Below are positions 1-64,000 of a DNA stretch of 64,000 nt, piece after piece. Each line of letters begins with the position of its first letter. Positions within the stretch are counted from its first letter, which is position 1. The notes under the pieces are model-generated. The model saw only the letters and a list, made by a program, of their open reading frames with translations. It was not told the origin of the DNA and ran no database searches. This DNA comes from Rhodanobacter sp. LX-99 (lineage in GTDB: Bacteria > Pseudomonadota > Gammaproteobacteria > Xanthomonadales > Rhodanobacteraceae), in the NCBI RefSeq assembly GCF_018599185.1, contig NZ_JAHFVL010000001.1, forward strand, positions 310,001-374,000. The letters are read 5' to 3'. Both the position numbers and the translations under genes were made by a program.

Positions 1-408
1 CGACGGAATGGTGACGACCGCCGGCAGCGCCCAGCGGTTGTTATTGACGTCGACCGCGACACCGTTGTTGATGACGCGGTAGGCCTGGCCGGTGATAGTG
101 AGGTCGACCGTCGAGTACGTCGGCACCTCGCGGGCAATACCATTGATCTTGACGTTGCTGGACAGCGCCGCGCCTTGCCCGGTGGCTGGGCTGAAGGAGT
201 TGTAGATCGCGATCGCGGCGGCGTTGGCGTCATTGATGGCCGCAGCAATGACCGCGAGGAACTGGCCGTCCTGACTGTCGGCGCCCAGGTAGATGTCGGC
301 GCCGTAGATCGTGCGGTACTGCGACTGCAGGAAATCCAGCACGTCCCCATAGGCTGGGGCGCTGATGCCTGCGGCGGTGATCGTTGGCGCTGTCGTGGTG
401 ATGGTCAT
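1..408 (-). CDS. Baseplate J-like protein (N-terminal 136 residues)
   Basis: The reading frame starts at an ATG at 408 and runs off the left edge of the window, so only the N-terminal 136 residues are seen. They include DVLDFLQSQYRTIYGADIYL followed closely by a DSQDGQFLAVIAAAI segment, the signature of the Mu gp47/P2 gpJ baseplate family. Members of this family build the baseplate wedges that join the tail tube hub to the fibres. It follows the small wedge gene with no gap (the upstream stop overlaps the region just before this ATG). Tail fibre genes would be expected next, beyond the window. Confidence 0.85.
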   Translation of the reverse strand, partial: MTITTTAPTITAAGISAPAYGDVLDFLQSQYRTIYGADIYLGADSQDGQFLAVIAAAINDANAAAIAIYNSFSPATGQGAALSSNVKINGIAREVPTYSTVDLTITGQAYRVINNGVAVDVNNNRWALPAVVTIPS

Positions 409-409
409 G

Positions 410-763
410 TCAGAGCGTCGCCTGTACGGTGGCCGTGCCGTAAATCGTGGAAATCGTCGCGGACACGCTCAGCCGGCGGGACTGGCGGTCGAGCGTGCTG
501 GCATAGGCGTCGATGGACTTCACGCCATCGGTGTCGAGGATCCGCGACTTGAGCGTCGCGTCGTAGACGTTCTGGGTGTACTTGCCGAGCACGTCCGTGC
601 GCCATGGCGTGCCGTCCGTGGTGTCGAGGAACCATTCGCCGGTGAAGAGGCTGAGGCGCGTCTGCACGGCCTGCGCCACGGCCTCGGGCTGATCCCGGTA
701 GAAGTCAGCCTGTTGGTGGCCGAAGACGTAATCACCGTCGGCATCCAGTTTTCGGTAGCGCAT
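410..763 (-). CDS. Small baseplate wedge-type protein
   Basis: A 117-residue protein lying directly before the baseplate J-like gene, the position held by gp25/W- or gp46-type wedge proteins in contractile phages. Visible features are an N-terminal basic start, the segment GEWFLDTTDGTPW and a C-terminal half rich in Ser/Thr that predicts beta strands. I recognise the type from phage tail clusters (the TGEWFLDT..G motif is typical) but cannot assign a precise family. The start at 763 follows a terminator-like hairpin by only a few bases, so its expression probably depends on read-through or antitermination. Confidence 0.65.
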   Translation of the reverse strand: MRYRKLDADGDYVFGHQQADFYRDQPEAVAQAVQTRLSLFTGEWFLDTTDGTPWRTDVLGKYTQNVYDATLKSRILDTDGVKSIDAYASTLDRQSRRLSVSATISTIYGTATVQATL

Positions 764-778
764 GGCGGCTCCAGAAAT

Positions 779-800
779 GAAAAACCCCGCCGGAGCGGGG
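779..800 (-). terminator. Rho-independent terminator inside the tail operon
   Basis: On the minus strand a CCCCGC/GCGGGG stem with a 4-nt loop is followed by a run of five T. It lies just after the stop of the small secreted protein gene and just before the wedge gene start at 763. It would cut tail transcription unless late transcription is antiterminated. Confidence 0.75.
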
Positions 801-825
801 TTCGAAATATCGGGTTGCAGCAGAT

Positions 826-1131
826 TCAGTGGATCGACATCAGGTAGGCGCGGCAGTACTCAGGCCCGGCATGCCGCAGCGCGTCCATGTTGTAGATGCC
901 GTGCGAGCCGTGCTTCTCGTAATCCAGCTGGATGTCGATCTTCTCGCCGATCTGGATGCAGGTATATGCGTGCTGCTCCTCCGGGGTCAGCTCCGCAAAG
1001 TCCCGCTGCGTCATGTAGGCCAACTGCTCGTAGATCTTCAATCGCTCCGCCAGCGGCGGCGCCTTCGGCTGCGCTTGCGCGAAGCCAGACGCCGTCACCG
1101 CCATCAGGATCAACCCCATCACGTACCGCAT
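826..1131 (-). CDS. Small exported protein, moron-like
   Basis: The start chosen is the ATG at 1131, which has GGAG about 7 nt upstream and begins a good signal peptide: MRYVMGLILMAVTASGFAQA, with likely cleavage after SGFA or AQA. The remaining roughly 80 residues are hydrophilic, carry two cysteines and a TPEEQ segment, and match no family I recognise. The gene sits between the central spike and wedge genes of the baseplate cluster, is followed at once by its own terminator, and is not obviously a structural gene. This is the layout of a moron, a cargo gene added to a phage operon. A periplasmic role, such as altering the host envelope or blocking infection by other phages, is only a guess. 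Confidence 0.65.
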   Translation of the reverse strand: MRYVMGLILMAVTASGFAQAQPKAPPLAERLKIYEQLAYMTQRDFAELTPEEQHAYTCIQIGEKIDIQLDYEKHGSHGIYNMDALRHAGPEYCRAYLMSIH

Positions 1132-1165
1132 GACCCACTCCGCCGACCAAGGCGCCGCCATCCTA

Positions 1166-1843
1166 CTACTGCGGCGGGCCGCTGGTGCCGCTGCCAGTCG
1201 TGACGCCAGTATGGACATGGTTCTTCAGGCTCTTGCCGCCACCGACCACGTCCGTTGTCGCAGTGACCGTCTTGTCGCAGTTCACGTCGCCGGTGATGTG
1301 CAGCGTTGGCGTGGTGATCGTCATGCCGCCAGGCGCCGTCACGTTCACGATCTGGCCGGCCGGGTCGAGTTCGACGAAGGTCGCCCCGTCGTCACTGCGC
1401 AGCTGGGTGGTGCTGCTGCTGATCCCGCTGATCTTGTTGGCCTGCGACATCGGTCCGACGATGACAAAGGCATCGCTCAGGTCGTGCTTGCGCGCGTTCG
1501 ATGGAGGCTGCACGCCACCGGACTGCGACCACGCGTCGATGGCGCGGCAGGCAAACACGATCAGGCACTCATCGCCAGCCGCCACCGGGAACGTCAGCGT
1601 GCAGCCGCCGCCGCGCGGGAACACAACGGGCACGTCCGTCAGCACCGGCAGATTCACCGCGCCGGGCGCGCCGTCCTGTCCCGTGATGACGCCCGCCACC
1701 CCGGGCTGCACCGAGGCCGTCACGGTGTCCGCGTCGAACGACACGATCGCGCCAGGAAGCGCCGTCCAGATGCCCTGCTGCAATCCGCCGAGCATGGCCC
1801 GCAGCATCACCTCCGGGTCGTCGTACCGCTCGCGGCTATCCAT
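1166..1843 (-). CDS. Baseplate central spike protein (Gp138 N-terminal domain type)
   Basis: A 225-residue protein. The N-terminal part contains the OB-fold-like segment with PGAIVSFDADTVTASVQPG and FPRGGGCTLTFPVAAGDECL, typical of the gp138/gpV-type spike family that forms the membrane-piercing tip of contractile tails. The C-terminal part is a repetitive beta-strand region (ITTPTLHITGDV) ending in NHVHTGVTTG, a common end of spike proteins that may bind a metal. The ATG at 1843 is chosen over an upstream in-frame start because it begins a typical spike N-terminus; it overlaps the end of the hub gene by 8 nt. Confidence 0.85.
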   Translation of the reverse strand: MDSRERYDDPEVMLRAMLGGLQQGIWTALPGAIVSFDADTVTASVQPGVAGVITGQDGAPGAVNLPVLTDVPVVFPRGGGCTLTFPVAAGDECLIVFACRAIDAWSQSGGVQPPSNARKHDLSDAFVIVGPMSQANKISGISSSTTQLRSDDGATFVELDPAGQIVNVTAPGGMTITTPTLHITGDVNCDKTVTATTDVVGGGKSLKNHVHTGVTTGSGTSGPPQ

Positions 1844-2783
1844 TGGGCACGTCCACAATCGTCGGGCCGACGGCCGGCGCGGTGCCATCCACCGCCACGC
1901 AGATCATCGAGGTGTACCACTCCAGCCCGCGCGTATCGCCGACATGCTGCACCACGCGGGAGGTGTAGTAGCCGTCGGCATCCGTGCCCGGCACGACTTC
2001 GTTGCCGGCGTAGGGGATGTTGATCTTCAGGCTGGCGATGCTGGCGTTGTCGATCTTGATCTGCCCGCCGGACTTGATGTTCGAGTTCAGCAGCGACCGC
2101 ACCACGAGGCCCTGAATCGTCATCTCCGGCGTGCCGATCATCCCGGACGCCGAGTTCAGCACGACCGCTTCGCCCGGCAGGAAGCTGGACAGCTTGACGA
2201 AGTTGAGCTTGCCATCCTCGATGCTCCACTCGCACCCCTGTTGTTCGGCCAGGTTGCGCAGGTGATCGCGCGTCATACCGTAGCAGGCCATGCCGCGGGA
2301 CGCCGATTCGGTGCTGAAGTCGGGCTTGTAGCCGGCCGTGACTCCGAAGCTGGAAAGATCTTGCAGCAGCGCGCTGTACAGCTGGTCGGGCGTCCAGCCC
2401 TTGGCGAGGGTGCGGTTCGTCGTGGCGAAGTTGTAGGCCGCGTCGCCGTCCTGCGCGAAGATGTGGACGTAGCTGTCCGTCGCGTTCTCGCGCCCCACCT
2501 GGATCTGCGCGATCTGCCCCTGAAAGATCAGGCCGACCTCGTCGCCGTAGCCGGCCGACAGCTCCACCCGCGTGAACTCGTTCTGGATCTTGCGCGCCGT
2601 GTCCTGGTTCAGGTTGTAGATGCGGATCTCGGCTCGCTTCAGCGTCTGCGCCGTGGTGTTCCTCACTTGGAACCGGATGTGCAGCTCCGACAAGTCGATG
2701 CCGTCGTCCGGGTTGGTGGCCACGCCCGGCGCCGTGGTACCGCCCACGATCAGCCTGACCTTGCGCAGGTATTGCTGGGTCAC
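1836..2783 (-). CDS. Baseplate hub protein (gp27-like)
   Basis: A 315-residue protein between the plug-like protein and the spike, the place of the tail hub (T4 gp27/P2 gpD type). It opens with LRKVRLIVGG and contains the RAEIRIYNL segment and the VELSAGYGDE..LIFQGQI pattern, which is characteristic of hub proteins in phages with DUF3383-type sheaths. Hub trimers cap the end of the tail tube and hold the spike. It overlaps both neighbours by a few bases, so the three proteins are probably translated in a coupled way. Confidence 0.8.
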   Translation of the reverse strand: MTQQYLRKVRLIVGGTTAPGVATNPDDGIDLSELHIRFQVRNTTAQTLKRAEIRIYNLNQDTARKIQNEFTRVELSAGYGDEVGLIFQGQIAQIQVGRENATDSYVHIFAQDGDAAYNFATTNRTLAKGWTPDQLYSALLQDLSSFGVTAGYKPDFSTESASRGMACYGMTRDHLRNLAEQQGCEWSIEDGKLNFVKLSSFLPGEAVVLNSASGMIGTPEMTIQGLVVRSLLNSNIKSGGQIKIDNASIASLKINIPYAGNEVVPGTDADGYYTSRVVQHVGDTRGLEWYTSMICVAVDGTAPAVGPTIVDVPNG

Positions 2784-3094
2784 GACTTCACCGCGAAGTA
2801 GAGATGGCTCGCGGTACCGAGGTTCGCGTACGTGGGCACGGCATCCGGATCGGCGTCCGTGGATACCGCCAGCCCGCCGCCGATGCCGAGGTAACGGTAC
2901 TGCGCCAGCAGGTCGGTGCCGGTCACCAGCGGAATGCCCTGCACGATGGGCGTTCCCGCCAACGTGGCGATGTCCAGCACCCAGCCGGCCGAGTTACGCC
3001 ACTGCACGGTGAGCTGGTAGACCACGTTCGCCAGGGTGATCTGCAGGCGCTGTGGCTGACCGTTCAGCGGGATTTCGAACACCGTCGTTGCCAT
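2780..3094 (-). CDS. Baseplate plug-like protein (Pam3 gp18 type)
   Basis: A 104-residue, beta-rich protein beginning MATTVFEIPLNGQPQRLQI, with the repeated pattern of strands and the WRN..GWVLDI segment common to the small protein that precedes the hub in contractile-tail clusters. In the cyanophage Pam3 baseplate the equivalent protein plugs the central tube. The assignment rests on position and overall look, not on a catalytic motif. Its stop overlaps the ATG of the hub gene. Confidence 0.65.
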   Translation of the reverse strand: MATTVFEIPLNGQPQRLQITLANVVYQLTVQWRNSAGWVLDIATLAGTPIVQGIPLVTGTDLLAQYRYLGIGGGLAVSTDADPDAVPTYANLGTASHLYFAVKS

Positions 3095-3097
3095 GAA

Positions 3098-3688
3098 TCA
3101 GAGACCCCCGAGAATGGACTGGCTGCCTTGCGAGAGCTGGTACAGGACGCTTTTCACGGGCTGCTTGACGCCCGCATTGGTCACGGGCGCGGTCTTCTCC
3201 GGCATGGTCATCACCGACGGCGACTTCAGCGTGGCCGCCTGCGTTTCCACGATGATGATCTGCTGCAGCAGCACGTCGACGATGATCGACTTCTCGGTGG
3301 TCTTGTCCGTCACCAGGTCGATGCTGCGGATCAGCATGTTGCTGTAGTTGCGCTTGCCGGTGACCACGTCGAAGGGTTGCCGGCTTTCCTGCAGCTTCAG
3401 CAGCATGCTGTAGACGTCGTCGACACTCGGCGCGCCCAGGTCCAGCGAGTACAGCGCGCCGCTGCTGCTCCAGCCATAGCGCAGCGACACCATCGCCGGC
3501 TGCTTGTAGGCGTGGTCGGTGATGTTGGCGCCGTTCTGCACCGGGTGGTTCGTGATGACCAGCTCGTCGCGGTGCTTCTCCTCGACCACGACCTGCGGAA
3601 CGATGCCAGCAATGCTGCGGCCCTGACGGAGCAGGATGTCCTCGACCTGGCCAGCAATGGCGATGCCGGCGCCGCTCAGGATGCTCAC
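3098..3688 (-). CDS. Dit-like tail protein (N-terminal domain type)
   Basis: A 196-residue protein directly after the tape measure gene, where the distal tail or first hub-ring protein is usually encoded. The segments VVVEEKHRDELVITNHPVQNG and GWSSS typify the Dit-like N-terminal family. In this family the protein forms a ring joining the tail tube to the baseplate. The C-terminal 50 residues (TMPEKTAPVTNAGVKQP and after) are low-complexity. The start codon overlaps the tape measure stop. Confidence 0.7.
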   Translation of the reverse strand: MSILSGAGIAIAGQVEDILLRQGRSIAGIVPQVVVEEKHRDELVITNHPVQNGANITDHAYKQPAMVSLRYGWSSSGALYSLDLGAPSVDDVYSMLLKLQESRQPFDVVTGKRNYSNMLIRSIDLVTDKTTEKSIIVDVLLQQIIIVETQAATLKSPSVMTMPEKTAPVTNAGVKQPVKSVLYQLSQGSQSILGGL

Positions 3689-5418
3689 GATGCCGCTCCC
3701 TTCAGGTTGCGCACGAGCCGATCGTTCGCGCCGTTGATACCGGACACCACCGCGTCTGCCGCGTCCTTCGCCTTGTCGACGCCGTGCATGTTGATCGTGA
3801 CGGTCTGGTCAACGTTCATGCCCGCCGTCTGCCCCGGAGCAGCTGCCGTGCCGGACCCGCCGAGCATCTCCGCGCTGTACGGGTTCTTGCCGTTTTCCTG
3901 CAGGATGATGCCGTTGCGCAGGGCGTTGAGCACGGCTGGATCGTTGAGGTTGAGCGACTTGTTCGCGTCACCGCCGAACATCCCGGCCAGGCGCTGCGTA
4001 TAGGCGTCCTGATCCGTCGTCGACCAGCGGTGCGCGATCGCCGATGGCGTGTTGATGCCCTGCCGCCCATAGCTGCTCAGGTTGGCATTGATGGCGCCCA
4101 GGCCGGCCGCGGCGCTCGGGAAGATGGCGAAACCCGCGGAATCCTGTCCGGTGGCGCCGTGGCGGCGCGCGAACTCGCCGTACTTGATGTTGCCGGGGTT
4201 GTTGTTGCGGATGCCTCGGGTCGATCCTGCCGACGGCGGGGCCGCCGAAGCCTCCGGGTCGGTCATGTACCTGTCGGGAATCTTCTCGCCAGTCGATGGA
4301 TCAAAACCCATGTAATAGGCGAAGTTCTTCAGGAAGTTGTGCAGCGGGCTGTTCTGCTGGCGCGCATCATATGGACCAGTGCCGTTATTGATGGCGGCAG
4401 CTTTACCAGCAACAAACTTGCCGAGGCCGTCATGGGCCTTTTCGCGCCACCTCTCCAGCGTCTTGATCGTGTTGATCAAGCCAGTGATGCCTCCCGTCGC
4501 CAGATCAATCTCGGTCTTCCAGTTCTTCCAGTCGATCAGGCTTTTCCCGCCTTCCTTCCAGACCTGATAGTCATCCCACAAGGCGACGACGCCGGCGGCC
4601 AGTGCGGCGATCCAGACCACGGGGCCGCCCATGACCAGGGCGAGGCCGGCGACGATGCCGGCGGCCCATTTCCCGGTCGTCTTGATGTTCTCTTTCTGCG
4701 TGAAGTCCAGCGAGTCCCACCGATGCTTCAGCTCGTCGAACGCGCCGATCAGGGTGGTGCCGACGATCGTGCCGAGGATGCCGGCCGTCGCCTTCATGTC
4801 GCGCCAGCCCACCATCAGCTCGTGCGACTTCTTCGTCGCGTCATCGACGCTCAGGCCGAACCGCTGCAGCAGCTTCTGATAGCGCCCGCTGAACTCGCCG
4901 ACACCCTGCTCCAGCACCATCAGGGTCTTGTAGTCGATACCGAACACGTTGGCGTAGCTGATGGCGCGGTACTGCGGCATGTTGCGCAGCCGCTTGCCGA
5001 TGTCCTGCATGATGTCGGTCGTGTCACGCAGCGCGCCGTTCACGTCCCGGGTCTGCACGCCGATGCTGCCGAGCAAGCCTTCGCCGCCCGGGTTCTCGCG
5101 CAGGAACTTGGCCAGGCCCTCGATCGAGCCGCGCGCCCCCTCGACGCTGGAGCCCATCTGACTAGCGGCGTAGCCGAAGGACTGGATGTTGGCCGCCGAC
5201 GCTTTCGTGCGCTGCGACATGAAATACAGGTCTTCCAGGCTGCTCGCCATCTTGACCACGGCCGCGGCGACGCTGGCCGCTGCGGCGGCTGCAGCCAAAC
5301 CCAACTTCGCCACTTCGGTACTGGCGACCTTGACGCCGTCGACGAACTTTCGCTCGCCCGTGGAATCGACCTTGTAGCCCAAAGAAACGAGAAATTCGCG
5401 GATTACCTCAGTGCTCAT
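3685..5418 (-). CDS. Tail tape measure protein with a peptidoglycan-hydrolase-like C-terminal region
   Basis: A 577-residue protein preceded by the tail chaperone frameshift pair, which is diagnostic of a tape measure. The N-terminal ~230 residues are helical, with an Ala-rich stretch near residues 40-55 that may insert in membrane. Residues about 250-285 (GKWAAGIVAGLALVMGGPVV and on) form a strong hydrophobic segment. From about residue 400 the motif RGIRNNNPGNIKYG starts a domain seen in virion lysozyme-like proteins, with GFAIFPSAAAGLGA after it. The protein sets tail length, and the terminal domain probably opens a local hole in the cell wall during DNA entry. For its length the tail would be short to medium. 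Confidence 0.85.
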   Translation of the reverse strand: MSTEVIREFLVSLGYKVDSTGERKFVDGVKVASTEVAKLGLAAAAAAASVAAAVVKMASSLEDLYFMSQRTKASAANIQSFGYAASQMGSSVEGARGSIEGLAKFLRENPGGEGLLGSIGVQTRDVNGALRDTTDIMQDIGKRLRNMPQYRAISYANVFGIDYKTLMVLEQGVGEFSGRYQKLLQRFGLSVDDATKKSHELMVGWRDMKATAGILGTIVGTTLIGAFDELKHRWDSLDFTQKENIKTTGKWAAGIVAGLALVMGGPVVWIAALAAGVVALWDDYQVWKEGGKSLIDWKNWKTEIDLATGGITGLINTIKTLERWREKAHDGLGKFVAGKAAAINNGTGPYDARQQNSPLHNFLKNFAYYMGFDPSTGEKIPDRYMTDPEASAAPPSAGSTRGIRNNNPGNIKYGEFARRHGATGQDSAGFAIFPSAAAGLGAINANLSSYGRQGINTPSAIAHRWSTTDQDAYTQRLAGMFGGDANKSLNLNDPAVLNALRNGIILQENGKNPYSAEMLGGSGTAAAPGQTAGMNVDQTVTINMHGVDKAKDAADAVVSGINGANDRLVRNLKGAAS

Positions 5419-5594
5419 GGTTTCAGTCCTGCGGCAATCACGCGGTTTTCTTCGATCACGTCGAGCGCTTCGTTCATCAGGGCGATGTCAGCGAGGTCGA
5501 GCGTCCCATCCTTCAGGCTTTCGTAGCGGCAGAGCTGCCTGACCACGGGCCGGAGCAGCCAGTCCTCTCCGTCGGGAAGGCTGGCCCAGGTCAC
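5415..5594 (-). CDS. Tail assembly chaperone, frameshift extension (T part)
   Basis: A 59-codon frame with a GTG at 5594 that overlaps the stop of the upstream chaperone gene. It reads DWLLRPVVRQLCRYESLKDG and LADIALMNEALDV, a small conserved protein seen before phage tape measures. Its frame is the -1 frame of the upstream gene and is open without a stop all the way back to a T7 run at 5642-5648. The main product is therefore probably a fusion of 194 residues made by -1 frameshifting, as for lambda gpG-T. Independent initiation at the GTG cannot be excluded. Confidence 0.75.
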   Translation of the reverse strand: MTWASLPDGEDWLLRPVVRQLCRYESLKDGTLDLADIALMNEALDVIEENRVIAAGLKP

Positions 5595-5998
5595 GCCACC
5601 CCGGTCGGCGACAGCGGACTCTTTGCCGCGCCCTTTCCGGGAAAAAAACCGGAGAGGCTGTCCTGGATGACCTTGCCGGCGATCTGCAGCATCACGCTCA
5701 TGTCGATGTCGTCGAACATCAGCGCCTGGTTCGCGCCGGCGTAGATCGGCGCCCAGGCGGTGCCCTGCTGGCGCTGCACGACCCTCAGGCAGGCTTCGAG
5801 GATGAAGTCGCAGTCGGCATCGGTCATGGCGGCGATGCCGACCATCAGCGGCTGCACCAGGTCCTCGAAGCCGGCTTCCCCGCCGACGGCGCCGGCCACG
5901 TTCCCCAGAATCGGCACCAGCCGGCGCGAGACGTGGAACTGCTTGAAGGTGTCCATCTTGCCGCTGCGGTAGGTGTTCCCTGCGATCTCGAACTCCAT
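5591..5998 (-). CDS. Tail assembly chaperone (G-type)
   Basis: The ATG at 5998 gives 135 residues beginning MEFEIAGNTYRSGKMDTFKQ; an upstream in-frame start would overlap the tube gene. The sequence FHVSRRLVPILG and DCDFILEACLRVVQRQ is typical of the small chaperone that coats the tape measure during tail assembly. Near the 3' end is a T7 slippery run in the correct phase (codons GGT TTT TTT), so a fraction of ribosomes should shift to the -1 frame and make the longer fusion protein with the next open frame. It lies between the tube and tape measure genes, as expected. Confidence 0.8.
   Translation of the reverse strand: MEFEIAGNTYRSGKMDTFKQFHVSRRLVPILGNVAGAVGGEAGFEDLVQPLMVGIAAMTDADCDFILEACLRVVQRQQGTAWAPIYAGANQALMFDDIDMSVMLQIAGKVIQDSLSGFFPGKGAAKSPLSPTGVA
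5642..5648 (-). promoter_or_regulatory. Programmed -1 ribosomal frameshift site
   Basis: Seven consecutive T on the coding strand, read T-TTT-TTT in the zero frame, match the X-XXY-YYZ slippery rule. The -1 frame after it is open to the end of the next gene at 5415, and the zero frame stops at 5591. This is the conserved arrangement of tail chaperone genes in long-tailed phages. Confidence 0.75.
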
Positions 5999-6000
5999 GA

Positions 6001-6444
6001 TCAGTACGTCCCCAGGATCGAGTCGATGGCGATGGCGTTGAACGTCCACTCCATCATCTGGCCTTCCTTGGCGTAGGTCAGGGTCGGCGCCTTCTTGAAG
6101 CCGACGCCGCGGCAGCCGGTGCTGTCGTTGCTGCCGGTGTCGGTGATGGTGACGACGTTCTGCCCGTAGACGCGCGAATCCGCCGTCTGCAGGTCGTACA
6201 TCGCCATCAGCTTGGCGTTCTGCGGCGAGGTCTTGAGCAGGCGCACCGTCAGCGTGCCGGACTTGTCGGCGTGCAGGCTATGCATGCCGGTGCCGTCGGC
6301 GCCGATGGTCATGGTGCCCTTGTCGCCGTTTCGCTCGATGGTGATGCCTTCCTCGGCGATGCCGGCACCCTGGCCGATGTTGAAGGCGCCGCCGGGGCCG
6401 ACGATGGTCGCGTTGACGTTGAGGAAGCTATAGGTATCGGACAT
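6001..6444 (-). CDS. Tail tube protein (DUF3277-like)
   Basis: The ATG at 6444, with GAGGAA about 6 nt upstream, gives 147 residues beginning MSDTYSFLNVNATIVGPGG. The segments DKGTMTIGADG, GTLTVRLLKTSPQNAKL and MEWTFNAIAID are characteristic of the DUF3277 inner tube family that accompanies DUF3383-type sheaths. The protein stacks as rings to form the rigid tube inside the contractile sheath, through which DNA passes. It follows the sheath gene directly. Confidence 0.85.
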   Translation of the reverse strand: MSDTYSFLNVNATIVGPGGAFNIGQGAGIAEEGITIERNGDKGTMTIGADGTGMHSLHADKSGTLTVRLLKTSPQNAKLMAMYDLQTADSRVYGQNVVTITDTGSNDSTGCRGVGFKKAPTLTYAKEGQMMEWTFNAIAIDSILGTY

Positions 6445-6454
6445 GGATCGTTCC

Positions 6455-7942
6455 TCAGCGGTTGACGTTGATAATGACGTTGGCGAAGTGCACCGCACCG
6501 GCCAGCTTGACGGCGCACTGGATCACCGGCGCCTTGCGCGCGGCGCGGTCGGCGCTGCTCTGGGTCGAGATCGGCGCGGCGTAGTTGTAGTAGCCCTTGG
6601 CCAGCGTCTGGCCCGAGGTCAGCGCACCCACCGCAGGACCGGTCCAGACGCCCGGCGCGACCAGACCGTTGTTCACCCCAGCCTCGCAGGTGGAGTCCAT
6701 CGTGGTCACCAGCACGTTGATGCCGGCGTCGGTCTGCGGGATCTTCGTCGGGCTGGTGTAGAGCGCGTTGAAGATGTTGGTCTGCGCCTGATTCTGCAGC
6801 CAGTCCAGGCCGTGCACTTCGTCGAAGAAGTAGCCGTTGCACATCACGCCCTGCTGAATGATCGCCGTCGCGTTGTTGTAGTTAATGAAGGCGTTGCAGT
6901 TCTTGGCGGTGAGCGCCGCGGCCTGCGACTCGGTCAGCGTCTCGGCCGCGACGCCCGGCTCCTGCTTGAACTTCAGCGTGATCGTCGAGTTCTGCGCGGT
7001 GAAATCCACCGTGAAGGCCCGGCCGAACAGGCTGGCGGCGGCATACGGACTGCTGGAGCTGTACTGGATGAAGGTGCGCTTGTACAGCAGCGCCTTCAGC
7101 TGGCTGGCGATGTCCGAGGACTGCGCCGGATCGACCACCGCCGCAGCCTGCGTGGTGACGCCGAAGATGCGCGACGGGTTGGCCGCCTCGACATACGCGG
7201 CGACTGCCAGGGTGTCCGCATCCGCCTGCGGCGTCACCGGCGCGCAATACAGGCCGTACCAGTCGGTGGACTTGTCAGCGCATGCCTGCACGCCTTCCAG
7301 CAGCGTCTCCACCGCCGAGCCGGCCGCCAAGCGCCCGCCCTGCGTGGACTGGAAGCCGAACAGCGGCGCGATGTCGACGCCCGCGCCCGGCGCCGTGGCA
7401 AAGGCGACGCTCGACGTGGATCCGGTCGTGGCGCTGGTGATGGTGAAGCGCTGATACGTCGCGTCCCAGGTCACGGTGGCGACACCAGCCATGGCAGTCG
7501 TCAGGGTTGCCGCCACGGCGTTGAGGCTGGCATCACCCGCGAAGGAGATGGCGGTTTCGTCAGCGGCAACGCCATCAATCATGATGTCGATGGCACCGGT
7601 GGTCACGCTGGTGAAGTTGGTCAGCGTCTGCTGAGAAGCGCTCAGCGTCGGCCCGATGAGCTTGCCGGACGTGGCGGTCTGCGCGTAGCGGCCGACGTAG
7701 AGCGTCGAGGGCTGCGGCGACTGGCTGAAATACAGGTCGGCAGCCAGGTACTCCGGCGCGGCGTTGCCGAAGTCGGAAGCCACGGCATCGAGCGTGCTGT
7801 AGGTGCGGATGCGCTCCGTGGTGTCGATGACGTCGGACGAGCCGAGGATCAAAAGCGCACCGAAGTTGCGGACCGCTGCCGCCAGGGGCGACATGACGAC
7901 GCTGACGTTGACGACATCGCCGATGGAAAGACCTTGCGACAT
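6455..7942 (-). CDS. Contractile tail sheath protein (DUF3383-like)
   Basis: A 495-residue protein beginning [19 protein letters not shown], a start typical of DUF3383 sheath proteins, followed by [14 protein letters not shown] and [17 protein letters not shown]. The C-terminal part contains [13 protein letters not shown] and ends in [11 protein letters not shown], as expected for a domain that interlocks with neighbouring subunits. Sheath contraction drives the tube through the host envelope. This gene and the following tube gene establish that the phage is a myovirus. No frameshift or gap is visible. Confidence 0.9.
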
Positions 7943-7953
7943 GGGATGACTCC

Positions 7954-8514
7954 TCAGTGGGTATCGGTGACGAGGGTGTCGTCAGCAGACAGGATGTTCA
8001 GGATCGGATAGACCGTCGCCACCTTGCGGCGGAAGCGGATCGGGACGTCGCGGCGTTGCACCCATTGCTGGTTCACCAGATCCGGCGCGGTGGTGACTCT
8101 GCCGGCCTCGACCAGGTCGATGCCTTGCGCCTGCAGCAGCTCGCGGTTCTGGGCGACGTAGAGGCCGCGGCGCAGCAGCGAGGCGTTCGCCATGCTGTCC
8201 GGCCCGTAGAAGCTGGCCAGCACAGCGAACTCTTCCCAGGCCTGCTGCTGATCGGAGCCGTTGCCGGTGCCGTCATGGATCTCGGCCGGGTAATCCATCG
8301 GGCTGACCTCGGTGACGCCGATCGCGCACCAGTCGACGCTCGGCTCCGGCTGTTTCGGCACCACCGGCTGCCAACGCGGGCGCACCAGCGAGCCGGCGAG
8401 CCCCGTGATACCCACGACAGCGCCCTGCAGCAGCGCGTCCAGCGCAGCGTCAAACAGCGCCGACGACGGCGCCACCGGCGAGACATACCCGCCAGTGGAG
8501 GAATCGGTCGGCAT
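7954..8514 (-). CDS. Neck/tail terminator protein (LIC_12616-type)
   Basis: A 186-residue protein between the connector genes and the sheath. The sequence [20 protein letters not shown] followed by [20 protein letters not shown] matches the phage neck terminator family that caps the head-proximal end of the tube and stops tail polymerisation. Its C-terminal [16 protein letters not shown] segment is also typical. The stop lies 11 nt before the sheath start. Confidence 0.75.
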
Positions 8515-8517
8515 CGG

Positions 8518-8892
8518 TCAGGTCCCTTGAAGGGTCAGCGGCGTGCACAGCGCGCAGGTGAAGCCCGCGCCGTAGGTGGTCCAGTCGGCCAGATCGGTGA
8601 CGGTGTAGAGGTTGCCCTGCCATTGCACGAGGTCGGCATCCTTGCCGGCGGCGCCCGCGCTCAGCGGCGTCCTGGAGTGCACCATCATGGAGCCGGTGAC
8701 GAGGCTGGCTTCCGGGAAGCGTTTGAGGATCGATCCGGCGTCATTCGTCACGACCCCAGCAAATGGTGTATCGGTAGGCGTGTTGCTGGCGATGCCGCCG
8801 GCATCCACGGTCTGCGCCTGGCGCCGGCGCACGAGCGTCCGGTCCACGAACTCGCGAGAGAACAGGACGCGGGTGACGTTGAGCGAAGGCAT
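8518..8892 (-). CDS. Probable head-tail joining (stopper-type) protein
   Basis: A 124-residue beta-rich protein located among connector genes. It opens MPSLNVTRVLFSREFVDRTL and carries the WQGNLYTVTDLADWTTYGAG pattern seen in small neck proteins that close the head after packaging. The family is not one I can name with certainty; the role is inferred from its place between a gp10-like protein and the neck terminator. Spacing to both neighbours is only 3-4 nt. Confidence 0.55.
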   Translation of the reverse strand: MPSLNVTRVLFSREFVDRTLVRRRQAQTVDAGGIASNTPTDTPFAGVVTNDAGSILKRFPEASLVTGSMMVHSRTPLSAGAAGKDADLVQWQGNLYTVTDLADWTTYGAGFTCALCTPLTLQGT

Positions 8893-8896
8893 GGGC

Positions 8897-9388
8897 TTAC
8901 TTTTCCCGGATCACATAGGTGATCGAGTTGCGCAGCTGACCGGTGTCGATCAGTGGTGTCGTGCCGGTACGCCCCCGCCGGCGCCGATTGGCCAGCGTGG
9001 ATTCTGCAAGGGCCGGCGGCACCCCGGAGTTGATCTTTGCGCGCACCGCGTTCTGGGCGATCAGCCCCGCGGCGTGCATGGCCTTGTCGCCCGCGTCCGA
9101 CTGGCCGTCCAGCGCCTTGGCGGCTCCTGCCTTCAGCTTGGCCGTGGCGGGCTTCAGCGCCGCCTCGACACCGGGCACCAGAAACGGACGCGCCGGCAGG
9201 TTGTTCGTCGGTGAACCGGTCTCCTGGATGTAGCCGATCGCGGCGTTACCCAGCGGCGACCCATCGGCCTCGCGCTGATTCCGTGCATCCTTGGACTCGG
9301 GTATGCCGATCAAGACTTCCTTCTTCACCAGATCGTGAATCGACTTCAGCACGTCGGCCAGCCGATCCTTCGTAACGGTGACCCCCAC
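8897..9388 (-). CDS. HK97 gp10-like tail completion protein
   Basis: A 163-residue protein with the features of the gp10/virion morphogenesis family: an N-terminal helix (ADVLKSIHDLVKKEVLIGIP), a GPLGNAAIGYIQETGSP-like segment (ESKDARNQREADGSPLGN), the LPARPFLVPGV motif and a C-terminal RTGTTPLIDTGQLRNSITY that is diagnostic. These proteins sit at the head-tail junction and help complete the tail. It is in the expected order after the DUF4054 adaptor. Confidence 0.8.
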   Translation of the reverse strand: MGVTVTKDRLADVLKSIHDLVKKEVLIGIPESKDARNQREADGSPLGNAAIGYIQETGSPTNNLPARPFLVPGVEAALKPATAKLKAGAAKALDGQSDAGDKAMHAAGLIAQNAVRAKINSGVPPALAESTLANRRRRGRTGTTPLIDTGQLRNSITYVIREK

Positions 9389-9389
9389 C

Positions 9390-9779
9390 TCAGCAGCCGC
9401 CGAACTGCATGCCGCCGGTACCGCACATGCGGGCGAACTGCAGCAACTGGATGCCGTAACGGGTCATGTTCCAGAAGCCGCCATCCTCGAGCGTGACCGC
9501 CGAGGCGTCCATGCTGACCGATACCTTGTCGACCGCTTTCGCCGTGGTCGGCCCGGTGACTTCGCCCGGTGTACTGATCGCCGCGTCCTGTACGGCCTGA
9601 GCAGCCAGTACCAGATGGTGCGCGACGAACAGCTCCTGCCCCAGGTTCCACCACGCCCCCCAGCGAGCCTCCGGCAGGGAAATGGACGCCACGTTCAACC
9701 AGAACGTCACCGAGCCGTCGGGATACGTGGTCGCATCCGTGAACTCGGGGAAATCCGTGCGGAATTGCGTGACGTCCAT
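9390..9779 (-). CDS. Head-tail adaptor protein (DUF4054-like)
   Basis: A 129-residue protein beginning MDVTQFRTDFPEFTDATTYP and continuing with WLNVASISL and ELFVAHHLVLAAQ, the recognisable pattern of DUF4054 adaptor proteins. The C-terminus SGFWNMTRYGIQLLQFAR-type segment (GGFWNMTRYGIQL) and Gly-Gly-Cys end are also typical. In related phages the adaptor ring docks below the portal. It overlaps no neighbour but is packed within 1 nt of the next gene. Confidence 0.8.
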   Translation of the reverse strand: MDVTQFRTDFPEFTDATTYPDGSVTFWLNVASISLPEARWGAWWNLGQELFVAHHLVLAAQAVQDAAISTPGEVTGPTTAKAVDKVSVSMDASAVTLEDGGFWNMTRYGIQLLQFARMCGTGGMQFGGC

Positions 9780-9788
9780 CGGCTTCCC

Positions 9789-10121
9789 TTACTTCTTGGC
9801 TGCAGCTTTCGCTGCAGCTTCTTTGGCGGCTACCTGTTCGGCTGCCGCGGCTTCGGCGGCTGCCTTTTCCTCAGCCTCCATCCGCTCCAGTTCTTCGGCA
9901 TCGGCCTTTCCCTGCGCAGCCTTGGCCTCGGCCGCAGCCTCTGCATCGGACTGCTTCACGCCCTTGGGCACCTCGGCCGAATGCGCCTTGGTATACCAGT
10001 GGTCGGCGATGTCGGCTTCCAGGCGCTGCACGCCCGCCTCGATCTTCAGCAGGATCTGCTCACCCTCGCGCACGAGAGTGAGGGTGAACGCCTTGGTGAT
10101 GTTGACCAGTTTGTTCGCCAT
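9789..10121 (-). CDS. Small phage structural-region protein (STY1053-like), Ala/Glu-rich tail
   Basis: The ATG at 10121 gives 110 residues. The N-terminal half (FTLTLVREGEQILLKIEAGV and DIADHWYTKAHS) resembles the short STY1053-type protein found next to capsid genes in many prophages; its function is not known to me. The C-terminal half, from about residue 59, is an Ala/Glu/Lys-rich stretch that predicts a single charged helix or coiled coil. A role as a small capsid-associated or connector factor is inferred only from position, 3 nt after the capsid gene. Confidence 0.6.
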   Translation of the reverse strand: MANKLVNITKAFTLTLVREGEQILLKIEAGVQRLEADIADHWYTKAHSAEVPKGVKQSDAEAAAEAKAAQGKADAEELERMEAEEKAAAEAAAAEQVAAKEAAAKAAAKK

Positions 10122-10123
10122 GA

Positions 10124-11137
10124 TCAGAACCCATCCGCGTACTGTGCGGTTTCCGGATAGACCCACTCGACCGCGCCCAGGCGGCCATAGTAATAGGTCA
10201 GCTGGCTGATACCCCGGTACTCCACCGGCGTGCGCTGCAGCGGGACCAGCGGGAAGCGGACCCGGTTCTGATCCTGCGAGTAGGCCACCATGCGGTCGGT
10301 GCTGCCGGCGCCGCGGCCGGTCAGGAACTTCATCGGCACGATGTCCAGCGGGACGCCGTTGACCGCGTTGGCCAGCGAGTTGTCCTTGAGGAACTGCAGG
10401 ATGCTGATGTTGCCGGCCGAGCTGACCTTCTGGCTCACCAGGTAGCTGTACTTCGCCGGCGGCAGGCCCAGCTTGCCCGGCACCACCGCGTAGCCCGAGG
10501 CCGCCCACGCCGCATTCAGCACGGTGTTGACGTCGGCGAGGATCTCGTCCGGCGTCTTGCTGGTCCACAGCGGGCTGGCCGAAGCACCGTTGACGACGTT
10601 GGTCGCGGTCACCAGCGGCGAGTTCAGCAGGCCGTACAGGCCCAGGATGCCGTCGCCGATGTAGACCTGCTCGTCCACGTCCATGTTGTACTTCATCTGC
10701 ATGCCAGCGAACTTCTGCTGGTCGACCGGCCGGCCGAGCTGCTGCGCCGAGGCCAGCTCCGGCAGGGTCCAGCCAAGCTCCATGCCCCACAGGCTCAGGG
10801 GATAGGCGGTCTTGCCGATGTCCAGCGCAATGCCCTGGATGGCGGTCGCATCCTTGCCGATCCAACTCTTTCCGTTCGGCGATGCGCCGCCGGCGGCGGC
10901 GAAGCTGGAGTTGGTGAAGCTCGACACCTCGTCGGCGATCGAGACGTCTTCGCGCAGGTCGATGTCGCGCGACCAGGTGACCGAGGCCAGGGGCTCGTGC
11001 AGGCGCTGGTCCAGACGCTCCAGCTCACCGACGAGGAAGGCACCCGCGCTGTCACGGGTGGCCTGATCGAACGTCATCAGACCCGCGTCACGGGTGTATG
11101 CGTTCCGTACGGAACGCGGGAGGATCAGTTTGTTCAT
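10124..11137 (-). CDS. Major capsid protein (DUF2184-like)
   Basis: A 337-residue protein with the DUF2184 pattern: SRDIDLREDVSIADEVSSFT early on, then YPLSLWGMELGWTLPELASA, and ILADVNTVLNAAW in the middle. It ends TYYYGRLGAVEWVYPETAQY. The fold is the HK97 type and the protein builds the icosahedral head. No separate scaffold is seen; the upstream acidic protease-like protein may supply that role. A terminator-like hairpin lies between the cement gene and this gene, which is unusual for such a highly made protein. Confidence 0.85.
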   Translation of the reverse strand: MNKLILPRSVRNAYTRDAGLMTFDQATRDSAGAFLVGELERLDQRLHEPLASVTWSRDIDLREDVSIADEVSSFTNSSFAAAGGASPNGKSWIGKDATAIQGIALDIGKTAYPLSLWGMELGWTLPELASAQQLGRPVDQQKFAGMQMKYNMDVDEQVYIGDGILGLYGLLNSPLVTATNVVNGASASPLWTSKTPDEILADVNTVLNAAWAASGYAVVPGKLGLPPAKYSYLVSQKVSSAGNISILQFLKDNSLANAVNGVPLDIVPMKFLTGRGAGSTDRMVAYSQDQNRVRFPLVPLQRTPVEYRGISQLTYYYGRLGAVEWVYPETAQYADGF

Positions 11138-11163
11138 GGTGCGGTTCTCCGGATCGCGCCCAC

Positions 11164-11187
11164 AAAAAAGCCGCCCTGAAGGCGGCT
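11164..11187 (-). terminator. Terminator-like hairpin between cement and capsid genes
   Basis: On the minus strand an AGCCGCC/GGCGGCT stem with a 5-nt loop is followed by six T. It lies in the 76-nt gap between the cement gene stop and the capsid start. It could limit transcription, be overridden by antitermination, or protect the 3' end of the cement message. Confidence 0.7.
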
Positions 11188-11213
11188 CATTGCGTGGCTA
11201 TTTGTGGGTTGGA

Positions 11214-11702
11214 TCAGATGTTGTATTCGATCTCGACGTTGCCGTTGGCGTCGCCGGCGTTGGTGAAGGACACGCCGGTCAGCGCGACGGTGTGCGTGCT
11301 GTCGGCGACCGCCTCGATGCCGCCGACCACCTTGGCGCCGGACGGGGTGTCGATGCGGACGTACACGGTGCCGCCCTGCGCCGGCGTGCCGGCGTTGCAC
11401 TTCACCGTCATCCAGCCGCGGCGCAGGATGTTGGCCGAGCCGCTGGTCGGCGGGGTGGCCGTGCCGATCGGCTCCTGCGCGCTCTGGGTCGGGTACGGCC
11501 GCACCAGGAAGCCGTACAGGCTGGTCGCCACGTCGGCGGCGGCGAACGGCACCACCTTGCCGCTGACCAGCTTCACCGGGAGGCCGTAGGAGGCGAACGG
11601 GAGGCTGGCGTTGAAGAACTGGGTCTCGATGGTCGAGTCCAGTTTTCGGCTGACATCGCCCGGGATACCGGACGGCATGCGGTACAGATATGCGTTGGAC
11701 AT
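11214..11702 (-). CDS. Structural cement (capsid decoration) protein
   Basis: A 162-residue protein opening MSNAYLYRMPSGIPGDVSR, then DSTIETQFFNASLPFASYGLP, the signature of the gp24-like structural cement family. These small beta-rich proteins bind the outside of the expanded capsid and stabilise it. The middle portion (GFLVRPYPTQSAQE, LRRGWMTVKCN) and a C-terminal beta domain (GNVEIEYNI) fit. It lies just before the capsid gene as is usual. Confidence 0.8.
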   Translation of the reverse strand: MSNAYLYRMPSGIPGDVSRKLDSTIETQFFNASLPFASYGLPVKLVSGKVVPFAAADVATSLYGFLVRPYPTQSAQEPIGTATPPTSGSANILRRGWMTVKCNAGTPAQGGTVYVRIDTPSGAKVVGGIEAVADSTHTVALTGVSFTNAGDANGNVEIEYNI

Positions 11703-11714
11703 GTGTCCTTCTCC

Positions 11715-13055
11715 TCAGTGATGGATGCTGGTGCGCTTGGCCCAGAAATCCCGGTTGGTTTTGTTGAGCGACGCGACGTCCGTGGTCTTGCCGAAGTCCT
11801 TGACCGACACCGATACGCGGGTGTGGTTGTCGTTGTTGCGGGCCTTGATCAGGTTGGCGGCACCGACGAAGGCGGCGTGCAGCATCGGCACCGGCAGCTT
11901 GCTGAAGTCCGCAGTCTGGCCGCCCAAGAAGAGCTCGATCGCCGCTTTGCCGTCGTCGGTCTTGTACGCGGTGTCGAGCGCACGGCGCTGGCAGCTGCAC
12001 AGGGCCTGCGCGCGCTGGGCGTCGGTGGTCTTGGCGTCGAAGGTGGGCATCTTGGTGCCCGGAGCGAGGATTTCGGCCAGCGACGGGATCAGCTTCGCGG
12101 CGTCGCCGGTGTAGAGCTTCACGCCAGCCTCGTCGAGCTTGCCGGCGGCTTCCGGCTGGGTCAGGTCGCCCGCATCGTCGGTCTTCTTCTTGTCATCGTC
12201 GTCATCGTCTTCGTCGCTGTCGTCGGCCTTGGCCTTCTTCAGCTCCTGGATGTCCTCGTCCATCGCGGTGAGCTTGTCGAAGATCTTGGACAGCGCGTCG
12301 CTGGTCCTGCCTTCCTTTTCCTTGGCCTCGCGCGCCGCCTTCTCTTCCTCGGACTCCTCGTCCATGGATTCGGCTTCACTGGCCAGCTTCTCGACCTCGT
12401 CCGCGTCCTTCGCCTTGAACGCCCGCATCAGCAGGTCGCCGAACTTGCTCTTGCCCGTTTTCTTTGCCATGTCTTCGTCTCCGATTGCGCACCGCGGGCC
12501 ACAACGGCCTCGCTCGACGAGCGCTACGTGGTTGCCAACGATGTTGCGCTGTACCGCGCGCCCCGGTTCTGCCTGGTCGTAGTCAGCCTCGTAGCCGTTG
12601 CTGACCTCTTCGATGCCATCGTCCTGCACGGCCTTGATGGCGCCCTGCTCGGTGATGAGCAGGTCAGCGAGCATCAGGTCGTCCTCGATGCCGGTGCCGC
12701 GGCGCACGTTGAACATCGTGCCGACGGCGAAGTTGCGGATATTGGCCGGGCCCACGAACTCGTCCGGATGGCTCAGCGTGACCGGCTTGCCCTCGAAGCT
12801 GGCAATGGTCTGCGGACGGAACAGATCCTCCGGTCCGCGCGAGACGCGCACGATGCCGGTGTTGTCGCCGGCGATCATCTCGCCGTCACCGCCGACGATC
12901 TCGCCCTCGGCGTAGAGCATCTCGCCGGTACGAGCCACCGGCACGTCTTCGCACAGCAGGTATCCCTCGGGCGTCAGCGATCGCTTCGGGCCCAGCTTGG
13001 ACACGGTGTAGTACCGCGACGCGCCGGACGGGTCGAAGTCAGTGGTCTTCATCAT
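11715..13055 (-). CDS. DUF2213-type protein, probable prohead protease/scaffold
   Basis: The ATG at 13055, with GAGG upstream and in a TGATG overlap with the preceding stop, gives 446 residues. The N-terminal ~210 residues (GYLLCEDVPVARTGEMLY, KPVTLSHPDEFVGP, EEVSNGYEADY, GNHVALVERGR) are the DUF2213 domain, related to prohead proteases; His in LSHP and the GNHVALV segment are the conserved positions. The rest is a highly acidic and lysine-rich coiled region (about 220-340, including a run of Asp) followed by a helical end with SCQRRALDT. The design, protease-like head plus charged helix, suggests a fused protease-scaffold. Enzymatic activity is inferred. Confidence 0.75.
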   Translation of the reverse strand: MMKTTDFDPSGASRYYTVSKLGPKRSLTPEGYLLCEDVPVARTGEMLYAEGEIVGGDGEMIAGDNTGIVRVSRGPEDLFRPQTIASFEGKPVTLSHPDEFVGPANIRNFAVGTMFNVRRGTGIEDDLMLADLLITEQGAIKAVQDDGIEEVSNGYEADYDQAEPGRAVQRNIVGNHVALVERGRCGPRCAIGDEDMAKKTGKSKFGDLLMRAFKAKDADEVEKLASEAESMDEESEEEKAAREAKEKEGRTSDALSKIFDKLTAMDEDIQELKKAKADDSDEDDDDDDKKKTDDAGDLTQPEAAGKLDEAGVKLYTGDAAKLIPSLAEILAPGTKMPTFDAKTTDAQRAQALCSCQRRALDTAYKTDDGKAAIELFLGGQTADFSKLPVPMLHAAFVGAANLIKARNNDNHTRVSVSVKDFGKTTDVASLNKTNRDFWAKRTSIHH

Positions 13056-13813
13056 CAATCCTCGGGAATCACCGGCTCCGGGTAGCATCGGCAGTTGTAG
13101 ATCTGCCCGGCATGCGTCGTGGTGCCATCGGAAAGCGTCGGCGGGGAATCCCACCGGACGAACTTCCCGTTCATTTGCTTGTGGCTGTGCCGCACGTCTG
13201 CGTCTCCTGACGTACGCCAAACGTAACCTTCACTTCCAACGTGCTCGGCACGCGCCTGGGTGAGCGTCGACGCCGTGCGCGCCACCTCCGTGCGTGCGAT
13301 CAGGTTGGCGCGTCTCACCGACACCTCGCCCGACCGCGCGATCTCCTTGGCGATCTCCTTCGCCCGGGTGCTGTCCTCGATGCCGGCCAGCGTCAGCTCG
13401 TGCACGCGCTGCGCCGCATCCTTCGGCAGGGACGTGATCAGCGTGACCTGCTCCTGCAGCAACTCCTGCATGCGCGCGCCGGTCGGCGCGGTGCGAATCT
13501 CCTTGCGCAGCTCCCGCGACATCGCGTCCGAGAGCTGCTCCCACATGCCGCGATCGCGCGCGTCGACCTCGGCCAGCATCTGTGCTGCGGCGCGTTCCGC
13601 CCAGGGCGACAGCGCTTCGGCGTACTTGCCGAGCAATTGCGTGATCGTCGGTACCGCTGCCGGATCGCCAGCGGGGAATCCGTTGATCAGGTGCCCGACC
13701 TGGACGGCGACCTTACGCAGCTGCGATGCGTAGCGAAGCTCGGCCCTTCGGGTTGTCGGCGCCTGCCGCTTCTTCTTCCGATCCCGGAACTGCAGGGTTT
13801 GCATCAGGATCAA
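13055..13813 (-). CDS. Minor head protein (SPP1 gp7/Mu gpF-like head morphogenesis)
   Basis: A 252-residue protein overlapping the portal gene by about 100 nt. The C-terminal half has the diagnostic head-morphogenesis pattern ANLIARTEVARTASTLTQAR, then YVWRTSGDADVRHSHKQMNG and GQIYNCRCYPEP, with the final Cys-x-Cys. In SPP1 the family member binds the portal and enters the head. The N-terminus is basic (FRDRKKKRQAPTTRRAELRY). An internal Met three residues in (13804) is an alternative start. Confidence 0.8.
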   Translation of the reverse strand: MILMQTLQFRDRKKKRQAPTTRRAELRYASQLRKVAVQVGHLINGFPAGDPAAVPTITQLLGKYAEALSPWAERAAAQMLAEVDARDRGMWEQLSDAMSRELRKEIRTAPTGARMQELLQEQVTLITSLPKDAAQRVHELTLAGIEDSTRAKEIAKEIARSGEVSVRRANLIARTEVARTASTLTQARAEHVGSEGYVWRTSGDADVRHSHKQMNGKFVRWDSPPTLSDGTTTHAGQIYNCRCYPEPVIPED

Positions 13814-15212
13814 CCTCGCTGACCGGCGGCGGCGCGTTCTCGGCTACCTTGATCATCTCGTCGGTGATGTTGGTGAACAGGCCCGTGATCTTGCTGAGCT
13901 GCTTCAGCTCCTTGAGGCACGTCGGCAGGTCGATCACCGCGGAATCGAATGCTTCCAGAACCGCCTGCGTGGTCGCCGTGGCGATCGCCGACTTCTCGGT
14001 ATCGGACATGCGTTGCAGGCTGTTGAAGCTGAAATCCCATCCCTTTGGCATTGCTGTGCCGAGCACGGAACGGGCCATCACTTCGATCAGGCGCGTCAGC
14101 GGCATACGCAGCCGGCGCTCCTGCTTCGTGTTGATGCTCTCGTGGTACTGCTTCATCTCGCCGTCGCCGGTGGAGTTCAGGCCGGCCGGCGACTGACCGA
14201 ACAATCGGGTGAGCGGAATCTCCGCCGCGCCGGACAGCTGCTGCGCCATCTGCAGCATGACGTCATCCAGGCCGGCGAACGTGTACTGGTCGACCTGGAA
14301 CTCGTCGGACGCATCCAGCAGGGTGAGTCCTTCGTTGCTCTGGTACCGGCGGATCATCTCGATCTGCTTGATGAGACCCTCGAAGGCCGGTCCACCCAGC
14401 CCGATGATCTCGCGCAGCTTGTCGACCTTGAGCGTGCGCAGATGCGCCTTGTAGACGAGCTGGGCGGCACCCTGCGTGGTGCTGTCGAACGCGAGCAGGC
14501 GGTCGAAGAGACGCTCGATGACCGACTGGCCCCACAGGTTTTCGCTGATCTTCTGCCAGTACGGCAGGTCGACCCCGTCGATGCGCAGCACCCGGCTGTA
14601 GTGGATCCGCTGACGCTTCAGCGCCATCGAGTCGGCGACCACGTCGTAGAACTTCGGCTTGCCGAGATCCGGACCGAGTTCGGTGACCAGGTTCTCCAGC
14701 GACGGCTGCACCAGCCAGCGATCGAGCACCAGAAGGCCCTTGAACTGCCCCTCGCCGACCGAGTCCGTGCGCAGCGGCGTGTCCATCTTCTGGCCGTCGA
14801 TCAGCATGACCGCCAGCGCGCCACCGTAGAGCCGGCCCCACTTGATCGTGTCGCACAGCGCGTCCCAGATCTGCAGGCGCTCCATGGCCTGGTCGAAGGT
14901 CTGTTGATCGTCCGGGCTCAGGTCCGAGGTCACCTCAATGCCGGCGCGCGTCATGTCCTCGGCGACGCTGTCCACGACGGCGCCGACGATCCAGCTGGAG
15001 CGGTACATCGCCTCCATCTGAACGCGGTTGCGGCTGATGAAGTCGAAACCGTAGCTGCCGCCCGAACTCTGGTTGTTCGTCTGAATGCCGACACGCGCCT
15101 CGAAGTTCTGGAAGCTGTCCGCGGTGTAGCGTTTCGCGCCGGCCGACGCGCGCGCCATCGGCGTCCGCATCGCGGGAGGTGCCGCGTTGCGTTGGCGATT
15201 GCGCTTGCTCAT
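13713..15212 (-). CDS. Portal protein (DUF1073-like)
   Basis: The ATG at 15212, preceded by GAGGA, gives 499 residues. Typical portal features are FDFISRNRVQMEAMYRSSWI, the DAMTRAGIE-like segment (EDMTRAGIEV), TIKWGRLYGGALAVMLIDGQ and the PLTRLFGQSPAGLNSTGDGE motif, all hallmarks of the DUF1073 portal family. Twelve copies form the DNA channel at one head vertex. Databases sometimes label this family as anti-CBASS Acb1-like; no extra nuclease domain is visible here, so a plain portal is the better call. It lies directly after the large terminase. Confidence 0.85.
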   Translation of the reverse strand: MSKRNRQRNAAPPAMRTPMARASAGAKRYTADSFQNFEARVGIQTNNQSSGGSYGFDFISRNRVQMEAMYRSSWIVGAVVDSVAEDMTRAGIEVTSDLSPDDQQTFDQAMERLQIWDALCDTIKWGRLYGGALAVMLIDGQKMDTPLRTDSVGEGQFKGLLVLDRWLVQPSLENLVTELGPDLGKPKFYDVVADSMALKRQRIHYSRVLRIDGVDLPYWQKISENLWGQSVIERLFDRLLAFDSTTQGAAQLVYKAHLRTLKVDKLREIIGLGGPAFEGLIKQIEMIRRYQSNEGLTLLDASDEFQVDQYTFAGLDDVMLQMAQQLSGAAEIPLTRLFGQSPAGLNSTGDGEMKQYHESINTKQERRLRMPLTRLIEVMARSVLGTAMPKGWDFSFNSLQRMSDTEKSAIATATTQAVLEAFDSAVIDLPTCLKELKQLSKITGLFTNITDEMIKVAENAPPPVSEVDPDANPAVPGSEEEAAGADNPKGRASLRIAAA

Positions 15213-15219
15213 CGTGTCC

Positions 15220-16815
15220 TCATGCCGCCAGGGCGGCCCAGATGTCCAGCGCACGGGCGCCGGGGTGGTAGTGGATCATCACGGCGTCCGCCAGGTTCGG
15301 CGAACGCGTGCCATCCGGAGCCTTGTCGATCACGACCTTGCCCACGGTGTTGATGCTGTACGTCGGCTGGGACAGCTCGGTGATGAGCCGCGCCAGGTTC
15401 GGCAGGGCTGGATCAATCGAGATGATCGCGTCCGGGTCCACGGCCATGCCTTCCACGACGGCGCGGTAGGTCTGCTGGAACCGAATCCGCAGGGACCACC
15501 ACGACTGCGCCTTGAAGTTCTGGAAGAAATCCTTGTTCTTGCGCTTCGACACCATCTCGCCGTCCGGGTCGACGACTTCGCCGGACCCTCGAAACGGTTC
15601 GGCGCGGCGCTCCGTCACGCCGGCTTTCCGGCGCTGGTCATTGATCACCCGTGCATCACCCCGAACGCCAGCGCCCAGACCGTCCGCGTCGTAGTCGAAC
15701 CGCGCGTAGTCGTGCGCGTCGCACAGGGCGAAGGCCTTCTCCACGGTGCCGAAGATGTCATCACCCTTGCCTGACCACTCCTCGAGCACGTTCAGCAGGA
15801 TGCCCTGTCCGCCGGCGAAGGCGTTCTTGTCGACGCCCTCGTCAGCCACGTCCAGCGCACCGGACCCGGCGCCCGTGGGCGTGATTCCCAGCTTCAGGTG
15901 AGCGCCTATCGCGGCCTGCACCCAGGTTGATGGGATCACCACGCCCTCGACCGAGGCCGAGTAGTTGATGTCGATTTCCTGCGCCACCGTCACCGGGTCA
16001 AGATCGGCGACCTGCTTGGCGTACCAGGCGTCGTCCTTGCGCGGATCGTCGCGCCAGTGGAAGGTGAAGACCTTGACCCTGCCGCTGAAGCGCTTCTGCG
16101 CGAAGACGTTGGCCCGCCCGTTCGGCGTACTGATGTCCTGCTGGCAGTTCGTCGTCTGCGACAGCGCCGCCTCGACCAGATGGGCGCGCTCCAGGAAGGC
16201 GTGCTCGTCCACGATGTAGAAGCTGGCGCGGTCACCGCGACCGATGCCGTCGCCGGCCTCGCCCGTCATCACCGACCCGCTCTCCGGGAACACCAGCCGC
16301 ATGTGCGGGGCGTGCCGTTGCCGATCCCACCCGCCGCGGAACTCCTCCGGCAGGTAGGTCATGAACATCCGCGCCTTCTCGAAGAGCGACTTCGGCGAGC
16401 CGATCTTGTCGACGTACTCCTCCTTGCGCGATCCGAACCCGGCCACGACGCCGTCGTTGTGCAGGCAGATCGAAGCCGCCGTGCCCACCGTGAGCCACGA
16501 CATACCCATGTCGCGGGTCTTCTCCGTGAGTCCGCGTTCCTGCGCGCGCCACCGCTCCACGAACCACTCGACCCACTCCTCCTGCTTCGGGAACAGGACG
16601 AACGGGATGATCGCCGGCAGGCCGCGCTCCACGTTGCGCGGGTCGAACGTGAGACCCCAGTCGATGATGAATTGCGCCGGGTGATCCCGGTAGAACTGCT
16701 TCATCGCCGGAATGGCGGAAGGGTTCTTCCTGATCCGTTGCAGGCGCTCCATGCGCCACTCGAACACCGGCACGTAGTCCGGCTTCTTGAAGTCAAAGGC
16801 GAACGGAAGCGGCAT
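15220..16815 (-). CDS. Terminase large subunit
   Basis: The ATG at 16815 (overlapping the small-subunit stop as TGATG) gives 531 residues. The ATPase region shows a P-loop-like [10 protein letters not shown] at about 98-107 and a Walker [10 protein letters not shown] near 199-207, with STPNG following. The nuclease region carries [10 protein letters not shown] and later [10 protein letters not shown]. The protein powers DNA translocation into the head and cuts the concatemer. The family (long N-terminal [23 protein letters not shown]) is that seen with DUF1073 portals. No truncation is visible. Confidence 0.9.
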
Positions 16816-17297
16816 CAGGCCTCCGCCTTCATCATCTCCTGGTAGATGCGCGCGGCCTCGATGGGGTCGGTGGCCGAGGTCACCACCGAACGATTGGCGG
16901 TCTCGATCGGCGCGCCGGCCGGACCGGTCAGCTCCTGCCGGCTCACGTCCTTCCACCCGGCGCGGTTCTTCAGCCAGAAGATGGCGGCGGTCACCGATGC
17001 CGGGATGTGCTCCATCGTCTTGGCCCGGACCACGGTGCCGTTGTGCTGGAAGATCTTCTCCACCTCGTGCTCATAGCCGACGGCGCGCTGGAAGAGCGAG
17101 GCGGCAACACGGTCATCCGGACCCTTCTTGCCCAGCTTCATCGCCTTGGCGAAGTCGGGGTAATCGGACTTCCAGCGGTACAGGGTGCGATCGGAGACGC
17201 CGAACACGTCGGCCATCTCGATGTCGGTCAGCCCGTGGGTCGCGAGCTTCTTTGCCTGCGCGACGTATTCAGGTTTGAAGGCGGTCGGGCGAGCCAT
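16815..17297 (-). CDS. Terminase small subunit
   Basis: A 160-residue protein. Residues 8-48 form a helix-turn-helix ([38 protein letters not shown]), which recognises the packaging site, followed by a coupling region [20 protein letters not shown] and [19 protein letters not shown], standard for this family. It lies immediately before the large subunit, with overlapping stop and start. No packaging site (cos/pac) can be picked out by eye. Confidence 0.9.
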
Positions 17298-17299
17298 GA

Positions 17300-17458
17300 T
17301 CAGATATCACTCTTCGGCGGCAACCGCTCCCGCGGCGCTGGCACGGTGGGCTTGATGCTGGCCTGCCACTTGCGGTCGGCGTTGATCTCGGCCAGCAGCC
17401 AGACGATCACGCCGATCAGCAGCAGGGCGGCGATGATGATGGCGACGAGGGTGAACAT
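17300..17458 (-). CDS. Small single-pass membrane protein
   Basis: A 52-residue frame from the ATG at 17458, too short for most gene finders. Residues 2-23 (FTLVAIIIAALLLIGVIVWL) form one clear membrane helix, followed by a basic, proline-rich cytoplasmic or periplasmic tail (PTVPAPRERLPPK). It sits between Rz and the small terminase with 1-2 nt gaps, so it belongs to the lysis cassette. It could be an accessory holin or a regulator of the holin; nothing in it fixes the role. Confidence 0.6.
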   Translation of the reverse strand: MFTLVAIIIAALLLIGVIVWLLAEINADRKWQASIKPTVPAPRERLPPKSDI

Positions 17459-17459
17459 G

Positions 17460-17993
17460 TCAGTGCTCCCGGCGCTCGGCCGCCAGCACCGCCTGCAGCC
17501 CAGTCACTTGTGCACGGAGCTGGAGCTCGCGGGCGTCGGCGGCGTCACCGATTCGAACAATTCGGATCGCAGCTGCAACCCTATCGACAAGGGCTTGGGT
17601 GGCGGCTGCATCAGCGGCGCGGGAACGGGCGGTAGCGGCGGAGACTTGACCAGCACCGGGGCACATGCCGGCGTTGCGCAGCCGGAGAGAGCCGCCAGCA
17701 ACACCAGCAGCCACGGAATCAGCAACAGCGGGAGCTTTCGCATGGACGGCAGCCTCGTATTTCGCGCTCAGCGCGTTGAATTCGTCCCGCATCGCCGCGG
17801 ACGCAATGTCGTTCTGAGCCTGAGCTTTGGCGACGGCCTGCTGCTGAGCGACCTGTGACGCGTCCCACTTCGCCTGCACAGCGGTCTGGCCAGCCCGGTA
17901 GCGGGTGTGCCCGTAGTAGCTCACGCCGACCACCAGCAGCAGGATCACTGCGGCCAGTGCGATCAGCTTGGCTTCGATGCTGGCGAGCATCAC
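17460..17993 (-). CDS. Inner-membrane spanin (Rz-like)
   Basis: A 177-residue protein with an N-terminal signal-anchor (LIALAAVILLLVVGVSYYG, residues 9-27) and a long Ala/Gln-rich periplasmic coiled coil (GQTAVQAKWDASQVAQQQAV). It matches Rz-type i-spanins, which span the periplasm and fuse inner and outer membranes in the last step of lysis. A complete Rz1 lipoprotein gene lies inside it in another frame, which settles the assignment. The conserved motif LRLRNAGMCPGAG in the middle is shared with Rz proteins of other Xanthomonadales and Burkholderia prophages. Confidence 0.85.
   Translation of the reverse strand: MMLASIEAKLIALAAVILLLVVGVSYYGHTRYRAGQTAVQAKWDASQVAQQQAVAKAQAQNDIASAAMRDEFNALSAKYEAAVHAKAPAVADSVAAGVAGGSLRLRNAGMCPGAGQVSAATARSRAADAAATQALVDRVAAAIRIVRIGDAADARELQLRAQVTGLQAVLAAERREH
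17504..17743 (-). CDS. Outer-membrane spanin lipoprotein (Rz1-like), nested in Rz
   Basis: A 79-residue frame wholly contained in the Rz gene in a different reading frame on the same strand. It has a perfect lipoprotein signal: basic MRK, a Leu-rich core and the lipobox L-S-G-C with Cys22 as the lipidated residue. The mature part is proline-rich (SPPLPPVPAPLMQPPPKP), typical of Rz1. It should be anchored in the outer membrane and bind the end of Rz across the periplasm. The full nesting (not the partial overlap seen in some phages) is the lambda-type arrangement. Confidence 0.85.
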   Translation of the reverse strand: MRKLPLLLIPWLLVLLAALSGCATPACAPVLVKSPPLPPVPAPLMQPPPKPLSIGLQLRSELFESVTPPTPASSSSVHK

Positions 17994-18247
17994 GCATGCT
18001 CCGCGTTGTCGTCGTTTTCCGGCTCACGCAATGCAGGCTGGTCGATCACTCGCGCGACACCGGCCGCACCAGCACAGCCCAGATCAGTCAGCGCCAGTGC
18101 GCCCTTGATCCACTGCGGGATGGCCGGCAGCCAGTCCGGTGGCAGCAGCGCATAGGCGGCGATGATCGAGCTGAAGAACGCGGCGGCGATGATGAAGCGC
18201 ATCGACCACAGCCGGTGAGCCTTGCTCGCGTTCGGGATCAGCTTCAT
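17990..18247 (-). CDS. Holin-like membrane protein
   Basis: An 85-residue protein with two hydrophobic segments: about residues 17-36 (RFIIAAAFFSSIIAAYALLP) and about 47-66 (WIKGALALTDLGCAGAAGVA), and a charged C-terminus (REPENDDNAEH). It is in the lysis cassette between the endolysin and Rz, and its size and topology fit a class II holin that forms holes in the inner membrane to release the endolysin. It overlaps the start of Rz by a few bases. The neighbouring single-pass protein may modulate it. Confidence 0.75.
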   Translation of the reverse strand: MKLIPNASKAHRLWSMRFIIAAAFFSSIIAAYALLPPDWLPAIPQWIKGALALTDLGCAGAAGVARVIDQPALREPENDDNAEHA

Positions 18248-18248
18248 C

Positions 18249-18575
18249 TCAGCGCCTCGTCTGCTGCAGTTCGCGAATGTCGGAGGTGTTGCGCTCGATC
18301 TGCACCTTCGCCTCGGCCATGGCGCGGGTCAGGCCAGGCACGTCGGCAAGCTGCTGGCTCAGGGTCTGCAGCTGCGCATTGGTCACGGCTTGCTGCGTCA
18401 CGACGGTCTGCATCGTGTTGGCCTGGATTTCCAGGCGGTTGTCGAAGCTGTGGAACACGTAGCCCAGCAGGAACACCAGCAGCATCACGGACCCGGCGAT
18501 CACCCAGCGTTCCACTGGGCCGAGCTTGAACTGCATGTGGTCGCCATCGGCACGTGTGATTTCCATGGGCGTCAT
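18249..18575 (-). CDS. Membrane-anchored coiled-coil protein of the lysis cassette
   Basis: The ATG at 18575, overlapping the endolysin stop (ATGA), gives 108 residues. After about 20 polar residues comes one membrane helix (VERWVIAGSVMLLVFLLGYV) and then a heptad-rich region (FDNRLEIQANTMQTVVTQQA and VQIERNTSDIRELQQ). This looks like a bitopic protein with an outward coiled coil. It may be an accessory or antiholin; XhlA-like proteins have a similar make-up but the reverse order of helix and coil. Role inferred from position only. Confidence 0.6.
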   Translation of the reverse strand: MTPMEITRADGDHMQFKLGPVERWVIAGSVMLLVFLLGYVFHSFDNRLEIQANTMQTVVTQQAVTNAQLQTLSQQLADVPGLTRAMAEAKVQIERNTSDIRELQQTRR

Positions 18576-19048
18576 CCAGCCGCGTCCAGCGCCGCGGCAT
18601 AGTTCGCCGGCCACGCTTCAGGCCTCGGCTTTCCCGGGCGCCAGTTGCGCTGGTAGTACTTCCACGCGCCGTCCGCATCGCCCAGCTGCGGCAGCGGGTT
18701 CGCATCGGTCCACAGCAGCAGGCGGGCGAAGGCGCAGGCCAACTGGTCGTCGCTCAGGAATGCGGCGTAGACGTCGCTCTCGACCGGCGCCATGGCGCGC
18801 AGGCCGCAGAACGCGCGGGCGTAGGCCTTGCTCGCCGGGTGTGTCAGCACGCCACGAATGCCGCCGCCCTGCTCGAACTGCCAGTACGACCTGGCTGGGC
18901 CGCCGCTCTGCTGGCGCGTCAGGAACCCTGATTCCTGCAGCCCGATCGCCAGCATCTGCACGCGTGCCGGCTTGCCGTCGAACTTAGCGGGCAGCAGGTG
19001 CGACATCGTCAGCTCGACGATGCCGGCGCCCGTTTGAAGTGCGGTCAT
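18572..19048 (-). CDS. Probable endolysin (transglycosylase-like)
   Basis: The ATG at 19048, with AGGA upstream, gives 158 residues without a signal peptide. The segment VQMLAIGLQESGFLTRQQSG has the Glu-Ser pattern of soluble lytic transglycosylase-like enzymes, followed by GGPARSYWQFEQGGGIRGVL, a block I have seen in phage lysis proteins of Proteobacteria. It lies first in the lysis cassette, just downstream of the permuted tmRNA, and would leave the cell through the holin pore to cut peptidoglycan. The catalytic residue is inferred to be the Glu of LQES. Confidence 0.7.
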   Translation of the reverse strand: MTALQTGAGIVELTMSHLLPAKFDGKPARVQMLAIGLQESGFLTRQQSGGPARSYWQFEQGGGIRGVLTHPASKAYARAFCGLRAMAPVESDVYAAFLSDDQLACAFARLLLWTDANPLPQLGDADGAWKYYQRNWRPGKPRPEAWPANYAAALDAAG

Positions 19049-19130
19049 CGCGCGGATCCTGTGTGAATAAGTGGTCGCCGGAGAGTCCAGCGACCGAGGG
19101 CGTTCGGTGACGAAGTGCCCCAACTTCGGA

Positions 19131-19169
19131 TCAGGCGGCAATGGCCTGGTCGTACACGCTGTCATTGGC
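19131..19169 (-). other. tmRNA proteolysis tag reading frame
   Basis: Twelve codons, GCC to GCC, followed by TGA, encode ANDSVYDQAIAA. Bacterial tags typically begin A-N-D and end in a small hydrophobic A-A (ALAA or AIAA), which ClpXP recognises. The presumed resume codon is the GCC at 19169; an upstream in-frame GCA could be an alternative. Confidence 0.85.
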
Positions 19170-19254
19170 AGGTGTAGGTTTTGCGCCGATTACGTCGGTC
19201 GCCTTTCGTGCCGCGTCCCGTATCTCTACCGCCAGTCGAAACCAGGTCAGCCCC

Positions 19255-19316
19255 ATCAGATGGAACCTGAGACGTAGCCTCTTTCAGCTCGCGTTTCGGT
19301 TCTCTCAAGTCCCATC
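19255..19316 (-). other. tmRNA intervening segment with a 13-bp hairpin
   Basis: Between the acceptor CCA and the 5' G of the coding half, GATGGGACTTGAG pairs fully (two or three G-U pairs included) with CTCAGGTTCCATC. The helix stacks on the acceptor stem in the precursor and would be removed by RNase P and 3' nucleases to give two mature pieces. It is strong support for the permuted structure. Confidence 0.8.
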
Positions 19317-19493
19317 TGGTGGAGCTGGCGGGAATCGAACCCGCGTCCTAACGGCTTACATCAGGGCCGAATTACGGCCATTCGCAGTCGTGCCAACGAC
19401 GACAACGCTCTGCATTTGGATGCCGCAGCCCATCGCCGCCTTATGGCCTTTGTGGGCGTTGTCCCGGTGAAGCGATGCGGCAAGCTGAAACGC

Positions 19494-19518
19494 AAAAACC
19501 CCGCCGTTTCGGGCAGGG
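19494..19518 (-). terminator. Rho-independent terminator ahead of the tmRNA and lysis genes
   Basis: A CCCTGCC/GGCGGGG stem with a 6-nt loop followed by TTTTT on the minus strand. It lies about 40 nt downstream of the predicted start of the late promoter and upstream of the tmRNA, like lambda tR'. It would also end transcripts from the upstream gene. Confidence 0.8.
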
Positions 19519-19563
19519 TTTCGGGTAATGGTTCGGCGTTGGTGGCAACTTCGCCTGTAGCGA

Positions 19564-19592
19564 AATCTAGGCATTTACCCCCTTGACGTCAA
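19564..19592 (-). promoter_or_regulatory. Late promoter candidate (PR'-like)
   Basis: TTGACG at 19592-19587, a 17-nt spacer and TAGATT at 19569-19564 form a good sigma70 promoter on the minus strand, overlapping the 3' end of the upstream gene (stop at 19589). Its start would be near 19557, giving a short leader that ends at the terminator at 19494. Confidence 0.75.
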
Positions 19593-20116
19593 GTCCCCTC
19601 TTTCGCCGCGGGCAAATCGTGGTAGTCGGACCTCGGCCTCCCGCTCGCAAACTCGGCCCGGTCGATCGCGCTCTCGCACTTCATCCAGAGCCAGCCGGCA
19701 CCGATGTTGACTAGGGCCAGATAGTCCGCCGGCCGAGTCTTCGGTCGCTTCGGCTCCAGGCCGTGCACCGCCAGCTGGTAGGCGGCGTGCGCGGTGATCA
19801 GCAGTCGCGGGGCATTGCGTTTGCCGAGTACGCCGGTTCCACGCTCAAGTTTGCCGGCTAGCCACTGCACGATCTCGCGCTGGCGGTCGTCGATCTGCAG
19901 AGCGATCGAGTACACCAGCCATGGGCCGACGTCGCCGGGATGCGTCTGCGCCAGTTTCAGCGCCAGCAGCATCTCGGCCTCGGCGGTCAGTTTGCGGGAG
20001 CTGAAGGGCGTGCCGCCACCCGATTCTGGCGTGGTGAACGTGGACGACCCGAGCAGTCGGCCCAGTCGCTCCATCAGCATCGGGCGGTCCTTGCCGAAGA
20101 GTTCGTTCGTGGTCAT
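19589..20116 (-). CDS. Unknown protein in the position of a late antiterminator
   Basis: A 175-residue protein I do not recognise. It is soluble and mainly helical (AEAEMLLALKLAQTHPGD, QREIVQWLAGKL, LLITAHAAYQLAVHG), with a basic C-terminal third. It is the last gene of the early-left operon, directly before the late promoter and terminator, which is the place of Q-type late regulators in lambdoid phages. A role in switching on the late operon through the terminator at 19494 is therefore plausible but not shown by sequence motifs. The -35 box of the late promoter sits at its stop codon. Confidence 0.6.
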   Translation of the reverse strand: MTTNELFGKDRPMLMERLGRLLGSSTFTTPESGGGTPFSSRKLTAEAEMLLALKLAQTHPGDVGPWLVYSIALQIDDRQREIVQWLAGKLERGTGVLGKRNAPRLLITAHAAYQLAVHGLEPKRPKTRPADYLALVNIGAGWLWMKCESAIDRAEFASGRPRSDYHDLPAAKEGT

Positions 20117-20349
20117 GGCTTGCCCTTGGTGAGTGTGCTGTGATCGGGCTCAAACTGCAGCCCCGGCGTGCTGGTGCAGCGCGGGAAGGTGCGGCCGAAC
20201 GTCGGACAGATCGCCTTGCCCAGCACGACCTCGCGATGCGTGCAGTGCGCGCACGGATCGCGGTAGACCTCTGCCAGGTGCCGGCGCGCGATGGCGAACT
20301 CGGCGGAGCGCTCTGGGCGCGAGTACGGTTTGGTCACGCATTCGTCCAT
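20113..20349 (-). CDS. Small Cys-rich protein of unknown function
   Basis: A 78-residue protein with a possible zinc site: DPCAHCTHREVV and then CPTFGRTFPRC. The N-terminus is basic and contains IARRHLAEVYRDP. Its stop overlaps the next gene start by 4 nt, and its own start overlaps the upstream gene by 16 nt. Function unknown; small zinc-binding proteins of this kind in phages often act as regulators or nuclease partners. Confidence 0.6.
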   Translation of the reverse strand: MDECVTKPYSRPERSAEFAIARRHLAEVYRDPCAHCTHREVVLGKAICPTFGRTFPRCTSTPGLQFEPDHSTLTKGKP

Positions 20350-20501
20350 CGCAGGCAGACGTCAGACTTGAACCAGCAGCAGCCCAGCCACCAGTGGCGG
20401 CCGCGCGAGTCGCGCCAGCTGCCGACACGAACGGATGGCGTGAGGTACAAGCTGGAATATCCAGCACTCCACTGCGCACGCAGAACGACGTTGCGGATCA
20501 T
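20334..20501 (-). CDS. Small Trp/Arg-rich protein of unknown function
   Basis: A 55-codon frame from the ATG at 20501, not a shadow because it fits exactly between neighbours in the ATGA-type overlapping operon. It is rich in Trp, Arg and Ser (SVRVGSWRDSRGRHWWLGCC). It resembles short phage proteins of the type ..WR..GRxWWLG found in replication regions. No function can be given. Confidence 0.5.
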   Translation of the reverse strand: MIRNVVLRAQWSAGYSSLYLTPSVRVGSWRDSRGRHWWLGCCWFKSDVCLRWTNA

Positions 20502-20713
20502 GCTTTCACCTGCCAGTGATGCGCCAGAAACTCGCCCTTCTCCCGCCTGACGATCTTCCGCACCAGCCCGCGGCGGTGCATGGCCTTGAGTGCCGACTCG
20601 CAGCCCGTGAACGTCGTGCCGACGCGTTCGGCCAACGTGTAGGCGTCGATCGGCTCGGCGAGGTGCGGCAGGAGCTTGGGCGCGATGGTTTCGCGGGGTG
20701 GGCGGGTGGTCAT
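20498..20713 (-). CDS. Small winged-helix-like DNA-binding protein
   Basis: A 71-residue protein with the pattern of a winged helix: IDAYTLAERVGTTFTGCESA as helix-turn-helix and LKAMHRRGLVRKIVRREKGE as recognition helix and wing, the common xxLxxRGLVxxxxR layout. It probably binds DNA and may regulate the replication-to-late transition. Start and stop overlap both neighbours by 4 nt. Confidence 0.65.
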   Translation of the reverse strand: MTTRPPRETIAPKLLPHLAEPIDAYTLAERVGTTFTGCESALKAMHRRGLVRKIVRREKGEFLAHHWQVKA

Positions 20714-21159
20714 GCGGCCACCAGCAGCGACGGCACGATGAACGTGACCCAGAAGAGCCCGTCAGAGCACGGCCCGACAATGCCGGCGTCAGTCAGCGAC
20801 GGGTCCCAAGCGATTCGATTGCCACAGCCTATGACTGCGTGATTCACACCGGTTCGCGACCGGCCGCCGAGCAGGTAGTACGCCTTCGGGTTCAGTGAGC
20901 CCACCGCAGCGAGGACGTCATCAAGCTCGCCGCCATACGCGACGTGAACCTGCGCGAGACCACGCTCTGCGAGCCACGCCTCAGCTTCAGCCGTCTGCGA
21001 GTGCTTGGCGGCGCGCCCACTTGCGTCGAAGTCCGACACACCGAAGTGTGGAACAGCTGCCGGCTCCAGGTCCAACAGGCATGCGATCGATGTACGAAAA
21101 CAGTCGCCGATCTGGCCCTCTTCGGGCTTATGTCGATACAGTTGCTTGCGCTCGATCAT
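20710..21159 (-). CDS. Papain/C39-like fold protein of unknown role
   Basis: The ATG at 21159 gives 149 residues. The arrangement GDCFRTSIACLLDLEPAAVPHF, then GVNHAVIGCGNRIAWDPSLTDAG, is that of a family with a Cys...His...Asp triad in a papain-like or C39-like fold (Cys in GDC, His in NHAVI, Asp in WDPS). Such proteins occur in phage replication and lysis regions and in host genomes; their substrate is unknown. Whether it cuts peptide bonds or only binds is not clear. Confidence 0.65.
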   Translation of the reverse strand: MIERKQLYRHKPEEGQIGDCFRTSIACLLDLEPAAVPHFGVSDFDASGRAAKHSQTAEAEAWLAERGLAQVHVAYGGELDDVLAAVGSLNPKAYYLLGGRSRTGVNHAVIGCGNRIAWDPSLTDAGIVGPCSDGLFWVTFIVPSLLVAA

Positions 21160-21683
21160 CAGAACAACCCCGGCGCGATCGCTTCGCGCTGCATTGGCGA
21201 GATCGTCACGACCACGCGGGCGCCGTGTTCGTCGGGGTCCATGCGATCTTTCACGATGCGGTGGTGCTGCTTGTCGTCCGCCCAGGCGATGCCGTTCAGC
21301 GCATCGCTGAGCACCTTCTCGCAGTTGCCCAGGTCGATGCACTGCACGGTGTCGGCCCAGTAGTCGGGATCCTTGCGAGCGCGCTTCGCCCAGTCGAGTG
21401 GACGATGCGGGTAGAGCTTCAGCTCGACGCAGACGCGGCCAGGCAGCGGACGAACACCTGCAGCGATCGCCAGCTTCGCGCAGTCGTCGCGGTACTGCTT
21501 CGCTTCCGGCGTGACGTAGGTCAGCGCCATCGGGCGGCGCGAGCCCTTGGGCGTGATGATCCTGCTGGCCCAGTAGCGGTTCGCGCTGATCGGGTACGGC
21601 AGCACCAGCGTGACCGGGGCGACGACTCGCGCGGGCGCGATGCTGGCGGGAATGGCGTTTTGGGCCTGACTTAACTGGTTCAT
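21159..21683 (-). CDS. RusA-family Holliday junction resolvase
   Basis: A 174-residue protein with the RusA pattern: PISANRYW near the start and the acidic block DTVQCIDLGNCEKVLSDALN followed by GIAWADDKQ. RusA enzymes cut four-way junctions formed in replication and recombination, and so prepare phage DNA for packaging. The usual D-x-D-N motif reads D-L-G-N here, so one of the metal-binding Asp residues appears replaced by Gly, and activity is uncertain. It follows the helicase gene. Confidence 0.8.
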   Translation of the reverse strand: MNQLSQAQNAIPASIAPARVVAPVTLVLPYPISANRYWASRIITPKGSRRPMALTYVTPEAKQYRDDCAKLAIAAGVRPLPGRVCVELKLYPHRPLDWAKRARKDPDYWADTVQCIDLGNCEKVLSDALNGIAWADDKQHHRIVKDRMDPDEHGARVVVTISPMQREAIAPGLF

Positions 21684-22978
21684 GCAATACCTCCAAGGGA
21701 ATCCTCGTACTCGCGCGAGAGGTCACCGAACGTCATCGTCGATCCCTGCCAATGCACGTCGATGTAGCCGGTCGGCCCGTGGCGGTTCTTCTCGACGATC
21801 ACGCGGGCGGTGTTCTGGTCGGCGTCCTGGCTGTAGTAGCCGGCGCGATAGATCATCAGCACCTGGTCGGCCTCCTTCTCGATCTCGCTGGAGTCGGACA
21901 AGTCGCCCATTTTCGGGATGGGGCTGGATCGACCCTCGACGGCGCGACTCACCTGAGCCAGCACCACCACAGGGATGTCGAGATCGCGAGCGAGGTTCTT
22001 TAGGCCCCGTGCAACAAAGCTGACCTGCTCGTATTTCCGTTCGCCTTCGCCTCCGATCCGCTGCAGGTAGTCGACGTACAGCGCCTTGATGCCGTGCTTG
22101 TGCTTCCAGCGGCGTGCGACGCGAGACACCTCGGCCATGTTGGGCGCGGAGCGGTCGAGGAACCACATCGGTAGCGCGGCATTCGTGGCCACGACGCCGT
22201 AGAGCTGGCTCCATTCGAAGTCCTTGAACTGCGCGTTCCGGAATTTCTTCGAGTCGATGTTCAACCCCGAGGACAGCATGCGCAGGGCCATCTGCTTGAC
22301 GGGCTGCTCGCCCGAGATGATGCCGACAGGATAGCCATCCTTCGCGGCGGCGCGGGCCATGCCGAGCAGGAACGAGGTCTTGCCCATGGCTGCTCGACCG
22401 CCGATGACGATCATGTCGCCGCGGTGAAGACCGCCGAGCTTCTCGTCCACGTCGACCAGGCCGGTCGTGACGCCGGGGAGCTTGCCGCCGCTCTCGTGGA
22501 TCGTGGTCAGCTCCTGGAACGCGGCGTTCGTCGCCTGCTTGGCGTCCCACTCGTGGTTCTGCTCGACGGCGTGCAGGTTCATCAGCGAGGCGATGGCCTG
22601 ATCGACGGCCGCTTCGTCGGTGGACTTCAGTAGCTCCATGCCGATGTCGCGCGCCTTGCGCTGACGCCAGGCGGTGCTGATTCGGTGCGCGTACGGTTCC
22701 GGGACCGGGGTCAGCATGCCGCTGTTGCCGATCTCCAGCGCGAGCTGCCCGATGGACGGCTGCCCGGCCTGCTCGAAGTGATCCATGAGCGAGACCGGGT
22801 CGATCGGCTTCGCTTCCTGCGAGCGGGTCTGGATGGCGCGCAGGATGTCGGCGTGCTGCTCGCTGGCGAAGTGTTCCGCCACGATGTTCACGCGCCAGCA
22901 GTCACCGGGGCGGAGCATCATCGTCGCCAGCAGGATGCGCTCGATTTCGAGGATGGTCGGCTCGTTGGGGCGGCTCAT
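21680..22978 (-). CDS. Replicative DNA helicase (DnaB-like)
   Basis: A 432-residue protein with an N-terminal DnaB interaction domain (residues 1-110) and a RecA-like ATPase domain. The Walker A motif GGRAAMGKTS is at 193-202, the Walker B segment IKALYVDYLQRIGG near 300, and the arginine-bearing LSDSSEIEKEADQVLMIYR and GPTGYIDVHWQG match DnaB motifs H4. It should unwind phage DNA as a hexamer, loaded by the initiator encoded just upstream. Its end overlaps the resolvase. Confidence 0.9.
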   Translation of the reverse strand: MSRPNEPTILEIERILLATMMLRPGDCWRVNIVAEHFASEQHADILRAIQTRSQEAKPIDPVSLMDHFEQAGQPSIGQLALEIGNSGMLTPVPEPYAHRISTAWRQRKARDIGMELLKSTDEAAVDQAIASLMNLHAVEQNHEWDAKQATNAAFQELTTIHESGGKLPGVTTGLVDVDEKLGGLHRGDMIVIGGRAAMGKTSFLLGMARAAAKDGYPVGIISGEQPVKQMALRMLSSGLNIDSKKFRNAQFKDFEWSQLYGVVATNAALPMWFLDRSAPNMAEVSRVARRWKHKHGIKALYVDYLQRIGGEGERKYEQVSFVARGLKNLARDLDIPVVVLAQVSRAVEGRSSPIPKMGDLSDSSEIEKEADQVLMIYRAGYYSQDADQNTARVIVEKNRHGPTGYIDVHWQGSTMTFGDLSREYEDSLGGIA

Positions 22979-23868
22979 AGCGGCCTCGACGAGGCAGGGC
23001 TGTCATTGGCCGCGGTGTGCGCAACGCCCGTTCCCAGGCTCTCACCTGCCCGGCGAATCCAGTTGCGCCAGGTGGCGTCCCAGTTGGCCTTGACGGCGTT
23101 CTTTCCGGTAGCGGCCAGCCAGTAGTCCCGGAACTTCGGTGCTTCGCGGCGCGGATCGACGCGGGGGTCGGCGTCTTTCGCCAGCGCTACCCGGTCGGCG
23201 GTTAGGGTCCAGTCGTCGGGTAGCCGGGTGCCCCTCGAACGGTTCGATGGTTTCTCGTGCTCTTCCGGTAACGGAGACGGAGACGGTAACGGAGACGGAG
23301 ACGGGGCACTCGTTTTTGCTGCCACCCGCATGCCACCCGCAGTGCCAGAATCTGCCAGTGGCACTCGTCGATGTGCGCTTGGCAGTTCATTGCCAGTGCC
23401 AGCAGATGATTTATTCGTGCCCGTGGCAGTGTTATCAGTGCCAGTAGCACCATCCAAGCACTGTTCTCCGATGCGCTTGGCATACTCCGGCATCATTTGG
23501 GCAGCCTGCTTTCGTCCGTGCTGTTTGCACACCGCCGCCCATCGCGACTTCTCGCTGCGTGCTTCGGCTCCTGCGGCCCACGGGTTGTGTTCGGCCCAGT
23601 CATGGATGCGATAGGCGCCCTCTTCCCCATCAAGGAAGCCGCAGTCCTTGAGTGCTGTGACGAAGGCGTTCGGCTCGCCTCGCCAGTCCACGGAAAGCTC
23701 GATGTCTTCGGTCGACAGTCCGGCCAGGTCGCCGTCGGAGCGATTGACTGCCGTCCACAGGAACAGACAGACCGTGTACCAGGCGCCACCATCACCGAGG
23801 CGTCGGATGACCTTCTTCGTCTTGGGGTGCGCCGGCAGACTGGTGCTGATTCGTGCATCGGAAGTCAT
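22975..23868 (-). CDS. Replication initiator (O-like)
   Basis: The ATG at 23868 gives 297 residues. Residues 6-110 (LPAHPKTKKVIRRLGDGGAW, DLAGLSTEDIELSVDWRGEP, GFLDGEEGAYRIHDWAEHNP) are the winged-helix DnaA/O-type N-terminal domain common in phage initiators next to DnaB. The middle is low-complexity with a Ser-Pro-Leu repeat (see 23267-23302), and the C-terminus (PKFRDYWLAATGKNAVKANW, DATWRNWIRRA) is the typical helicase-loading end. The origin is probably inside this gene, possibly at the repeats, as in lambda O. Confidence 0.8.
   Translation of the reverse strand: MTSDARISTSLPAHPKTKKVIRRLGDGGAWYTVCLFLWTAVNRSDGDLAGLSTEDIELSVDWRGEPNAFVTALKDCGFLDGEEGAYRIHDWAEHNPWAAGAEARSEKSRWAAVCKQHGRKQAAQMMPEYAKRIGEQCLDGATGTDNTATGTNKSSAGTGNELPSAHRRVPLADSGTAGGMRVAAKTSAPSPSPLPSPSPLPEEHEKPSNRSRGTRLPDDWTLTADRVALAKDADPRVDPRREAPKFRDYWLAATGKNAVKANWDATWRNWIRRAGESLGTGVAHTAANDSPASSRPL
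23267..23302. repeat. Tandem 18-bp repeat in the initiator gene
   Basis: Two adjacent copies of an 18-nt unit (plus strand GGTAACGGAGACGGAGAC), itself built from hexamers, lie in the initiator gene and encode a Ser-Pro-rich linker. Repeats in lambda O are the origin iterons; these are much shorter and could also be a simple linker expansion. Confidence 0.55.
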
Positions 23869-23870
23869 GC

Positions 23871-24146
23871 TCAGCCCCTGACCCCGAAGTGCCGGATCAT
23901 CGCCTTGGCGAAGTCCTCGATGACCAAGGGCGTCACCCATGGCTTCTCGGACAGCTGCCGAAGCCAGCGCAGGATGTCGTCGCGTTCTGTGCAGCTGCTG
24001 ATCGGGATGCTGTAGAGATTTCCGTACTGCTCGGGATGGTGGACGTCGAAATGACCTTCGTCGATCGTCACAAGGCGCGGGCGTTGCTGTTCGCGGATCA
24101 TGCTGTCCAGGTAGTCGGATGCTGGTCGTAGCCCTTCGTGATTCAT
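23871..24146 (-). CDS. Unknown protein in replication region
   Basis: A 91-residue protein with no family I recognise. It has an N-terminal ASDYLDSMIREQQRPRLV and a C-terminal ILRWLRQLSEKPWVTPLVI, with conserved-looking His-rich DEGHFDVHHPEQYGN between. It overlaps its upstream neighbour by 4 nt and is 2 nt from the initiator, so it is probably cotranslated with it. Confidence 0.55.
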   Translation of the reverse strand: MNHEGLRPASDYLDSMIREQQRPRLVTIDEGHFDVHHPEQYGNLYSIPISSCTERDDILRWLRQLSEKPWVTPLVIEDFAKAMIRHFGVRG

Positions 24147-24313
24147 GCTGCGGGCCTCAATTCAAGTTCGGGTTGCAGGTCGAGTGGCGGAATATTCAGC
24201 GCAGCGCGCGCGGCGGCCAGCTCTTCCGTGGTGTGGCGTTTGTCGGCCATGGCGAGGCATTTCCGCGCGTGGGCGGCTTGTCGTTCGAACCAGGCATCGG
24301 AATAGCGGGTCAT
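24143..24313 (-). CDS. Small unknown protein
   Basis: A 56-codon frame from the ATG at 24313, with a 4-nt overlap at each end. It begins MTRYSDAWFERQAAHARKCL and has a helical, Ala-rich middle (TTEELAAARAALNIPP). The tight operon fit supports it as real. Function unknown. Confidence 0.5.
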   Translation of the reverse strand: MTRYSDAWFERQAAHARKCLAMADKRHTTEELAAARAALNIPPLDLQPELELRPAA

Positions 24314-24468
24314 GGCCGGGAGGCTCCTGCGGCGAGGTGTGGCGCAGCAAGGACCAACCGCCGCACCTTCTCGCCGCCCTGCCCGTCCACCCGAAACTCC
24401 CGCAGCGCCAGCCAGGTTCGCAGCCAGATCGCGCGCTCGATGATGTTGAAGGTCATCCGCATCACCAT
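24310..24468 (-). CDS. Small unknown protein
   Basis: A 52-codon frame starting at the ATG at 24468 (later in-frame Met codons are alternatives). It is helical and basic: MTFNIIERAIWLRTWLALRE and GGEKVRRLVLAAPHLAAG. It overlaps the upstream stop by 7 nt. No function can be given. Confidence 0.45.
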   Translation of the reverse strand: MVMRMTFNIIERAIWLRTWLALREFRVDGQGGEKVRRLVLAAPHLAAGASRP

Positions 24469-24599
24469 GACCTCCGGATCACCGCGACGCGGCCACTGCA
24501 CTCCGCAGCGATGCGTCGCGCCTCGGATCGGCTCTGGCAGATCAGCACGAGCTCGTCGGTGTCCGGGTCGTACACGCACCAGGCGATAACGTCGCTCAT
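24462..24599 (-). CDS. Small unknown protein
   Basis: A 45-codon frame from the ATG at 24599: MSDVIAWCVYDPDTDELVLI then RSEARRIAAECSGRVAVI. The pattern of a short strand pair followed by a helix is coherent, and it overlaps its neighbours by 4-7 nt. Function unknown. Confidence 0.45.
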   Translation of the reverse strand: MSDVIAWCVYDPDTDELVLICQSRSEARRIAAECSGRVAVIRRSW

Positions 24600-24808
24600 G
24601 ATTGACCGTCCAAGTTCGGGTTGTGGGTGTGGTAGTCGTGTTCAGCTTGTTCGTAGCGGACTCGGGCCTCCCGCCGCACGCGCTCCTGGGTGTTGAGGTA
24701 GTAGCGCTGCTGGGCGATGGCGTGCTTGCACTGATCGGCGATGGCGCGGTCGACGTCGGATAGCTCGAACGGGATGGGGTCGTTATGGCCATGGTCGGAA
24801 ATGTTCAC
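24596..24808 (-). CDS. Unknown helical protein
   Basis: A 70-residue, His-rich and highly charged protein (FELSDVDRAIADQCKHAIAQ, ERVRREARVRYEQAEHDYHT). It predicts two long helices. It overlaps the CII-like gene by 4 nt and probably follows it on the same message. Function unknown. Confidence 0.5.
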   Translation of the reverse strand: MNISDHGHNDPIPFELSDVDRAIADQCKHAIAQQRYYLNTQERVRREARVRYEQAEHDYHTHNPNLDGQS

Positions 24809-25140
24809 GCAGCCTCCTTCACCAGCCGTTGCAGCTGGGCGACAAGGTCAGGGATGGCGGCAATGGCCTGCTGCCTGAGCGTCGCCGAGTCCTGCAGGTG
24901 ACGAGCCGCCCAATACAGGGCTGGCGTGGTGTCGCCGAACTCGGTCATGTACTTCTCGATCAGCGACGAATCGAGGTTGCGCTCGCCGCTGAGCATGGTG
25001 CTGAGGTTGGATGGCGCCACATCGCACGCTGCCGCCACCCGGCCCAGCCCGCGCTGGTAGACGCAGGCGGCGAAACATTCGCGCATGTCGCGGTAACGCT
25101 GGGCCAGGCCGGGCTCCAGACTGAGGCTCAGTTGCTGCAT
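24805..25140 (-). CDS. CII-like transcriptional regulator (helix-turn-helix)
   Basis: A 111-residue protein with an N-terminal helical region YRDMRECFAACVYQRGLGRV and a helix-turn-helix AAACDVAPSNLSTMLSGERN, followed by EKYMTEFGDTTPALYWAARH. This is the form of the CII-type regulators that follow cro in lambdoid phages and activate establishment of lysogeny. Two tandem 10-bp repeats lie just upstream of its start. Direct targets are unknown. Confidence 0.65.
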   Translation of the reverse strand: MQQLSLSLEPGLAQRYRDMRECFAACVYQRGLGRVAAACDVAPSNLSTMLSGERNLDSSLIEKYMTEFGDTTPALYWAARHLQDSATLRQQAIAAIPDLVAQLQRLVKEAA

Positions 25141-25160
25141 GAGAATCCCCGATACGATGT

Positions 25161-25180
25161 GTTATCAGCCGTTATCAGCC
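25161..25180 (-). repeat. Tandem decamer repeat ahead of the CII-like gene
   Basis: On the minus strand GGCTGATAAC occurs twice in direct succession, ending about 20 nt before the CII-like start codon. Tandem direct repeats here could be a regulator binding site (CII proteins use spaced direct repeats), or part of a leader. No functional proof in sequence. Confidence 0.6.
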
Positions 25181-25233
25181 GGGTCGGGCAAATTTTTTTG
25201 CCATGACCATTCAAGAAACCGAGACCCCCGCGC

Positions 25234-25329
25234 ATGCCCGACAAACCGACACCGGACGAGCTGTTGGAGTGGATCCTGGAAGCCGAGGAGATGGACGAGC
25301 CGACGTTCGCCGAGTGGTTGGCGGAGTAG
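25234..25329 (+). CDS. Possible micro-ORF between the immunity genes (opposite strand)
   Basis: A 31-codon frame on the plus strand in the gap between two minus-strand genes. Its codon third positions are almost all G or C, like real genes in this prophage, and the peptide is strongly acidic (EAEEMDEPTFAEWLAE). The ribosome site is weak (GAGACC). It may be a small regulator or a leftover; confidence is low. Confidence 0.3.
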   Translation: MPDKPTPDELLEWILEAEEMDEPTFAEWLAE

Positions 25330-25361
25330 TCGGAGAAGCCGAAGGCGAGCTGACGCACGGT

Positions 25362-25622
25362 CTACGCCGCCTCTTGCTTCGAGGGCTTGGTGCCCTGCCC
25401 GTCGGGCTTGGGTGGCGCCTCGCCGAACACATCGGGGCGCAGCTCATAACGCGTGACCGCGCCGTCGGTCGCCTGCTCAATGGCAATGCAGCGCTCGGCC
25501 GGGGCGCGAGGATCGTCGCCCCTCGTCCGCCAGTTGCTGACGACGGATTGGCGAACGCCAAGTTTCTCAGCCAGTGCGGTGACGCCTCCGGCGTGGTCGA
25601 TTGCTTTGTTGAGTGGGTTCAT
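25362..25622 (-). CDS. Cro/YdaS-like regulator
   Basis: An 86-residue protein with a helix-turn-helix typical of Cro or YdaS-type regulators: MNPLNKAIDHAGGVTALAEK, LGVRQSVVSNWRTRGDDPRA. The C-terminus is a flexible Pro/Lys-rich tail. It is divergent from the CI-like repressor with an 84-nt shared regulatory region, which is the classic immunity arrangement. It should repress CI transcription and start the lytic early-left operon. Confidence 0.8.
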   Translation of the reverse strand: MNPLNKAIDHAGGVTALAEKLGVRQSVVSNWRTRGDDPRAPAERCIAIEQATDGAVTRYELRPDVFGEAPPKPDGQGTKPSKQEAA

Positions 25623-25630
25623 AGGTGCCG

Positions 25631-25659
25631 ATCATCACGGTTTGTGTTGTTTGAGTCAA
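25631..25659 (-). promoter_or_regulatory. Early-left promoter candidate
   Basis: TTGACT at 25659-25654, a 17-nt spacer and GATGAT at 25636-25631 on the minus strand point at the Cro-like gene, leaving a very short leader. Its -35 box lies inside the operator palindrome at 25644-25662. Confidence 0.55.
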
Positions 25660-25662
25660 CAC
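25644..25662. promoter_or_regulatory. Immunity operator candidate
   Basis: GTGTTG-7 nt-CAACAC, an exact inverted repeat in the 84-nt divergent region between the CI-like and Cro-like genes. A related GTGTT...AACAC palindrome overlaps the early-right promoter at 27193, so both are probably bound by the same repressor. Confidence 0.65.
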
Positions 25663-25706
25663 CAATCGTGTTAGACGGCCATCACGGCTCGTGAATCAAT
25701 AGCGCC

Positions 25707-26213
25707 ATGAAATTCGCAGCCAACTTAAAGCGCCTCCGCAAGGCGGCCAAACTCAGCCAGGAGGGGCTTGCTCTCGCCTGCGGGTGGTCAGGGCAAAGTA
25801 GGGTCGGCAACTATGAATCCGGCCTTCGAGAGCCCGAACTCGACGAAATCCCCACCATCGCCCGAGCCCTTGGCGTCCAGGTTGGCGAGCTGTTCGGTGA
25901 GGCTCCAAGCCATTCGCAACCCGTGCGACTCGACCCTCTGATAGTTCGCCGTGTCGCCACCGCGTTGTCGGAAAGATACAAGAGCGATGGCGGCTACAGC
26001 CTTGCGGATAAGGCTGAGGAGTTTGTCAGGGCGTATGAGCTTTGGGTTGGCATGTCCGATGCTTATGACGAACCTGAGATCTTCAATCTGGTCATCCGTC
26101 ACGCAGACTTATCGCCACAGGGGGCGAGCGGGAATGAACGAGGAAGTCAAGATGCGGCGCCTGCTGGCGCTGTTACAGAAGGAATTCGGCCCAGTCGAAA
26201 GCGCAACGCCTAA
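25707..26213 (+). CDS. CI-like repressor without a peptidase domain
   Basis: A 168-residue protein. Residues 5-62 form a Xre/CI helix-turn-helix (LKRLRKAAKLSQEGLALACG, GWSGQSRVGNYESGLREPEL, IARALGVQVGELF). The rest lacks the Ser/Lys S24 (LexA-like) self-cleavage domain; instead it has a helical region (VRRVATALSERYKSDGG) and an Arg-rich end. Lysogeny control is therefore unlikely to be switched by RecA-stimulated cleavage. It begins the rightward lysogeny transcript and overlaps the small gene after it by about 80 nt. Confidence 0.8.
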   Translation: MKFAANLKRLRKAAKLSQEGLALACGWSGQSRVGNYESGLREPELDEIPTIARALGVQVGELFGEAPSHSQPVRLDPLIVRRVATALSERYKSDGGYSLADKAEEFVRAYELWVGMSDAYDEPEIFNLVIRHADLSPQGASGNERGSQDAAPAGAVTEGIRPSRKRNA

Positions 26214-26322
26214 GCTGAGGATCGTCAAGGAACCGACAGCCGTCAAAAAGCCGGCAGCACAACGCCCAGCAATCTTCGCCCTGGGGCCGATGGAAACAAG
26301 AAGGCGGGCAGCCCGCGGATGA
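26134..26322 (+). CDS. Small basic protein downstream of the repressor
   Basis: A 62-codon frame overlapping the end of the repressor in another frame, with a purine-rich GCGAGCGGGA site before its ATG. It starts MNEEVKMRRLLALLQKEFGP and is followed by a basic stretch. Nothing links it to a known family. It is probably coexpressed with the repressor in the lysogen. Confidence 0.45.
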   Translation: MNEEVKMRRLLALLQKEFGPVESATPKLRIVKEPTAVKKPAAQRPAIFALGPMETRRRAARG

Positions 26323-26438
26323 TGTGGTGCATTTGCCTTTGAGTTAACGAAAGAGTGACACGGGGGTGGAATTGAACGAAGATTCCTTTCAAGCATCTAA
26401 GCCCGCAACGTTCCCGTCACGGCGGAAGGTGTACGTTT

Positions 26439-26696
26439 ATGAACATGAAAGATTATCTGCCACGCATCAAGCTTTCGGACGCATGGTCGTCCCTGCTAGA
26501 TCTAGGCGGCACCCAGCGTCTGGATACGCTCGACTTCCCGAAGATCGAGCAGAAAACAGTGGGCGATCACTTTGCTGCTGTCGGCGATCACATGCGGTTG
26601 GTCATGGAGACCTTCGAGCATGAACAAACGACAGCGAAACAAAAAGCAGCAAATCGCCAACAGCAGGGCCATGCCTCAGCAGGCTCGCGTCGCTAA
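26439..26696 (+). CDS. Unknown lysogeny-region protein
   Basis: An 85-residue protein with AAGGTG before its ATG. The first part (DYLPRIKLSDAWSSLLDLGG) and the acidic middle give way to a Gln-rich end. It overlaps the start of the DUF2335-like membrane protein by 77 nt, so the two are translationally linked. The base composition is a little lower in GC than the rest of the prophage. Function unknown. Confidence 0.55.
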   Translation: MNMKDYLPRIKLSDAWSSLLDLGGTQRLDTLDFPKIEQKTVGDHFAAVGDHMRLVMETFEHEQTTAKQKAANRQQQGHASAGSRR

Positions 26697-27120
26697 TCAA
26701 GCTCGCGTTACCGAGCAAAGAATCATTGCCGAGCAAGAATTCTACGAAGGCCAACTGCCGCATCCGAAGCACTTGGAGGCGTTTGAGCAGGTGTTGCCTG
26801 GCGCAGCGGAACGCATCTTTGCCCTGACCGAACGCCAGCAGGAAATGGCTCACGAAGTCGCTCGCAACGATCAAAGGTTCCGCCAGCAGCTCCTGGAAAC
26901 CTCGGAGCGGGACAACATCAGCAAGCGCCGCACCGCCTTCCTGGCCTTGGCCATCTGCTTGATCACGACACTCGGGCTGGCGTATCTCCAGGCATTCACT
27001 GCGGCGTCGATTCTCGGCGGGTCTACTGTGGTCGCAATCGTGACGTCATTCTTGGGCAAGGCCATCCGGGAGCGACGCGCCGAACGCCCATCACCCCAAG
27101 GCAAGCACGTCAGCAAATAG
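26620..27120 (+). CDS. DUF2335-like membrane protein
   Basis: The ATG at 26620, with GGAG upstream, gives 166 residues. The segment EGQLPHPKHLEAFEQVLPGA and AAERIFALTERQQEMAHEVA is the DUF2335 signature, followed by two membrane helices (TAFLALAICLITTLGLAYLQ and AASILGGSTVVAIVTSFLGK). The function of the family is unknown, but it is common in prophages. Placed downstream of the repressor, it is likely expressed in the lysogen and may serve in immunity to other phages; that is a guess. A terminator follows it. Confidence 0.75.
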   Translation: MNKRQRNKKQQIANSRAMPQQARVANQARVTEQRIIAEQEFYEGQLPHPKHLEAFEQVLPGAAERIFALTERQQEMAHEVARNDQRFRQQLLETSERDNISKRRTAFLALAICLITTLGLAYLQAFTAASILGGSTVVAIVTSFLGKAIRERRAERPSPQGKHVSK

Positions 27121-27142
27121 CACTGTGCCTCACCCCGCACCA

Positions 27143-27165
27143 AGCCCGCTCCGGCGGGCTTTTTC
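27143..27165 (+). terminator. Terminator of the lysogeny transcript
   Basis: An AGCCCGC/GCGGGCT stem with a 4-nt loop and a T run on the plus strand, immediately after the DUF2335-like gene. It separates the repressor transcript from the early-right operon. Confidence 0.85.
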
Positions 27166-27192
27166 ATGCCTCGTAAAAAAACATCACGAAAT

Positions 27193-27225
27193 GTGTTGAC
27201 ATGACAAAACACGTTATGTGATGCT
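27193..27225 (+). promoter_or_regulatory. Early-right promoter with overlapping operator
   Basis: TTGACA at 27196-27201 with a weaker GATGCT (or TGATGC) 17-18 nt downstream gives a plausible plus-strand promoter about 30 nt ahead of the first early gene. The palindrome GTGTT-10 nt-AACAC at 27193-27212 covers the -35 box and resembles the operator in the immunity region, so the CI-like protein should repress this promoter. Confidence 0.65.
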
Positions 27226-27257
27226 TATCCCACGCCACCACGGCACGGGAGAGACAC

Positions 27258-27464
27258 ATGGACATCCTCTGGGCATCCGGCCCGATCCAGATCCGCGACG
27301 AGCTGCACGCCGACGTCAAGGCGACCGCCAGCACCGTCATTCTGGGCACGTACAACGACGCGGTGCAGGCCAGTGATCTGGTGCTCACCCCCGACCAAGC
27401 CCGCACGATCGCCTGCGCGCTGATCGAAGGCGCGGACGCGGCTGAAGCCGCGCGGGAGGGCTGA
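27258..27464 (+). CDS. Early-right operon gene, unknown
   Basis: A 68-residue acidic protein (ASGPIQIRDELHADVKATAS, TPDQARTIACALIEGADAAE). First gene of the early-right operon, about 30 nt after the promoter -10 region. Proteins in this position are often host-takeover or anti-defence factors, but this one has no known domain. Confidence 0.55.
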   Translation: MDILWASGPIQIRDELHADVKATASTVILGTYNDAVQASDLVLTPDQARTIACALIEGADAAEAAREG

Positions 27465-27466
27465 CC

Positions 27467-27658
27467 ATGGACGTCACCTTCATCGCTGAGCGCCAGGGCC
27501 TCGACTTCATCGGCCAGGTCATCGACCTCGCCACCCAGAACTGCGTCGCCCGCACCGGGCTGTATGCATCCGCTGAAACGGCGAAGTCCGCCGCGGCGAG
27601 CATGTGGCGGACGATGCAGCAGACCGGCGACCAGTTCGCCCGGGCGGTGTCCGCATGA
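27467..27658 (+). CDS. Early-right operon gene, unknown
   Basis: A 63-residue protein, MDVTFIAERQGLDFIGQVID then SAETAKSAAASMWRTMQQTG. The beta-alpha pattern resembles small phage proteins of about 60 residues with no known role. It starts 2 nt after the preceding stop and overlaps the next gene by 4 nt. Confidence 0.5.
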   Translation: MDVTFIAERQGLDFIGQVIDLATQNCVARTGLYASAETAKSAAASMWRTMQQTGDQFARAVSA

Positions 27659-27975
27659 GCGCTCCGGTGAACGTCCTGGCGGTGATGACCAGCTTCGTCA
27701 TGAACGGCAAGGAATTTGTTCCGAGCTGGAACCGGCCATTCGGAACAGGGCTTGTGGCGAACCGTGCGCGCTATCGCGGCGGCAGGCTGTATCGCAACCC
27801 GTCAACACAAACAGTCCTGGCTGCACTTGAGCGCGCGGAGCGCGACGGCATCGTTACGTGCGTCGGAACTGGCGCGGAACATTGCCGAGCATGGAACAAG
27901 AACGCCGCTGATACGGCCGAGAAGTACTGGACGCTCACGGACGCTTCCCTCGCCACCATTGGCGGTGCCGCATGA
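27655..27975 (+). CDS. Early-right operon gene, unknown
   Basis: The ATG at 27655 overlaps the upstream stop (ATGA) and gives 106 residues. It has SWNRPFGTGLVANRARYRGG and a GIVTCVGTGAEHCRAWNK segment. The Cys/His content could bind metal. It is in a chain of genes with ATGA overlaps and has no family I recognise. Confidence 0.5.
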   Translation: MSAPVNVLAVMTSFVMNGKEFVPSWNRPFGTGLVANRARYRGGRLYRNPSTQTVLAALERAERDGIVTCVGTGAEHCRAWNKNAADTAEKYWTLTDASLATIGGAA

Positions 27976-28277
27976 ACGCCCGCCCCACGCCCCACATCGG
28001 CGCGACCCTCGCCCAGCAGCGCGCCATCCTGCTCTACCGCATGCAGCAGCGCGAGCTGCAAGCCGAGCGTGCCCGCTTCGAGCGTATCCGCGCCGATCTG
28101 CAGGTCGATGCCCTGCTGGACCGCATCCGCCAGAACGACGCTGCAGGCTGCGCGGACTACGAGGAAGTGCCGCCACCGGCGCCGCTGTGGCTTGTGGCTG
28201 TGGGCTCGTCGCTCTGGACGCTGCTGCTGATCGTCGGGATGGTGCTGGCGGCCGTGCAGTGCGGGTGGTTGTCATGA
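27972..28277 (+). CDS. Early-right operon membrane protein, unknown
   Basis: A 101-residue protein with an N-terminal charged helix (MQQRELQAERARFERIRADL) and one C-terminal membrane helix (PLWLVAVGSSLWTLLLIVGM). This is a tail-anchored topology with a coiled-coil domain in the cytoplasm. A role in the host membrane is likely, but unproved. Confidence 0.55.
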   Translation: MNARPTPHIGATLAQQRAILLYRMQQRELQAERARFERIRADLQVDALLDRIRQNDAAGCADYEEVPPPAPLWLVAVGSSLWTLLLIVGMVLAAVQCGWLS

Positions 28278-28540
28278 GCGGGCCGGTGGATGTGCTGGCG
28301 GTGCTGGATGAGGCTGCCGACTGGCTGTATCGCTCATCCGAAGGTCGCGGGGATGACGAGCGCTCTGAAAACGTCAAAGCCGTCCGATCCGGCGTGGCCG
28401 AGCTGATCGAGGCGGACAAGGAATACGACGCGGCTTGCGCCGAGTGGGACGCTTCCGTTCATCCGAGGTCTGCCGACAGGCTGAAGGCCGCCCGCGAACG
28501 TCGAGCCGCCGCCCTCGCCAACATCCGGAGCGCGTCATGA
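28274..28540 (+). CDS. Early-right operon gene, unknown
   Basis: The ATG at 28274 overlaps the upstream stop and gives 88 residues that predict a long helical hairpin (VLDEAADWLYRSSEGRGDDE, YDAACAEWDASVHPRSADRL). Related short proteins with the DAACAEWD-type pattern occur in other prophages; no function is known. Confidence 0.5.
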   Translation: MSGPVDVLAVLDEAADWLYRSSEGRGDDERSENVKAVRSGVAELIEADKEYDAACAEWDASVHPRSADRLKAARERRAAALANIRSAS

Positions 28541-28938
28541 ACCGCGCCAGCTGGAACATCCAGCGCCGCCGAGTCCGCGACAGCTACCCGAGCCGCGCCG
28601 ACCGCGGCCTACCCTGCCACCCCGATGGATCCGGCCTCGCCACCTGCCCGCGCTGCTACGGCGCTGGCATCATCGACCGCGACCACTGGCAGCCGGAGCT
28701 GTGCACGTCGTCCACCTGCTCGCTGTGCTGCGGCGAGGGCTGCATCACCGACGGCTACCGCGACCCCCTGCTGCGGCTGCGCCATGCCCGGCAGCGTCGC
28801 CGGCGTGACCCCGGCGCGTATGCGTGGCTGCGCCAGGTCTGCGCGACGCCGCGCTGGCAGCTGCGCCTGATCGAGGCGGCGGTCGGTTGCGAGCTGGCGG
28901 CACGGCAGGCGGTGCAGGCGTGGAGGGAGGTCGCTTGA
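28537..28938 (+). CDS. Zinc-ribbon (DnaJ-type) protein
   Basis: A 133-residue protein with two paired Cys motifs: CPRCYGAG and CSLCCGEGC. These are the C-x-x-C-x-G-x-G zinc centres of DnaJ-type zinc ribbons, with a basic region in the second half (RLRHARQRRRRDPG). Proteins of this kind bind zinc and may bind nucleic acid or act as chaperone fragments. It overlaps neighbours by 3-4 nt. Confidence 0.6.
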   Translation: MNRASWNIQRRRVRDSYPSRADRGLPCHPDGSGLATCPRCYGAGIIDRDHWQPELCTSSTCSLCCGEGCITDGYRDPLLRLRHARQRRRRDPGAYAWLRQVCATPRWQLRLIEAAVGCELAARQAVQAWREVA

Positions 28939-29198
28939 ACGCCGTATTCCGCAGCCGTTGCCAGTTGCACCTGTCGAAGATCGACGAGTTCGCCGCGTAC
29001 TGCGAAACGCAGGGGTTCCGGCGCGTCGCCGTCAAAGGCGGCTACGAGATCCTTCGCATGGTCGCAATGAAGGGCGAGCCCGTCATCGTGCACGCAAAAA
29101 GCGGGTCCAAGGAACACGCGACAACGTGGGGCATGAGCGAGCGCATGTACCTCAAATGGCAGCGCAGCAAGCGCGCCGCCCGCGAGGCCAAGTCATGA
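28935..29198 (+). CDS. Unknown protein with a TTG start
   Basis: No ATG exists in a fitting position; the TTG at 28935 overlaps the preceding TGA stop (TTGA) and has GGAGG just upstream, so translation starts there, giving 87 residues. The sequence FRSRCQLHLSKIDEFAAYCE, RRVAVKGGYEILRMVAMKGE and HATTWGMSERMYLKWQRSKR is coherent and basic. It resembles small proteins in other prophages of about the same length; function unknown. Confidence 0.55.
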   Translation: MNAVFRSRCQLHLSKIDEFAAYCETQGFRRVAVKGGYEILRMVAMKGEPVIVHAKSGSKEHATTWGMSERMYLKWQRSKRAAREAKS

Positions 29199-29509
29199 GC
29201 AGCTTCTGCGACTACATGGACCACCCCGACTGGACGCCGGAACAGCGTGTCTCCGTCGCCCTGGTCGAAGCCCTCCGCATCAAACGCAGCGAGGAAGAGC
29301 AGGCCCGCGCCGCTCGCTTCCACGCGCGCAACTCTTCAACGCCAGCCACGGCAGGCCCGTCGCGAGACGCTGCCGGAGATTTCAGTCCCCTGGATCGTGC
29401 CGTGGCTGGCGATCCCCTTTCAACCACTGCGCGCAGTGGACAGGTGACCCCCTCGCCTGCTGATACCGCTGCGCGTGGCGACCTTATCGAGCAAGGAGTA
29501 AGCGCATGA
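29195..29509 (+). CDS. Early-right operon gene, unknown
   Basis: The ATG at 29195 gives 104 residues. It starts MSSFCDYMDHPDWTPEQRVS and VALVEALRIKRSEEEQARAA, and ends in a low-complexity Ala/Thr/Ser tail. The next gene overlaps by 4 nt. No domain known. Confidence 0.45.
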   Translation: MSSFCDYMDHPDWTPEQRVSVALVEALRIKRSEEEQARAARFHARNSSTPATAGPSRDAAGDFSPLDRAVAGDPLSTTARSGQVTPSPADTAARGDLIEQGVSA

Positions 29510-30123
29510 GCAAGAAGTTCGAGTTGGTCGCCGAGAGCGCCATCGAAATATTCGGCCGCAAGCTGTTCCGCATCCGCGCCTGCGTGGCGTTCGGCGGCGT
29601 GAGCAAGGGCGAGTTGGGCGGATATGTCGAGAAGGAAACCAACATCAGCCAGGACGGCGACGCGTGGGTCTTCGGCAACGCGCGGGTCTTCGGCAACGCG
29701 CGGGTCTCCGGCAACGCGTGGGTCTCCGGCGACGCGCGGGTCTCCGGCAACGCGTGGGTCTCCGGCGACGCGCGGGTCTTCGGCAACGCGCAGGTCTCCG
29801 GCGACGCGCGGGTCTCCGGCGACGCGTGGGTCTCCGGCGACGCGTGGGTCTCCGGCGACGCGTCCATCTTCTGGGCGTCCCGCGTCGGCAGCGAGCAAGG
29901 GACCTTGACCGTTTGCCGCGCCAAGGCGGGACTCTGGGTTAACCGTGGCTGTTTTGCTGGCACGGAGGCGGAGTTCCTGGCGGCAGTTGATGCGCGCCAC
30001 GGAAAGGACTCCAAGATCGGTCGCGAGTACCACTTGCTGATTGAGGTGGCACGTTCGCGAATCGACACCAGCACGCCGCTTCCGGAGGGCGAGGCGAACG
30101 CTGCGAAGGCGGAAGCCGCATGA
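29506..30123 (+). CDS. Hexapeptide-repeat (left-handed beta-helix) protein
   Basis: A 205-residue protein. After an N-terminal domain (FELVAESAIEIFGRKLFRIR) and the KGELGGYVEKETNISQDGDA segment, residues 54-119 are 11 consecutive copies of a hexapeptide of the form W/R-V-S/F-G-N/D-A, the repeat of left-handed beta-helices as in YdcK-like and acyltransferase-type proteins. The C-terminal 75 residues end in an unrelated domain (YHLLIEVARSRIDT). No catalytic His is visible in the repeats, so it may be a structural or binding protein. The repeat is built of nearly identical 18-nt units. Confidence 0.75.
   Translation: MSKKFELVAESAIEIFGRKLFRIRACVAFGGVSKGELGGYVEKETNISQDGDAWVFGNARVFGNARVSGNAWVSGDARVSGNAWVSGDARVFGNAQVSGDARVSGDAWVSGDAWVSGDASIFWASRVGSEQGTLTVCRAKAGLWVNRGCFAGTEAEFLAAVDARHGKDSKIGREYHLLIEVARSRIDTSTPLPEGEANAAKAEAA
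29665..29862 (+). repeat. Eleven in-frame 18-bp tandem repeats
   Basis: Eleven copies of an 18-nt unit within the hexapeptide-repeat gene. Units differ mainly in the first residue (Trp, Arg or Gln), in Ser/Phe and in Asn/Asp, so copies look recently duplicated. Any slip would keep the reading frame. Confidence 0.9.
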
Positions 30124-30365
30124 GCATCCTCAACCGCACCCGTGCCTCGTTGTTCGCCCCGCGCCCGCGCTGGACGGGCTGCACGCCGCCGACCGCCGCC
30201 GAGCGCATGGCTGCGTACTCGCAGCGTTACGCCGCCGAGATCCAAGCCCGCGAGAACGCCGGCGCCGCACAGCCGAAGGTGCGGCTGGTTGACGGCCGCG
30301 CGGTGCTGGTGGCGCTCAACGGTCGCCCGAACACCCTCCCGAAGGACGCGAAAGCGTCCGACTGA
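30120..30365 (+). CDS. Early-right operon gene, unknown
   Basis: An 81-residue basic protein with a motif GCTPPTAAERMAAYSQRYAA and a C-terminal VRLVDGRAVLVALNGRPNTL. Its composition and size are typical of the small phage genes around it. The strand-rich C-terminus could be a small binding fold. Function unknown. Confidence 0.5.
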   Translation: MSILNRTRASLFAPRPRWTGCTPPTAAERMAAYSQRYAAEIQARENAGAAQPKVRLVDGRAVLVALNGRPNTLPKDAKASD

Positions 30366-30411
30366 CCCATCTTTCAACAGAGCCGGTCATCGCGCCGGCA
30401 AGGAAGCACAC

Positions 30412-30834
30412 ATGAAGACCTTGGAGCAGATCGCATCGCAGTACAAGTCGAACACCCTCGACGGCCGCGACCTCAACCGGCTGATGGACTTCATTCCCGA
30501 GAATCAGCTCGGTGACTTCGGCATCACCCTCAAACCCGAATACATCGGCACGCACGAACACAAACCGCTGACCCGTGAGGCCGTGCTTGCGCAGCTCGCG
30601 AAGGATGTCGCATTCGGGTTCGAAAAAGCGCTTAACCAGCGCGGCATTTCGTCGTCGCTCATGTATGAGGTTGTCCAGATGTGGAACTGGATTCTGGAAG
30701 AGGGGCTGGAATCCTTCACTGATTACGCGCAGTACGGGCTTCCGCTCTTCAAGGCGACAGCGGTGAAGTACGGATTCGATAACCCCATCGGCGACGACCG
30801 CGGCGACGAACACAAGTACAGCGCATTCGCCTGA
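30412..30834 (+). CDS. Unknown protein, likely phage early function
   Basis: The ATG at 30412, with AAGGAAG ahead of it, gives 140 residues. It contains LDGRDLNRLMDFIPENQLGD and GISSSLMYEVVQMWNWILEE, a mixed helical pattern with several aromatic residues. It is not in the overlapping chain, having its own ribosome site. Similar proteins occur in Proteobacteria prophages, but their role is unknown. Confidence 0.55.
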   Translation: MKTLEQIASQYKSNTLDGRDLNRLMDFIPENQLGDFGITLKPEYIGTHEHKPLTREAVLAQLAKDVAFGFEKALNQRGISSSLMYEVVQMWNWILEEGLESFTDYAQYGLPLFKATAVKYGFDNPIGDDRGDEHKYSAFA

Positions 30835-30879
30835 CCCCATTCCAACACCGTGCGCGGCGGCATCCGCGCGGAGAATTCG

Positions 30880-32040
30880 ATGAACGCACAAGTGGAAATG
30901 AAGGACGCCGGCAGCAACCTGACGCCGATCGCGGAGTACACCGAAACCGCTGCAGCTCTGGCCGACCTGCGCCAGCGTCACGCCGGCGTCGTGTACGACG
31001 TCACCGTGCCGAAGCAGATGAAGCTGGCGAAGGAAGCCCGCGCCGAGCTGCGCGGCCTGCGCACCGGGCTGGAAAAGAAGCGCGTCGAGATCAAGGCGCC
31101 GGCGCTGGAACGCTGCCGGCTGATCGACGCCGAGGCCAAGCGGATCACCGCCGAGCTGGTCGCGCTGGAAGAGCCGATCGACGTGCAGATCAAGGCCGAG
31201 GAGGCGCGCGCGGAAACGGCACGCCTGGAAAAGTTCGAAGCCGAACGCCTGCGCGTCGAGGCGATCCAGAAGAAGATCCAGGCCATCCGCGACGTCCCCG
31301 GCTCGCTGGTCGGAAAGCCGTCCGTGATCATCGGCGGCCAGCTGGCCAGGTTGCGCGAGACCGTGCTGGACGAGGCCGAGCTGGGCGCCGACTACCTCAC
31401 GGCTACGGATGCCCTCACCGCGGCGATCGCGCGCGTGGAGCAGCTACTGGTGACGCAGCAGGAGGCCGACGCGGAGAAGAAGCGGCAGGCCGAGCGCGAC
31501 GCCGAGATGGAAGCCATGCGCGTGAAGATGGCCGAGCAGCAGCGGCTGATCGACGAGGCCGAGGAAGCGAAGCGGGTCGAGCAGGAACGGCTGGCGCAGG
31601 TGGAGCGCGACCGGGTGGCAGCCGAGGAAGCCGCGGCGCGTGCCGCCGAGCAGGCGCGGCTGGATGAGATCGCCCGGGTCGAGCGCGAGGAACAGGAGCG
31701 CATCCGCGCCGAGCAGGCCGAGGCGGATCGTATCCAGCGCGAGCAGGATGAAGCCGTCTTGCAGGCCGAGCGCGAGCGCTTGGACGCACAGCAGGAGCTT
31801 CTGGCGCGCGAGGCTGTGGCGCTGGCGAAGGAGCGAGAAGCGGCGGCAGCGAAGGCCGAGGCCGACCGGCTGGCGAACCTTGGGCTGCGTCAAGCGGCTG
31901 AAGCGCTCGTCGATTACTGCGACCGGGACGAACCGGAGTTCGATCGCGTCAATCAGTTGATTAACGACGTCCGTGTGGCACTGGCCAACGATGCCGCCGC
32001 GGCCAAGCCGGCGCGCACGAAGCGGGCAGCGCGGGCATGA
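30880..32040 (+). CDS. Long coiled-coil protein of the recombination cluster
   Basis: The ATG at 30880 gives 386 residues. The N-terminal 85 residues (PIAEYTETAAALADLRQRHA, GVVYDVTVPKQMKLAKEARA) are typical of a phage protein found just before RecE/RecT-type genes (DUF1351-like). From about 200 to 330 it is a very charged, Glu/Arg/Gln-rich coiled coil, and it ends in a basic tail (PARTKRAARA). It may hold recombination proteins together. It overlaps the next gene by 4 nt. Confidence 0.6.
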   Translation: MNAQVEMKDAGSNLTPIAEYTETAAALADLRQRHAGVVYDVTVPKQMKLAKEARAELRGLRTGLEKKRVEIKAPALERCRLIDAEAKRITAELVALEEPIDVQIKAEEARAETARLEKFEAERLRVEAIQKKIQAIRDVPGSLVGKPSVIIGGQLARLRETVLDEAELGADYLTATDALTAAIARVEQLLVTQQEADAEKKRQAERDAEMEAMRVKMAEQQRLIDEAEEAKRVEQERLAQVERDRVAAEEAAARAAEQARLDEIARVEREEQERIRAEQAEADRIQREQDEAVLQAERERLDAQQELLAREAVALAKEREAAAAKAEADRLANLGLRQAAEALVDYCDRDEPEFDRVNQLINDVRVALANDAAAAKPARTKRAARA

Positions 32041-32324
32041 AGTTCCGCAAGAAGCCCGTCGTGATCGACGCCGTCCAGTTCACGGAAGAACTGCGGGACG
32101 CTCACATATTCGACAAGGAGCCACTGCCGAAAGGGGTGCGGGCTGGGGCGTGCACATCGCACCCGCCGACTCGAAAGGTTTGGAGTGCTCACTTTTACGT
32201 TGCAACGCCGGAGGGTCGCATGGAGGTGACCATTGGCGACTGGATCATCACTGGCGTGCAGGGTGAACACTACCCCTGCAAGCCTGACATCTTCGCAGCC
32301 ACCTACGATCGGGTGGATGCATGA
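32037..32324 (+). CDS. Small conserved phage protein
   Basis: A 95-residue protein beginning MKFRKKPVVIDAVQFTEELR, a start shared by a common family of phage proteins, and ending GDWIITGVQGEHYPCKPDIF. The family is widespread but has no known function. It sits between the coiled-coil protein and the RecE-like nuclease, overlapping both by 4 nt. Confidence 0.65.
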   Translation: MKFRKKPVVIDAVQFTEELRDAHIFDKEPLPKGVRAGACTSHPPTRKVWSAHFYVATPEGRMEVTIGDWIITGVQGEHYPCKPDIFAATYDRVDA

Positions 32325-33172
32325 ACGCCCAGCTTGCCCCCCTGAGCATCACCGACTACGCCCCCGGCATCCACGAAGGCATCCCGGCCGAGGTCTACCA
32401 CCGCAAGGAGCTGGGCGTCGTCAACTGCGGCGCCCTCACCCAGTTGGCCAAGACGCCGAAGCACTACCGCGCGTGGCTTGCCGCCACCGAGCAGCACGAG
32501 ACGCCGGCCCTGCTCTTTGGTCGCGCCCTGCATGCCCTGGTGCTGGAACCGGACCTGTTCGCGCGCGAGTGGGCGCGGCAGCCGGAGTTCGGCGATCTGC
32601 GCACGAAGGCCGGAAAGGAGCGGCGCGACGATTGGCTATCCATGCACCGCGGCGTCACGCCGGTCAGTGCCGAGGACTGGGAGCGCCTGCAGGCCATGCG
32701 CGATGCCGTGATGGCGCACCCGATCGCCGGCAAGCTGTTCCTCGGCGGTGTCGCCGAATCCACTGCGATCTGGACCGATCCGGAACACGGCCTGCTCTGC
32801 AAGGCACGCATGGATTACCGCGTCGCCGCGCGTGGGCTGGTGATCGACCTGAAGTCCACCGACGACGCCAGCGAAGGCGAGTTTGTCCGCAGCATCGTGA
32901 AGTACCGCTACCACGTGCAGCACGCGCACTACGCCAGTGCGTTCCAGACGCTCGGCCAGGAGCTGCGCGCCTTCCTTTTCGCTGCTGTCGAGAAGACTCC
33001 GCCCTACGCCGTCAACGTGCACTGCATCGACGCCGACGCCGAGGCACGCGGGATGGAGTTGCGCGACCGCGACATGGCGAAGCTCAACCAGTGCCTGCAA
33101 ACCGACACCTGGCCCGGCTACGAGCCGACCATCCACCGCCTCGCGCTACCGCGCTGGGCAATGAACGATTAA
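32321..33172 (+). CDS. RecE-like 5'-3' exonuclease (PD-(D/E)XK)
   Basis: A 283-residue protein with the features of the DUF3799/RecE-type nuclease: YHRKELGVVNCGALTQLAKT and PKHYRAWLAA in the N-terminal part, FGRALHALVLEPDLF, then the metal-binding pair in GLLCKARMDYR and LVIDLKSTDDAS (Asp and the D-x-K motif). It degrades one strand of linear DNA to load the RecT-like annealing protein encoded just downstream. Together they recombine phage DNA and help replication. Confidence 0.85.
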   Translation: MNAQLAPLSITDYAPGIHEGIPAEVYHRKELGVVNCGALTQLAKTPKHYRAWLAATEQHETPALLFGRALHALVLEPDLFAREWARQPEFGDLRTKAGKERRDDWLSMHRGVTPVSAEDWERLQAMRDAVMAHPIAGKLFLGGVAESTAIWTDPEHGLLCKARMDYRVAARGLVIDLKSTDDASEGEFVRSIVKYRYHVQHAHYASAFQTLGQELRAFLFAAVEKTPPYAVNVHCIDADAEARGMELRDRDMAKLNQCLQTDTWPGYEPTIHRLALPRWAMND

Positions 33173-33187
33173 CCCGAGGAAACCCGC

Positions 33188-34030
33188 ATGGAAAACAGCA
33201 CTGCAGTGGTACAGATCAAGCCCGGCGACCAAGCCGATGGCGGCGCCTTCGCACTGGCGCAGCGCAAGGCGTCCGCCTACGCGCAATCGACACTCGTCCC
33301 GCAAGCCTATCGCGATAACGTCGCGAACGTCCTGATCGCGATGGAGATCGCGAACCGCATCGGCGCGAATGAGCTGATGGTGATGCAGAACCTGCATGTC
33401 GTGCAGGGCCGTCCTTCGTGGTCGTCGTCGTTCCTGATCGCCACGGTGAATTCCTGCGGCCGCTTCCACTCCATGTGCTTCGAGACTGTCGGAACGGAGC
33501 CGGAAGACGCCGGATACAAGGTGCGCGCCTATGCCGACGACAAGGGCACTGGTGAGCGCCGGTTCGGCCCGTGGATCACCTGGGCGATGGTCAAGGCGGA
33601 AGGATGGCTAAGCAAGAACGGCAGCAAGTGGAAGACCATGCCGGAGCTTATGTTCATGTATCGCGCCGCCGGCTTTTGGTCCCGTGTCTATGCGCCGGAA
33701 GTGAGCATGGGCATCCATACCGACGAGGAGGCCGAAGACATTGCGGCCGTTCGTGGCGTTACGGTAACGCAAGCCTCGCGCACGCCCGGCACACTGCGGC
33801 AGATCGAGCAGGAACTGACCGGCGCAGCGGACGAGCAGCCCGAAGGCGACCGGCCTGGCGGTGACGCACCCGCATTCACCGTGCAGGAAGTCCACGACGC
33901 GATCGCCAACGCGGCGAGCAAGGACAAGCTCGACGAGGCACTCGACCTGGTGCGCACGCTCCCCGCGAAGGAACAGCAGTCGCTGATCGACCTCGGCAAG
34001 GTCGTCGCCGGCAAGTTCCAGGAGGCATGA
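33188..34030 (+). CDS. RecT-like single-strand annealing protein
   Basis: A 280-residue protein. The first 200 residues (VANVLIAMEIANRIGANELM, VMQNLHVVQGRPSWSSSFLI, GWLSKNGSKWKTMPELMFMY, FWSRVYAPEVSMGIHTDEEA) are typical of RecT-type annealing proteins; the remainder is an acidic linker and a small C-terminal helix-rich segment. It coats single strands made by the RecE-like nuclease and anneals homologous DNA. The gene has its own ribosome site (GAGGAAA) after a 15-nt gap. Confidence 0.85.
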   Translation: MENSTAVVQIKPGDQADGGAFALAQRKASAYAQSTLVPQAYRDNVANVLIAMEIANRIGANELMVMQNLHVVQGRPSWSSSFLIATVNSCGRFHSMCFETVGTEPEDAGYKVRAYADDKGTGERRFGPWITWAMVKAEGWLSKNGSKWKTMPELMFMYRAAGFWSRVYAPEVSMGIHTDEEAEDIAAVRGVTVTQASRTPGTLRQIEQELTGAADEQPEGDRPGGDAPAFTVQEVHDAIANAASKDKLDEALDLVRTLPAKEQQSLIDLGKVVAGKFQEA

Positions 34031-34031
34031 C

Positions 34032-34547
34032 ATGGGACTCGACATCACCGCCTATCGCAAGCTCGAACCCGCACCGATGCAAGGGTTCGATGCCGACGGC
34101 GAGCCGCTGCAGATGGATGCCGTTCGCCTCTATCGGAACGGCGATTTCCCGGGCCGCGCTGACGACATCGATGAGTCAGTGGCCTACGTCCCATCGGACT
34201 CCTTCGACTTCCGCGCCGGATCGTATCGCGGCTACAACCAATGGCGCGAACAGCTCGCCGAGCTTGCCGGGTATCCGATCGGCGAATACGTGCAGTGTGG
34301 AGTCACGACCGAAAGCCGATGTGTCGGGTTCTGGAACGGCGAGACAGGGCCTTTCTCGGAGCTGATCAATTTCGCCGACAACGAAGGCGTCATCGGCGCA
34401 TCGGTTGCCGCAAAGCTCGCCAAGGACTTCGCCGAGTACCAGGCCAAGGCGGACGCCCACCCCGACGAGCGATTCCGCGATCGCTACGCCGACTGGCGAC
34501 GAGCTTTCGAGATGGCAGCCGACAACGGTGCCGTCAGCTTCCACTAA
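34032..34547 (+). CDS. Unknown phage protein
   Basis: A 171-residue acidic protein starting MGLDITAYRKLEPAPMQGFD, with PSDSFDFRAGSYRGYNQWRE and an FSELINFADNEGVIGASVAA segment. The MGLDITAY start is one I have seen in prophage proteins of unknown function located near recombination genes. It begins 1 nt after the RecT-like stop. No catalytic motif. Confidence 0.6.
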   Translation: MGLDITAYRKLEPAPMQGFDADGEPLQMDAVRLYRNGDFPGRADDIDESVAYVPSDSFDFRAGSYRGYNQWREQLAELAGYPIGEYVQCGVTTESRCVGFWNGETGPFSELINFADNEGVIGASVAAKLAKDFAEYQAKADAHPDERFRDRYADWRRAFEMAADNGAVSFH

Positions 34548-34608
34548 CCCATCCCAACACGCCTCGCCGACGTAATCGGCTATCCCTTCCCATTGGAGCA
34601 GAGCCCGC

Positions 34609-35139
34609 ATGTTCAGCCTCACCAATCACCCAGTGAAGATCAACAACTATACGGCGCGCAAGGAGCTGAACGGCGAACTGCGTGTCCTCGCCGGCACCCT
34701 GACGTGCGAGACGACGCAGCACAACAGCATCCTCGACAGCTTCGATCCGGCGCTGCGTGCGCTGCTGTACCGCAAGCCCGATGCTGACGAGACCGTGCAG
34801 GGCGAACTGGCGATCGAGGTCACCGACGGCCTGACCGCACGCCGCCTGCCGCATGTGAAGCCGCAGGTGTGGGACGAGGACTGGCCGGGCTACTCGGCGT
34901 CGTTCTCGTCGGGCATCAAGCTCAAGGACGAAATCAGCCTCGCGAAGCTGAAGCTGTCGAAGCTGGTGTTCGAAGCCCTCGACGGCGGCAGCGTGCGTAT
35001 CAGTTTCACGCTCTCGATCCCCGCGCCGCTCGAATGGATGGTGTCCGGAAAGCTCGATCGCCTGATCCAGGAGACCGTCGAGATGACCCTGACGCCGCCG
35101 GGCGATGAGGAGCCCGAGCAGGCGGAGATGGCGGCGTGA
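34609..35139 (+). CDS. Unknown protein of the recombination cluster
   Basis: A 176-residue protein with a beta-rich pattern (HPVKINNYTARKELNGELRV, AGTLTCETTQHNSILDSFDP, VKPQVWDEDWPGYSASFSSG) and an acidic end (PPGDEEPEQAEMAA). A single-stranded-DNA-binding role is conceivable from the beta-rich fold plus acidic tail and its place among recombination genes, but there is no direct motif. It overlaps the exonuclease gene by 4 nt. Confidence 0.5.
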   Translation: MFSLTNHPVKINNYTARKELNGELRVLAGTLTCETTQHNSILDSFDPALRALLYRKPDADETVQGELAIEVTDGLTARRLPHVKPQVWDEDWPGYSASFSSGIKLKDEISLAKLKLSKLVFEALDGGSVRISFTLSIPAPLEWMVSGKLDRLIQETVEMTLTPPGDEEPEQAEMAA

Positions 35140-35741
35140 ACATCCTCATCTTCGACACCGAGACCAGCGGTCTGCCCGACTACAAGCAGCCGAGCGAAAT
35201 GCCGCACCAACCGCACATCGTCGAGCTGGCTGTGCTGCTGTACGACGACACGACCGGCGAGCTGGTCGAGCAGCTGCACTCGATCGTGCGGCCAGATGGT
35301 TGGGTCATCCCCGACGACGTCGCCGCAATCCACGGCATTACCACCGAGCGCGCGATGGACGAGGGCCGGCCGGAGCATGAGGTGCTGCGCGACCTCCTGG
35401 CGTTGCACCGGCGAGCGGAATTGCGCGTCGCGCACAACGAAGACTTCGACCAGCGCATCGTGCGGATCGCAATCAAGCGGTACGGCCACGGCGCGCACGG
35501 CTGGGATCGACTGACGCAGGAGGAACGCGACGCGATCGCTGACGCGTTCAAGGCCGCGCCGAAGTACTGCACGATGAAGGCCGACGCGAAGGCCCGCGGC
35601 GTCAAGTGGCCGAAGCTGGTGGAGGCCTACAAGTACCACACCGGCAAGGATCTCGGCGAGGACGCGCACAGCGCCCTGTTCGATGCCCTGGCCTGCGCCG
35701 AGGTGTACTTCGCGATGAACCCGATTGCGGCGGTGGCGTGA
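35136..35741 (+). CDS. DnaQ-like 3'-5' exonuclease
   Basis: A 201-residue protein with all DEDDh motifs: ILIFDTETSGLPD (Exo I), VAHNEDFDQRIV (Exo II) and GEDAHSALFDALACAEVY (Exo III). It removes nucleotides from 3' ends as a proofreading-type or recombination exonuclease. It follows the recombination genes and overlaps the next gene in a TGATG arrangement. Confidence 0.9.
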   Translation: MNILIFDTETSGLPDYKQPSEMPHQPHIVELAVLLYDDTTGELVEQLHSIVRPDGWVIPDDVAAIHGITTERAMDEGRPEHEVLRDLLALHRRAELRVAHNEDFDQRIVRIAIKRYGHGAHGWDRLTQEERDAIADAFKAAPKYCTMKADAKARGVKWPKLVEAYKYHTGKDLGEDAHSALFDALACAEVYFAMNPIAAVA

Positions 35742-36658
35742 TGGCTGAGTACTCGGTCGGGCAGCTTGAGGCGATGGCCCGCACGTTGCGCGCTGGCACG
35801 GCGCTGCTGTCTGAGATTGACGATGCAGCGGGCATGCTCCGCGCCTACGCCGAGCGCATCGAGGCGGACGAGGTGGCGGTTCCGGTGGCTTATGCAAACG
35901 TCCACCACTTCAAACAAGTGAATGACGGCTTTCTCGCAATGCGTAAGCCAAGCGAGTTTCACAATGTCCCGCTATTCGCCCACCCGCCAGCACAGGAGTT
36001 TTCGGACGATGCGCTGCGGGCGTTTCTAATCAAGGCTCTGATGGACTATCGCTGTAGTCGGACAGTTGATGAAGAAGGTGACGGCCTCCCCCTTGTCGAT
36101 GTGCTATCCCCCGGAGAGGGCGGCACCATCAAGCCGGGTATGGAAGAAATCGAGATTCTTGCTGAATGCCTAATGGATGAGTGGCCGAACCCGACAGCAC
36201 AGGCGGCGCAGGTGGAAGGATTTAGCTGGGACAACTTCCCATCGTGGCTGATCGACAAGTGCGAGGGCGAGACTATCACCGAAGAGTTCCTGCAACGGCA
36301 GGTTGCGGCGATGCTCGAAGATTCGCGATACAACGCGCCCCCCGCCGAGCCAGCGGCGCAGGGTGAGGCGGAAGTGATCGCGTGGATGCGAGAGCAGGCG
36401 GCCACGCTGCATACGGACAATTTCGATTGCGACGGTCCACGCAAGAACCACAGGCTCGCTTACGCGATTGAGGATGCCGCCGACTGCCTAGCCACCCAGC
36501 CTCGCGCAGTGCCGGATGAGGCGATAAACATGCTTCGTCGTTCACGTGACGATGAGGATTTCAGTACCCTCTATCGGCAGGCCATGCGTGACGCCGTTGG
36601 ACAGCTGGAAAATTTCAACATGCTCGTCGCCGCCCCATCGCCGGGAGAGTCGGCATGA
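35741..36658 (+). CDS. Unknown modular phage protein
   Basis: The ATG at 35741 gives 305 residues. The N-terminus (LEAMARTLRAGTALLSEIDD, AAGMLRAYAERIEADE) is a heptad-like helical module seen in phage and host proteins that carry short mixed repeats. The middle (SFDNFPSWLIDKC-like, SWDNFPSWLIDKCEGETITE) and the C-terminus (DEDFSTLYRQAMRDAVGQLE) do not fit a family I know. The composition differs from neighbours and GC is slightly lower in 35,880-36,120. Function unknown. Confidence 0.55.
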   Translation: MAEYSVGQLEAMARTLRAGTALLSEIDDAAGMLRAYAERIEADEVAVPVAYANVHHFKQVNDGFLAMRKPSEFHNVPLFAHPPAQEFSDDALRAFLIKALMDYRCSRTVDEEGDGLPLVDVLSPGEGGTIKPGMEEIEILAECLMDEWPNPTAQAAQVEGFSWDNFPSWLIDKCEGETITEEFLQRQVAAMLEDSRYNAPPAEPAAQGEAEVIAWMREQAATLHTDNFDCDGPRKNHRLAYAIEDAADCLATQPRAVPDEAINMLRRSRDDEDFSTLYRQAMRDAVGQLENFNMLVAAPSPGESA

Positions 36659-36960
36659 CGATGACGCTGGAACAGGTGCGTACTCTAGTCCGAGTCGCTT
36701 TCCGAGACTCCAATTTAGGCATGCCGGTAACTCTGTCCCATTCGGAAGCTGATTCCGTTATTCGCGCCATCGACGCCCACCTCGCCCACCTCGCCCACCT
36801 CACCCAGCCCGCGCAGTCGGTGGATGTGGAGAAGGTGCGGGAGGTGATTGCGGACTTGACGCCTGAAACATGGGGATTGCCAATCAACCTCTCGGGCAGC
36901 CAAAAATTGCACGCGCTGCGCGACAAGCTCGCCGCCGCGCTACAGGAGAAGGCGGGCTAA
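36655..36960 (+). CDS. Unknown small phage protein
   Basis: A 101-residue protein (TLEQVRTLVRVAFRDSNLGM, VTLSHSEADSVIRAIDAHLA) with a short internal HLAHLAHL repeat coded by 9-nt units. It is helical and acidic. It overlaps the preceding gene by 4 nt. No known function. Confidence 0.5.
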   Translation: MTMTLEQVRTLVRVAFRDSNLGMPVTLSHSEADSVIRAIDAHLAHLAHLTQPAQSVDVEKVREVIADLTPETWGLPINLSGSQKLHALRDKLAAALQEKAG

Positions 36961-37208
36961 TGCGCCACCACCAGCCCCGCGCCCCGAAGAAGACCGCCGG
37001 CTTCAGCTGGGGGCGCTCGGTCTCGACCGAAGGACTGGTGACGTGGCGTCTCTTCCGGCGAGACCAGCGCGGCGCCCTGCACTGCAAACAGATCGTGCCG
37101 CGCACCGAGTGGTCGCGCGCTGCGATCGCTACTGAAATCAACCGCGCGCGGCATGCGCTGCGCGACCAGGTCGACGAGGTCGATCTGGCACTGATGGGGG
37201 TTGTGTGA
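36960..37208 (+). CDS. Unknown small basic protein
   Basis: The ATG at 36960 (TAATG overlap) gives 82 residues. It is rich in Arg, His and Trp (HHQPRAPKKTAGFSWGRSVS, TEGLVTWRLFRRDQRGALHC, RTEWSRAAIATEINRARHAL). It lies just ahead of the methyltransferase gene and may bind DNA, but there is no recognised domain. Confidence 0.5.
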   Translation: MRHHQPRAPKKTAGFSWGRSVSTEGLVTWRLFRRDQRGALHCKQIVPRTEWSRAAIATEINRARHALRDQVDEVDLALMGVV

Positions 37209-37990
37209 TGGAGCGCCCGATTCGCCGCTGCAAGCAGGAAATCTTCCACGACCATTTCCAGAACTACCGCCGGTACGGGGTGCCGAAGGCTCAACTGGTC
37301 ATCGCGGACATTCCGTACAACGTCGGTAAGAACGCCTACGGCTCCAATCCAAACTGGTACGTCGGTGGCGAAATCAAGAACGGGCAAAGCAAGCTGGCCG
37401 GCGCGCAGTTCTTCGACACGGATGCCAATTTCAACATCAACGAGTTCATGCATTTCTGCTCGACGCTGCTGGTAAAGGAGCCGAAAGAAACCGGCAAGGC
37501 GCCATGCATGATCGTGTTCTGCGCCCACCAGCAGCAATTCGGATTGATCCAGCTTGCCCAGGAATACGGGTTCAAAGGTCACATCCCGCTGGTGTTCTAC
37601 AAGAACTTTTCGCCCCAGGTGCTGAAGGCAAACATGCGGGTTGTCGGCAATTGTGAATATGCCGTGCTGTTCTACCGCGACAAACTCCCGAAGTTCAACA
37701 ACCACGGAAAGATGGTGTTTAACGCCATGCCGTGGCCGAGAGAATCTGACAGCAAGGTTCACCCAACACAGAAGCCGGTCGCATTGCTTCAGCAGTTGAT
37801 TGCCCTATTCACCGATCCCGGCGAAGTGGTCATCGACCCGTGTTGCGGCAGCGGTTCAACCGTCATTGCGGCCCGGCGTAGTCAGCGTTCCGGGTACGGA
37901 TTCGAGATCAAAAAGAACTTCTATCGGGCAGCCTGTGAATGGCTGGACCGCGAAGGCCGCCAATCCCAACTGTTCGTGGGCGTCGCATGA
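37208..37990 (+). CDS. DNA methyltransferase, N6-adenine or N4-cytosine (orphan, beta-class order)
   Basis: A 260-residue protein. Motif IV ADIPYNVGKNAYG (a DPPY variant) comes first and the SAM-binding motif VIDPCCGSGSTVIAARRSQR comes near the C-terminus, the beta-class order; VHPTQKPVALLQQLIALFT is the usual segment before it. The conserved residues for methyl transfer are present. No restriction gene is next to it, so it is an orphan that probably protects phage DNA from host restriction. The start at 37208 is an ATG in the GTGATG overlap; the GTG three bases earlier is possible too. Confidence 0.85.
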   Translation: MERPIRRCKQEIFHDHFQNYRRYGVPKAQLVIADIPYNVGKNAYGSNPNWYVGGEIKNGQSKLAGAQFFDTDANFNINEFMHFCSTLLVKEPKETGKAPCMIVFCAHQQQFGLIQLAQEYGFKGHIPLVFYKNFSPQVLKANMRVVGNCEYAVLFYRDKLPKFNNHGKMVFNAMPWPRESDSKVHPTQKPVALLQQLIALFTDPGEVVIDPCCGSGSTVIAARRSQRSGYGFEIKKNFYRAACEWLDREGRQSQLFVGVA

Positions 37991-38211
37991 CCACCTTCCA
38001 ATCCCGCCCCGACGGCGAATATGCAAAGTGCGCCAGCTGCGCCCGCAACGGCTACGGCCCCGATGCGTGGCTCCCGGCGACGTCGGAGTTCTTCCCGATG
38101 CAGTACGGCCGGCTCCGGTTCGATCGCTGCCGTGCGTGTCGGAGTGAAGTTAGGGAACGGCGATTTGGGTTTGTGCACCTGGGTCCGGTGGCGACACGGG
38201 AGGCGGCGTGA
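37987..38211 (+). CDS. Small zinc-finger-like protein
   Basis: The ATG at 37987 gives 74 residues with two Cys pairs: YAKCASCARNGYG and DRCRACRSEVRERR, spaced as in small zinc-binding proteins. It lies between two methyltransferase genes, overlapping both, and may assist one of them or act as a regulator. Function unknown. Confidence 0.55.
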   Translation: MTTFQSRPDGEYAKCASCARNGYGPDAWLPATSEFFPMQYGRLRFDRCRACRSEVRERRFGFVHLGPVATREAA

Positions 38212-39122
38212 TGCGCGCCATCGACCTGTTCGCCGGCTCCGGCCTGTTCAGCCGCGGCGCCGAGGATGCGGGGATCACCGTCGTATGGGCTGCGAACCAT
38301 TGGCAGGTAGCTGTCGACTGCTACGCCGCGAATCATGCCATCGAACCGAAGTGCCAGGATCTGCATCAAGCCGACTGGACGCAGGTTCCCGCGCACGACC
38401 TGCTGATTGCCTCGCCAGCCTGTACGGGTCACACGCCGGCCCGCGGCAAAGACCGCCCGCACCACGACGCGGATCGCGCGACGGCCTGGGCGGTGGTGTC
38501 GGCGCTGGAATGCCACCGGCCGAGCTACGGCGTGGTGGAGAACGTGGCCGCCTTCACGCGCTGGGTGCTGTTCCCCGCGTGGTGCCACGCCGTCACTGCT
38601 CTCGGGTATGCCATCTCGCCACATCTGGTCGACTTCGCCGACTTGGACGTGCCGCAGAACCGGGAGCGCGTCATCATCGTGCTGTCCCGGTCGAAGTACC
38701 CGATCGAACTTCAACTGCCGAAGTTCCCGCACATCCCGGCGGCTCGGATCGTCGATTTCGACGCCGGCAAATGGTCGCCGATCCGCAAGCCTGGGCGCTC
38801 GCCGAACACGATCGCTCGCATCGAGTGCGGTCGCCGCGAGCACGGCGAGCGATTCATTGCGCCGTACTACAGCAATGGATCCGGCCTGACCGGTCGCAGT
38901 TTGCGCCGTCCCATTGGCACGATCCCAACGGTTGACCGCTGGGCCGTCATCGACGGCGACCGGATGCGCATGCTGTCGATCACGGAGGCGCGGCGAGCGA
39001 TGACGGTTCCGGACGACTACGTGCTGCCGTCGAGGCATGCCGACGCCATGAAGCTGCTCGGCAACGCCGTGCCGCGCCTGGGCGCGATGCACATATTCGA
39101 AGCACTGAGGAAAGTTGCATGA
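38211..39122 (+). CDS. C5-cytosine DNA methyltransferase (orphan)
   Basis: The ATG at 38211 (TGATG overlap) gives 303 residues. Motif I IDLFAGSGLFSRGAE is at the N-terminus; motif IV reads IASPACTGHTPARG, with the catalytic Cys in a P-A-C instead of the usual P-P-C context; motif VI is VVENVAAF; motif VIII DVPQNRERVIIVL; motif X LLGNAVPRLG. All the essential C5-methylase residues are seen. With no restriction partner it probably protects phage DNA. Target sequence unknown. Confidence 0.85.
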   Translation: MRAIDLFAGSGLFSRGAEDAGITVVWAANHWQVAVDCYAANHAIEPKCQDLHQADWTQVPAHDLLIASPACTGHTPARGKDRPHHDADRATAWAVVSALECHRPSYGVVENVAAFTRWVLFPAWCHAVTALGYAISPHLVDFADLDVPQNRERVIIVLSRSKYPIELQLPKFPHIPAARIVDFDAGKWSPIRKPGRSPNTIARIECGRREHGERFIAPYYSNGSGLTGRSLRRPIGTIPTVDRWAVIDGDRMRMLSITEARRAMTVPDDYVLPSRHADAMKLLGNAVPRLGAMHIFEALRKVA

Positions 39123-39382
39123 CGACTCGAAAGGCAATCTCACAGCGCGAAGCCCGCGAACTCAAGCGGCGCGTGATCGAACTGGAATCGATTGAAGACC
39201 GCCGCCGGAACGCGTGGTCCGATACCTATCCGGGTGGCGCCAACATTGCGACCTTGACGATTCCGGAAGGCGCACGTTCAGCCGTGCATACCGCGAGGCT
39301 GCTCAAGCACGCGGTCGTGGTGACACTGAGCAGCGATGGCAGTCTGCGGCTGCATGCGCTCCCGCTAGGTAGCCGCAAATGA
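39119..39382 (+). CDS. Unknown small phage protein
   Basis: An 87-residue protein starting MTTRKAISQREARELKRRVI and ending in a strand-rich part (ARLLKHAVVVTLSSDGSLRL). Proteins with the KAISQREARELKRRV start are known from prophages next to methyltransferase genes. Function unknown. Confidence 0.5.
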   Translation: MTTRKAISQREARELKRRVIELESIEDRRRNAWSDTYPGGANIATLTIPEGARSAVHTARLLKHAVVVTLSSDGSLRLHALPLGSRK

Positions 39383-39419
39383 ACCATATCCAGAAAGCGT
39401 ACGCGGAGGCGACAGCAGC

Positions 39420-39581
39420 ATGAGCGATCCGGTACTTCACCCGACCATCGCCCGCCTGATCGACGCCCTCGCGCGTCAGGCTGCAGCGGATTATCTGACA
39501 GCTCAGGCCGCAGCGCAGCGCGCTTCCGCAGCCGAGCGCTCGGATCACGTCCCATTGCTGCCAGTGCACAAGGCGGCTTAG
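39420..39581 (+). CDS. Unknown small protein before the integrase
   Basis: A 53-codon frame starting at 39420: MSDPVLHPTIARLIDALARQ and AAQRASAAERSDHVPLLPVH. It has a typical Ala-rich helix and ends 10 nt before the integrase start. It could be an excision-control factor by position, but it lacks a helix-turn-helix. Confidence 0.45.
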   Translation: MSDPVLHPTIARLIDALARQAAADYLTAQAAAQRASAAERSDHVPLLPVHKAA

Positions 39582-39591
39582 GCTCCGCCCG

Positions 39592-41142
39592 ATGCGAACC
39601 GCTGCATACGCCCGATACAGCTCCGACTCCCAGCGCGACGCCAGCCTGGACGACCAGCTGCGAAACTGCCGGCAGTACTGCGAGCGCCAGGGCTGGCCAG
39701 CGCCGACGGAATACACCGACGCCGCCACCAGTGGCGCACGGAACGACCGCGCCGGCTATCTGCGCCTGCTCACCGACGCGACACGCTATGACGTGATCCT
39801 GGTCGACGACCTGTCCCGCCTGAGCCGCGACAGCATCAACGTCGCGCAGGCGATCAAGCAGCTGAGCTTTCAAGGCGTGCGCCTGCTCGGCGTCAGCGAT
39901 GGCGTGGACACCAGCCGCAAGGGTCACAAGCTCGATGTAGGCCTGCGCGGGCTGATGTCGGAGCTTTACCTCACCGACCTCGCCGACAAGACACATCGCG
40001 GCCTCACCGGACGCGCTCTCGCGGGCGCCAGCGCGGGCGGCCTGCCCTACGGCTACCGCGTGACGGAGATCGGCCAGCGCGCCATCGACGAGAGCCAGGC
40101 GGTCATCGTGCGGCGGATCTTCGCCGAATACTTGGCCGGCAACAGCCCGCGCACCATCGCCGACGGCTTGAACCGCGACGGCATACCGCCGGCACGCGCG
40201 CGCACATGGGCGATGTCGGCCATCTACGGCGACGTGAAGCGCGGGATCGGCATCCTGGCCAACCCGATCTATGCGGGCCGACAGGTGTGGAACCGCAGCC
40301 AGTGGATCAAGCATCCGGACACCGGAAGGCGCGTGCGCAAGAACCGGCCGCCATCCGAATGGATCACCACGGAGCACCCGGAGCTGGCCATCATCACGCC
40401 GGCACTATGGCAAGCAGCGCAGGACCGCGTGAAACAGGCCCAGCCGCAACGCGCGGACGCCACCAAGGGCGCAGGCCCGGGCCGGCCGCCGCGACACCTG
40501 CTGAGCGGCATCCTGCGCTGTGGTCATTGCGGCGGCCCGATGGTGATCGTGGACCGCTACCGCTACGGCTGCAGCACGCACAAGGATCGCGGGCAAGCCG
40601 CCTGCCCATCCCGCGTCCGGGTGTCGCGCGCGATCGCCGAGACCGCTCTCCTGGCCGGCATTCGCGAAAGCCTGCTGAGCGAGGCGGCATTCCAGCGCTT
40701 CCAGCGTGGCGTCACCGCCGAACTGAAACGTGCCATGCCGGATCCGGAAGCAGCCCGCCGTCGAGTGGTCGACGCGGAGCGCGTACAAGGGAACATCCTC
40801 GCCGCCCTGCGCGCCGGCATCATCACTGCCAGCACGAAAGCTGAGCTGATCGAGGCGGAGCGTATGGTGGCGGCGGCACACGCGGAGCTGGCGGCTCTGC
40901 AGTCGTTTCAGCCATCGCAGATCCTGCCGAGGGCGCGTGAAGCATGGCGGGGGATGGTATCCAGGCTGGCCGACCACGCGAGGAACCTTCCCGAAGCACG
41001 CAACGCCTTGCGCGAGCTGCTGGGGGAAAGCGTGATGGTCAGAAACGAAAACGGCGAACTCTTCGCAGAGATCGCCGGTTCAGATTGTCAGCTAAAGCTG
41101 GTAGCGGGGGCAGGATTCGAACCTGCGACCTTCGGGTTATGA
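39592..41142 (+). CDS. Large serine recombinase (phage integrase)
   Basis: A 516-residue protein with an N-terminal resolvase domain: YARYSSDSQ with the nucleophile Ser10 (or Ser11), ASLDDQLRNCRQYCERQGWP, VILVDDLSRLSRDS. A recombinase domain follows (GLPYGYRVTE, RTIADGLNRDGIPPARARTW), then a zinc ribbon (ILRCGHCGGPMVIVDRYRYG, Cys...Cys) and a coiled-coil region near the C-terminus. The last residues (VAGAGFEPATFGL) are read from the antisense strand of the tRNA-fMet gene. It carries out site-specific insertion into that tRNA; excision would need a directionality factor not identified here. Confidence 0.9.
   Translation: MRTAAYARYSSDSQRDASLDDQLRNCRQYCERQGWPAPTEYTDAATSGARNDRAGYLRLLTDATRYDVILVDDLSRLSRDSINVAQAIKQLSFQGVRLLGVSDGVDTSRKGHKLDVGLRGLMSELYLTDLADKTHRGLTGRALAGASAGGLPYGYRVTEIGQRAIDESQAVIVRRIFAEYLAGNSPRTIADGLNRDGIPPARARTWAMSAIYGDVKRGIGILANPIYAGRQVWNRSQWIKHPDTGRRVRKNRPPSEWITTEHPELAIITPALWQAAQDRVKQAQPQRADATKGAGPGRPPRHLLSGILRCGHCGGPMVIVDRYRYGCSTHKDRGQAACPSRVRVSRAIAETALLAGIRESLLSEAAFQRFQRGVTAELKRAMPDPEAARRRVVDAERVQGNILAALRAGIITASTKAELIEAERMVAAAHAELAALQSFQPSQILPRAREAWRGMVSRLADHARNLPEARNALRELLGESVMVRNENGELFAEIAGSDCQLKLVAGAGFEPATFGL
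41099..41142. other. Right attachment site region (attR), integrase 3' end inside tRNA-fMet
   Basis: The tRNA 3' half (acceptor strand, T arm, variable region and anticodon stem side) and the last 13 or so codons of the integrase share these bases on opposite strands. The crossover must lie in this stretch or close to it. The exact core cannot be set without the left end of the prophage. Confidence 0.7.
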
Positions 41143-41175
41143 GCCCGACGAGCTGCCAGACTGCTCCACCCCGCA
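41099..41175 (-). tRNA. tRNA-fMet (CAT), attachment target of the prophage
   Basis: The 77-nt tRNA reads on the minus strand with anticodon CAT in the loop CTCATAA. The anticodon stem has three consecutive G-C pairs (GGG/CCC), diagnostic for an initiator tRNA, and CCA is encoded. Position 1 is U and position 72 is U, so the acceptor end is unpaired at 1-72 as needed for initiators, but with U-U rather than the usual C-A. The 3' half overlaps the integrase gene on the other strand. A good promoter lies just upstream. In related genomes the operon metY-rimP-nusA-infB lies here, and the prophage now follows the tRNA. Confidence 0.9.
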
Positions 41176-41188
41176 TCAGAGTCCGAAG

Positions 41189-41217
41189 AGTTTACCCAGG
41201 TGGCCGGTTTCTTGCAA
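41189..41217 (-). promoter_or_regulatory. Promoter of tRNA-fMet
   Basis: TTGCAA at 41217-41212, a 17-nt spacer and TAAACT at 41194-41189 on the minus strand, 14 nt before the tRNA 5' end. A classic stable-RNA promoter position. Transcription would go through the tRNA and on into the prophage, against the integrase gene. Confidence 0.8.
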
Positions 41218-41252
41218 GTCTCAATCGAAGGCGTTCGGCGCCAGGCAGCGAC

Positions 41253-42707
41253 TCACAACCCGAACGCGCGCCGGCACCAGCCCAGCAGCGGGCCCCAGTA
41301 CAGGCCCAGCACCAGGAGCGACAAGGCGTTCAGCGACAGCACCACGCGCAACGGCCGGTCCGGCTGCGCCTGCAGCACGCTGCCCTCGACCGGCTTGTCG
41401 AAATACATCACCTTGACCACGTACAGGTAGTAGTACAGGCCGACGATGGCGAACACGATGCCGACGATGGCCAGCCACAGCATGTCCGCATGGATCGCCG
41501 CCTCCAGCACCAGCACCTTGGCCCAGAAGCCGAACAGCGGCGGCACGCCGGCCAGCGAGAACATCGCCAGCAGCATCAGGAACGCCATCCACGGCGACTT
41601 CTGGTTGAGCCCTTTCAGGTCGGCGATTTCCTCGCACTCGAAACCCGCCCGGGTCAGCGCCAGCATCACGCCGAACGCGGCCACGCCCATGAGCGCGTAG
41701 CAGATCGCGTAGAACATCGCGGCGGCATAGCCTTCCGGGCCGGCGGCGGAAAGGCCGAGCAGCAGGTAGCCCATGTGCGAGATGGTCGAATACGCCAGCA
41801 TGCGCTTGAGGTTGGTCTGCACGATCGCGACCAGGTTGCCGATCGCCAGCGAAGCCACCGCCAGCACGGCCAGCATCAGCTGCCAGTGCTGCGACAGGTC
41901 GCCCATGCCGGCATCGAGCAGGCGATAGGCCATGCCGAACGCCGCCAGCTTCGAACCCGAGGCGATGAAGGTGGTGACCGGGGTGGGCGCACCCTGGTAG
42001 ACGTCGGGGATCCACATGTGGAACGGCGCGGCGCCCAGCTTGAAGCCGATGCCCACGATCATGAAGATCAGGCCGAACAGCAGCAGGGTGGGCGCCGTGG
42101 TGTAGCTCATCACGCCGTGCAGCTGCGCCAGGTCCAGGGACGGCGTGCCGCCCATGCCGGAGGCGCCGTAGACCATCGACATGCCGTACAGCAGCATGCC
42201 CGAGGCCAGCGCACCCAGCACGAAGTACTTGATCGCCGCCTCCGGCGGCAGCTTCGCATCGCGGTTCAGCGCGACCAGCGCGTACGACGACAGCGACAGC
42301 AGCTCCAGCCCCAGGTACACGGTCACCAGGTTGCCGGCCGAAACCAGCAGCATGATGCCGATCACCGCGAAGATCATCAGCGTATAGAACTCGCCGCCGA
42401 GCAGCTTGCGGTCGATCAGGTACGGGCGCGCGTAGACGAACACCATGGCGGTGGTGCCCAGCGCGAACACCTTGAGGATCTCGGCCACGTCGTCGCGCAC
42501 GAACATGCCGCCGAACGCGGTCACCGCCTGCGGCGGCTGGCCGGCGATCACCAGGTAGATCGCCATCAGCAGCACCGCGATCGAGATCCAGTGCAGCCAG
42601 GGACGCTGCGCCGGCCTCAAGAAGGCGTCAGCGAGCAATAGCACGCACGCGGCCCCCACCAAATAGAACTCCGGCAGCAGGATCAGGATGTCATTGAGAG
42701 TCGGCAT
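41253..42707 (-). CDS. nuoN: NADH-quinone oxidoreductase subunit N
   Basis: A 484-residue polytopic membrane protein of the antiporter-like family, with hydrophobic segments throughout and the conserved GWEXLSL-like segment (TVYLGLELLSLSSYALVAL), FKLGAAPFHMWIPDVYQGAP and AYSTISHMGYLLLGL. It is one of three proton-pumping subunits of complex I in the inner membrane. It is the last gene of the nuo operon and ends about 75 nt before the tRNA-fMet. No truncation; it is immediately outside the prophage. Confidence 0.95.
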   Translation of the reverse strand: MPTLNDILILLPEFYLVGAACVLLLADAFLRPAQRPWLHWISIAVLLMAIYLVIAGQPPQAVTAFGGMFVRDDVAEILKVFALGTTAMVFVYARPYLIDRKLLGGEFYTLMIFAVIGIMLLVSAGNLVTVYLGLELLSLSSYALVALNRDAKLPPEAAIKYFVLGALASGMLLYGMSMVYGASGMGGTPSLDLAQLHGVMSYTTAPTLLLFGLIFMIVGIGFKLGAAPFHMWIPDVYQGAPTPVTTFIASGSKLAAFGMAYRLLDAGMGDLSQHWQLMLAVLAVASLAIGNLVAIVQTNLKRMLAYSTISHMGYLLLGLSAAGPEGYAAAMFYAICYALMGVAAFGVMLALTRAGFECEEIADLKGLNQKSPWMAFLMLLAMFSLAGVPPLFGFWAKVLVLEAAIHADMLWLAIVGIVFAIVGLYYYLYVVKVMYFDKPVEGSVLQAQPDRPLRVVLSLNALSLLVLGLYWGPLLGWCRRAFGL

Positions 42708-42719
42708 GTCGGGTCCCGA

Positions 42720-44228
42720 TCAAATCTTGTGAATGGCGAGCTGCTGCACCAGCTGTGCCACCGAGTTGTCCATCAGGTGGACCAGCGGCTGCGGCCAGAT
42801 GCCCAGCGCCAGCACGGCGGCGGCAAAGGCGCCCAGCACGAACGTCTCGCGCGCGTTGATTTCCTTCATCTCCGCCACGTGCGGGTTGGCGATCTCGCCC
42901 CACAGCACGCGCTTCACCAGCCACAGCGTGTAACCCGCGCCGATGATCAGGGTGAACGCGGCGAACAGCGCGATCCACGGATTGGCGCTGAAGCTGGACA
43001 GGATCACCATGAACTCGCCCACGAAGCCGCTGGTGCCCGGCAGGCCGCAGTTCGCCATCGCGAACAGCACGTAGAAGAAGCCGAACCACGGCATCACGTT
43101 GATGACGCCGCCGTAGTCCTTGATCAGGCGCGTATGCGTGCGGTCGTACATCACGCCGATGCAGGTGAACATCGCGCCGGAAACGAAGCCGTGCGAGATC
43201 ATCTGGATCATCGCGCCCTGCATGCCGAGCAGCGCCATGTCCGTATTGCCCTGCTCGCGCACCAGCATGAAGGCGATGAAGATGCCCAGCGTGACGAAGC
43301 CCATGTGGGCCACCGACGAATACGCCACCAGCTTCTTCATGTCCTCCTGCACCAGCGCGACGTAGCCGATGTAGACGATCGCGATCAGGCTCAGCACGAT
43401 GATCAGCCAGGCGAAATGCGCGCCCGCGTCCGGCACGATCGGCAGGATGAAGCGCAGCATGCCGTACGTGCCCACTTTCAGCATCACCGCCGCCAGCACC
43501 ACCGAACCGCCAGTCGGCGCCTCGACGTGCGCATCCGGCAGCCAGGTGTGCACCGGCACCATCGGCACCTTGATCGCGAACGCGATCAGGAACGCGAAGA
43601 AGATCCAGGCCTGCTCCTTGAACGTCAGCGGCAGCGCCGCCAGCGTGGCGAGATCGAACGTGTGCGCCTTCTGGTACAGGTACAGCAGCGCGATCAGCAT
43701 GAAGACCGAGCCGAAGAACGTGTAGATGAAGAACTTCAGCGTTGCGTAGACGCGGCGCGGGCCGCCCCAGACGCCGATCAGGATGAACATCGGGATCAGG
43801 ATCGCCTCGAACAGCGCGTAGAACAGCAGCGCGTCGGTGGCGCAGAACACGCCGATCAGCAGGCCTTCCAGCATGAGCATCGCGGCCATGTACTGGTGCG
43901 GCTTGTCCTGGATGACTTCCCATGCGCCGGCGATCACCAGGATGCCGACGAAGGTGGTCATCACGATCAGCGCCACCGAAATGCCGTCGACTGCCAAGCC
44001 GTAATGGACGTCCCACGAGGCGATCCACAGGTGGCTTTCGACCAGCTGCATCGCGGCGCCGCCGGGGTTGTACTGCACCAGCAGGAACAGGCTGGCCACG
44101 AAGGCGAGCACCGCCACCAGCAGCGACAGCCAGCGCGCCAGATGGGGTCGGGCCGAGCCGGCAAGCAGCACCGGGATGGCCCCGACGACGGGTAGCCAGA
44201 TCAGCAGGCTGAGCAAGTGATTGAACAT
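42720..44228 (-). CDS. nuoM: NADH-quinone oxidoreductase subunit M
   Basis: The ATG at 44228 (MFNHLLSLLIWLPVVGAIPV) gives 502 residues. The conserved WDVHYGLAVDGISVALIVMT, FFALFEAILIPMF-like (FYALFEAILIPMFILIGVWG) and KVPMVPVHTWLPDAHVEAPT segments are all present, along with AYSSVAHMGFVTLG. It is an antiporter-like proton-pumping subunit of complex I. Spacing to nuoL is 13 nt and to nuoN 12 nt. Confidence 0.95.
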   Translation of the reverse strand: MFNHLLSLLIWLPVVGAIPVLLAGSARPHLARWLSLLVAVLAFVASLFLLVQYNPGGAAMQLVESHLWIASWDVHYGLAVDGISVALIVMTTFVGILVIAGAWEVIQDKPHQYMAAMLMLEGLLIGVFCATDALLFYALFEAILIPMFILIGVWGGPRRVYATLKFFIYTFFGSVFMLIALLYLYQKAHTFDLATLAALPLTFKEQAWIFFAFLIAFAIKVPMVPVHTWLPDAHVEAPTGGSVVLAAVMLKVGTYGMLRFILPIVPDAGAHFAWLIIVLSLIAIVYIGYVALVQEDMKKLVAYSSVAHMGFVTLGIFIAFMLVREQGNTDMALLGMQGAMIQMISHGFVSGAMFTCIGVMYDRTHTRLIKDYGGVINVMPWFGFFYVLFAMANCGLPGTSGFVGEFMVILSSFSANPWIALFAAFTLIIGAGYTLWLVKRVLWGEIANPHVAEMKEINARETFVLGAFAAAVLALGIWPQPLVHLMDNSVAQLVQQLAIHKI

Positions 44229-44241
44229 GGATCTGTTTCCC

Positions 44242-46290
44242 TTATTGCCCGACCGGCCCGGAACCGATGAGCCAGTACCCGCCAAGCAGCAGGATCAAGC
44301 CGAGAATCATCGCGAAGGCGTAGTGGTAGAGGTAGCCCGACTGCAGGCGGCGCATCGTGGCGGCGACGCGGTGCACCAGGTTCACCGAGCCGTTGACCAT
44401 CGCATCGTCGATCACCGCCGTATCGCCGGCCTTCCAGAAGCCGCGACCCAGCGCGACGCCGCCGCGGGCGAACACCACGTAGTACACCGCGTCGAACCAG
44501 TACTTGTGGTTGAGCATCTGGTAGAACGGGCGCAGCGCGTTCTTCAGCTTGTCCGCCACGGCCGGATTGAACAGATAGATGTAGGTGCTGATCGCGAAGG
44601 CGGCGAGCACCAGCAGGAACGGCAGCTGGGTGAACCCGTGCAGCGCCATCGCCGCCGCGCCGTGGAAGTGCTGGCCCATCTCGGCCAGCACGTTGTTTGC
44701 CTCTTCCACGTGGATCGCGTTGCCGAACCAGTTGCCGAACAGCATCGGCCCGACCGTGACGTAGCCGACCAGCAGCGACGGGATAGCCAGCAGCACGAGC
44801 GGCACGGTTACCACCCATGGCGACTCCTTCGGCAGCTCGTGCATGATGCCCTGCTCGTGGTGGCCGTGGTCGTCCATATGCTCGACATGATGACCATGGC
44901 CGTGACCAGCCACGACGGTGAAGCGCTCCTTGCCGTGGAAGGTCAGGTACATCTGGCGGAACGTGTACAGCCCCGTCACCAGCACGCCGGCCATCACGCA
45001 GAAATAGGCGTAATGCGCGCCCCAGCGATGCGACTCGCCGACCGCCTCGATGATCGCGTCCTTCGAATAGAAGCCGGAAGTGAACGGCACCGCCACCAGC
45101 GCAATCGAGCCGGCCCACATGGTGATCCAGGTGACCGGCATGTACTTGCGCAGGCCGCCCATGTAGCGCATGTCCTGCTCGTGGTGCATGGCGATGATCA
45201 CCGAGCCGGCACCGAGGAACAGCAGCGCCTTGAAGAACGCGTGGGTCATCAGGTGATACACGGCACCCGAGTACATCGACACGCCCAGCGCCACCGTCAT
45301 GTAGCCCAGTTGCGACAGCGTGGAGTACGCGATCACCCGCTTGATGTCGTTCTGCACGATGCCGATCAAGCCGGTGAACAGTGCCGTGGTCGCGCCTATC
45401 ACCAGCACGAAGCTGAGCGCGGTCGACGACATCTCGAACAGCGGCGACATGCGCGCCACCATGAAGATGCCCGCGGTGACCATCGTCGCGGCATGGATCA
45501 GCGCGGAGATCGGGGTCGGACCTTCCATCGAGTCGGGCAGCCACACGTGCAGCGGCACCTGCGCCGACTTGCCCATCGCGCCGACGAACAGCAGGATGCA
45601 GATCACCGTGGCCGCATCCCACTGCGTGTTCGCGGTGATCTGCAGGGTCTTGCCGAGCAGCGTGGGCGCCGCGCTGAACGCAGTGGCATAGTCCAGCGTG
45701 CCGAGGAAATACAGCACCGCCGCGATGCCGAGCAGGAAGCCGAAGTCGCCCACGCGGTTGACCAGGAACGCCTTCAGGTTCGCGAAGATCGCCGTCGGCC
45801 GCTTGTACCAGAAGCCGATCAGCAGGTACGACACCAGGCCCACCGCTTCCCAGCCGAAGAACAGCTGCATGAAGTTGTTGCTCATGACCAGCATGAACAT
45901 CGAGAAGGTGAACAGCGAGATGTAGCTGAAGAAGCGCGTGTAGCCGTCGTCGTCGGCCATGTAGCCGATGGTGTAGACGTGCACCAGCAGCGACACGAAG
46001 CTCACCACCACCAGCATCATCGCGGTCAGCCGGTCGACCATGAAGCCGACGCTGGCGTTGAACGGGCCGATCTGGAACCAGGTGTAGATGTTCTGGTTGT
46101 ACTCGGCCGCGCCGCCCATGGTGAGCTGGTACAGCACGTAGAACGACAGCGCGCACGATACCGCCACGCCGAGGATGGTGATGCTGTGCGAACCGGCACG
46201 CCCCAGGAACTTGCCCAGGAAACCGGCCAGCACGCAGCCCACCAGCGGCGCCAGTGCGATCGTCAGCAGGATGGAAGTCGAAAGCTGCAT
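44242..46290 (-). CDS. nuoL: NADH-quinone oxidoreductase subunit L
   Basis: A 682-residue membrane protein. Core segments FFGWEAVGLVSYLLIGFWYK, KSAQVPLHVWLPDSMEGPTP and AYSTLSQLGYMTVALG mark the antiporter-like domain. A His-rich loop (GHGHGHHVEHMDDHGHHE) near residue 470 may bind metal. The C-terminal part forms the long lateral helix that braces the other pumping subunits. Length is slightly above the usual 610-680 range but complete. Confidence 0.95.
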   Translation of the reverse strand: MQLSTSILLTIALAPLVGCVLAGFLGKFLGRAGSHSITILGVAVSCALSFYVLYQLTMGGAAEYNQNIYTWFQIGPFNASVGFMVDRLTAMMLVVVSFVSLLVHVYTIGYMADDDGYTRFFSYISLFTFSMFMLVMSNNFMQLFFGWEAVGLVSYLLIGFWYKRPTAIFANLKAFLVNRVGDFGFLLGIAAVLYFLGTLDYATAFSAAPTLLGKTLQITANTQWDAATVICILLFVGAMGKSAQVPLHVWLPDSMEGPTPISALIHAATMVTAGIFMVARMSPLFEMSSTALSFVLVIGATTALFTGLIGIVQNDIKRVIAYSTLSQLGYMTVALGVSMYSGAVYHLMTHAFFKALLFLGAGSVIIAMHHEQDMRYMGGLRKYMPVTWITMWAGSIALVAVPFTSGFYSKDAIIEAVGESHRWGAHYAYFCVMAGVLVTGLYTFRQMYLTFHGKERFTVVAGHGHGHHVEHMDDHGHHEQGIMHELPKESPWVVTVPLVLLAIPSLLVGYVTVGPMLFGNWFGNAIHVEEANNVLAEMGQHFHGAAAMALHGFTQLPFLLVLAAFAISTYIYLFNPAVADKLKNALRPFYQMLNHKYWFDAVYYVVFARGGVALGRGFWKAGDTAVIDDAMVNGSVNLVHRVAATMRRLQSGYLYHYAFAMILGLILLLGGYWLIGSGPVGQ

Positions 46291-46294
46291 CGGG

Positions 46295-46600
46295 TCAACC
46301 CTTCATGCTGTCGATGTCGGCGATATTGATCGTGCTGCGCGTACGGAACAGCAGCACCAGGATCGCCAGGCCGATGGCGGCTTCCGCCGCGGCCACGGTG
46401 AGGATGAAGAACACGAATACCTGCCCGGAGACGTCGCCGAGGAAGCGCGAGAACGCCACGAAGTTCATGTTCACGGCGAGCAGCATCAGCTCGATCGACA
46501 TCAGCAGCACGATCACGTTCTTGCGGTTGATGAACATGCCGGCGACGGCGATGCAGAACAGCATCGCGCCGAGCACGATGTAGTGCGCGAGCGAAATCAT
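46295..46600 (-). CDS. nuoK: NADH-quinone oxidoreductase subunit K
   Basis: A 101-residue protein starting [20 protein letters not shown] with three membrane helices; the conserved Glu in [20 protein letters not shown] and the second one in [12 protein letters not shown] are present, both important for proton transfer. It overlaps nuoJ by 4 nt. Part of the membrane arm of complex I. Confidence 0.95.
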
Positions 46601-47241
46601 GGCTGCGGCTCCTGTGGGGCGGGCGGCTCGTCGGGGCGGACGGCCGCCATCTTCACGATGCGCACGCGGTCGCCCGGATTGACCTTGACTTGTTGGCTGG
46701 CCGGCTCCCAGCGCGCGGCGCGGCGCTCGCGCAGGGTCAGCGCCACCGCCGCCACGATGCCCACGGTAAGGATCAGCGCGGCAATCTCGAACGGCAGCAG
46801 GAACGTCGTGTACAGCGCATGGCCCAGCCACGCGGTGTTGGACATGCCCGCGGCGATGGCGGGATCGGCACCCATGACGTGCGTCTGCATCGCGCGCACC
46901 CCGATCAGGCCAAGCATCTCCACCAGCATCACCGCAGCCACGATCAGGCCGACCGGCAGGAATTTCACGAAGCCCTCGCGCATTTTTTCCTGGTCGATGT
47001 CGAGCATCATCACCACGAACAGGAACAGCACCATCACCGCACCGACATAGACCACGACCAGCGCCAGCGCGAGGAACTCGGCTTCGAGCAGTATCCACAG
47101 GCAGGCCGCGCTGAAGAAGGTCAGCACCAGCGCCAGCACCGCATGCACGGAGTTCTTCAGCGTGATCACCGACAGCGCGGCGGCGACGGTGACGAAGCCG
47201 AAGGCATAGAAACAGATGAGTTGGAGCAGTTGGGGATTCAT
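46597..47241 (-). CDS. nuoJ: NADH-quinone oxidoreductase subunit J
   Basis: The ATG at 47241 gives 214 residues: five membrane helices, with the [20 protein letters not shown] segment typical of NuoJ and a long polar, proline-rich C-terminal tail ([14 protein letters not shown]) outside the membrane. The protein takes part in coupling quinone chemistry to the proton pumps. It overlaps nuoK by 4 nt. Confidence 0.95.
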
Positions 47242-47249
47242 CGTTGGCC

Positions 47250-47741
47250 TCAGCGGTACGCCGCGTCTTGCGCGCGGTCGGCGGCGATCTGCTGTTCGAA
47301 GCGATCGCCGATGGCGAGCAGTTTCTGCTTGTCCACCACGTTCTCGCCGCGATTCTCGAAGTGATACTCGTGGATCGAAGTCTCCACGATCGAATCGACC
47401 GGGCAGCTCTCCTCGCAGAAACCGCAGTAGATGCACTTGAACAGGTCGATCTCGTAGCGGGTGGTGCGGCGCTGGCCGTCGCTCTCGCGCGGCGCCGAGT
47501 CGATCGTGATCGCCAGCGCCGGGCACACCGCTTCGCACAGCTTGCAGGCGATGCAGCGCTCCTCGCCGTTCGCGTAGCGGCGCAGCGCATGCAGGCCGCG
47601 GAAGCGGTTTGACTTCGGGATGTGCTCCATCGGGTAGCGCATCGTGTACTTCGGCTTGAACAGGTAGCGCAGGGTCAGGCCCATGCCCTGGAACAGCTCG
47701 ATCAGCAGCAGACTCTTGAAATAGGCGGTAATGCGATTCAT
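47250..47741 (-). CDS. nuoI: NADH-quinone oxidoreductase subunit I
   Basis: The ATG at 47741 gives 163 residues with two 4Fe-4S sites, [12 protein letters not shown] and [12 protein letters not shown]. They pass electrons from the peripheral arm to the quinone. The N-terminal part ([40 protein letters not shown]) is typical. It follows nuoH by 8 nt. Confidence 0.95.
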
Positions 47742-47749
47742 CGGATGCC

Positions 47750-48778
47750 TCAAGCCCCCGTGCCAATGCCGACCAGGCCGTAGTACTTCAGCAGGCCAGC
47801 CACGAAAACCCACGCGATGGCGATGGGAATGAATACCTTCCAGCCCAGCCGCATGATCTGGTCATAGCGATAGCGCGGGAACGTGGCGCGGAACCACAGG
47901 AACATGAACGAGAACAGGAACGCCTTGACCAACAGCCAGGGGAAACCGCCATGGCCGATGAAACCCCACGAGGCCGGGAACGGCGACAGCCAGCCGCCCA
48001 TGAACAGCACTGCGGCCAGGAAGCTGACCAGGATCATGTTCGCGTATTCGGCCAGGAAGAACAGTGCGAACGCCGAGCCGGAATACTCCACGTGGAAGCC
48101 GGCCACGATCTCCGACTCGCCCTCGGCCATGTCGAACGGCGAGCGATTGGTCTCGGCCACGCCGGAGATGAAATAGATCACGAACACCGGCAGCAGCGGC
48201 AGCCAGAACCAGTCGAAGATGCCCTTGCTGCCGGCCTGTGCGTTGACGATCTCGGTAAGGTTCAGCGAACCGGCCAGCACCAGCACGCAGACCAGGCACA
48301 GGCCCATCGCCAGTTCGTAGGAGATCACCTGCGCCGCCGAGCGCATCGCACCGAGCAGCGCATAGCGCGAGTTGGACGCCCAGCCGGCGATGATGATGCC
48401 GTACACGCCCATCGAGGTCATCGCCAGCAGGTACAGCACGCCGGCGTTGGCGTTCGACAGCACCATCGTGCTGCTGAACGGCACCACCGCCCACACCGCC
48501 AGCGCGGGGATCAGCGCGATCATCGGCGCCATGTAGTACAGGAAGCGGTTCGCCTTGGTCGGCAGGATCACTTCCTTGATCAGCAGCTTGACCACGTCGG
48601 CGAAAGCCTGCAGCAGGCCGAACGGACCGACCTTGTTCGGCCCCATGCGCACGTGCATCCAGCCGAGCACCTTGCGCTCCCAGTACACGAACATCGCCAC
48701 GGCAAGCACCAGCGGCAGCACGATCGCCAGGATGTAAAGGACCGGCACGACGAGCTGATGGATGAGTTGATCAAGCAT
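47750..48778 (-). CDS. nuoH: NADH-quinone oxidoreductase subunit H
   Basis: The ATG at 48778 gives 342 residues with about eight membrane helices. Conserved stretches are [59 protein letters not shown] and [20 protein letters not shown] (the quinone-site loop). It anchors the peripheral arm to the membrane and forms part of the quinone cavity. Confidence 0.95.
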
Positions 48779-48783
48779 CTGCT

Positions 48784-51108
48784 TTAAGCCTTGCTCAGGG
48801 TGATGGACGCGCCGTACGGCGGCAGCGTGGCGGTGAGGTCCTGCGCAGCCTCGATCCATGCCGTGCCATCCGGCACGGCCGCATCGATCGCCAGCGGCAG
48901 CGACACGTCCGCAATGCGTACCTGACCATCGGCGGAAAGGCCGAGCCGCTGTGCCTCATCCGCATTCAAACGCACCGCCGGGGCACGGTTGAGCGGATGC
49001 GCATTCAGCGCCGTCGCACGGCGCAGCACCGCATCGGTACGGTAGATCGGCCAGGTCGCCAGGCGGGTCAGGCCGCCGACGGCCGCACGCGCAGCCAGGC
49101 CGCTGCGCGGCGTCGCCGCACGCTCGGCAATACCGTCGCGCAGGCCGGCGAGATCGTCGAATTCGAAGCCGGCCAGTTGCAATGCGCCACCCAGCGCACG
49201 CAGCACCTTCCAGCCCGGCCGGGCCTGGCCGGGTGCCTTCGCGCCGGCCATCACGCCCTGGGCCAGCCCGTCGACGTTGACCAGGGTGGCATCGTTCTCC
49301 GGCAGCAGCGCGATCGGCAGGATCACGTCGGCCACCTCGCGCAGCGCAGGGCTGGCATAGGCGCTGAACGCCACCACCTGGTCCGCGCCGCGCAGTGCCT
49401 TCAAGGCCGCGCCGCCATCGGCGAAATCGTGCGGCGGCTCGACCCCGTACAGCAGGTAGCTCCTGCGCGGCTGCGTCAGCATCGCCTGCGCATCCAGCCC
49501 GCCGTTGCCCGGCACCACGCCGAGCCGCGCCAGGCCAACGCCATTCGCGCCGACCGGCAGTTCGTCGTAACCGGCACCGGTGGCATCGGCGATGAAACGG
49601 GCGATCGCACGCAGCCAGGACGCCTGCGGATGAGTCGCCGCGGCTTCGCCGAGAATCACCACCGCCTTGCCCGACTTCAGCGCGGCGATCGCGTCGCTGT
49701 CGCCCTGGTCGCTCTGAGCCGCAGCGATCGCGTCGGCCAGCGCAGCCGGTGCGGCCACGCCCGCGGTCACGGCAGCCTTGGCCAGCGCCAGCAACGCATC
49801 GACCAGTGCCTGCGGCGCCACGATCGCCTCACCGGCCAGCTTGTAATTGAAATCGAAGTGTGCCGGATTGACCGCGTAGACCTTCGCGCCCCTCTTGGTC
49901 GCCTGGTGCACGCGATGGTTCAGCAGCGGCATTTCATGGCGCAGGTCGGAGCCCACCAGCAAGGCGGCCCGGATCTGCTCGACTTCCGCCACCGGCAGCG
50001 CGAACGGCTGCGCCACGGCGTTGTCGGCGAAGTCGAGCTGGCGCAGGCGATGGTCGACGTGCGCGCTGCCCAGGCCGCGGGCCAGCCGCACCAGCAGGTC
50101 GCCCTCCTCGTTCGAAGTGGACGGGTGCACCAGAATGCCCAGCTCGCTGCCCGGCATCTTCTTCAACGCCTCACCGGCAAACTGCAAGGCATCTTCCCAG
50201 GTGGTCGTCTGCCACTGGCCGTTGCGCTTCACTTCCGGCGCACCGATGCGATCGGCGGCGTACATGCCCTGGTGGCTGTAGCGGTCGCGATCGGACAGCC
50301 AGCACTCGTTGACCGCCTCGTTGTCGCGCGGCACCGTGCGCAGCACTTCGCCCCGGCGCACATGCAGCCACAGGTTGGAGCCCAGTGCATCGTGATAGCC
50401 GATCGACGGCTTGGCGATCAGTTCCCAGGCGCGCGCCTTGAACTGGAACGGCTTGTTGGTGAGCGCGCCGACCGGGCACACGTCGATGATGTTGCCGGAC
50501 AGCTCGGTCTCGATCGTCTTGCCGATGTAGGTGCCGATCTGCAGGTCTTCGCTGCGATTCATGCCACCCAGTTCGTAGGTGCCCGCGATCTCGCTGGTGA
50601 AACGCACGCAGCGGGTGCAATGGATGCAGCGGGTCATCTCGGTGGCCACCAGCGGCCCGATGTTCTCGTCGGCCACGGTGCGCTTGCGTTCGGTGAAGCG
50701 CGAGACGCTGCGGCCATAGCCCAGCGCCACGTCCTGCAACTCGCACTCGCCGCCCTGGTCGCAGATCGGGCAGTCCAGCGGATGGTTGATCAGCAGGAAC
50801 TCCATCACGTCTTTCTGGAACTTCAGCGCCTTGTCCGAGCGCGTCATCACTTTCATGCCATCCGCTACCGGAGTAGCACATGCCGGCTGCGGCTTGGGCA
50901 TCAGCTTGCCGCCCATCTCCACGTCGACCAGGCACATGCGGCAGTTCGCGGCGATCGGCAGCTTGCGGTGGTAGCAGAAACGCGGGATCGATACGCCGAT
51001 CGCGTCGGCCGCCTCGATGATCATCGCACCCTTGCGGATCTGCGTCGGCTTGCCGTCGACCTCGATGTTGACCAGGTCGGGTGCGGTGCTGGTTGGCTGC
51101 GCACTCAT
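48784..51108 (-). CDS. nuoG: NADH-quinone oxidoreductase subunit G
   Basis: The ATG at 51108 gives 774 residues. The N-terminal 2Fe-2S domain has [15 protein letters not shown] and CATP, then the His/Cys 4Fe-4S site ([19 protein letters not shown]) and [11 protein letters not shown] long molybdopterin-oxidoreductase-like domain follows, and the C-terminal portion is Ala-rich. It carries several Fe-S centres of the electron chain. It overlaps nuoF by 4 nt. Confidence 0.95.
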
Positions 51109-52430
51109 GCAGCAACTCCACTGTTGGTTTCGGCGAGCTTGTCCTCGACCATCGAGCGACCGTGCTGCACGAAATATTCGAATTCGTTCCAGAAACGCGC
51201 CAGGAAGCCCTGCACCGGCCACGCGGCAGCCTCGCCGAATGCGCAGATGGTGTGGCCCTCGATCTGGCCGGCGATCGCCTTCAGGCGGTGCAGGTCGTCC
51301 TCGGTGCCCTTGCCTTCGACGATGCGCGTCAGCACGCGGTACATCCAGCCGGTGCCTTCGCGGCATGGCGTGCACTGGCCGCAGGACTCGGCCTTGTAGA
51401 AGCGCGCGATACGCTGGCAGACCCTGACTATGCAGGTGGTCTCGTCCATCACGATCACCGCGCCGGAGCCCAGGCCCGAACCGGCCTTCTGCAGGCAGTC
51501 GTAGTCCATCGTGCTCTCCAGCATGATGTCGGCCGGCAGCACCTTCATCGAGGAACCGCCGGGGATCACCGCCTTCAGCTTGTGGCCGTTGCGCACGCCG
51601 CCGGCCAGTTCAAGCAGGTCCTTGAACGGGGTACCGAGGCGGATCTCGTAATTGCCTGGCCGGTTGACGTGGCCGGACACCGAGAAGATCTTCGGACCGC
51701 CGTTGTTCGGCTTGCCCAGATTGAGGAACCAGTCGGCGCCGTTGCGCAGGATCGCCGGCACCGAGGCATAGGTCTCGGTGTTGTTGATCGTGGTCGGCTT
51801 GCCGTACAGGCCGAAGTTGGCCGGGAACGGCGGCTTGAAGCGCGGCTGGCCCTTCTTGCCTTCCAGCGACTCCATCAACGCGGTTTCTTCGCCGCAGATG
51901 TAAGCGCCGGCGCCGAGCGCGGCGTAGATGTCCACGTCGATGCCGGTGCCTTGCACGTTCTTGCCGAGCAGGCCGGCCGCGTAGGCTTCCTTCAACGCCG
52001 CTTCGAAATGCTCGTACGGCTCGTGGTGGAACTCGCCGCGCAGGTAGTTGTAGGCCACGGTCGAGCCGGTGCAGTAGCACGCGATCGCCAGGCCCTCGAT
52101 CACCGCATGCGGGTTGTAGCGCAGGATGTCGCGATCCTTCGCCGTGCCCGGCTCGGACTCGTCCGAGTTGCACAGGATGTACTTCTGCATGTCGCCCTTC
52201 GGCATGAAGGACCACTTCAAGCCGGTCGGGAAGCCCGCGCCGCCACGGCCGCGCAGGCTGCTCTTCTTGATCTCGTCGATCAGCGACGCCGGGTCGGGCT
52301 TCTCGGCGAGGATCTTCCTCCACGCCTTGTAGCCATCGACCTGGAGGTAGCTGTCCATCGACCACGGCGTGTCGAAATGCAGCGTGGTGTAGACGACCTG
52401 ATGGTCCTGGGGGGCGGGTCCGACGGCCAT
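51105..52430 (-). CDS. nuoF: NADH-quinone oxidoreductase subunit F
   Basis: A 441-residue protein with the FMN/NADH-binding Gly-rich [13 protein letters not shown], the [17 protein letters not shown] segment, the [20 protein letters not shown] motif and the 4Fe-4S site [11 protein letters not shown]. It oxidises NADH and hands electrons to NuoG. It is complete and overlaps nuoE and nuoG. Confidence 0.95.
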
Positions 52431-52999
52431 CAGCGTTTTCCCTCAGCGTCATGGGCATGCGCGGGTCCGTCGATGCTCAGGCCATCGAGGATCGCATCGA
52501 GCTTCTCGATGGTGAGGTGCTCGTGGTAATGCCCGTTCACCGTCGCGGCCGGCGCATACACGCAGGCCGCGATGCACTCCTCTTCCTGCTTCAGGTAGAC
52601 GCGGCCATCGGGCGTGCTCTCGCCCACCTTGATGCCGAGCTTCTTCTCGCAATGGCGCACCAGGCCTTCGGCGCCGTTGAGCCAGCACGAGATGTTGGTG
52701 CAGATCGCCACGTTGTTGCGGCCGACCGGCTTGGTCTCCAGCATCGAATAGAAGCTGGCCACCTCGTACGCCCAGATCGAGGGCACGTCGAGGTATTTCG
52801 CGACGGCGGTGATCAGTTCGTCGGTGAGGAAACCCTGGTTCTGCTCCTGCGCGCCGAACAGCGCCTGGATCAGCGCCGAACGCTTGCGATCCGGCGGGAA
52901 TTTGGCCACCCACTCATCGATGTGACGGCGGGTGTGCTCGGTAAGTACGGCGAGGGGGTCGACGTTCCTGACCTGCTCGAAATGTCCGGTGGCTTTCAT
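52430..52999 (-). CDS. nuoE: NADH-quinone oxidoreductase subunit E
   Basis: A 189-residue protein with a thioredoxin-like fold and a 2Fe-2S centre: [10 protein letters not shown] and the pair in [12 protein letters not shown] provide the four Cys. The N-terminal helical part ([20 protein letters not shown]) is typical. It assists NuoF in electron entry. It follows nuoD with a 21-nt gap. Confidence 0.95.
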
Positions 53000-53020
53000 G
53001 CGTTTCTCCGTCGTGCCGGC

Positions 53021-54274
53021 TCAGCGATCCACTTCGCCGAACACGAGGTCATAGGTACCGATCATGGCCACCACGTCGGCGAGCATGTGGCCGCGCACGA
53101 TGGTGTCCATGGATGACAGGTGGGCGAAGCCCGGGGCGCGCAGATGCACGCGGAACGGCTTGTTGGCGCCGTCGGAAACCAGGTAGCAGCCGAACTCGCC
53201 CTTCGGCGCCTCGACCGCGCAGTAGGTTTCGCCGGCCGGCACGCAGTAGCCTTCGGTGAACAGCTTGAAGTGGTGGATGAGCGCTTCCATGCTCTCCTTC
53301 ATCTCGACCCGCGACGGCGGCGCCACCTTGAAGTTCTGCACCATCACCGGGCCCGGGTTGGCGCGCAGCCACTCCACGCACTGCCGGATGATGCGGTTCG
53401 ACTGGCGCATCTCTTCCACGCGCACCAGGTAGCGGTCGTAGCAATCGCCGTTGACGCCGACCGGGATGTCGAAATCCATCTCGGCGTACTTTGCGTACGG
53501 CTGCTTCTTGCGCAGATCCCACTCGACGCCAGAGCCGCGCAGCATCGCGCCGGTCATGCCCCACTGCTGGGCCAGTTCCGGGCTGACCACGCCGATGCCG
53601 ACGGTGCGCTGCTTCCAGATGCGGTTGGTGGTGAGCAGCTCCTCGTACTCGTCCACCTTCGACGGGAAGTCGGCGGTGAAGGCGTCGAGGAAGTCGAGCA
53701 TCGAGCCTTCGCGCCAGCTGTTGATGCGCTTCAGGTCGGCACCCTTGTGCCACGGCGACTCGCGGTACTTCGACATCTGCGCCGGCAGGTCGCGGTAGAC
53801 GCCGCCGGGGCGGTAGTACGTGGCGTGCATGCGCGCGCCCGACACCGCCTCGTAGACGTCCATCAGTTCCTCGCGCTCGCGGAACGCATACAGGATCACC
53901 GCCATCGCGCCCAGGTCGAGCGCGTTCGAGCCGATCCACATCAGGTGGTTCAGGATGCGGGTGATCTCGTCGAACATGGTGCGGATGTACTGCGCGCGCT
54001 CCGGCGCCTCGATCCCCAGCAGGGTCTCGATCGCGCGCACGTAGGCGTGCTCGTTGCACATCATCGACACGTAGTCGAGCCGGTCCATGTAGCCGATCGA
54101 CTGGTTGAACGGCTTGGACTCGGCCAGCTTCTCGGTACCGCGATGCAGCAGGCCCACGTGCGGATCGACGCGGACGATGGTTTCGCCGTCCATCTCCATG
54201 ATCAGGCGCAGCACGCCGTGCGCGGCCGGATGCTGCGGGCCGAAGTTCATCGTGTAGTTGCGGATCTCTTGCAC
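53021..54274 (-). CDS. nuoD: NADH-quinone oxidoreductase subunit D
   Basis: The GTG at 54274, with GAGGAA about 7 nt upstream, gives 417 residues; the upstream frame is nuoC in another phase. It begins with the residues around [20 protein letters not shown] and has [19 protein letters not shown] [18 protein letters not shown], the quinone-binding [14 protein letters not shown] and the conserved end (DLVFGEVDR). It forms part of the quinone site with NuoB. The GTG start is unusual but standard in length. Confidence 0.93.
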
Positions 54275-54276
54275 GC

Positions 54277-55011
54277 TCAGTTCCTCTGCCAGTCGTCGGC
54301 GGCTTCGGCCCTGGCCTGCATCAGGTCGGCGTCGTCGCGGATGGTGCGCGGCACCAGCACGCGCGGCTCGATCGACACCGGCTCGTAGATCACCCGCTTC
54401 TGCTCGGGGTCGTAGCGCACTTCGACGTTGCCGATCAGCGGGAAATCCTTGCGGAACGGGTGGCCGACGAAACCGTAGTCGGTGAGGATGCGGCGCAGGT
54501 CGGGATGGCCGTCGAAGATGATGCCGTAGAGGTCGAACGCCTCGCGCTCGAACCAGTTCACGCCCGGCCACACCAGGGTCAGCGACGGTACCATCGGCAG
54601 GCTGTCGTCCGCGCAGAACACGCGCAGGCGCAGGCGGCGGTTGTGTTCGATCGAGAGCAACTGGATCACCGCGGCGAAGCGGCGCGGCTGGTTCTCGCCG
54701 TTGCCGCGCGGGCGCCCGGCCCAGTCGAAACGCCCTTGCGCCTGGCCTTCCACACCGCGCGAGAAACCGGTGCCGGAGACGGTCTCGGTATCCCACTCGG
54801 TCTGGCCGTAGCCGAGGTAGTCGATGCCGCACAGATCGATCAGCTCGCTGAAGCGGAACGCCGGCTCGTCGCGCAGCGCCGTGGCCACGGCGACCAGGTC
54901 GGCGGCGGCCAGTTCGGCGACGGTCTCGTTGCGCACCGTGGTGATGGTCAGCGTATCGCCGAATCGCGCAGCGAGCTGCCCGGCCAGCGAGGTCTTTTGG
55001 ATGTCAGTCAT
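54277..55011 (-). CDS. nuoC: NADH-quinone oxidoreductase subunit C
   Basis: A 244-residue protein with [17 protein letters not shown] and the diagnostic [40 protein letters not shown]. It helps hold the peripheral arm of complex I together. The gene ends 2 nt before the nuoD GTG. Confidence 0.95.
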
Positions 55012-55036
55012 GGACTGCGCCTTCGGAGTGTGCCGT

Positions 55037-55584
<548 letters not shown>

Positions 55585-55594
<10 letters not shown>

Positions 55595-55941
55595 TCGAGT
55601 GCTCCCTTCTTCCACACGTAGGCGAAACCGACGACCAGCAGCAGCAGGAACAGGCCCATCTCGATCAACGCGATGAGGCCGATCTGCTGGAACACCACCG
55701 CCCACGGAAACAGGAAGGCGATCTCCAGATCGAAGATGATGAACAGGATGGCGAGCAGGTAGTAGCGCACGTCGAAGCGCATGCGGGCGTCTTCGAACGC
55801 CTCGAAACCGCACTCGTAGGGCGAAAGCTTGTCGGCTTCGGGGCGGCGCGGGCCGGCCAGCAGGCCGATGGCCAGCAGCACCAGGCCAAGCCCGGCAGCA
55901 ACGCCGATGAACAACAGGACGGGCCAGTATTCGGCAAGCAC
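55585..55941 (-). CDS. nuoA: NADH-quinone oxidoreductase subunit A
   Basis: The GTG at 55941, about 11 nt after GGAGG, gives 118 residues, the usual length; an ATG at 55971 in frame would add ten residues without a fitting ribosome site. Three membrane helices and the segment [20 protein letters not shown] (loop over the quinone channel, with the conserved Cys) are present. First gene of the nuo operon. Confidence 0.9.
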
Positions 55942-56211
55942 GATGCAACTTACCTCCGCGCCAGGGCGCATCAGTGACCGTGGGGATTTGAATTCAGCAA
56001 TTCACGGTCCGGCGATTTCGATTCGGCAGGGCCAGCACGGCCACGGGCTGCTCAGCCCCGCGCGCAGGCATGGCAGCCGCGTGCGTCCGACGTTTCGCGA
56101 GGTGAATTCGCGATCTCCCCATTGTATCAGTGCGCGGGGGTACAACAAGCCTTGACGACCGATCGCGTGCGGATTAACGCCGCAAACTCGTGATGCCTGC
56201 GTGACACGGCA
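55942..56211. other. Leader and promoter region of the nuo operon
   Basis: About 270 bp with no gene. It holds the nuo promoter candidate (56121-56148), a leader of about 175 nt before nuoA, and part of an inverted repeat near the end of pilZ. No riboswitch or other recognisable element seen. Confidence 0.6.
56121..56148 (-). promoter_or_regulatory. nuo operon promoter candidate
   Basis: TTGTTG at 56148-56143, a 16-nt spacer and TACAAT at 56126-56121 on the minus strand. The leader to nuoA is about 175 nt, leaving room for regulation, but none is evident. Confidence 0.6.
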
Positions 56212-56215
56212 TCAC
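56190..56215 (-). terminator. Inverted repeat at the end of pilZ (weak terminator candidate)
   Basis: GTGATGCC and GGCATCAC form an 8-bp stem with a 10-nt loop overlapping the pilZ stop codon. There is no T run after it, so it may stabilise the message end or be a weak stop only. Confidence 0.35.
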
Positions 56216-56565
56216 ATCGTGTGGGTGGGGCGCTCGGAGTTCAGTGTGCCGGCCAGGATGTTCTCGATCCGGCTGCGGGCGGCTTCGGCATCGCCCGACT
56301 CGTTGAAGTGGATGCCGATGCCGGCGGTGCGGTTGCCCTGCGCGCCGACGGGGCTGATCCAGACCACCTTGCCGACCACCGACAGGCGCTCGGTCTCTTC
56401 GGCCAGGGTCACCAGCAACACCACTTCGTCGCCCAGCGAATAGGACTGCGCCGTCGCCGCGAACAGGCCCCCATGCTTGAGGAACGGCATGTAGGCGTTG
56501 TACAGCGAGGCCGCATCCTTGATTTTCAGCGAGATGATGCCCTGCCGGGCCGCCATGGGTTTCAT
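56212..56565 (-). CDS. pilZ: PilZ-domain protein (type IV pilus)
   Basis: A 117-residue protein whose whole length is a PilZ domain: QGIISLKIKDAASLYNAYMP, FLKHGGLFAATAQSYSLGDE, VWISPVGAQGNRTAGIGIHF. The position near holB and tmk is that of the pilus-assembly PilZ of Xanthomonadales and Pseudomonas. This family member usually lacks full c-di-GMP binding and acts through PilB and FimX. It is not directly next to holB here, as two genes intervene. Starts at Met1 or Met4. Confidence 0.85.
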   Translation of the reverse strand: MKPMAARQGIISLKIKDAASLYNAYMPFLKHGGLFAATAQSYSLGDEVVLLVTLAEETERLSVVGKVVWISPVGAQGNRTAGIGIHFNESGDAEAARSRIENILAGTLNSERPTHTM

Positions 56566-56683
56566 GCTTGGCTCCTGCCGGACGTCCGGACCGCCCGATC
56601 GATGACCCGGATCTTAGATGTTGTGATCCGCCCGCACCACTGTTGCGGCATGCGCCTTGCCGCAGCCATGACGCGCAGCACCT

Positions 56684-59545
56684 TCAGGCGCCGTCCGCCT
56701 GGCTGGCCAGCAATGACTGGCGTTCGTTGACGAGGCTGCCCCACGACGCCGGCGGCACCCAGCCGGCGACCCACCCCGGCACCGCCTCGGCGGGCATCGG
56801 CCGGGAGATCGAGAAACCCTGCAGCTGGTGGCACCCCAGCGAAGCCAGCAGGTCGCCCTGCTCCGCCGTCTCGACGCCTTCGGCGATCACCGTCTTGGCC
56901 AGCATGCGCGCGGTGGTGATCACTCCCGCCGCGATCGCCATGTTGCGCTCGTCGCTGAGGATGTCGCGCACGAAACTCTGGTCGAGCTTGATGTGCTCGA
57001 TGTCGAGCTTCTGGATGTGGCTCAGCGATGCGCTGCCGGTGCCGAAATCGTCCAGGCCCACGCGGATGCCGCGCCGGCGACACTCCTCGATGACGATCTT
57101 GGCGCGGGCGTGATCCATCGACGGGCCGGTTTCGGTCACCTCGACACCGAAGCCCACGTCCATCACGTCCGGGTAGTTGTCGAGCACCGCGTCGATGTCG
57201 GTGAAGAACGCCGGGTGCAGCAGATGGCGGGTACTGATGTTGATCGAGACCGGGATCGAGATGCCCGAGCGCATCCACGACTGGCAGCAGCGCAGCGCCT
57301 CGTCCAGCACGTAACGGCCGATCGGCCGGGCCAGTTGCGGGTCGTCCAGCACATGCATGAACTTCGCGGGCTCGATCAGCTCATGGGTGTCGCCCAGGCG
57401 CAGCAGCGCCTCCATCCCGGCGACGCCGTGCAGGCCCGGCAAACCGTCGATGTACACGATCGGCTGGAACAGCAACTGCAGGCGCGATTGCTGCAACGCC
57501 TGGGCGATCCGCTCGCGCATCGCCTGCAACCGCACCTGCTCCAGCTCCATCGCCGGCTCGTACAGCAAGCCACGGTCCTTGCCCTCCTCCTTGGCCGCGT
57601 ACATCGCCAGGTCGGCGTGCCGCACCAGGCCTTCCGCATCCGACTCGTCCAGCGGGTACAGGGTCCAACCCACGCTGGCGGACAGGTACAGCTGCTCGCC
57701 CATCAGGTTGAGCGGCGCCCGCAGCGCCTGCAGGATGCAGCGGCTGATCACGTCCAGCTGCTCGCGGCTGTCCAGGCCGGAGATCATCAGCGCGAACTCG
57801 TCGCCGCCGAAGCGGGCCAGCACGTCGGCCTCGCGCAACATGCCCAGGATCCGCGCCGAGGCTTCCGCCAGCACATGGTCGCCGCCGCCATGGCCGATCG
57901 TGTCGTTCACGCTCTTGAAGCGGTCGAGGTCGAGCACGCCCACCGCCAGCAGGGTGCCCTGTTTCATGGCCCGCGCACGTGCCTGCTCAAGCAACTCGAA
58001 CAGCAGCCGCCGGTTCGGCAGGCCGGTGACCACGTCGTAGAAGGCCAGCCGCTCGACCCGTGCCTCATGCATCTTCTGCTCGGTGATGTCGCGCTGGTGC
58101 CACAGCCGTCCCTGCGGCACGCCATCGATCCGGATCGGGGTGAAATCGCGCAGGAAGGTGCGCCCGCCCTTCATCGCCACCTCGTCGCCCTTGACCGGCT
58201 CGTCGGCGGCCATGATCTCCTGGATCCTGCGCCATTCGCGCTCGGGGTCCCGGTAAGCCTGCTGCAGAAGCGCGTACAGCGCCTCCACCGACTTGCCTTC
58301 CAGTTCCGCCGGCGTCTCTGACAGGCCGAACAACGTACAGAACGCCTCGTTGGCGAAGCTCACCCGATGCTCTTCGGACATCACCAGGATGCCCGCGTAC
58401 TGCTTGGACAGGATGGTGTGGAAGTGCTGCAGGTTGAAGCGCAGCTCCTGCTCCGCCGCCAGACGGGCCGCCTGCGCGCACTGCATCTGGATGCCCAGGC
58501 CCAGCTCGACCGCCATTTCCGTGAAGACCTGGACTTCGACCGCACTGAACGCGTCGACCTCATCCGCGCCGATGACGAAGCAGCCCACGATCGCCCCGTC
58601 CGTCCGCAACGGCAGCGCCAGCAACGCGCGCGCGCCGGGCATCCAGTCCAGATGATCCACCCCCGCCGGATGGCCGACCTGCACCTGGCCGCTCGACAGC
58701 GCGCGCGCCACGGCATCCCCGGCATGCGCGCTGCCGTCCCGGGTGAAACGGAAATCCGCCGCGACGCCGTCGGCCAGTCCCTCCTGCGCGCGCACCCGCA
58801 GGCTCGCCGGATCGTCTTCGTCGAACAAGCCGATCCAGGCGACGCGGTAGCCGCCGATGCAGTGCGCCACGCGACACGCCCCGGCCAGCAGCGCCTGTTC
58901 GTCCGCACTATGGGTGACCAGCTTGACCATCTCGCTGAGCAAGCGCAGCGCGCGACGCTGGCGCGCCTCGTCCCGCACCGATTGCAGCAGCCGCGTACGC
59001 TGTTCATGCGCTTCCAGCCCCAGCCCGATGCTCGCCGCCGCCTGTTGCAGCAGCTCGATCATCCGCGCCGTGAAAAAGCCGGCCCGGGAAGCGCGTATCA
59101 CCAGCGCCGCGCATACCTCGCCGAACTTCAGCACCGGTACGGCGACCACGGCATGCACGCCATGCCTCACATAGGCCGGCCGGAACATCTCCAGGCCCTC
59201 GGCATGGCGGACATCGGCCTCCAGTTGCGGCTCGCCCTGCCAGAACGCCGGCCGCGCCAGCGAGAACGGGATGCGCTCGGGGTAGATGTCGGCCATGTCG
59301 GGCGCCACCTGCGCAGGCGCGATCCGCCGCAGCCATCCGTTGCCTCGGTCCAGTTCCCCCACCATCACCAACCGCGCACCGATCCGCCGCTCGAGTACCT
59401 CGATCACCGCCTCGTACAGCACCGGCGGATCCAGCGAACGCACCAGCAGCTGGCCGATCTCGGACAACGCGGCATAGAAACTCTCGCTGGACGCCGCCGT
59501 CGCCCCTGTATCGACCTGCATCGAATTCTGATCCGGTGTATGCAT
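56684..59545 (-). CDS. GAF-GAF-PAS-GGDEF-EAL signalling protein
   Basis: A 953-residue protein without a membrane segment. Two GAF domains (about 20-170 and 200-350) and a PAS domain (about 370-480, AGILVMSEEHRVSFANEAFC) precede a GGDEF domain with intact RFGGDEFALM and an upstream R-x-x-D inhibition site (READ), and an EAL domain (GMEALLRL, VGLDDFGTGSASL, VIAEGVET). Both catalytic domains look intact, so it could make or degrade c-di-GMP, depending on input to GAF/PAS. It lies next to pilZ, which suggests a role in pilus-linked motility or surface behaviour. Confidence 0.9.
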   Translation of the reverse strand: MHTPDQNSMQVDTGATAASSESFYAALSEIGQLLVRSLDPPVLYEAVIEVLERRIGARLVMVGELDRGNGWLRRIAPAQVAPDMADIYPERIPFSLARPAFWQGEPQLEADVRHAEGLEMFRPAYVRHGVHAVVAVPVLKFGEVCAALVIRASRAGFFTARMIELLQQAAASIGLGLEAHEQRTRLLQSVRDEARQRRALRLLSEMVKLVTHSADEQALLAGACRVAHCIGGYRVAWIGLFDEDDPASLRVRAQEGLADGVAADFRFTRDGSAHAGDAVARALSSGQVQVGHPAGVDHLDWMPGARALLALPLRTDGAIVGCFVIGADEVDAFSAVEVQVFTEMAVELGLGIQMQCAQAARLAAEQELRFNLQHFHTILSKQYAGILVMSEEHRVSFANEAFCTLFGLSETPAELEGKSVEALYALLQQAYRDPEREWRRIQEIMAADEPVKGDEVAMKGGRTFLRDFTPIRIDGVPQGRLWHQRDITEQKMHEARVERLAFYDVVTGLPNRRLLFELLEQARARAMKQGTLLAVGVLDLDRFKSVNDTIGHGGGDHVLAEASARILGMLREADVLARFGGDEFALMISGLDSREQLDVISRCILQALRAPLNLMGEQLYLSASVGWTLYPLDESDAEGLVRHADLAMYAAKEEGKDRGLLYEPAMELEQVRLQAMRERIAQALQQSRLQLLFQPIVYIDGLPGLHGVAGMEALLRLGDTHELIEPAKFMHVLDDPQLARPIGRYVLDEALRCCQSWMRSGISIPVSINISTRHLLHPAFFTDIDAVLDNYPDVMDVGFGVEVTETGPSMDHARAKIVIEECRRRGIRVGLDDFGTGSASLSHIQKLDIEHIKLDQSFVRDILSDERNMAIAAGVITTARMLAKTVIAEGVETAEQGDLLASLGCHQLQGFSISRPMPAEAVPGWVAGWVPPASWGSLVNERQSLLASQADGA

Positions 59546-59689
59546 TCGCTTGGGTCAGCCAGATGGACGGATTCAGCCGCTACTGCCTTGCTTCAGACGA
59601 GCCTTGGATCAGCCGGTGCCGGTCGAGCACGGCAAGCCGCGACGACAAGCCGTGCCGCAGCCATTTCCCCTGGCGCGAAGCTAGTCCGG

Positions 59690-60676
59690 TCAATCGGCCT
59701 GCGCAAGACCCGCCGCGACGCCGCCGGAATGGCCCGACAGCTCGCACCAGCCCCAGTGGTCGAAAATCCACGGTGAACGCAAGGTCAGCGCCAGCCGCAC
59801 GAAACACGGAGCCCCCGCCGGCACCGACAAGTGCAACCGGCCGGCCTGGTCGCGCTGCAGCGGCGCGTCGCGCCAACGCCAGCTATGCGTGCCCGCCGGA
59901 CTGGCCACGCTGAGCCGCAGCCAGGGCCGCAGCCAGGCCGGCGGTCGCCACGGCAGGGCGGCCAGCGGCGACGCCAGCCCGGCAGGACGTTCGGGGCGGG
60001 CGGCCAGGCGCAGCATGCGCTTGCCGCTCAACGCCATCTGGCTGCGATGTTCAGCCAGCGCGGCGCGCTTGCGTGCCGATTGCGCCGCCGTGCCAGGAAT
60101 CTCGAAAGAATCGCCGTCCCCGGCGCGACCATGCACCAGGTAGTTCAGCAGTGGCGGCGGATGGGCCTGTTCCGCCAGCGCCAGGCGCACCAGCACATGC
60201 GCCGCGGCATGGTCGGGATGGCGGTCGGCCAGCGCCGGCGCCACCACCAGGCTGGGGCCGAACTGGCCAATCGCCGCAACCAACACCGATACCGCGGCGC
60301 GGCACGACCGCAGCAGCTCATCGGTGACGCCCATGTCCGGCCAGCCCAGCGGCTGCAGCGCCTGCGCCGGCACCCCCAGGCACTGCAGCGCCTGCAGCAT
60401 CTCCGCATGGCGGCGGTGTCCCCAGCGCCGGCGATCGGCAACGCGGATGCGCACGCGCCGTTCCAGCCAGCGCTGCGGCCACGGGTTGTTGTCGCCCTCG
60501 GTCAGCAGCAGGATCCGCACATCGCCGCCGGCCGCCCGCACTTGCTGGATCAGCAGGCCGGTCGCGATGGTCTCGTCATCCGGGTGCGGCGCCACCACCA
60601 GCAGGCGGGTCTGCGCGGAAAATACCGGCAACCCGTTCACCGTGGCCGGCGATGAGCGGGCGCCGGTTCCGCTCAT
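59690..60676 (-). CDS. PIG-L-family deacetylase
   Basis: The ATG at 60676, overlapping the holB stop (ATGA), gives 328 residues. The zinc motif VVAPHPDDETIATGLLIQQV is at about 29-48 and the second one DRHPDHAAAHVLVR further on, as in PIG-L/LmbE deacetylases acting on N-acetylglucosamine-type substrates. The C-terminal third is a beta-rich region (THSWRWRDAPLQRDQAGRLH) that may bind sugar. It is cotranslated with holB, an unusual partner; substrate unknown. Confidence 0.85.
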   Translation of the reverse strand: MSGTGARSSPATVNGLPVFSAQTRLLVVAPHPDDETIATGLLIQQVRAAGGDVRILLLTEGDNNPWPQRWLERRVRIRVADRRRWGHRRHAEMLQALQCLGVPAQALQPLGWPDMGVTDELLRSCRAAVSVLVAAIGQFGPSLVVAPALADRHPDHAAAHVLVRLALAEQAHPPPLLNYLVHGRAGDGDSFEIPGTAAQSARKRAALAEHRSQMALSGKRMLRLAARPERPAGLASPLAALPWRPPAWLRPWLRLSVASPAGTHSWRWRDAPLQRDQAGRLHLSVPAGAPCFVRLALTLRSPWIFDHWGWCELSGHSGGVAAGLAQAD

Positions 60677-61608
60677 CGCCACTGCGCCAGCAATTCCAGC
60701 AGCAGCAGGTCGGCGCGCAACGGACCACGCAAACCCTCGCGGGTGCGATTGGCCGCGTCGTACCAGTGGCCCAGCGCCTCGACGTCCATCGCGCTGGCCA
60801 GCGGCCCGTGACCAGCCGTCGAACGCGCCTTGATCTCGTCGGCGCTGGCCTGGGCGGCAAACCACAGCCGCTGCGCCGGTTCGCTGTCCAGCCAGCGCTT
60901 GACCACTTCGGTCGGCTGGCCGCGACCGGCGGCCAGCGCGGCCAGATCCTTGCGCACTTCCTGCCGCCGCTCCAGCGCACCTTCCCCGGCCCAGGCCCTC
61001 GCCAGGCCGGGATTGCCGCCGGCTGCGGCAAGCGCACCCGCCGCATCGCGCACGCCTTCGGCCTGCAGCCAGGCCAGCGCGTCGGCAGTGGCGGGCAGGT
61101 GGAACTCGATCCGCTGGCAGCGGCTGCGGATGGTTTGCGGCAGGCGCCAGGGCGCGTCGGCCAGCAGGATCAGCATGGTCTGCGCGGCCGGTTCCTCCAG
61201 CGTCTTCAGCAGCGCATTGGCGGCGGCGGGATTCATCGCGTCGGCCGGGTCGATGCTGGCCACCTGCCAGCCGCCGAACTGGCTGTTCATGGCCAGCCGC
61301 GCCGACAGTTCGCGGATCTGGTCGACCACGATCTCGCTGCGCTGCACGCCGTCCTTGCGCAAGCCGAAGCCCAGCGTGACCACATCCGGGTGCGAGCCGG
61401 CGGCGAGCAGCAGGCAGCTGCGGCAATGCCCGCAGGCATCGCCACCGGTCGGCTCGGCACACAGCAGTCCCTGCACGAAGCGCTGCGCGAAGGCGCGCTT
61501 GCCCAGGCCCGCGGCGCCGCACAGCAGCAAGGCATGCGGCAGCGCACCGCGCTGCCGGCGCGCCTGCAGCCGCGCCCAATGTTCGGCGTGCCAGGGCAAT
61601 CCGTTCAT
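60673..61608 (-). CDS. holB: DNA polymerase III subunit delta'
   Basis: A 311-residue AAA+ protein with a P-loop-like CGAAGLGKRAFAQRF, the zinc module CAEPTGGDACGHCRSC and the SRC motif in PQTIRSRCQRIEFHLP. NALLKTLEEP is the usual sensor region. It is part of the clamp loader of DNA polymerase III. It overlaps tmk by 4 nt and the deacetylase by 4 nt. Confidence 0.92.
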   Translation of the reverse strand: MNGLPWHAEHWARLQARRQRGALPHALLLCGAAGLGKRAFAQRFVQGLLCAEPTGGDACGHCRSCLLLAAGSHPDVVTLGFGLRKDGVQRSEIVVDQIRELSARLAMNSQFGGWQVASIDPADAMNPAAANALLKTLEEPAAQTMLILLADAPWRLPQTIRSRCQRIEFHLPATADALAWLQAEGVRDAAGALAAAGGNPGLARAWAGEGALERRQEVRKDLAALAAGRGQPTEVVKRWLDSEPAQRLWFAAQASADEIKARSTAGHGPLASAMDVEALGHWYDAANRTREGLRGPLRADLLLLELLAQWR

Positions 61609-62246
61609 GCCTGAGCTTCTCCAAACAATGCCGCCAGCGCCCGCGTCGCCGCCCGCAGGACGGCAGCAGGCGACTGGCTGGCGTCGATCACCCGGAAACG
61701 CTGCGGCTCGGCCGCGGCGCGCTCGCGGTAACTCGTGCGCACCCGCTCGAAAAAGGCATCGGCCTCGACCTCGATGCGGTCGGCGTCGCCGCGGCCGGCA
61801 GCGCGCGCACGGCCGGTCGCCACCGGCAGATCGAGCAATAAGGTCAGGTCGGGCTTCACGCCGGCACAGGCCCAGCGTTCCAGCTCCGCGATGCGCGGCG
61901 TCGGCTGGCCGCGGCCGCCCCCCTGGTAGGCGTAGCTGGCATCGGCAAAACGATCGCACAGCACCCACTGGCCCGCACTCAAGGCTGGCTCGATCACTTC
62001 GCGCACCAGCTGCGCGCGCGAGGCGAACATCAGCAGCAGCTCGGTCTCGGCAGCCACTCCGTGCTGGGCCGGGTCGAGCACGATCGCGCGCACCGCCTCG
62101 CCCACGGCGGTGCCGCCGGGTTCGCGCGTCTGCACCAGCGCGATGCCGTGCTGTTCGATGTGCTCGCGCAGGCCGGCCAGCAAGGTGCTCTTGCCGGCGC
62201 CCTCGCCGCCTTCGAGGCTGATGAATTTTCCGCGCAGGGCCGTCAT
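61605..62246 (-). CDS. tmk: Thymidylate kinase
   Basis: A 213-residue protein with the P-loop FISLEGGEGAGKSTLLAG, the DR motif LCDRFADASYAYQGGGRGQ and the TREPGGT segment. It phosphorylates dTMP to dTDP for DNA synthesis. It sits between mltG and holB with 4-nt overlaps, the conserved Gammaproteobacteria order. Confidence 0.95.
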   Translation of the reverse strand: MTALRGKFISLEGGEGAGKSTLLAGLREHIEQHGIALVQTREPGGTAVGEAVRAIVLDPAQHGVAAETELLLMFASRAQLVREVIEPALSAGQWVLCDRFADASYAYQGGGRGQPTPRIAELERWACAGVKPDLTLLLDLPVATGRARAAGRGDADRIEVEADAFFERVRTSYRERAAAEPQRFRVIDASQSPAAVLRAATRALAALFGEAQA

Positions 62247-63277
62247 CGGCAATGTTTCCGCTGGTAGCAGTCGACATTGCGATTGTGTTCCTCCAGCGTG
62301 CGGGCGAACACGTGGCCGCCGTCGCCGCGCGCCACGAAATACAGCGCGTCGCCGGCGGCCGGGTGCAGCGCCGCGACCAGCGCCGGCTTGCCCGGCAACG
62401 CGATCGGCGTCGGCGGCAAGCCAGGCCGGGTATAGGTGTTGTACGGCGTATCGGCGGTCAGGTCGCTGCGGCGGATGTTGCCGGCGTAGTTCGCGCCCAT
62501 GCCGTAGATCACGCTGGGGTCGGTCTGCAGCAGCATGCGGTCCTTGAGGCGCCGCACGAACACGCCGGCGATCTGCGCGCGCTCCGCCGGAATGCCGGTT
62601 TCCTTCTCCACGATCGAGGCCAGGATCAGCGCCTCGTACGGCGTGGCCAGCGGCAGGTCCTGCGCGCGCCCCGCCCACAGTTCGTCGAGCGTCTTCACCA
62701 TCGCGGCGTGCGCGCGCCGGAGGATGTCCAGGTCGCTGTCGCCCTTCACGTAGGCGTAGGTCTCGGGCAGGAAACGGCCTTCCGGCGCTTCGCCGCCGGC
62801 GCCGATCTTCTGCATGATCGCGGCATCGTCCAGCGCGGCGCTGTCGTGGTTCAGCTTCTCGGCCTTGGCCAGCGCCTGGCGCAACTCGCCGAAGGTCCAG
62901 CCGTCGACGATGGTGAACAGACGTTGCAGCACCCTCCCGGCCGCCATGTTCGCGAGCAGCTGGCGCGGCGTGATGCCGGGCTCCAGCGCGTACTCGCCGG
63001 CATGCAGCTTGCCGGCCACGTGCATCTGCTCGGCCAGCAGGCGCCAGTACAGCGGATTGGCCGAGCTGAAACCACGCTGGCGCAGCTCGCCCACGATGCT
63101 CTTGAAGCTGCTGCCGCGGCCGATGTCGATGCTGTCGCCCTGCGCCGCCACGTTCAGCGGTGCCGTGCCGAAGCGGGCAAAGTCGTTCCAGCCATAGATC
63201 AGCGCGCCGACCGAAGCCAGCAGCACGATCAGCAGCAGCCGTGGCCATGCGCGCCCGCGCATCGGTTTGTCGCTCAT
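62243..63277 (-). CDS. mltG: Endolytic murein transglycosylase
   Basis: The ATG at 63277 gives 344 residues. One N-terminal membrane helix (RLLLIVLLASVGALIYGW) is followed by the LysM-like and YceG domain, including the catalytic Glu in ALILASIVEKETGIP and DPSVIYGMG, YNTYTRPGLPPTPIALPG. It cuts growing glycan strands in the periplasm and sets their length. It overlaps pabC by 4 nt. Confidence 0.92.
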   Translation of the reverse strand: MSDKPMRGRAWPRLLLIVLLASVGALIYGWNDFARFGTAPLNVAAQGDSIDIGRGSSFKSIVGELRQRGFSSANPLYWRLLAEQMHVAGKLHAGEYALEPGITPRQLLANMAAGRVLQRLFTIVDGWTFGELRQALAKAEKLNHDSAALDDAAIMQKIGAGGEAPEGRFLPETYAYVKGDSDLDILRRAHAAMVKTLDELWAGRAQDLPLATPYEALILASIVEKETGIPAERAQIAGVFVRRLKDRMLLQTDPSVIYGMGANYAGNIRRSDLTADTPYNTYTRPGLPPTPIALPGKPALVAALHPAAGDALYFVARGDGGHVFARTLEEHNRNVDCYQRKHCR

Positions 63278-64000
63278 CCGTCCTGCTCCATCGAAAATCC
63301 CAAGTCCCGCCAATGCTGCTGCAGCCGGCGGGTCGTCGCACCTGGCGCATAGCCGCAGCCATCCAGCGAACGTACCGGCAGGATGCCGCGCACGCTCGAA
63401 CTGAGGAAGACTTCGCCGGCACCCAGCAGTGTATCCAGCGTCAGCTCGCCTACCCGTGCCTGCGGACACGCAGCCAGCACCTCGGCCCTGGCTACCCCGG
63501 CCACGCCGCAGCGGTCCAGCGACGGCGTCAGCAGTTCACCGTCGACCACCGCAAACAGATTGGCCATGGTCGCCGAAATCACCCGCCCGTGGCTATCGAG
63601 CAGCAGGCCTTCGGCAATCGCCGGATCGTTCCATTCGGCGCGCGCGAGCACCTGCTCCAGCCGATTCAGGTGCTTGATGCCGGCCAGCAGCGGCTGCTCC
63701 GCCAGACGGATGTTGCACACGCGCATGCGCACGCCTTGCGCATAGACATCGGCGGCGACCGTCGGCGGCACGAACGCGGCCACTATTCGTGTCGGTTGCG
63801 GTGAGGCCGGCAGGCTGTAGCCGCGCTCGCCGGGACCGCGGGTGACGGTGATGCGCAATACCGACTGCGGCATGCCACGGCTGACCTCCAGCGCTTCGCG
63901 CCACAGCTGCGCCGGATCGGGTGCCGGTATCTGCAGGCGCGCGCAACCTTCGGTCAGCCGCTGCATGTGCCGCGACCACAACGGCGCCACCGTGCCGACC
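63274..64000 (-). CDS. pabC: Aminodeoxychorismate lyase (partial, start outside window)
   Basis: The frame is open to the right edge of the window, so the N-terminus is missing. The visible part is a PLP-dependent fold IV protein: the Schiff-base Lys lies in LAGIKHLNRLEQVLAR and GRVISATMANLFAVVDGELL is the usual cofactor segment. It makes p-aminobenzoate for folate. The first gene seen of a pabC-mltG-tmk-holB operon. Confidence 0.85.
   Translation of the reverse strand, partial: VGTVAPLWSRHMQRLTEGCARLQIPAPDPAQLWREALEVSRGMPQSVLRITVTRGPGERGYSLPASPQPTRIVAAFVPPTVAADVYAQGVRMRVCNIRLAEQPLLAGIKHLNRLEQVLARAEWNDPAIAEGLLLDSHGRVISATMANLFAVVDGELLTPSLDRCGVAGVARAEVLAACPQARVGELTLDTLLGAGEVFLSSSVRGILPVRSLDGCGYAPGATTRRLQQHWRDLGFSMEQDG

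Follow-up and report, generated by a model that had tools for sequence, protein, structure and literature searches.

A circularly permuted tmRNA gene in a probable prophage of Rhodanobacter sp. LX-99, with relatives in otherwise unrelated phages

Within the 64,000-nucleotide stretch of Rhodanobacter sp. LX-99 DNA that we analysed (the window), ARAGORN and two Rfam models locate a circularly permuted tmRNA gene on the minus strand, at approximately 19419-19072. It is a complete gene within a probable prophage, with phage genes on both flanks. Sequence comparison makes it probable that the gene works, as a circularly permuted (two-piece) tmRNA that a temperate phage carries as an accessory. Two-piece tmRNAs of phages are already known, and the gene of the window has relatives in a number of phages of related bacteria that are not otherwise related to one another.

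Architecture of the permuted gene

The original prediction had proposed a permuted tmRNA at this place, with a tmRNA search as its check; ARAGORN, RF04321 and RF01850 were all positive. ARAGORN called a permuted tmRNA at 19409-19040. The permuted tmRNA model RF04321 scored 134.1 bits (cut-off 47 bits; E 4.3e-26; model positions 1-213 of 213) and the betaproteobacterial model RF01850 scored 106.4 bits (cut-off 84 bits; E 2.2e-31; 1-331 of 331), both matches running end to end and exceeding the curated cut-offs. The parts of the gene are as follows.

19317-19419, minus strand: acceptor half, with the T arm and an encoded CCA (19319-19317); its 5' end is not fixed (19409 by ARAGORN, 19419 by RF01850)
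19255-19316, minus strand: intervening sequence of 62 nt, expected to be removed in processing
19072-19254, minus strand: coding half, with its 3' end as predicted by the RF01850 match
19131-19169, minus strand: tag reading frame ANDSVYDQAIAA with a UGA stop, by alignment with the models and relatives
19098-19128, minus strand: predicted H-type pseudoknot 3' of the tag, with loop UCACCGAA and arms picked by eye

The acceptor half lies ahead of the coding half on the same strand. It terminates in CAGCTCCACCA exactly at 19317, and the coding half starts with GGGGCTGACCTGGTTTCGAC exactly at 19254, both on the minus strand and both where the original prediction had put them. The split acceptor stem (GGGGCTG with CAGCTCC) is paired at 7 of 7 positions with G.U at pair 3, in agreement with the predicted 7-bp helix and its G-U identity pair. 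The tag frame expected to follow is indeed open, with an alanine resume codon and a stop, and reads ANDSVYDQAIAA. Alignment with the models and relatives sets the resume codon at GCC, position 19169; the tag given by ARAGORN, GAKPTPANDSVYDQAIAA, begins six codons too early compared with this alignment-based reading. The base five before the resume codon is C in the window and in phage QDWS359 and T in most rows, and the long helix holds non-standard pairs in the RF04321 alignment; both points speak against a working gene. ARAGORN also calls a tRNA-Arg(ccg) at 19317-19409, covering the same acceptor half, which is most likely a misreading of that half. Both halves, the CCA, the tag, the stop and the pseudoknot are all intact.

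Setting within the prophage

The surroundings of the gene contain these features.

41098-41114, no strand: 17-bp repeat at the 3' end of a tRNA-Met gene, with an exact second copy at C1:304040-304056
39592-41142, plus strand: serine integrase of the prophage
19564-19592, minus strand: sigma-70-like promoter match TTGACG-17-TAGATT upstream of the tmRNA, a match to the consensus only (1 found, 0.2 expected)
19494-19521, minus strand: hairpin running into TTTTT between the promoter match and the tmRNA (-20.9 kcal/mol, z -2.66)
18572-19048, minus strand: gene of PHROG 3108 (function unknown), next downstream of the tmRNA
17990-18247, minus strand: holin-family gene, by match to PHROG 1356
17460-17993, minus strand: Rz-like spanin, by family match

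The recurrence of the 17-bp repeat has an E value of 0.003 in a 40-kb search. Because the repeat lies in tRNA-Met and recurs at C1:304040-304056, a prophage of approximately 47.1 kb is probable; it would be inserted in the tRNA-Met gene, with its right end probably at 41098-41114, the serine integrase at one end and the tmRNA near the middle. The mid-prophage position of the original prediction thus holds, both by the phage genes on the flanks and by the bounds that the repeat sets. The reading frame of the integrase itself extends across this probable attachment repeat and into tRNA-Met, which lies on the opposite strand.

Immediate neighbours of the tmRNA are a 175-residue reading frame without family matches on one side and the PHROG 3108 gene on the other, the start of the latter being set at the ATG at 19048 because the longer reading frame overlaps the tmRNA. 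This next gene had been taken for the endolysin, which is not confirmed: it matches PHROG 3108 and returned zero family matches in a Pfam search, though the holin and Rz-like spanin matches lie after it, followed by terminase, portal and head families. The hairpin at 19494-19521 was equalled by 2 of 200 shuffled sequences and is possibly a terminator; a terminator pattern scan upstream of the tmRNA listed none, this hairpin included, and we regard both the promoter and the terminator readings as weak. The order of promoter, hairpin, tmRNA and lysis genes is reminiscent of the late start of lambda at pR'-tR'. In its head genes the prophage resembles Burkholderia phage Magia (an 8-kb query aligns over 60% of its length, at 70.3% identity). 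Magia is close in these genes but has no tmRNA by ARAGORN, and the tmRNA therefore looks like an accessory gene of the prophage.

Relatives, selection and origin

The gene of the window matches 25 of 50,697 phage records. Four of them, two of QDWS359 and one each of Rb1 and XacN1, gave permuted calls; the other 21 are from Mycobacterium phages and match over only 31-36 bases. Queries with kin of the gene reach DLP6 and the Moby group. When genome contigs were scanned for the tag pattern AND..Y.QA.AA, five stretches came up. Two are one-piece ssrA genes, of Dyella sp. OK004 and D. acidisoli. Two are permuted genes with a spacer of 5 nt, one in a prophage of Dyella sp. AtDHG13 and one in a Nevskia MAG (tag ANDSVYDQALAA, integrase nearby). 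The fifth, from a Flavobacteriales MAG, holds a one-piece gene next to 21 tRNA calls; that contig (L064, 4061-7952, tag ANDAIYDQAVAA) has the look of phage DNA that was assigned to a bacterial bin. Some side observations concern these loci. The halves are only 4-5 nt apart in L015, L016, L017, L065, L080 and L086. The QDWS359 record annotates a hypothetical protein (L012, 9966-10544) on the strand opposite the permuted tmRNA and leaves the tmRNA unlisted. An element, GACAGCCGGGAAAGACCGGCACC, with a short hairpin lies 3' of the tmRNA in L015 and L016; Pseudomonas phage Medea1 has it too, in non-coding DNA (L115, 3001-3032). Medea1 was rejected as a carrier, as it holds only this 32-base element from after the Dyella gene and gave no tmRNA call in a 6-kb stretch.

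In the stretches compared, the carriers share almost no genes with the prophage of the window. Comparison of the 61 reading frames of the window with 55 loci gave two single matches (L039 and L052), and with 13 carrier loci again two (L052 and L016, the latter 43% over 65 residues and perhaps arising from overlap of that reading frame with the tmRNA); these comparisons covered retrieved stretches rather than whole phages and, of the prophage, the part inside the window (all but its leftmost 6 kb). Neighbours also vary: integrase, Erf and a RecE-like protein in L051; Sak4, SSB and a helicase in L016; ribonucleotide reductase in QDWS359 and L019. Both observations suggest that the tmRNA travels independently of the genes around it.

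Permuted genes of this type are abundant in viral contigs. IMG/VR was scanned four times for beta-type permuted genes with spacers of 2-125 nt, which gave at least 460 further loci, 445 of which pair fully across the split stem, a count partly built in, as the search pattern forces pairs 1-3 and part of pairs 4-7. At least 411 combine a full stem with a permuted call by ARAGORN, in a database that may contain stretches of bacterial DNA; their spacers are 3-125 nt, with 6 nt or less in 15 loci. That all 411 of these loci have G.U at pair 3 was set aside as evidence, since the search pattern imposes it. When 20 proteins from nine of the IMG/VR carrier contigs and the Nevskia stretch were compared with PHROG families, 11 matched. 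ARAGORN gives at least 215 distinct tags, some of them doubtful, of which 138 end in LAA, 23 in MAA and 11 in IAA; in some of the viral permuted genes the tag called by ARAGORN is as long as 25-31 residues, for example ANADTFDFSAMSFTGNTVSGKSKVALAA (6 loci). The pattern ANDxVYxQA(I/L)AA is carried by 5 of the 6 other phage-type members of the clade that the gene of the window joins in a 94-row tree (below). Y.QA(I/L/V)AA occurs in 0 of the 215 viral tags, a set that excludes the loci found earlier by tag scans, and two one-piece host tags of Dyella end in QALAA; the tag pattern is thus weakened as a phage signature.

Several comparisons among relatives bear on selection. The tags are ANDSVYDQAIAA in the window, ANDNVYDQAIAA in L015, ANDSVYAQAIAA in L012 (QDWS359), ANDDVYAQAIAA in L016 and ANDSVYDQALAA in L065 (the Nevskia MAG); that of L019 is identical to that of QDWS359. 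Across the tag codons of these five kin, which were picked for sharing the tag and leave out Rb1 (ANDDNFRPALRLAA) and chromosomal copies (such as ANADYYDQNEQKELLAA), the variable columns number 2, 2 and 7 by codon position (P 0.016 for random placement), with 42 synonymous and 17 non-synonymous changes in pairwise comparison. The pseudoknot loop is kept while its arms co-vary, with 54 of 54 pairs formed in six rows; arms swapped between rows gave a mean of 41.2 pairs, and 0 of 5000 swaps did as well as 54, although the arms were chosen by eye as pairing and the test was not blind. The 47 permuted rows compared have ten different acceptor stems, each fully paired, many redundant or ill-delimited rows having been dropped beforehand. 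A wider check found fewer than 7 pairs, as delimited by the script, in 10 of 78 rows (L020, L031, L032, L064, L073, L074, L076, L078, L080 and L084); L020 and L080 nevertheless show a full stem or a match by other analyses. The codon-wise conservation of the tag and the paired changes of the pseudoknot suggest a working gene.

Among bacterial genomes the gene is sporadic. RF04321 was found in 2 genomes out of 233 in the family, in 7 of a sample of 398 from the order and in 2 of a sample of 369 from the class; one of these last two is G529, which groups with alpha genes in a 77-row tree. One genome of the host's own family, G050, holds a kin permuted gene with the tag seen in Dyella sp. AtDHG13. 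Six of the seven carriers in the sample from the order also possess a one-piece tmRNA, and four of those belong to one genus of a sister family within Xanthomonadales (g38). This genus has a permuted tmRNA in 8 of 91 genomes (loci L047-L050, L054-L057 and L120-L123), together with a one-piece tmRNA in 4 of 4 genomes checked. Its permuted gene looks chromosomal, since L054, L055 and L057 share ordinary neighbours at 79-99% identity (a TonB receptor, a histidine kinase and a metallo-beta-lactamase fold); these are absent around L056. The tags of this genus are odd (ANADYYDQNEQDTLLAA, ANHDDYRQVLKAA and ANQVDYHQARIAA). One of the seven carriers in the sample from the order, G250, was rejected as a member of Xanthomonadales with a permuted tmRNA only: it scores 296.6 bits with alpha_tmRNA, has a Rhizobiales sRNA match nearby and is probably alphaproteobacterial.

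A 94-row tree of 206 columns, for which 45 of 120 viral representatives were drawn at random, places the gene of the window in an 11-row clade with support of 100/99, together with the Dyella prophage, the Nevskia MAG, the Stenotrophomonas and Xanthomonas phages QDWS359 and Rb1, two IMG/VR loci (L016 and L019) and four chromosomal genes, which are second copies in one related genus. A similar set of 15 rows has an SH-aLRT of 94 in a 226-row tree that was poorly searched. The gene is basal to all non-alpha rows in a 44-row tree, from which the 11-row clade is absent, and its position is not resolved in the 77-row tree. Monophyly of six rows of the conserved clade was neither demonstrated nor rejected (p 0.129, and 0.206 with the chromosomal copies). 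The original prediction had assigned the gene to a foreign lineage. This stands in so far as the gene is not of the one-piece type of its host and scores with the betaproteobacterial model; it fails in so far as the nearest rows are phages and prophages of Xanthomonadales. For the latter reason a betaproteobacterial host as direct donor is not supported.

Tentatively, the beta-type permuted tmRNA may be a virus gene family that is widespread in phages and passed between unrelated ones, with the rare bacterial copies (the two-piece ssrA of a few betaproteobacteria and the second tmRNA of g38) captured from it; we consider this possible but rather doubtful. With an alphaproteobacterial outgroup, rooting on the branch of the betaproteobacterial hosts was rejected (AU p 0.016 and 0.011). 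The 94-row tree rejected neither a shared origin with the one-piece beta genes (p 0.124) nor a grouping of the window gene with host one-piece genes (AU p 0.216). One constrained tree came out 9 units above the free tree there, and three constrained trees came out 79-144 log units above it in the quick 226-row tree. If the proposal is true, bacteria owe a ribosome-rescue RNA to phages. The number of permuted genes in viral contigs makes the origin of the bacterial two-piece ssrA testable.

Proposed role and comparison with known systems

The host was correctly placed among the gammaproteobacteria; kinship to Dyella sp. AtDHG13, which is of another genus, assigns it to Rhodanobacteraceae. A search of its genome (3.83 Mb, 6 contigs) confirmed that its normal tmRNA is one-piece: an intact ssrA lies at C1:34353-34707 (200.9 bits, tag ANDDNYALAA), about 295 kb from the phage tmRNA, and the sole SmpB match in the genome adjoins it. 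That the host already has a complete trans-translation system speaks against the reading of a working phage gene. Host SmpB would be available to the phage tmRNA, if binding is assumed, and the likely role of the latter is extra trans-translation with host SmpB during infection. The tmRNA would be transcribed together with the lysis and late genes, and host RNases would cut out the spacer. The two pieces would remain paired and be alanylated by the host enzyme; with host SmpB they would then free ribosomes that have stalled on broken mRNA while the phage grows. Stalled proteins would receive (A)ANDSVYDQAIAA, the expected tag on a non-stop product being AANDSVYDQAIAA.

The phage tag ends in QAIAA and the host tag in YALAA. 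Given IAA in one and LAA in the other, host proteases may handle phage-tagged products differently, and this difference is also what speaks for the leading alternative, namely that the main role is to compete with the host tmRNA by taking SmpB and retagging proteins, with host proteolysis blunted or redirected. A tmRNA of mycobacteriophage DS6A that consists of the tRNA-like domain only, or a similar molecule, is reported to inhibit host tmRNA, perhaps by titration of SmpB (PMC4131195, PMC11915505). Yet the tag and coding half are kept here and conserved codon by codon, and pure titration needs neither. Endings in IAA are moreover a minority but not rare (11 of at least 215 viral tags, against 138 for LAA), and one betaproteobacterial host tag also ends in IAA (ANDEHFAIAA). 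We consider competition as the main role unlikely. Slightly less likely still is that the gene is a passenger or is decaying, its sequence still whole but of no use to the phage. Its scattered occurrence, in 2 of the 233 family genomes, would fit, and decay does occur in the group, as the g38 copy L123 has lost the encoded CCA and the tag stop; the intact halves, CCA, tag, stop and pseudoknot here, and the signs of selection among relatives, argue against it. That the gene is an att duplication or fragment of host ssrA, as might be thought since tmRNA genes are frequent integration sites (PMC4383910, PMC11915505), is very improbable and was rejected, because the host gene is one-piece, intact, distant and differently tagged, the probable attachment repeat lies in tRNA-Met, and the phage gene is complete, permuted and internal, an arrangement that alone excludes a duplicate despite the AU p of 0.216. 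Of the three refuting outcomes named by the original prediction, two are thereby contradicted: a covariance-model hit exists, and the sequence is not a duplicated att copy of host ssrA.

For the preferred reading, that of a working accessory gene, two consequences are of note. A prophage that holds a complete two-piece tmRNA despite the normal one of its host makes the value of the gene to the phage testable by gene removal. Further, phages of related hosts that are otherwise unrelated share a tag that is nearly constant and differs from that of the host, which suggests that the fate of the tagged proteins is under selection.

The original prediction was unaware of any description of such a gene. 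As a kind it has been described: two-piece phage tmRNAs are published (PMC9004378) and tmRNAs of Stenotrophomonas phages are annotated. The literature searched contained the phage two-piece tmRNAs and the Marzo tmRNA, and we did not recognise the clade or tag of the window in it. According to PMC9004378, 402 of 18,146 phage genomes have tmRNA genes, of which 53 were called two-piece, 50 of these marine or aquatic; the 2025 tmRNA database counts 79 bacteriophage sequences among 97,179 (PMC11915505). The tmRNAs of mycobacteriophages and of Bacillus phage G are phage-borne like that of the window, but one-piece (PMC4131195). The betaproteobacterial two-piece ssrA (RF01850) shares the gene form and covariance model with the window gene but is a resident host gene (4 of 120 genomes of one order), is distant in the trees and lacks an encoded CCA in 3 of 4 cases. 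The tmRNA of Melnitz, a phage of OM43, and the surveyed two-piece tmRNAs are, like the gene of the window, phage-borne, permuted and unlike the host lineage. By its description, Melnitz differs in its alphaproteobacterial type, its glutamine riboswitch, its marine setting and the absence of a found integrase; its authors proposed upkeep of translation and selective tagging of host proteins (PMC9004378).

Closer in host are the Moby, Marzo and Yut2 phages (Menderavirus, Stenotrophomonas), which also carry tmRNAs and whose hosts belong to the same bacterial order. ARAGORN calls the tmRNAs of Moby and Yut2 permuted, and that of Moby exceeds the RF01850 cut-off; the Marzo tmRNA is in print, in text that makes no mention of permutation (PMC8928761). 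These phages differ in being large and T4-like with tRNA clusters, in their tag ANDDSYTVRIAA and in falling outside the 11-row clade of the 94-row tree. Stenotrophomonas phage vB_Sm_QDWS359 (ON331942) resembles the window in sequence (77.6% identity over 56% of the query), in its tag ANDSVYAQAIAA and in falling into the same clade of the 94-row tree; it differs in its spacer of 110 nt, its placement in Bradleyvirinae, the ribonucleotide reductase next door and a tmRNA left unannotated.
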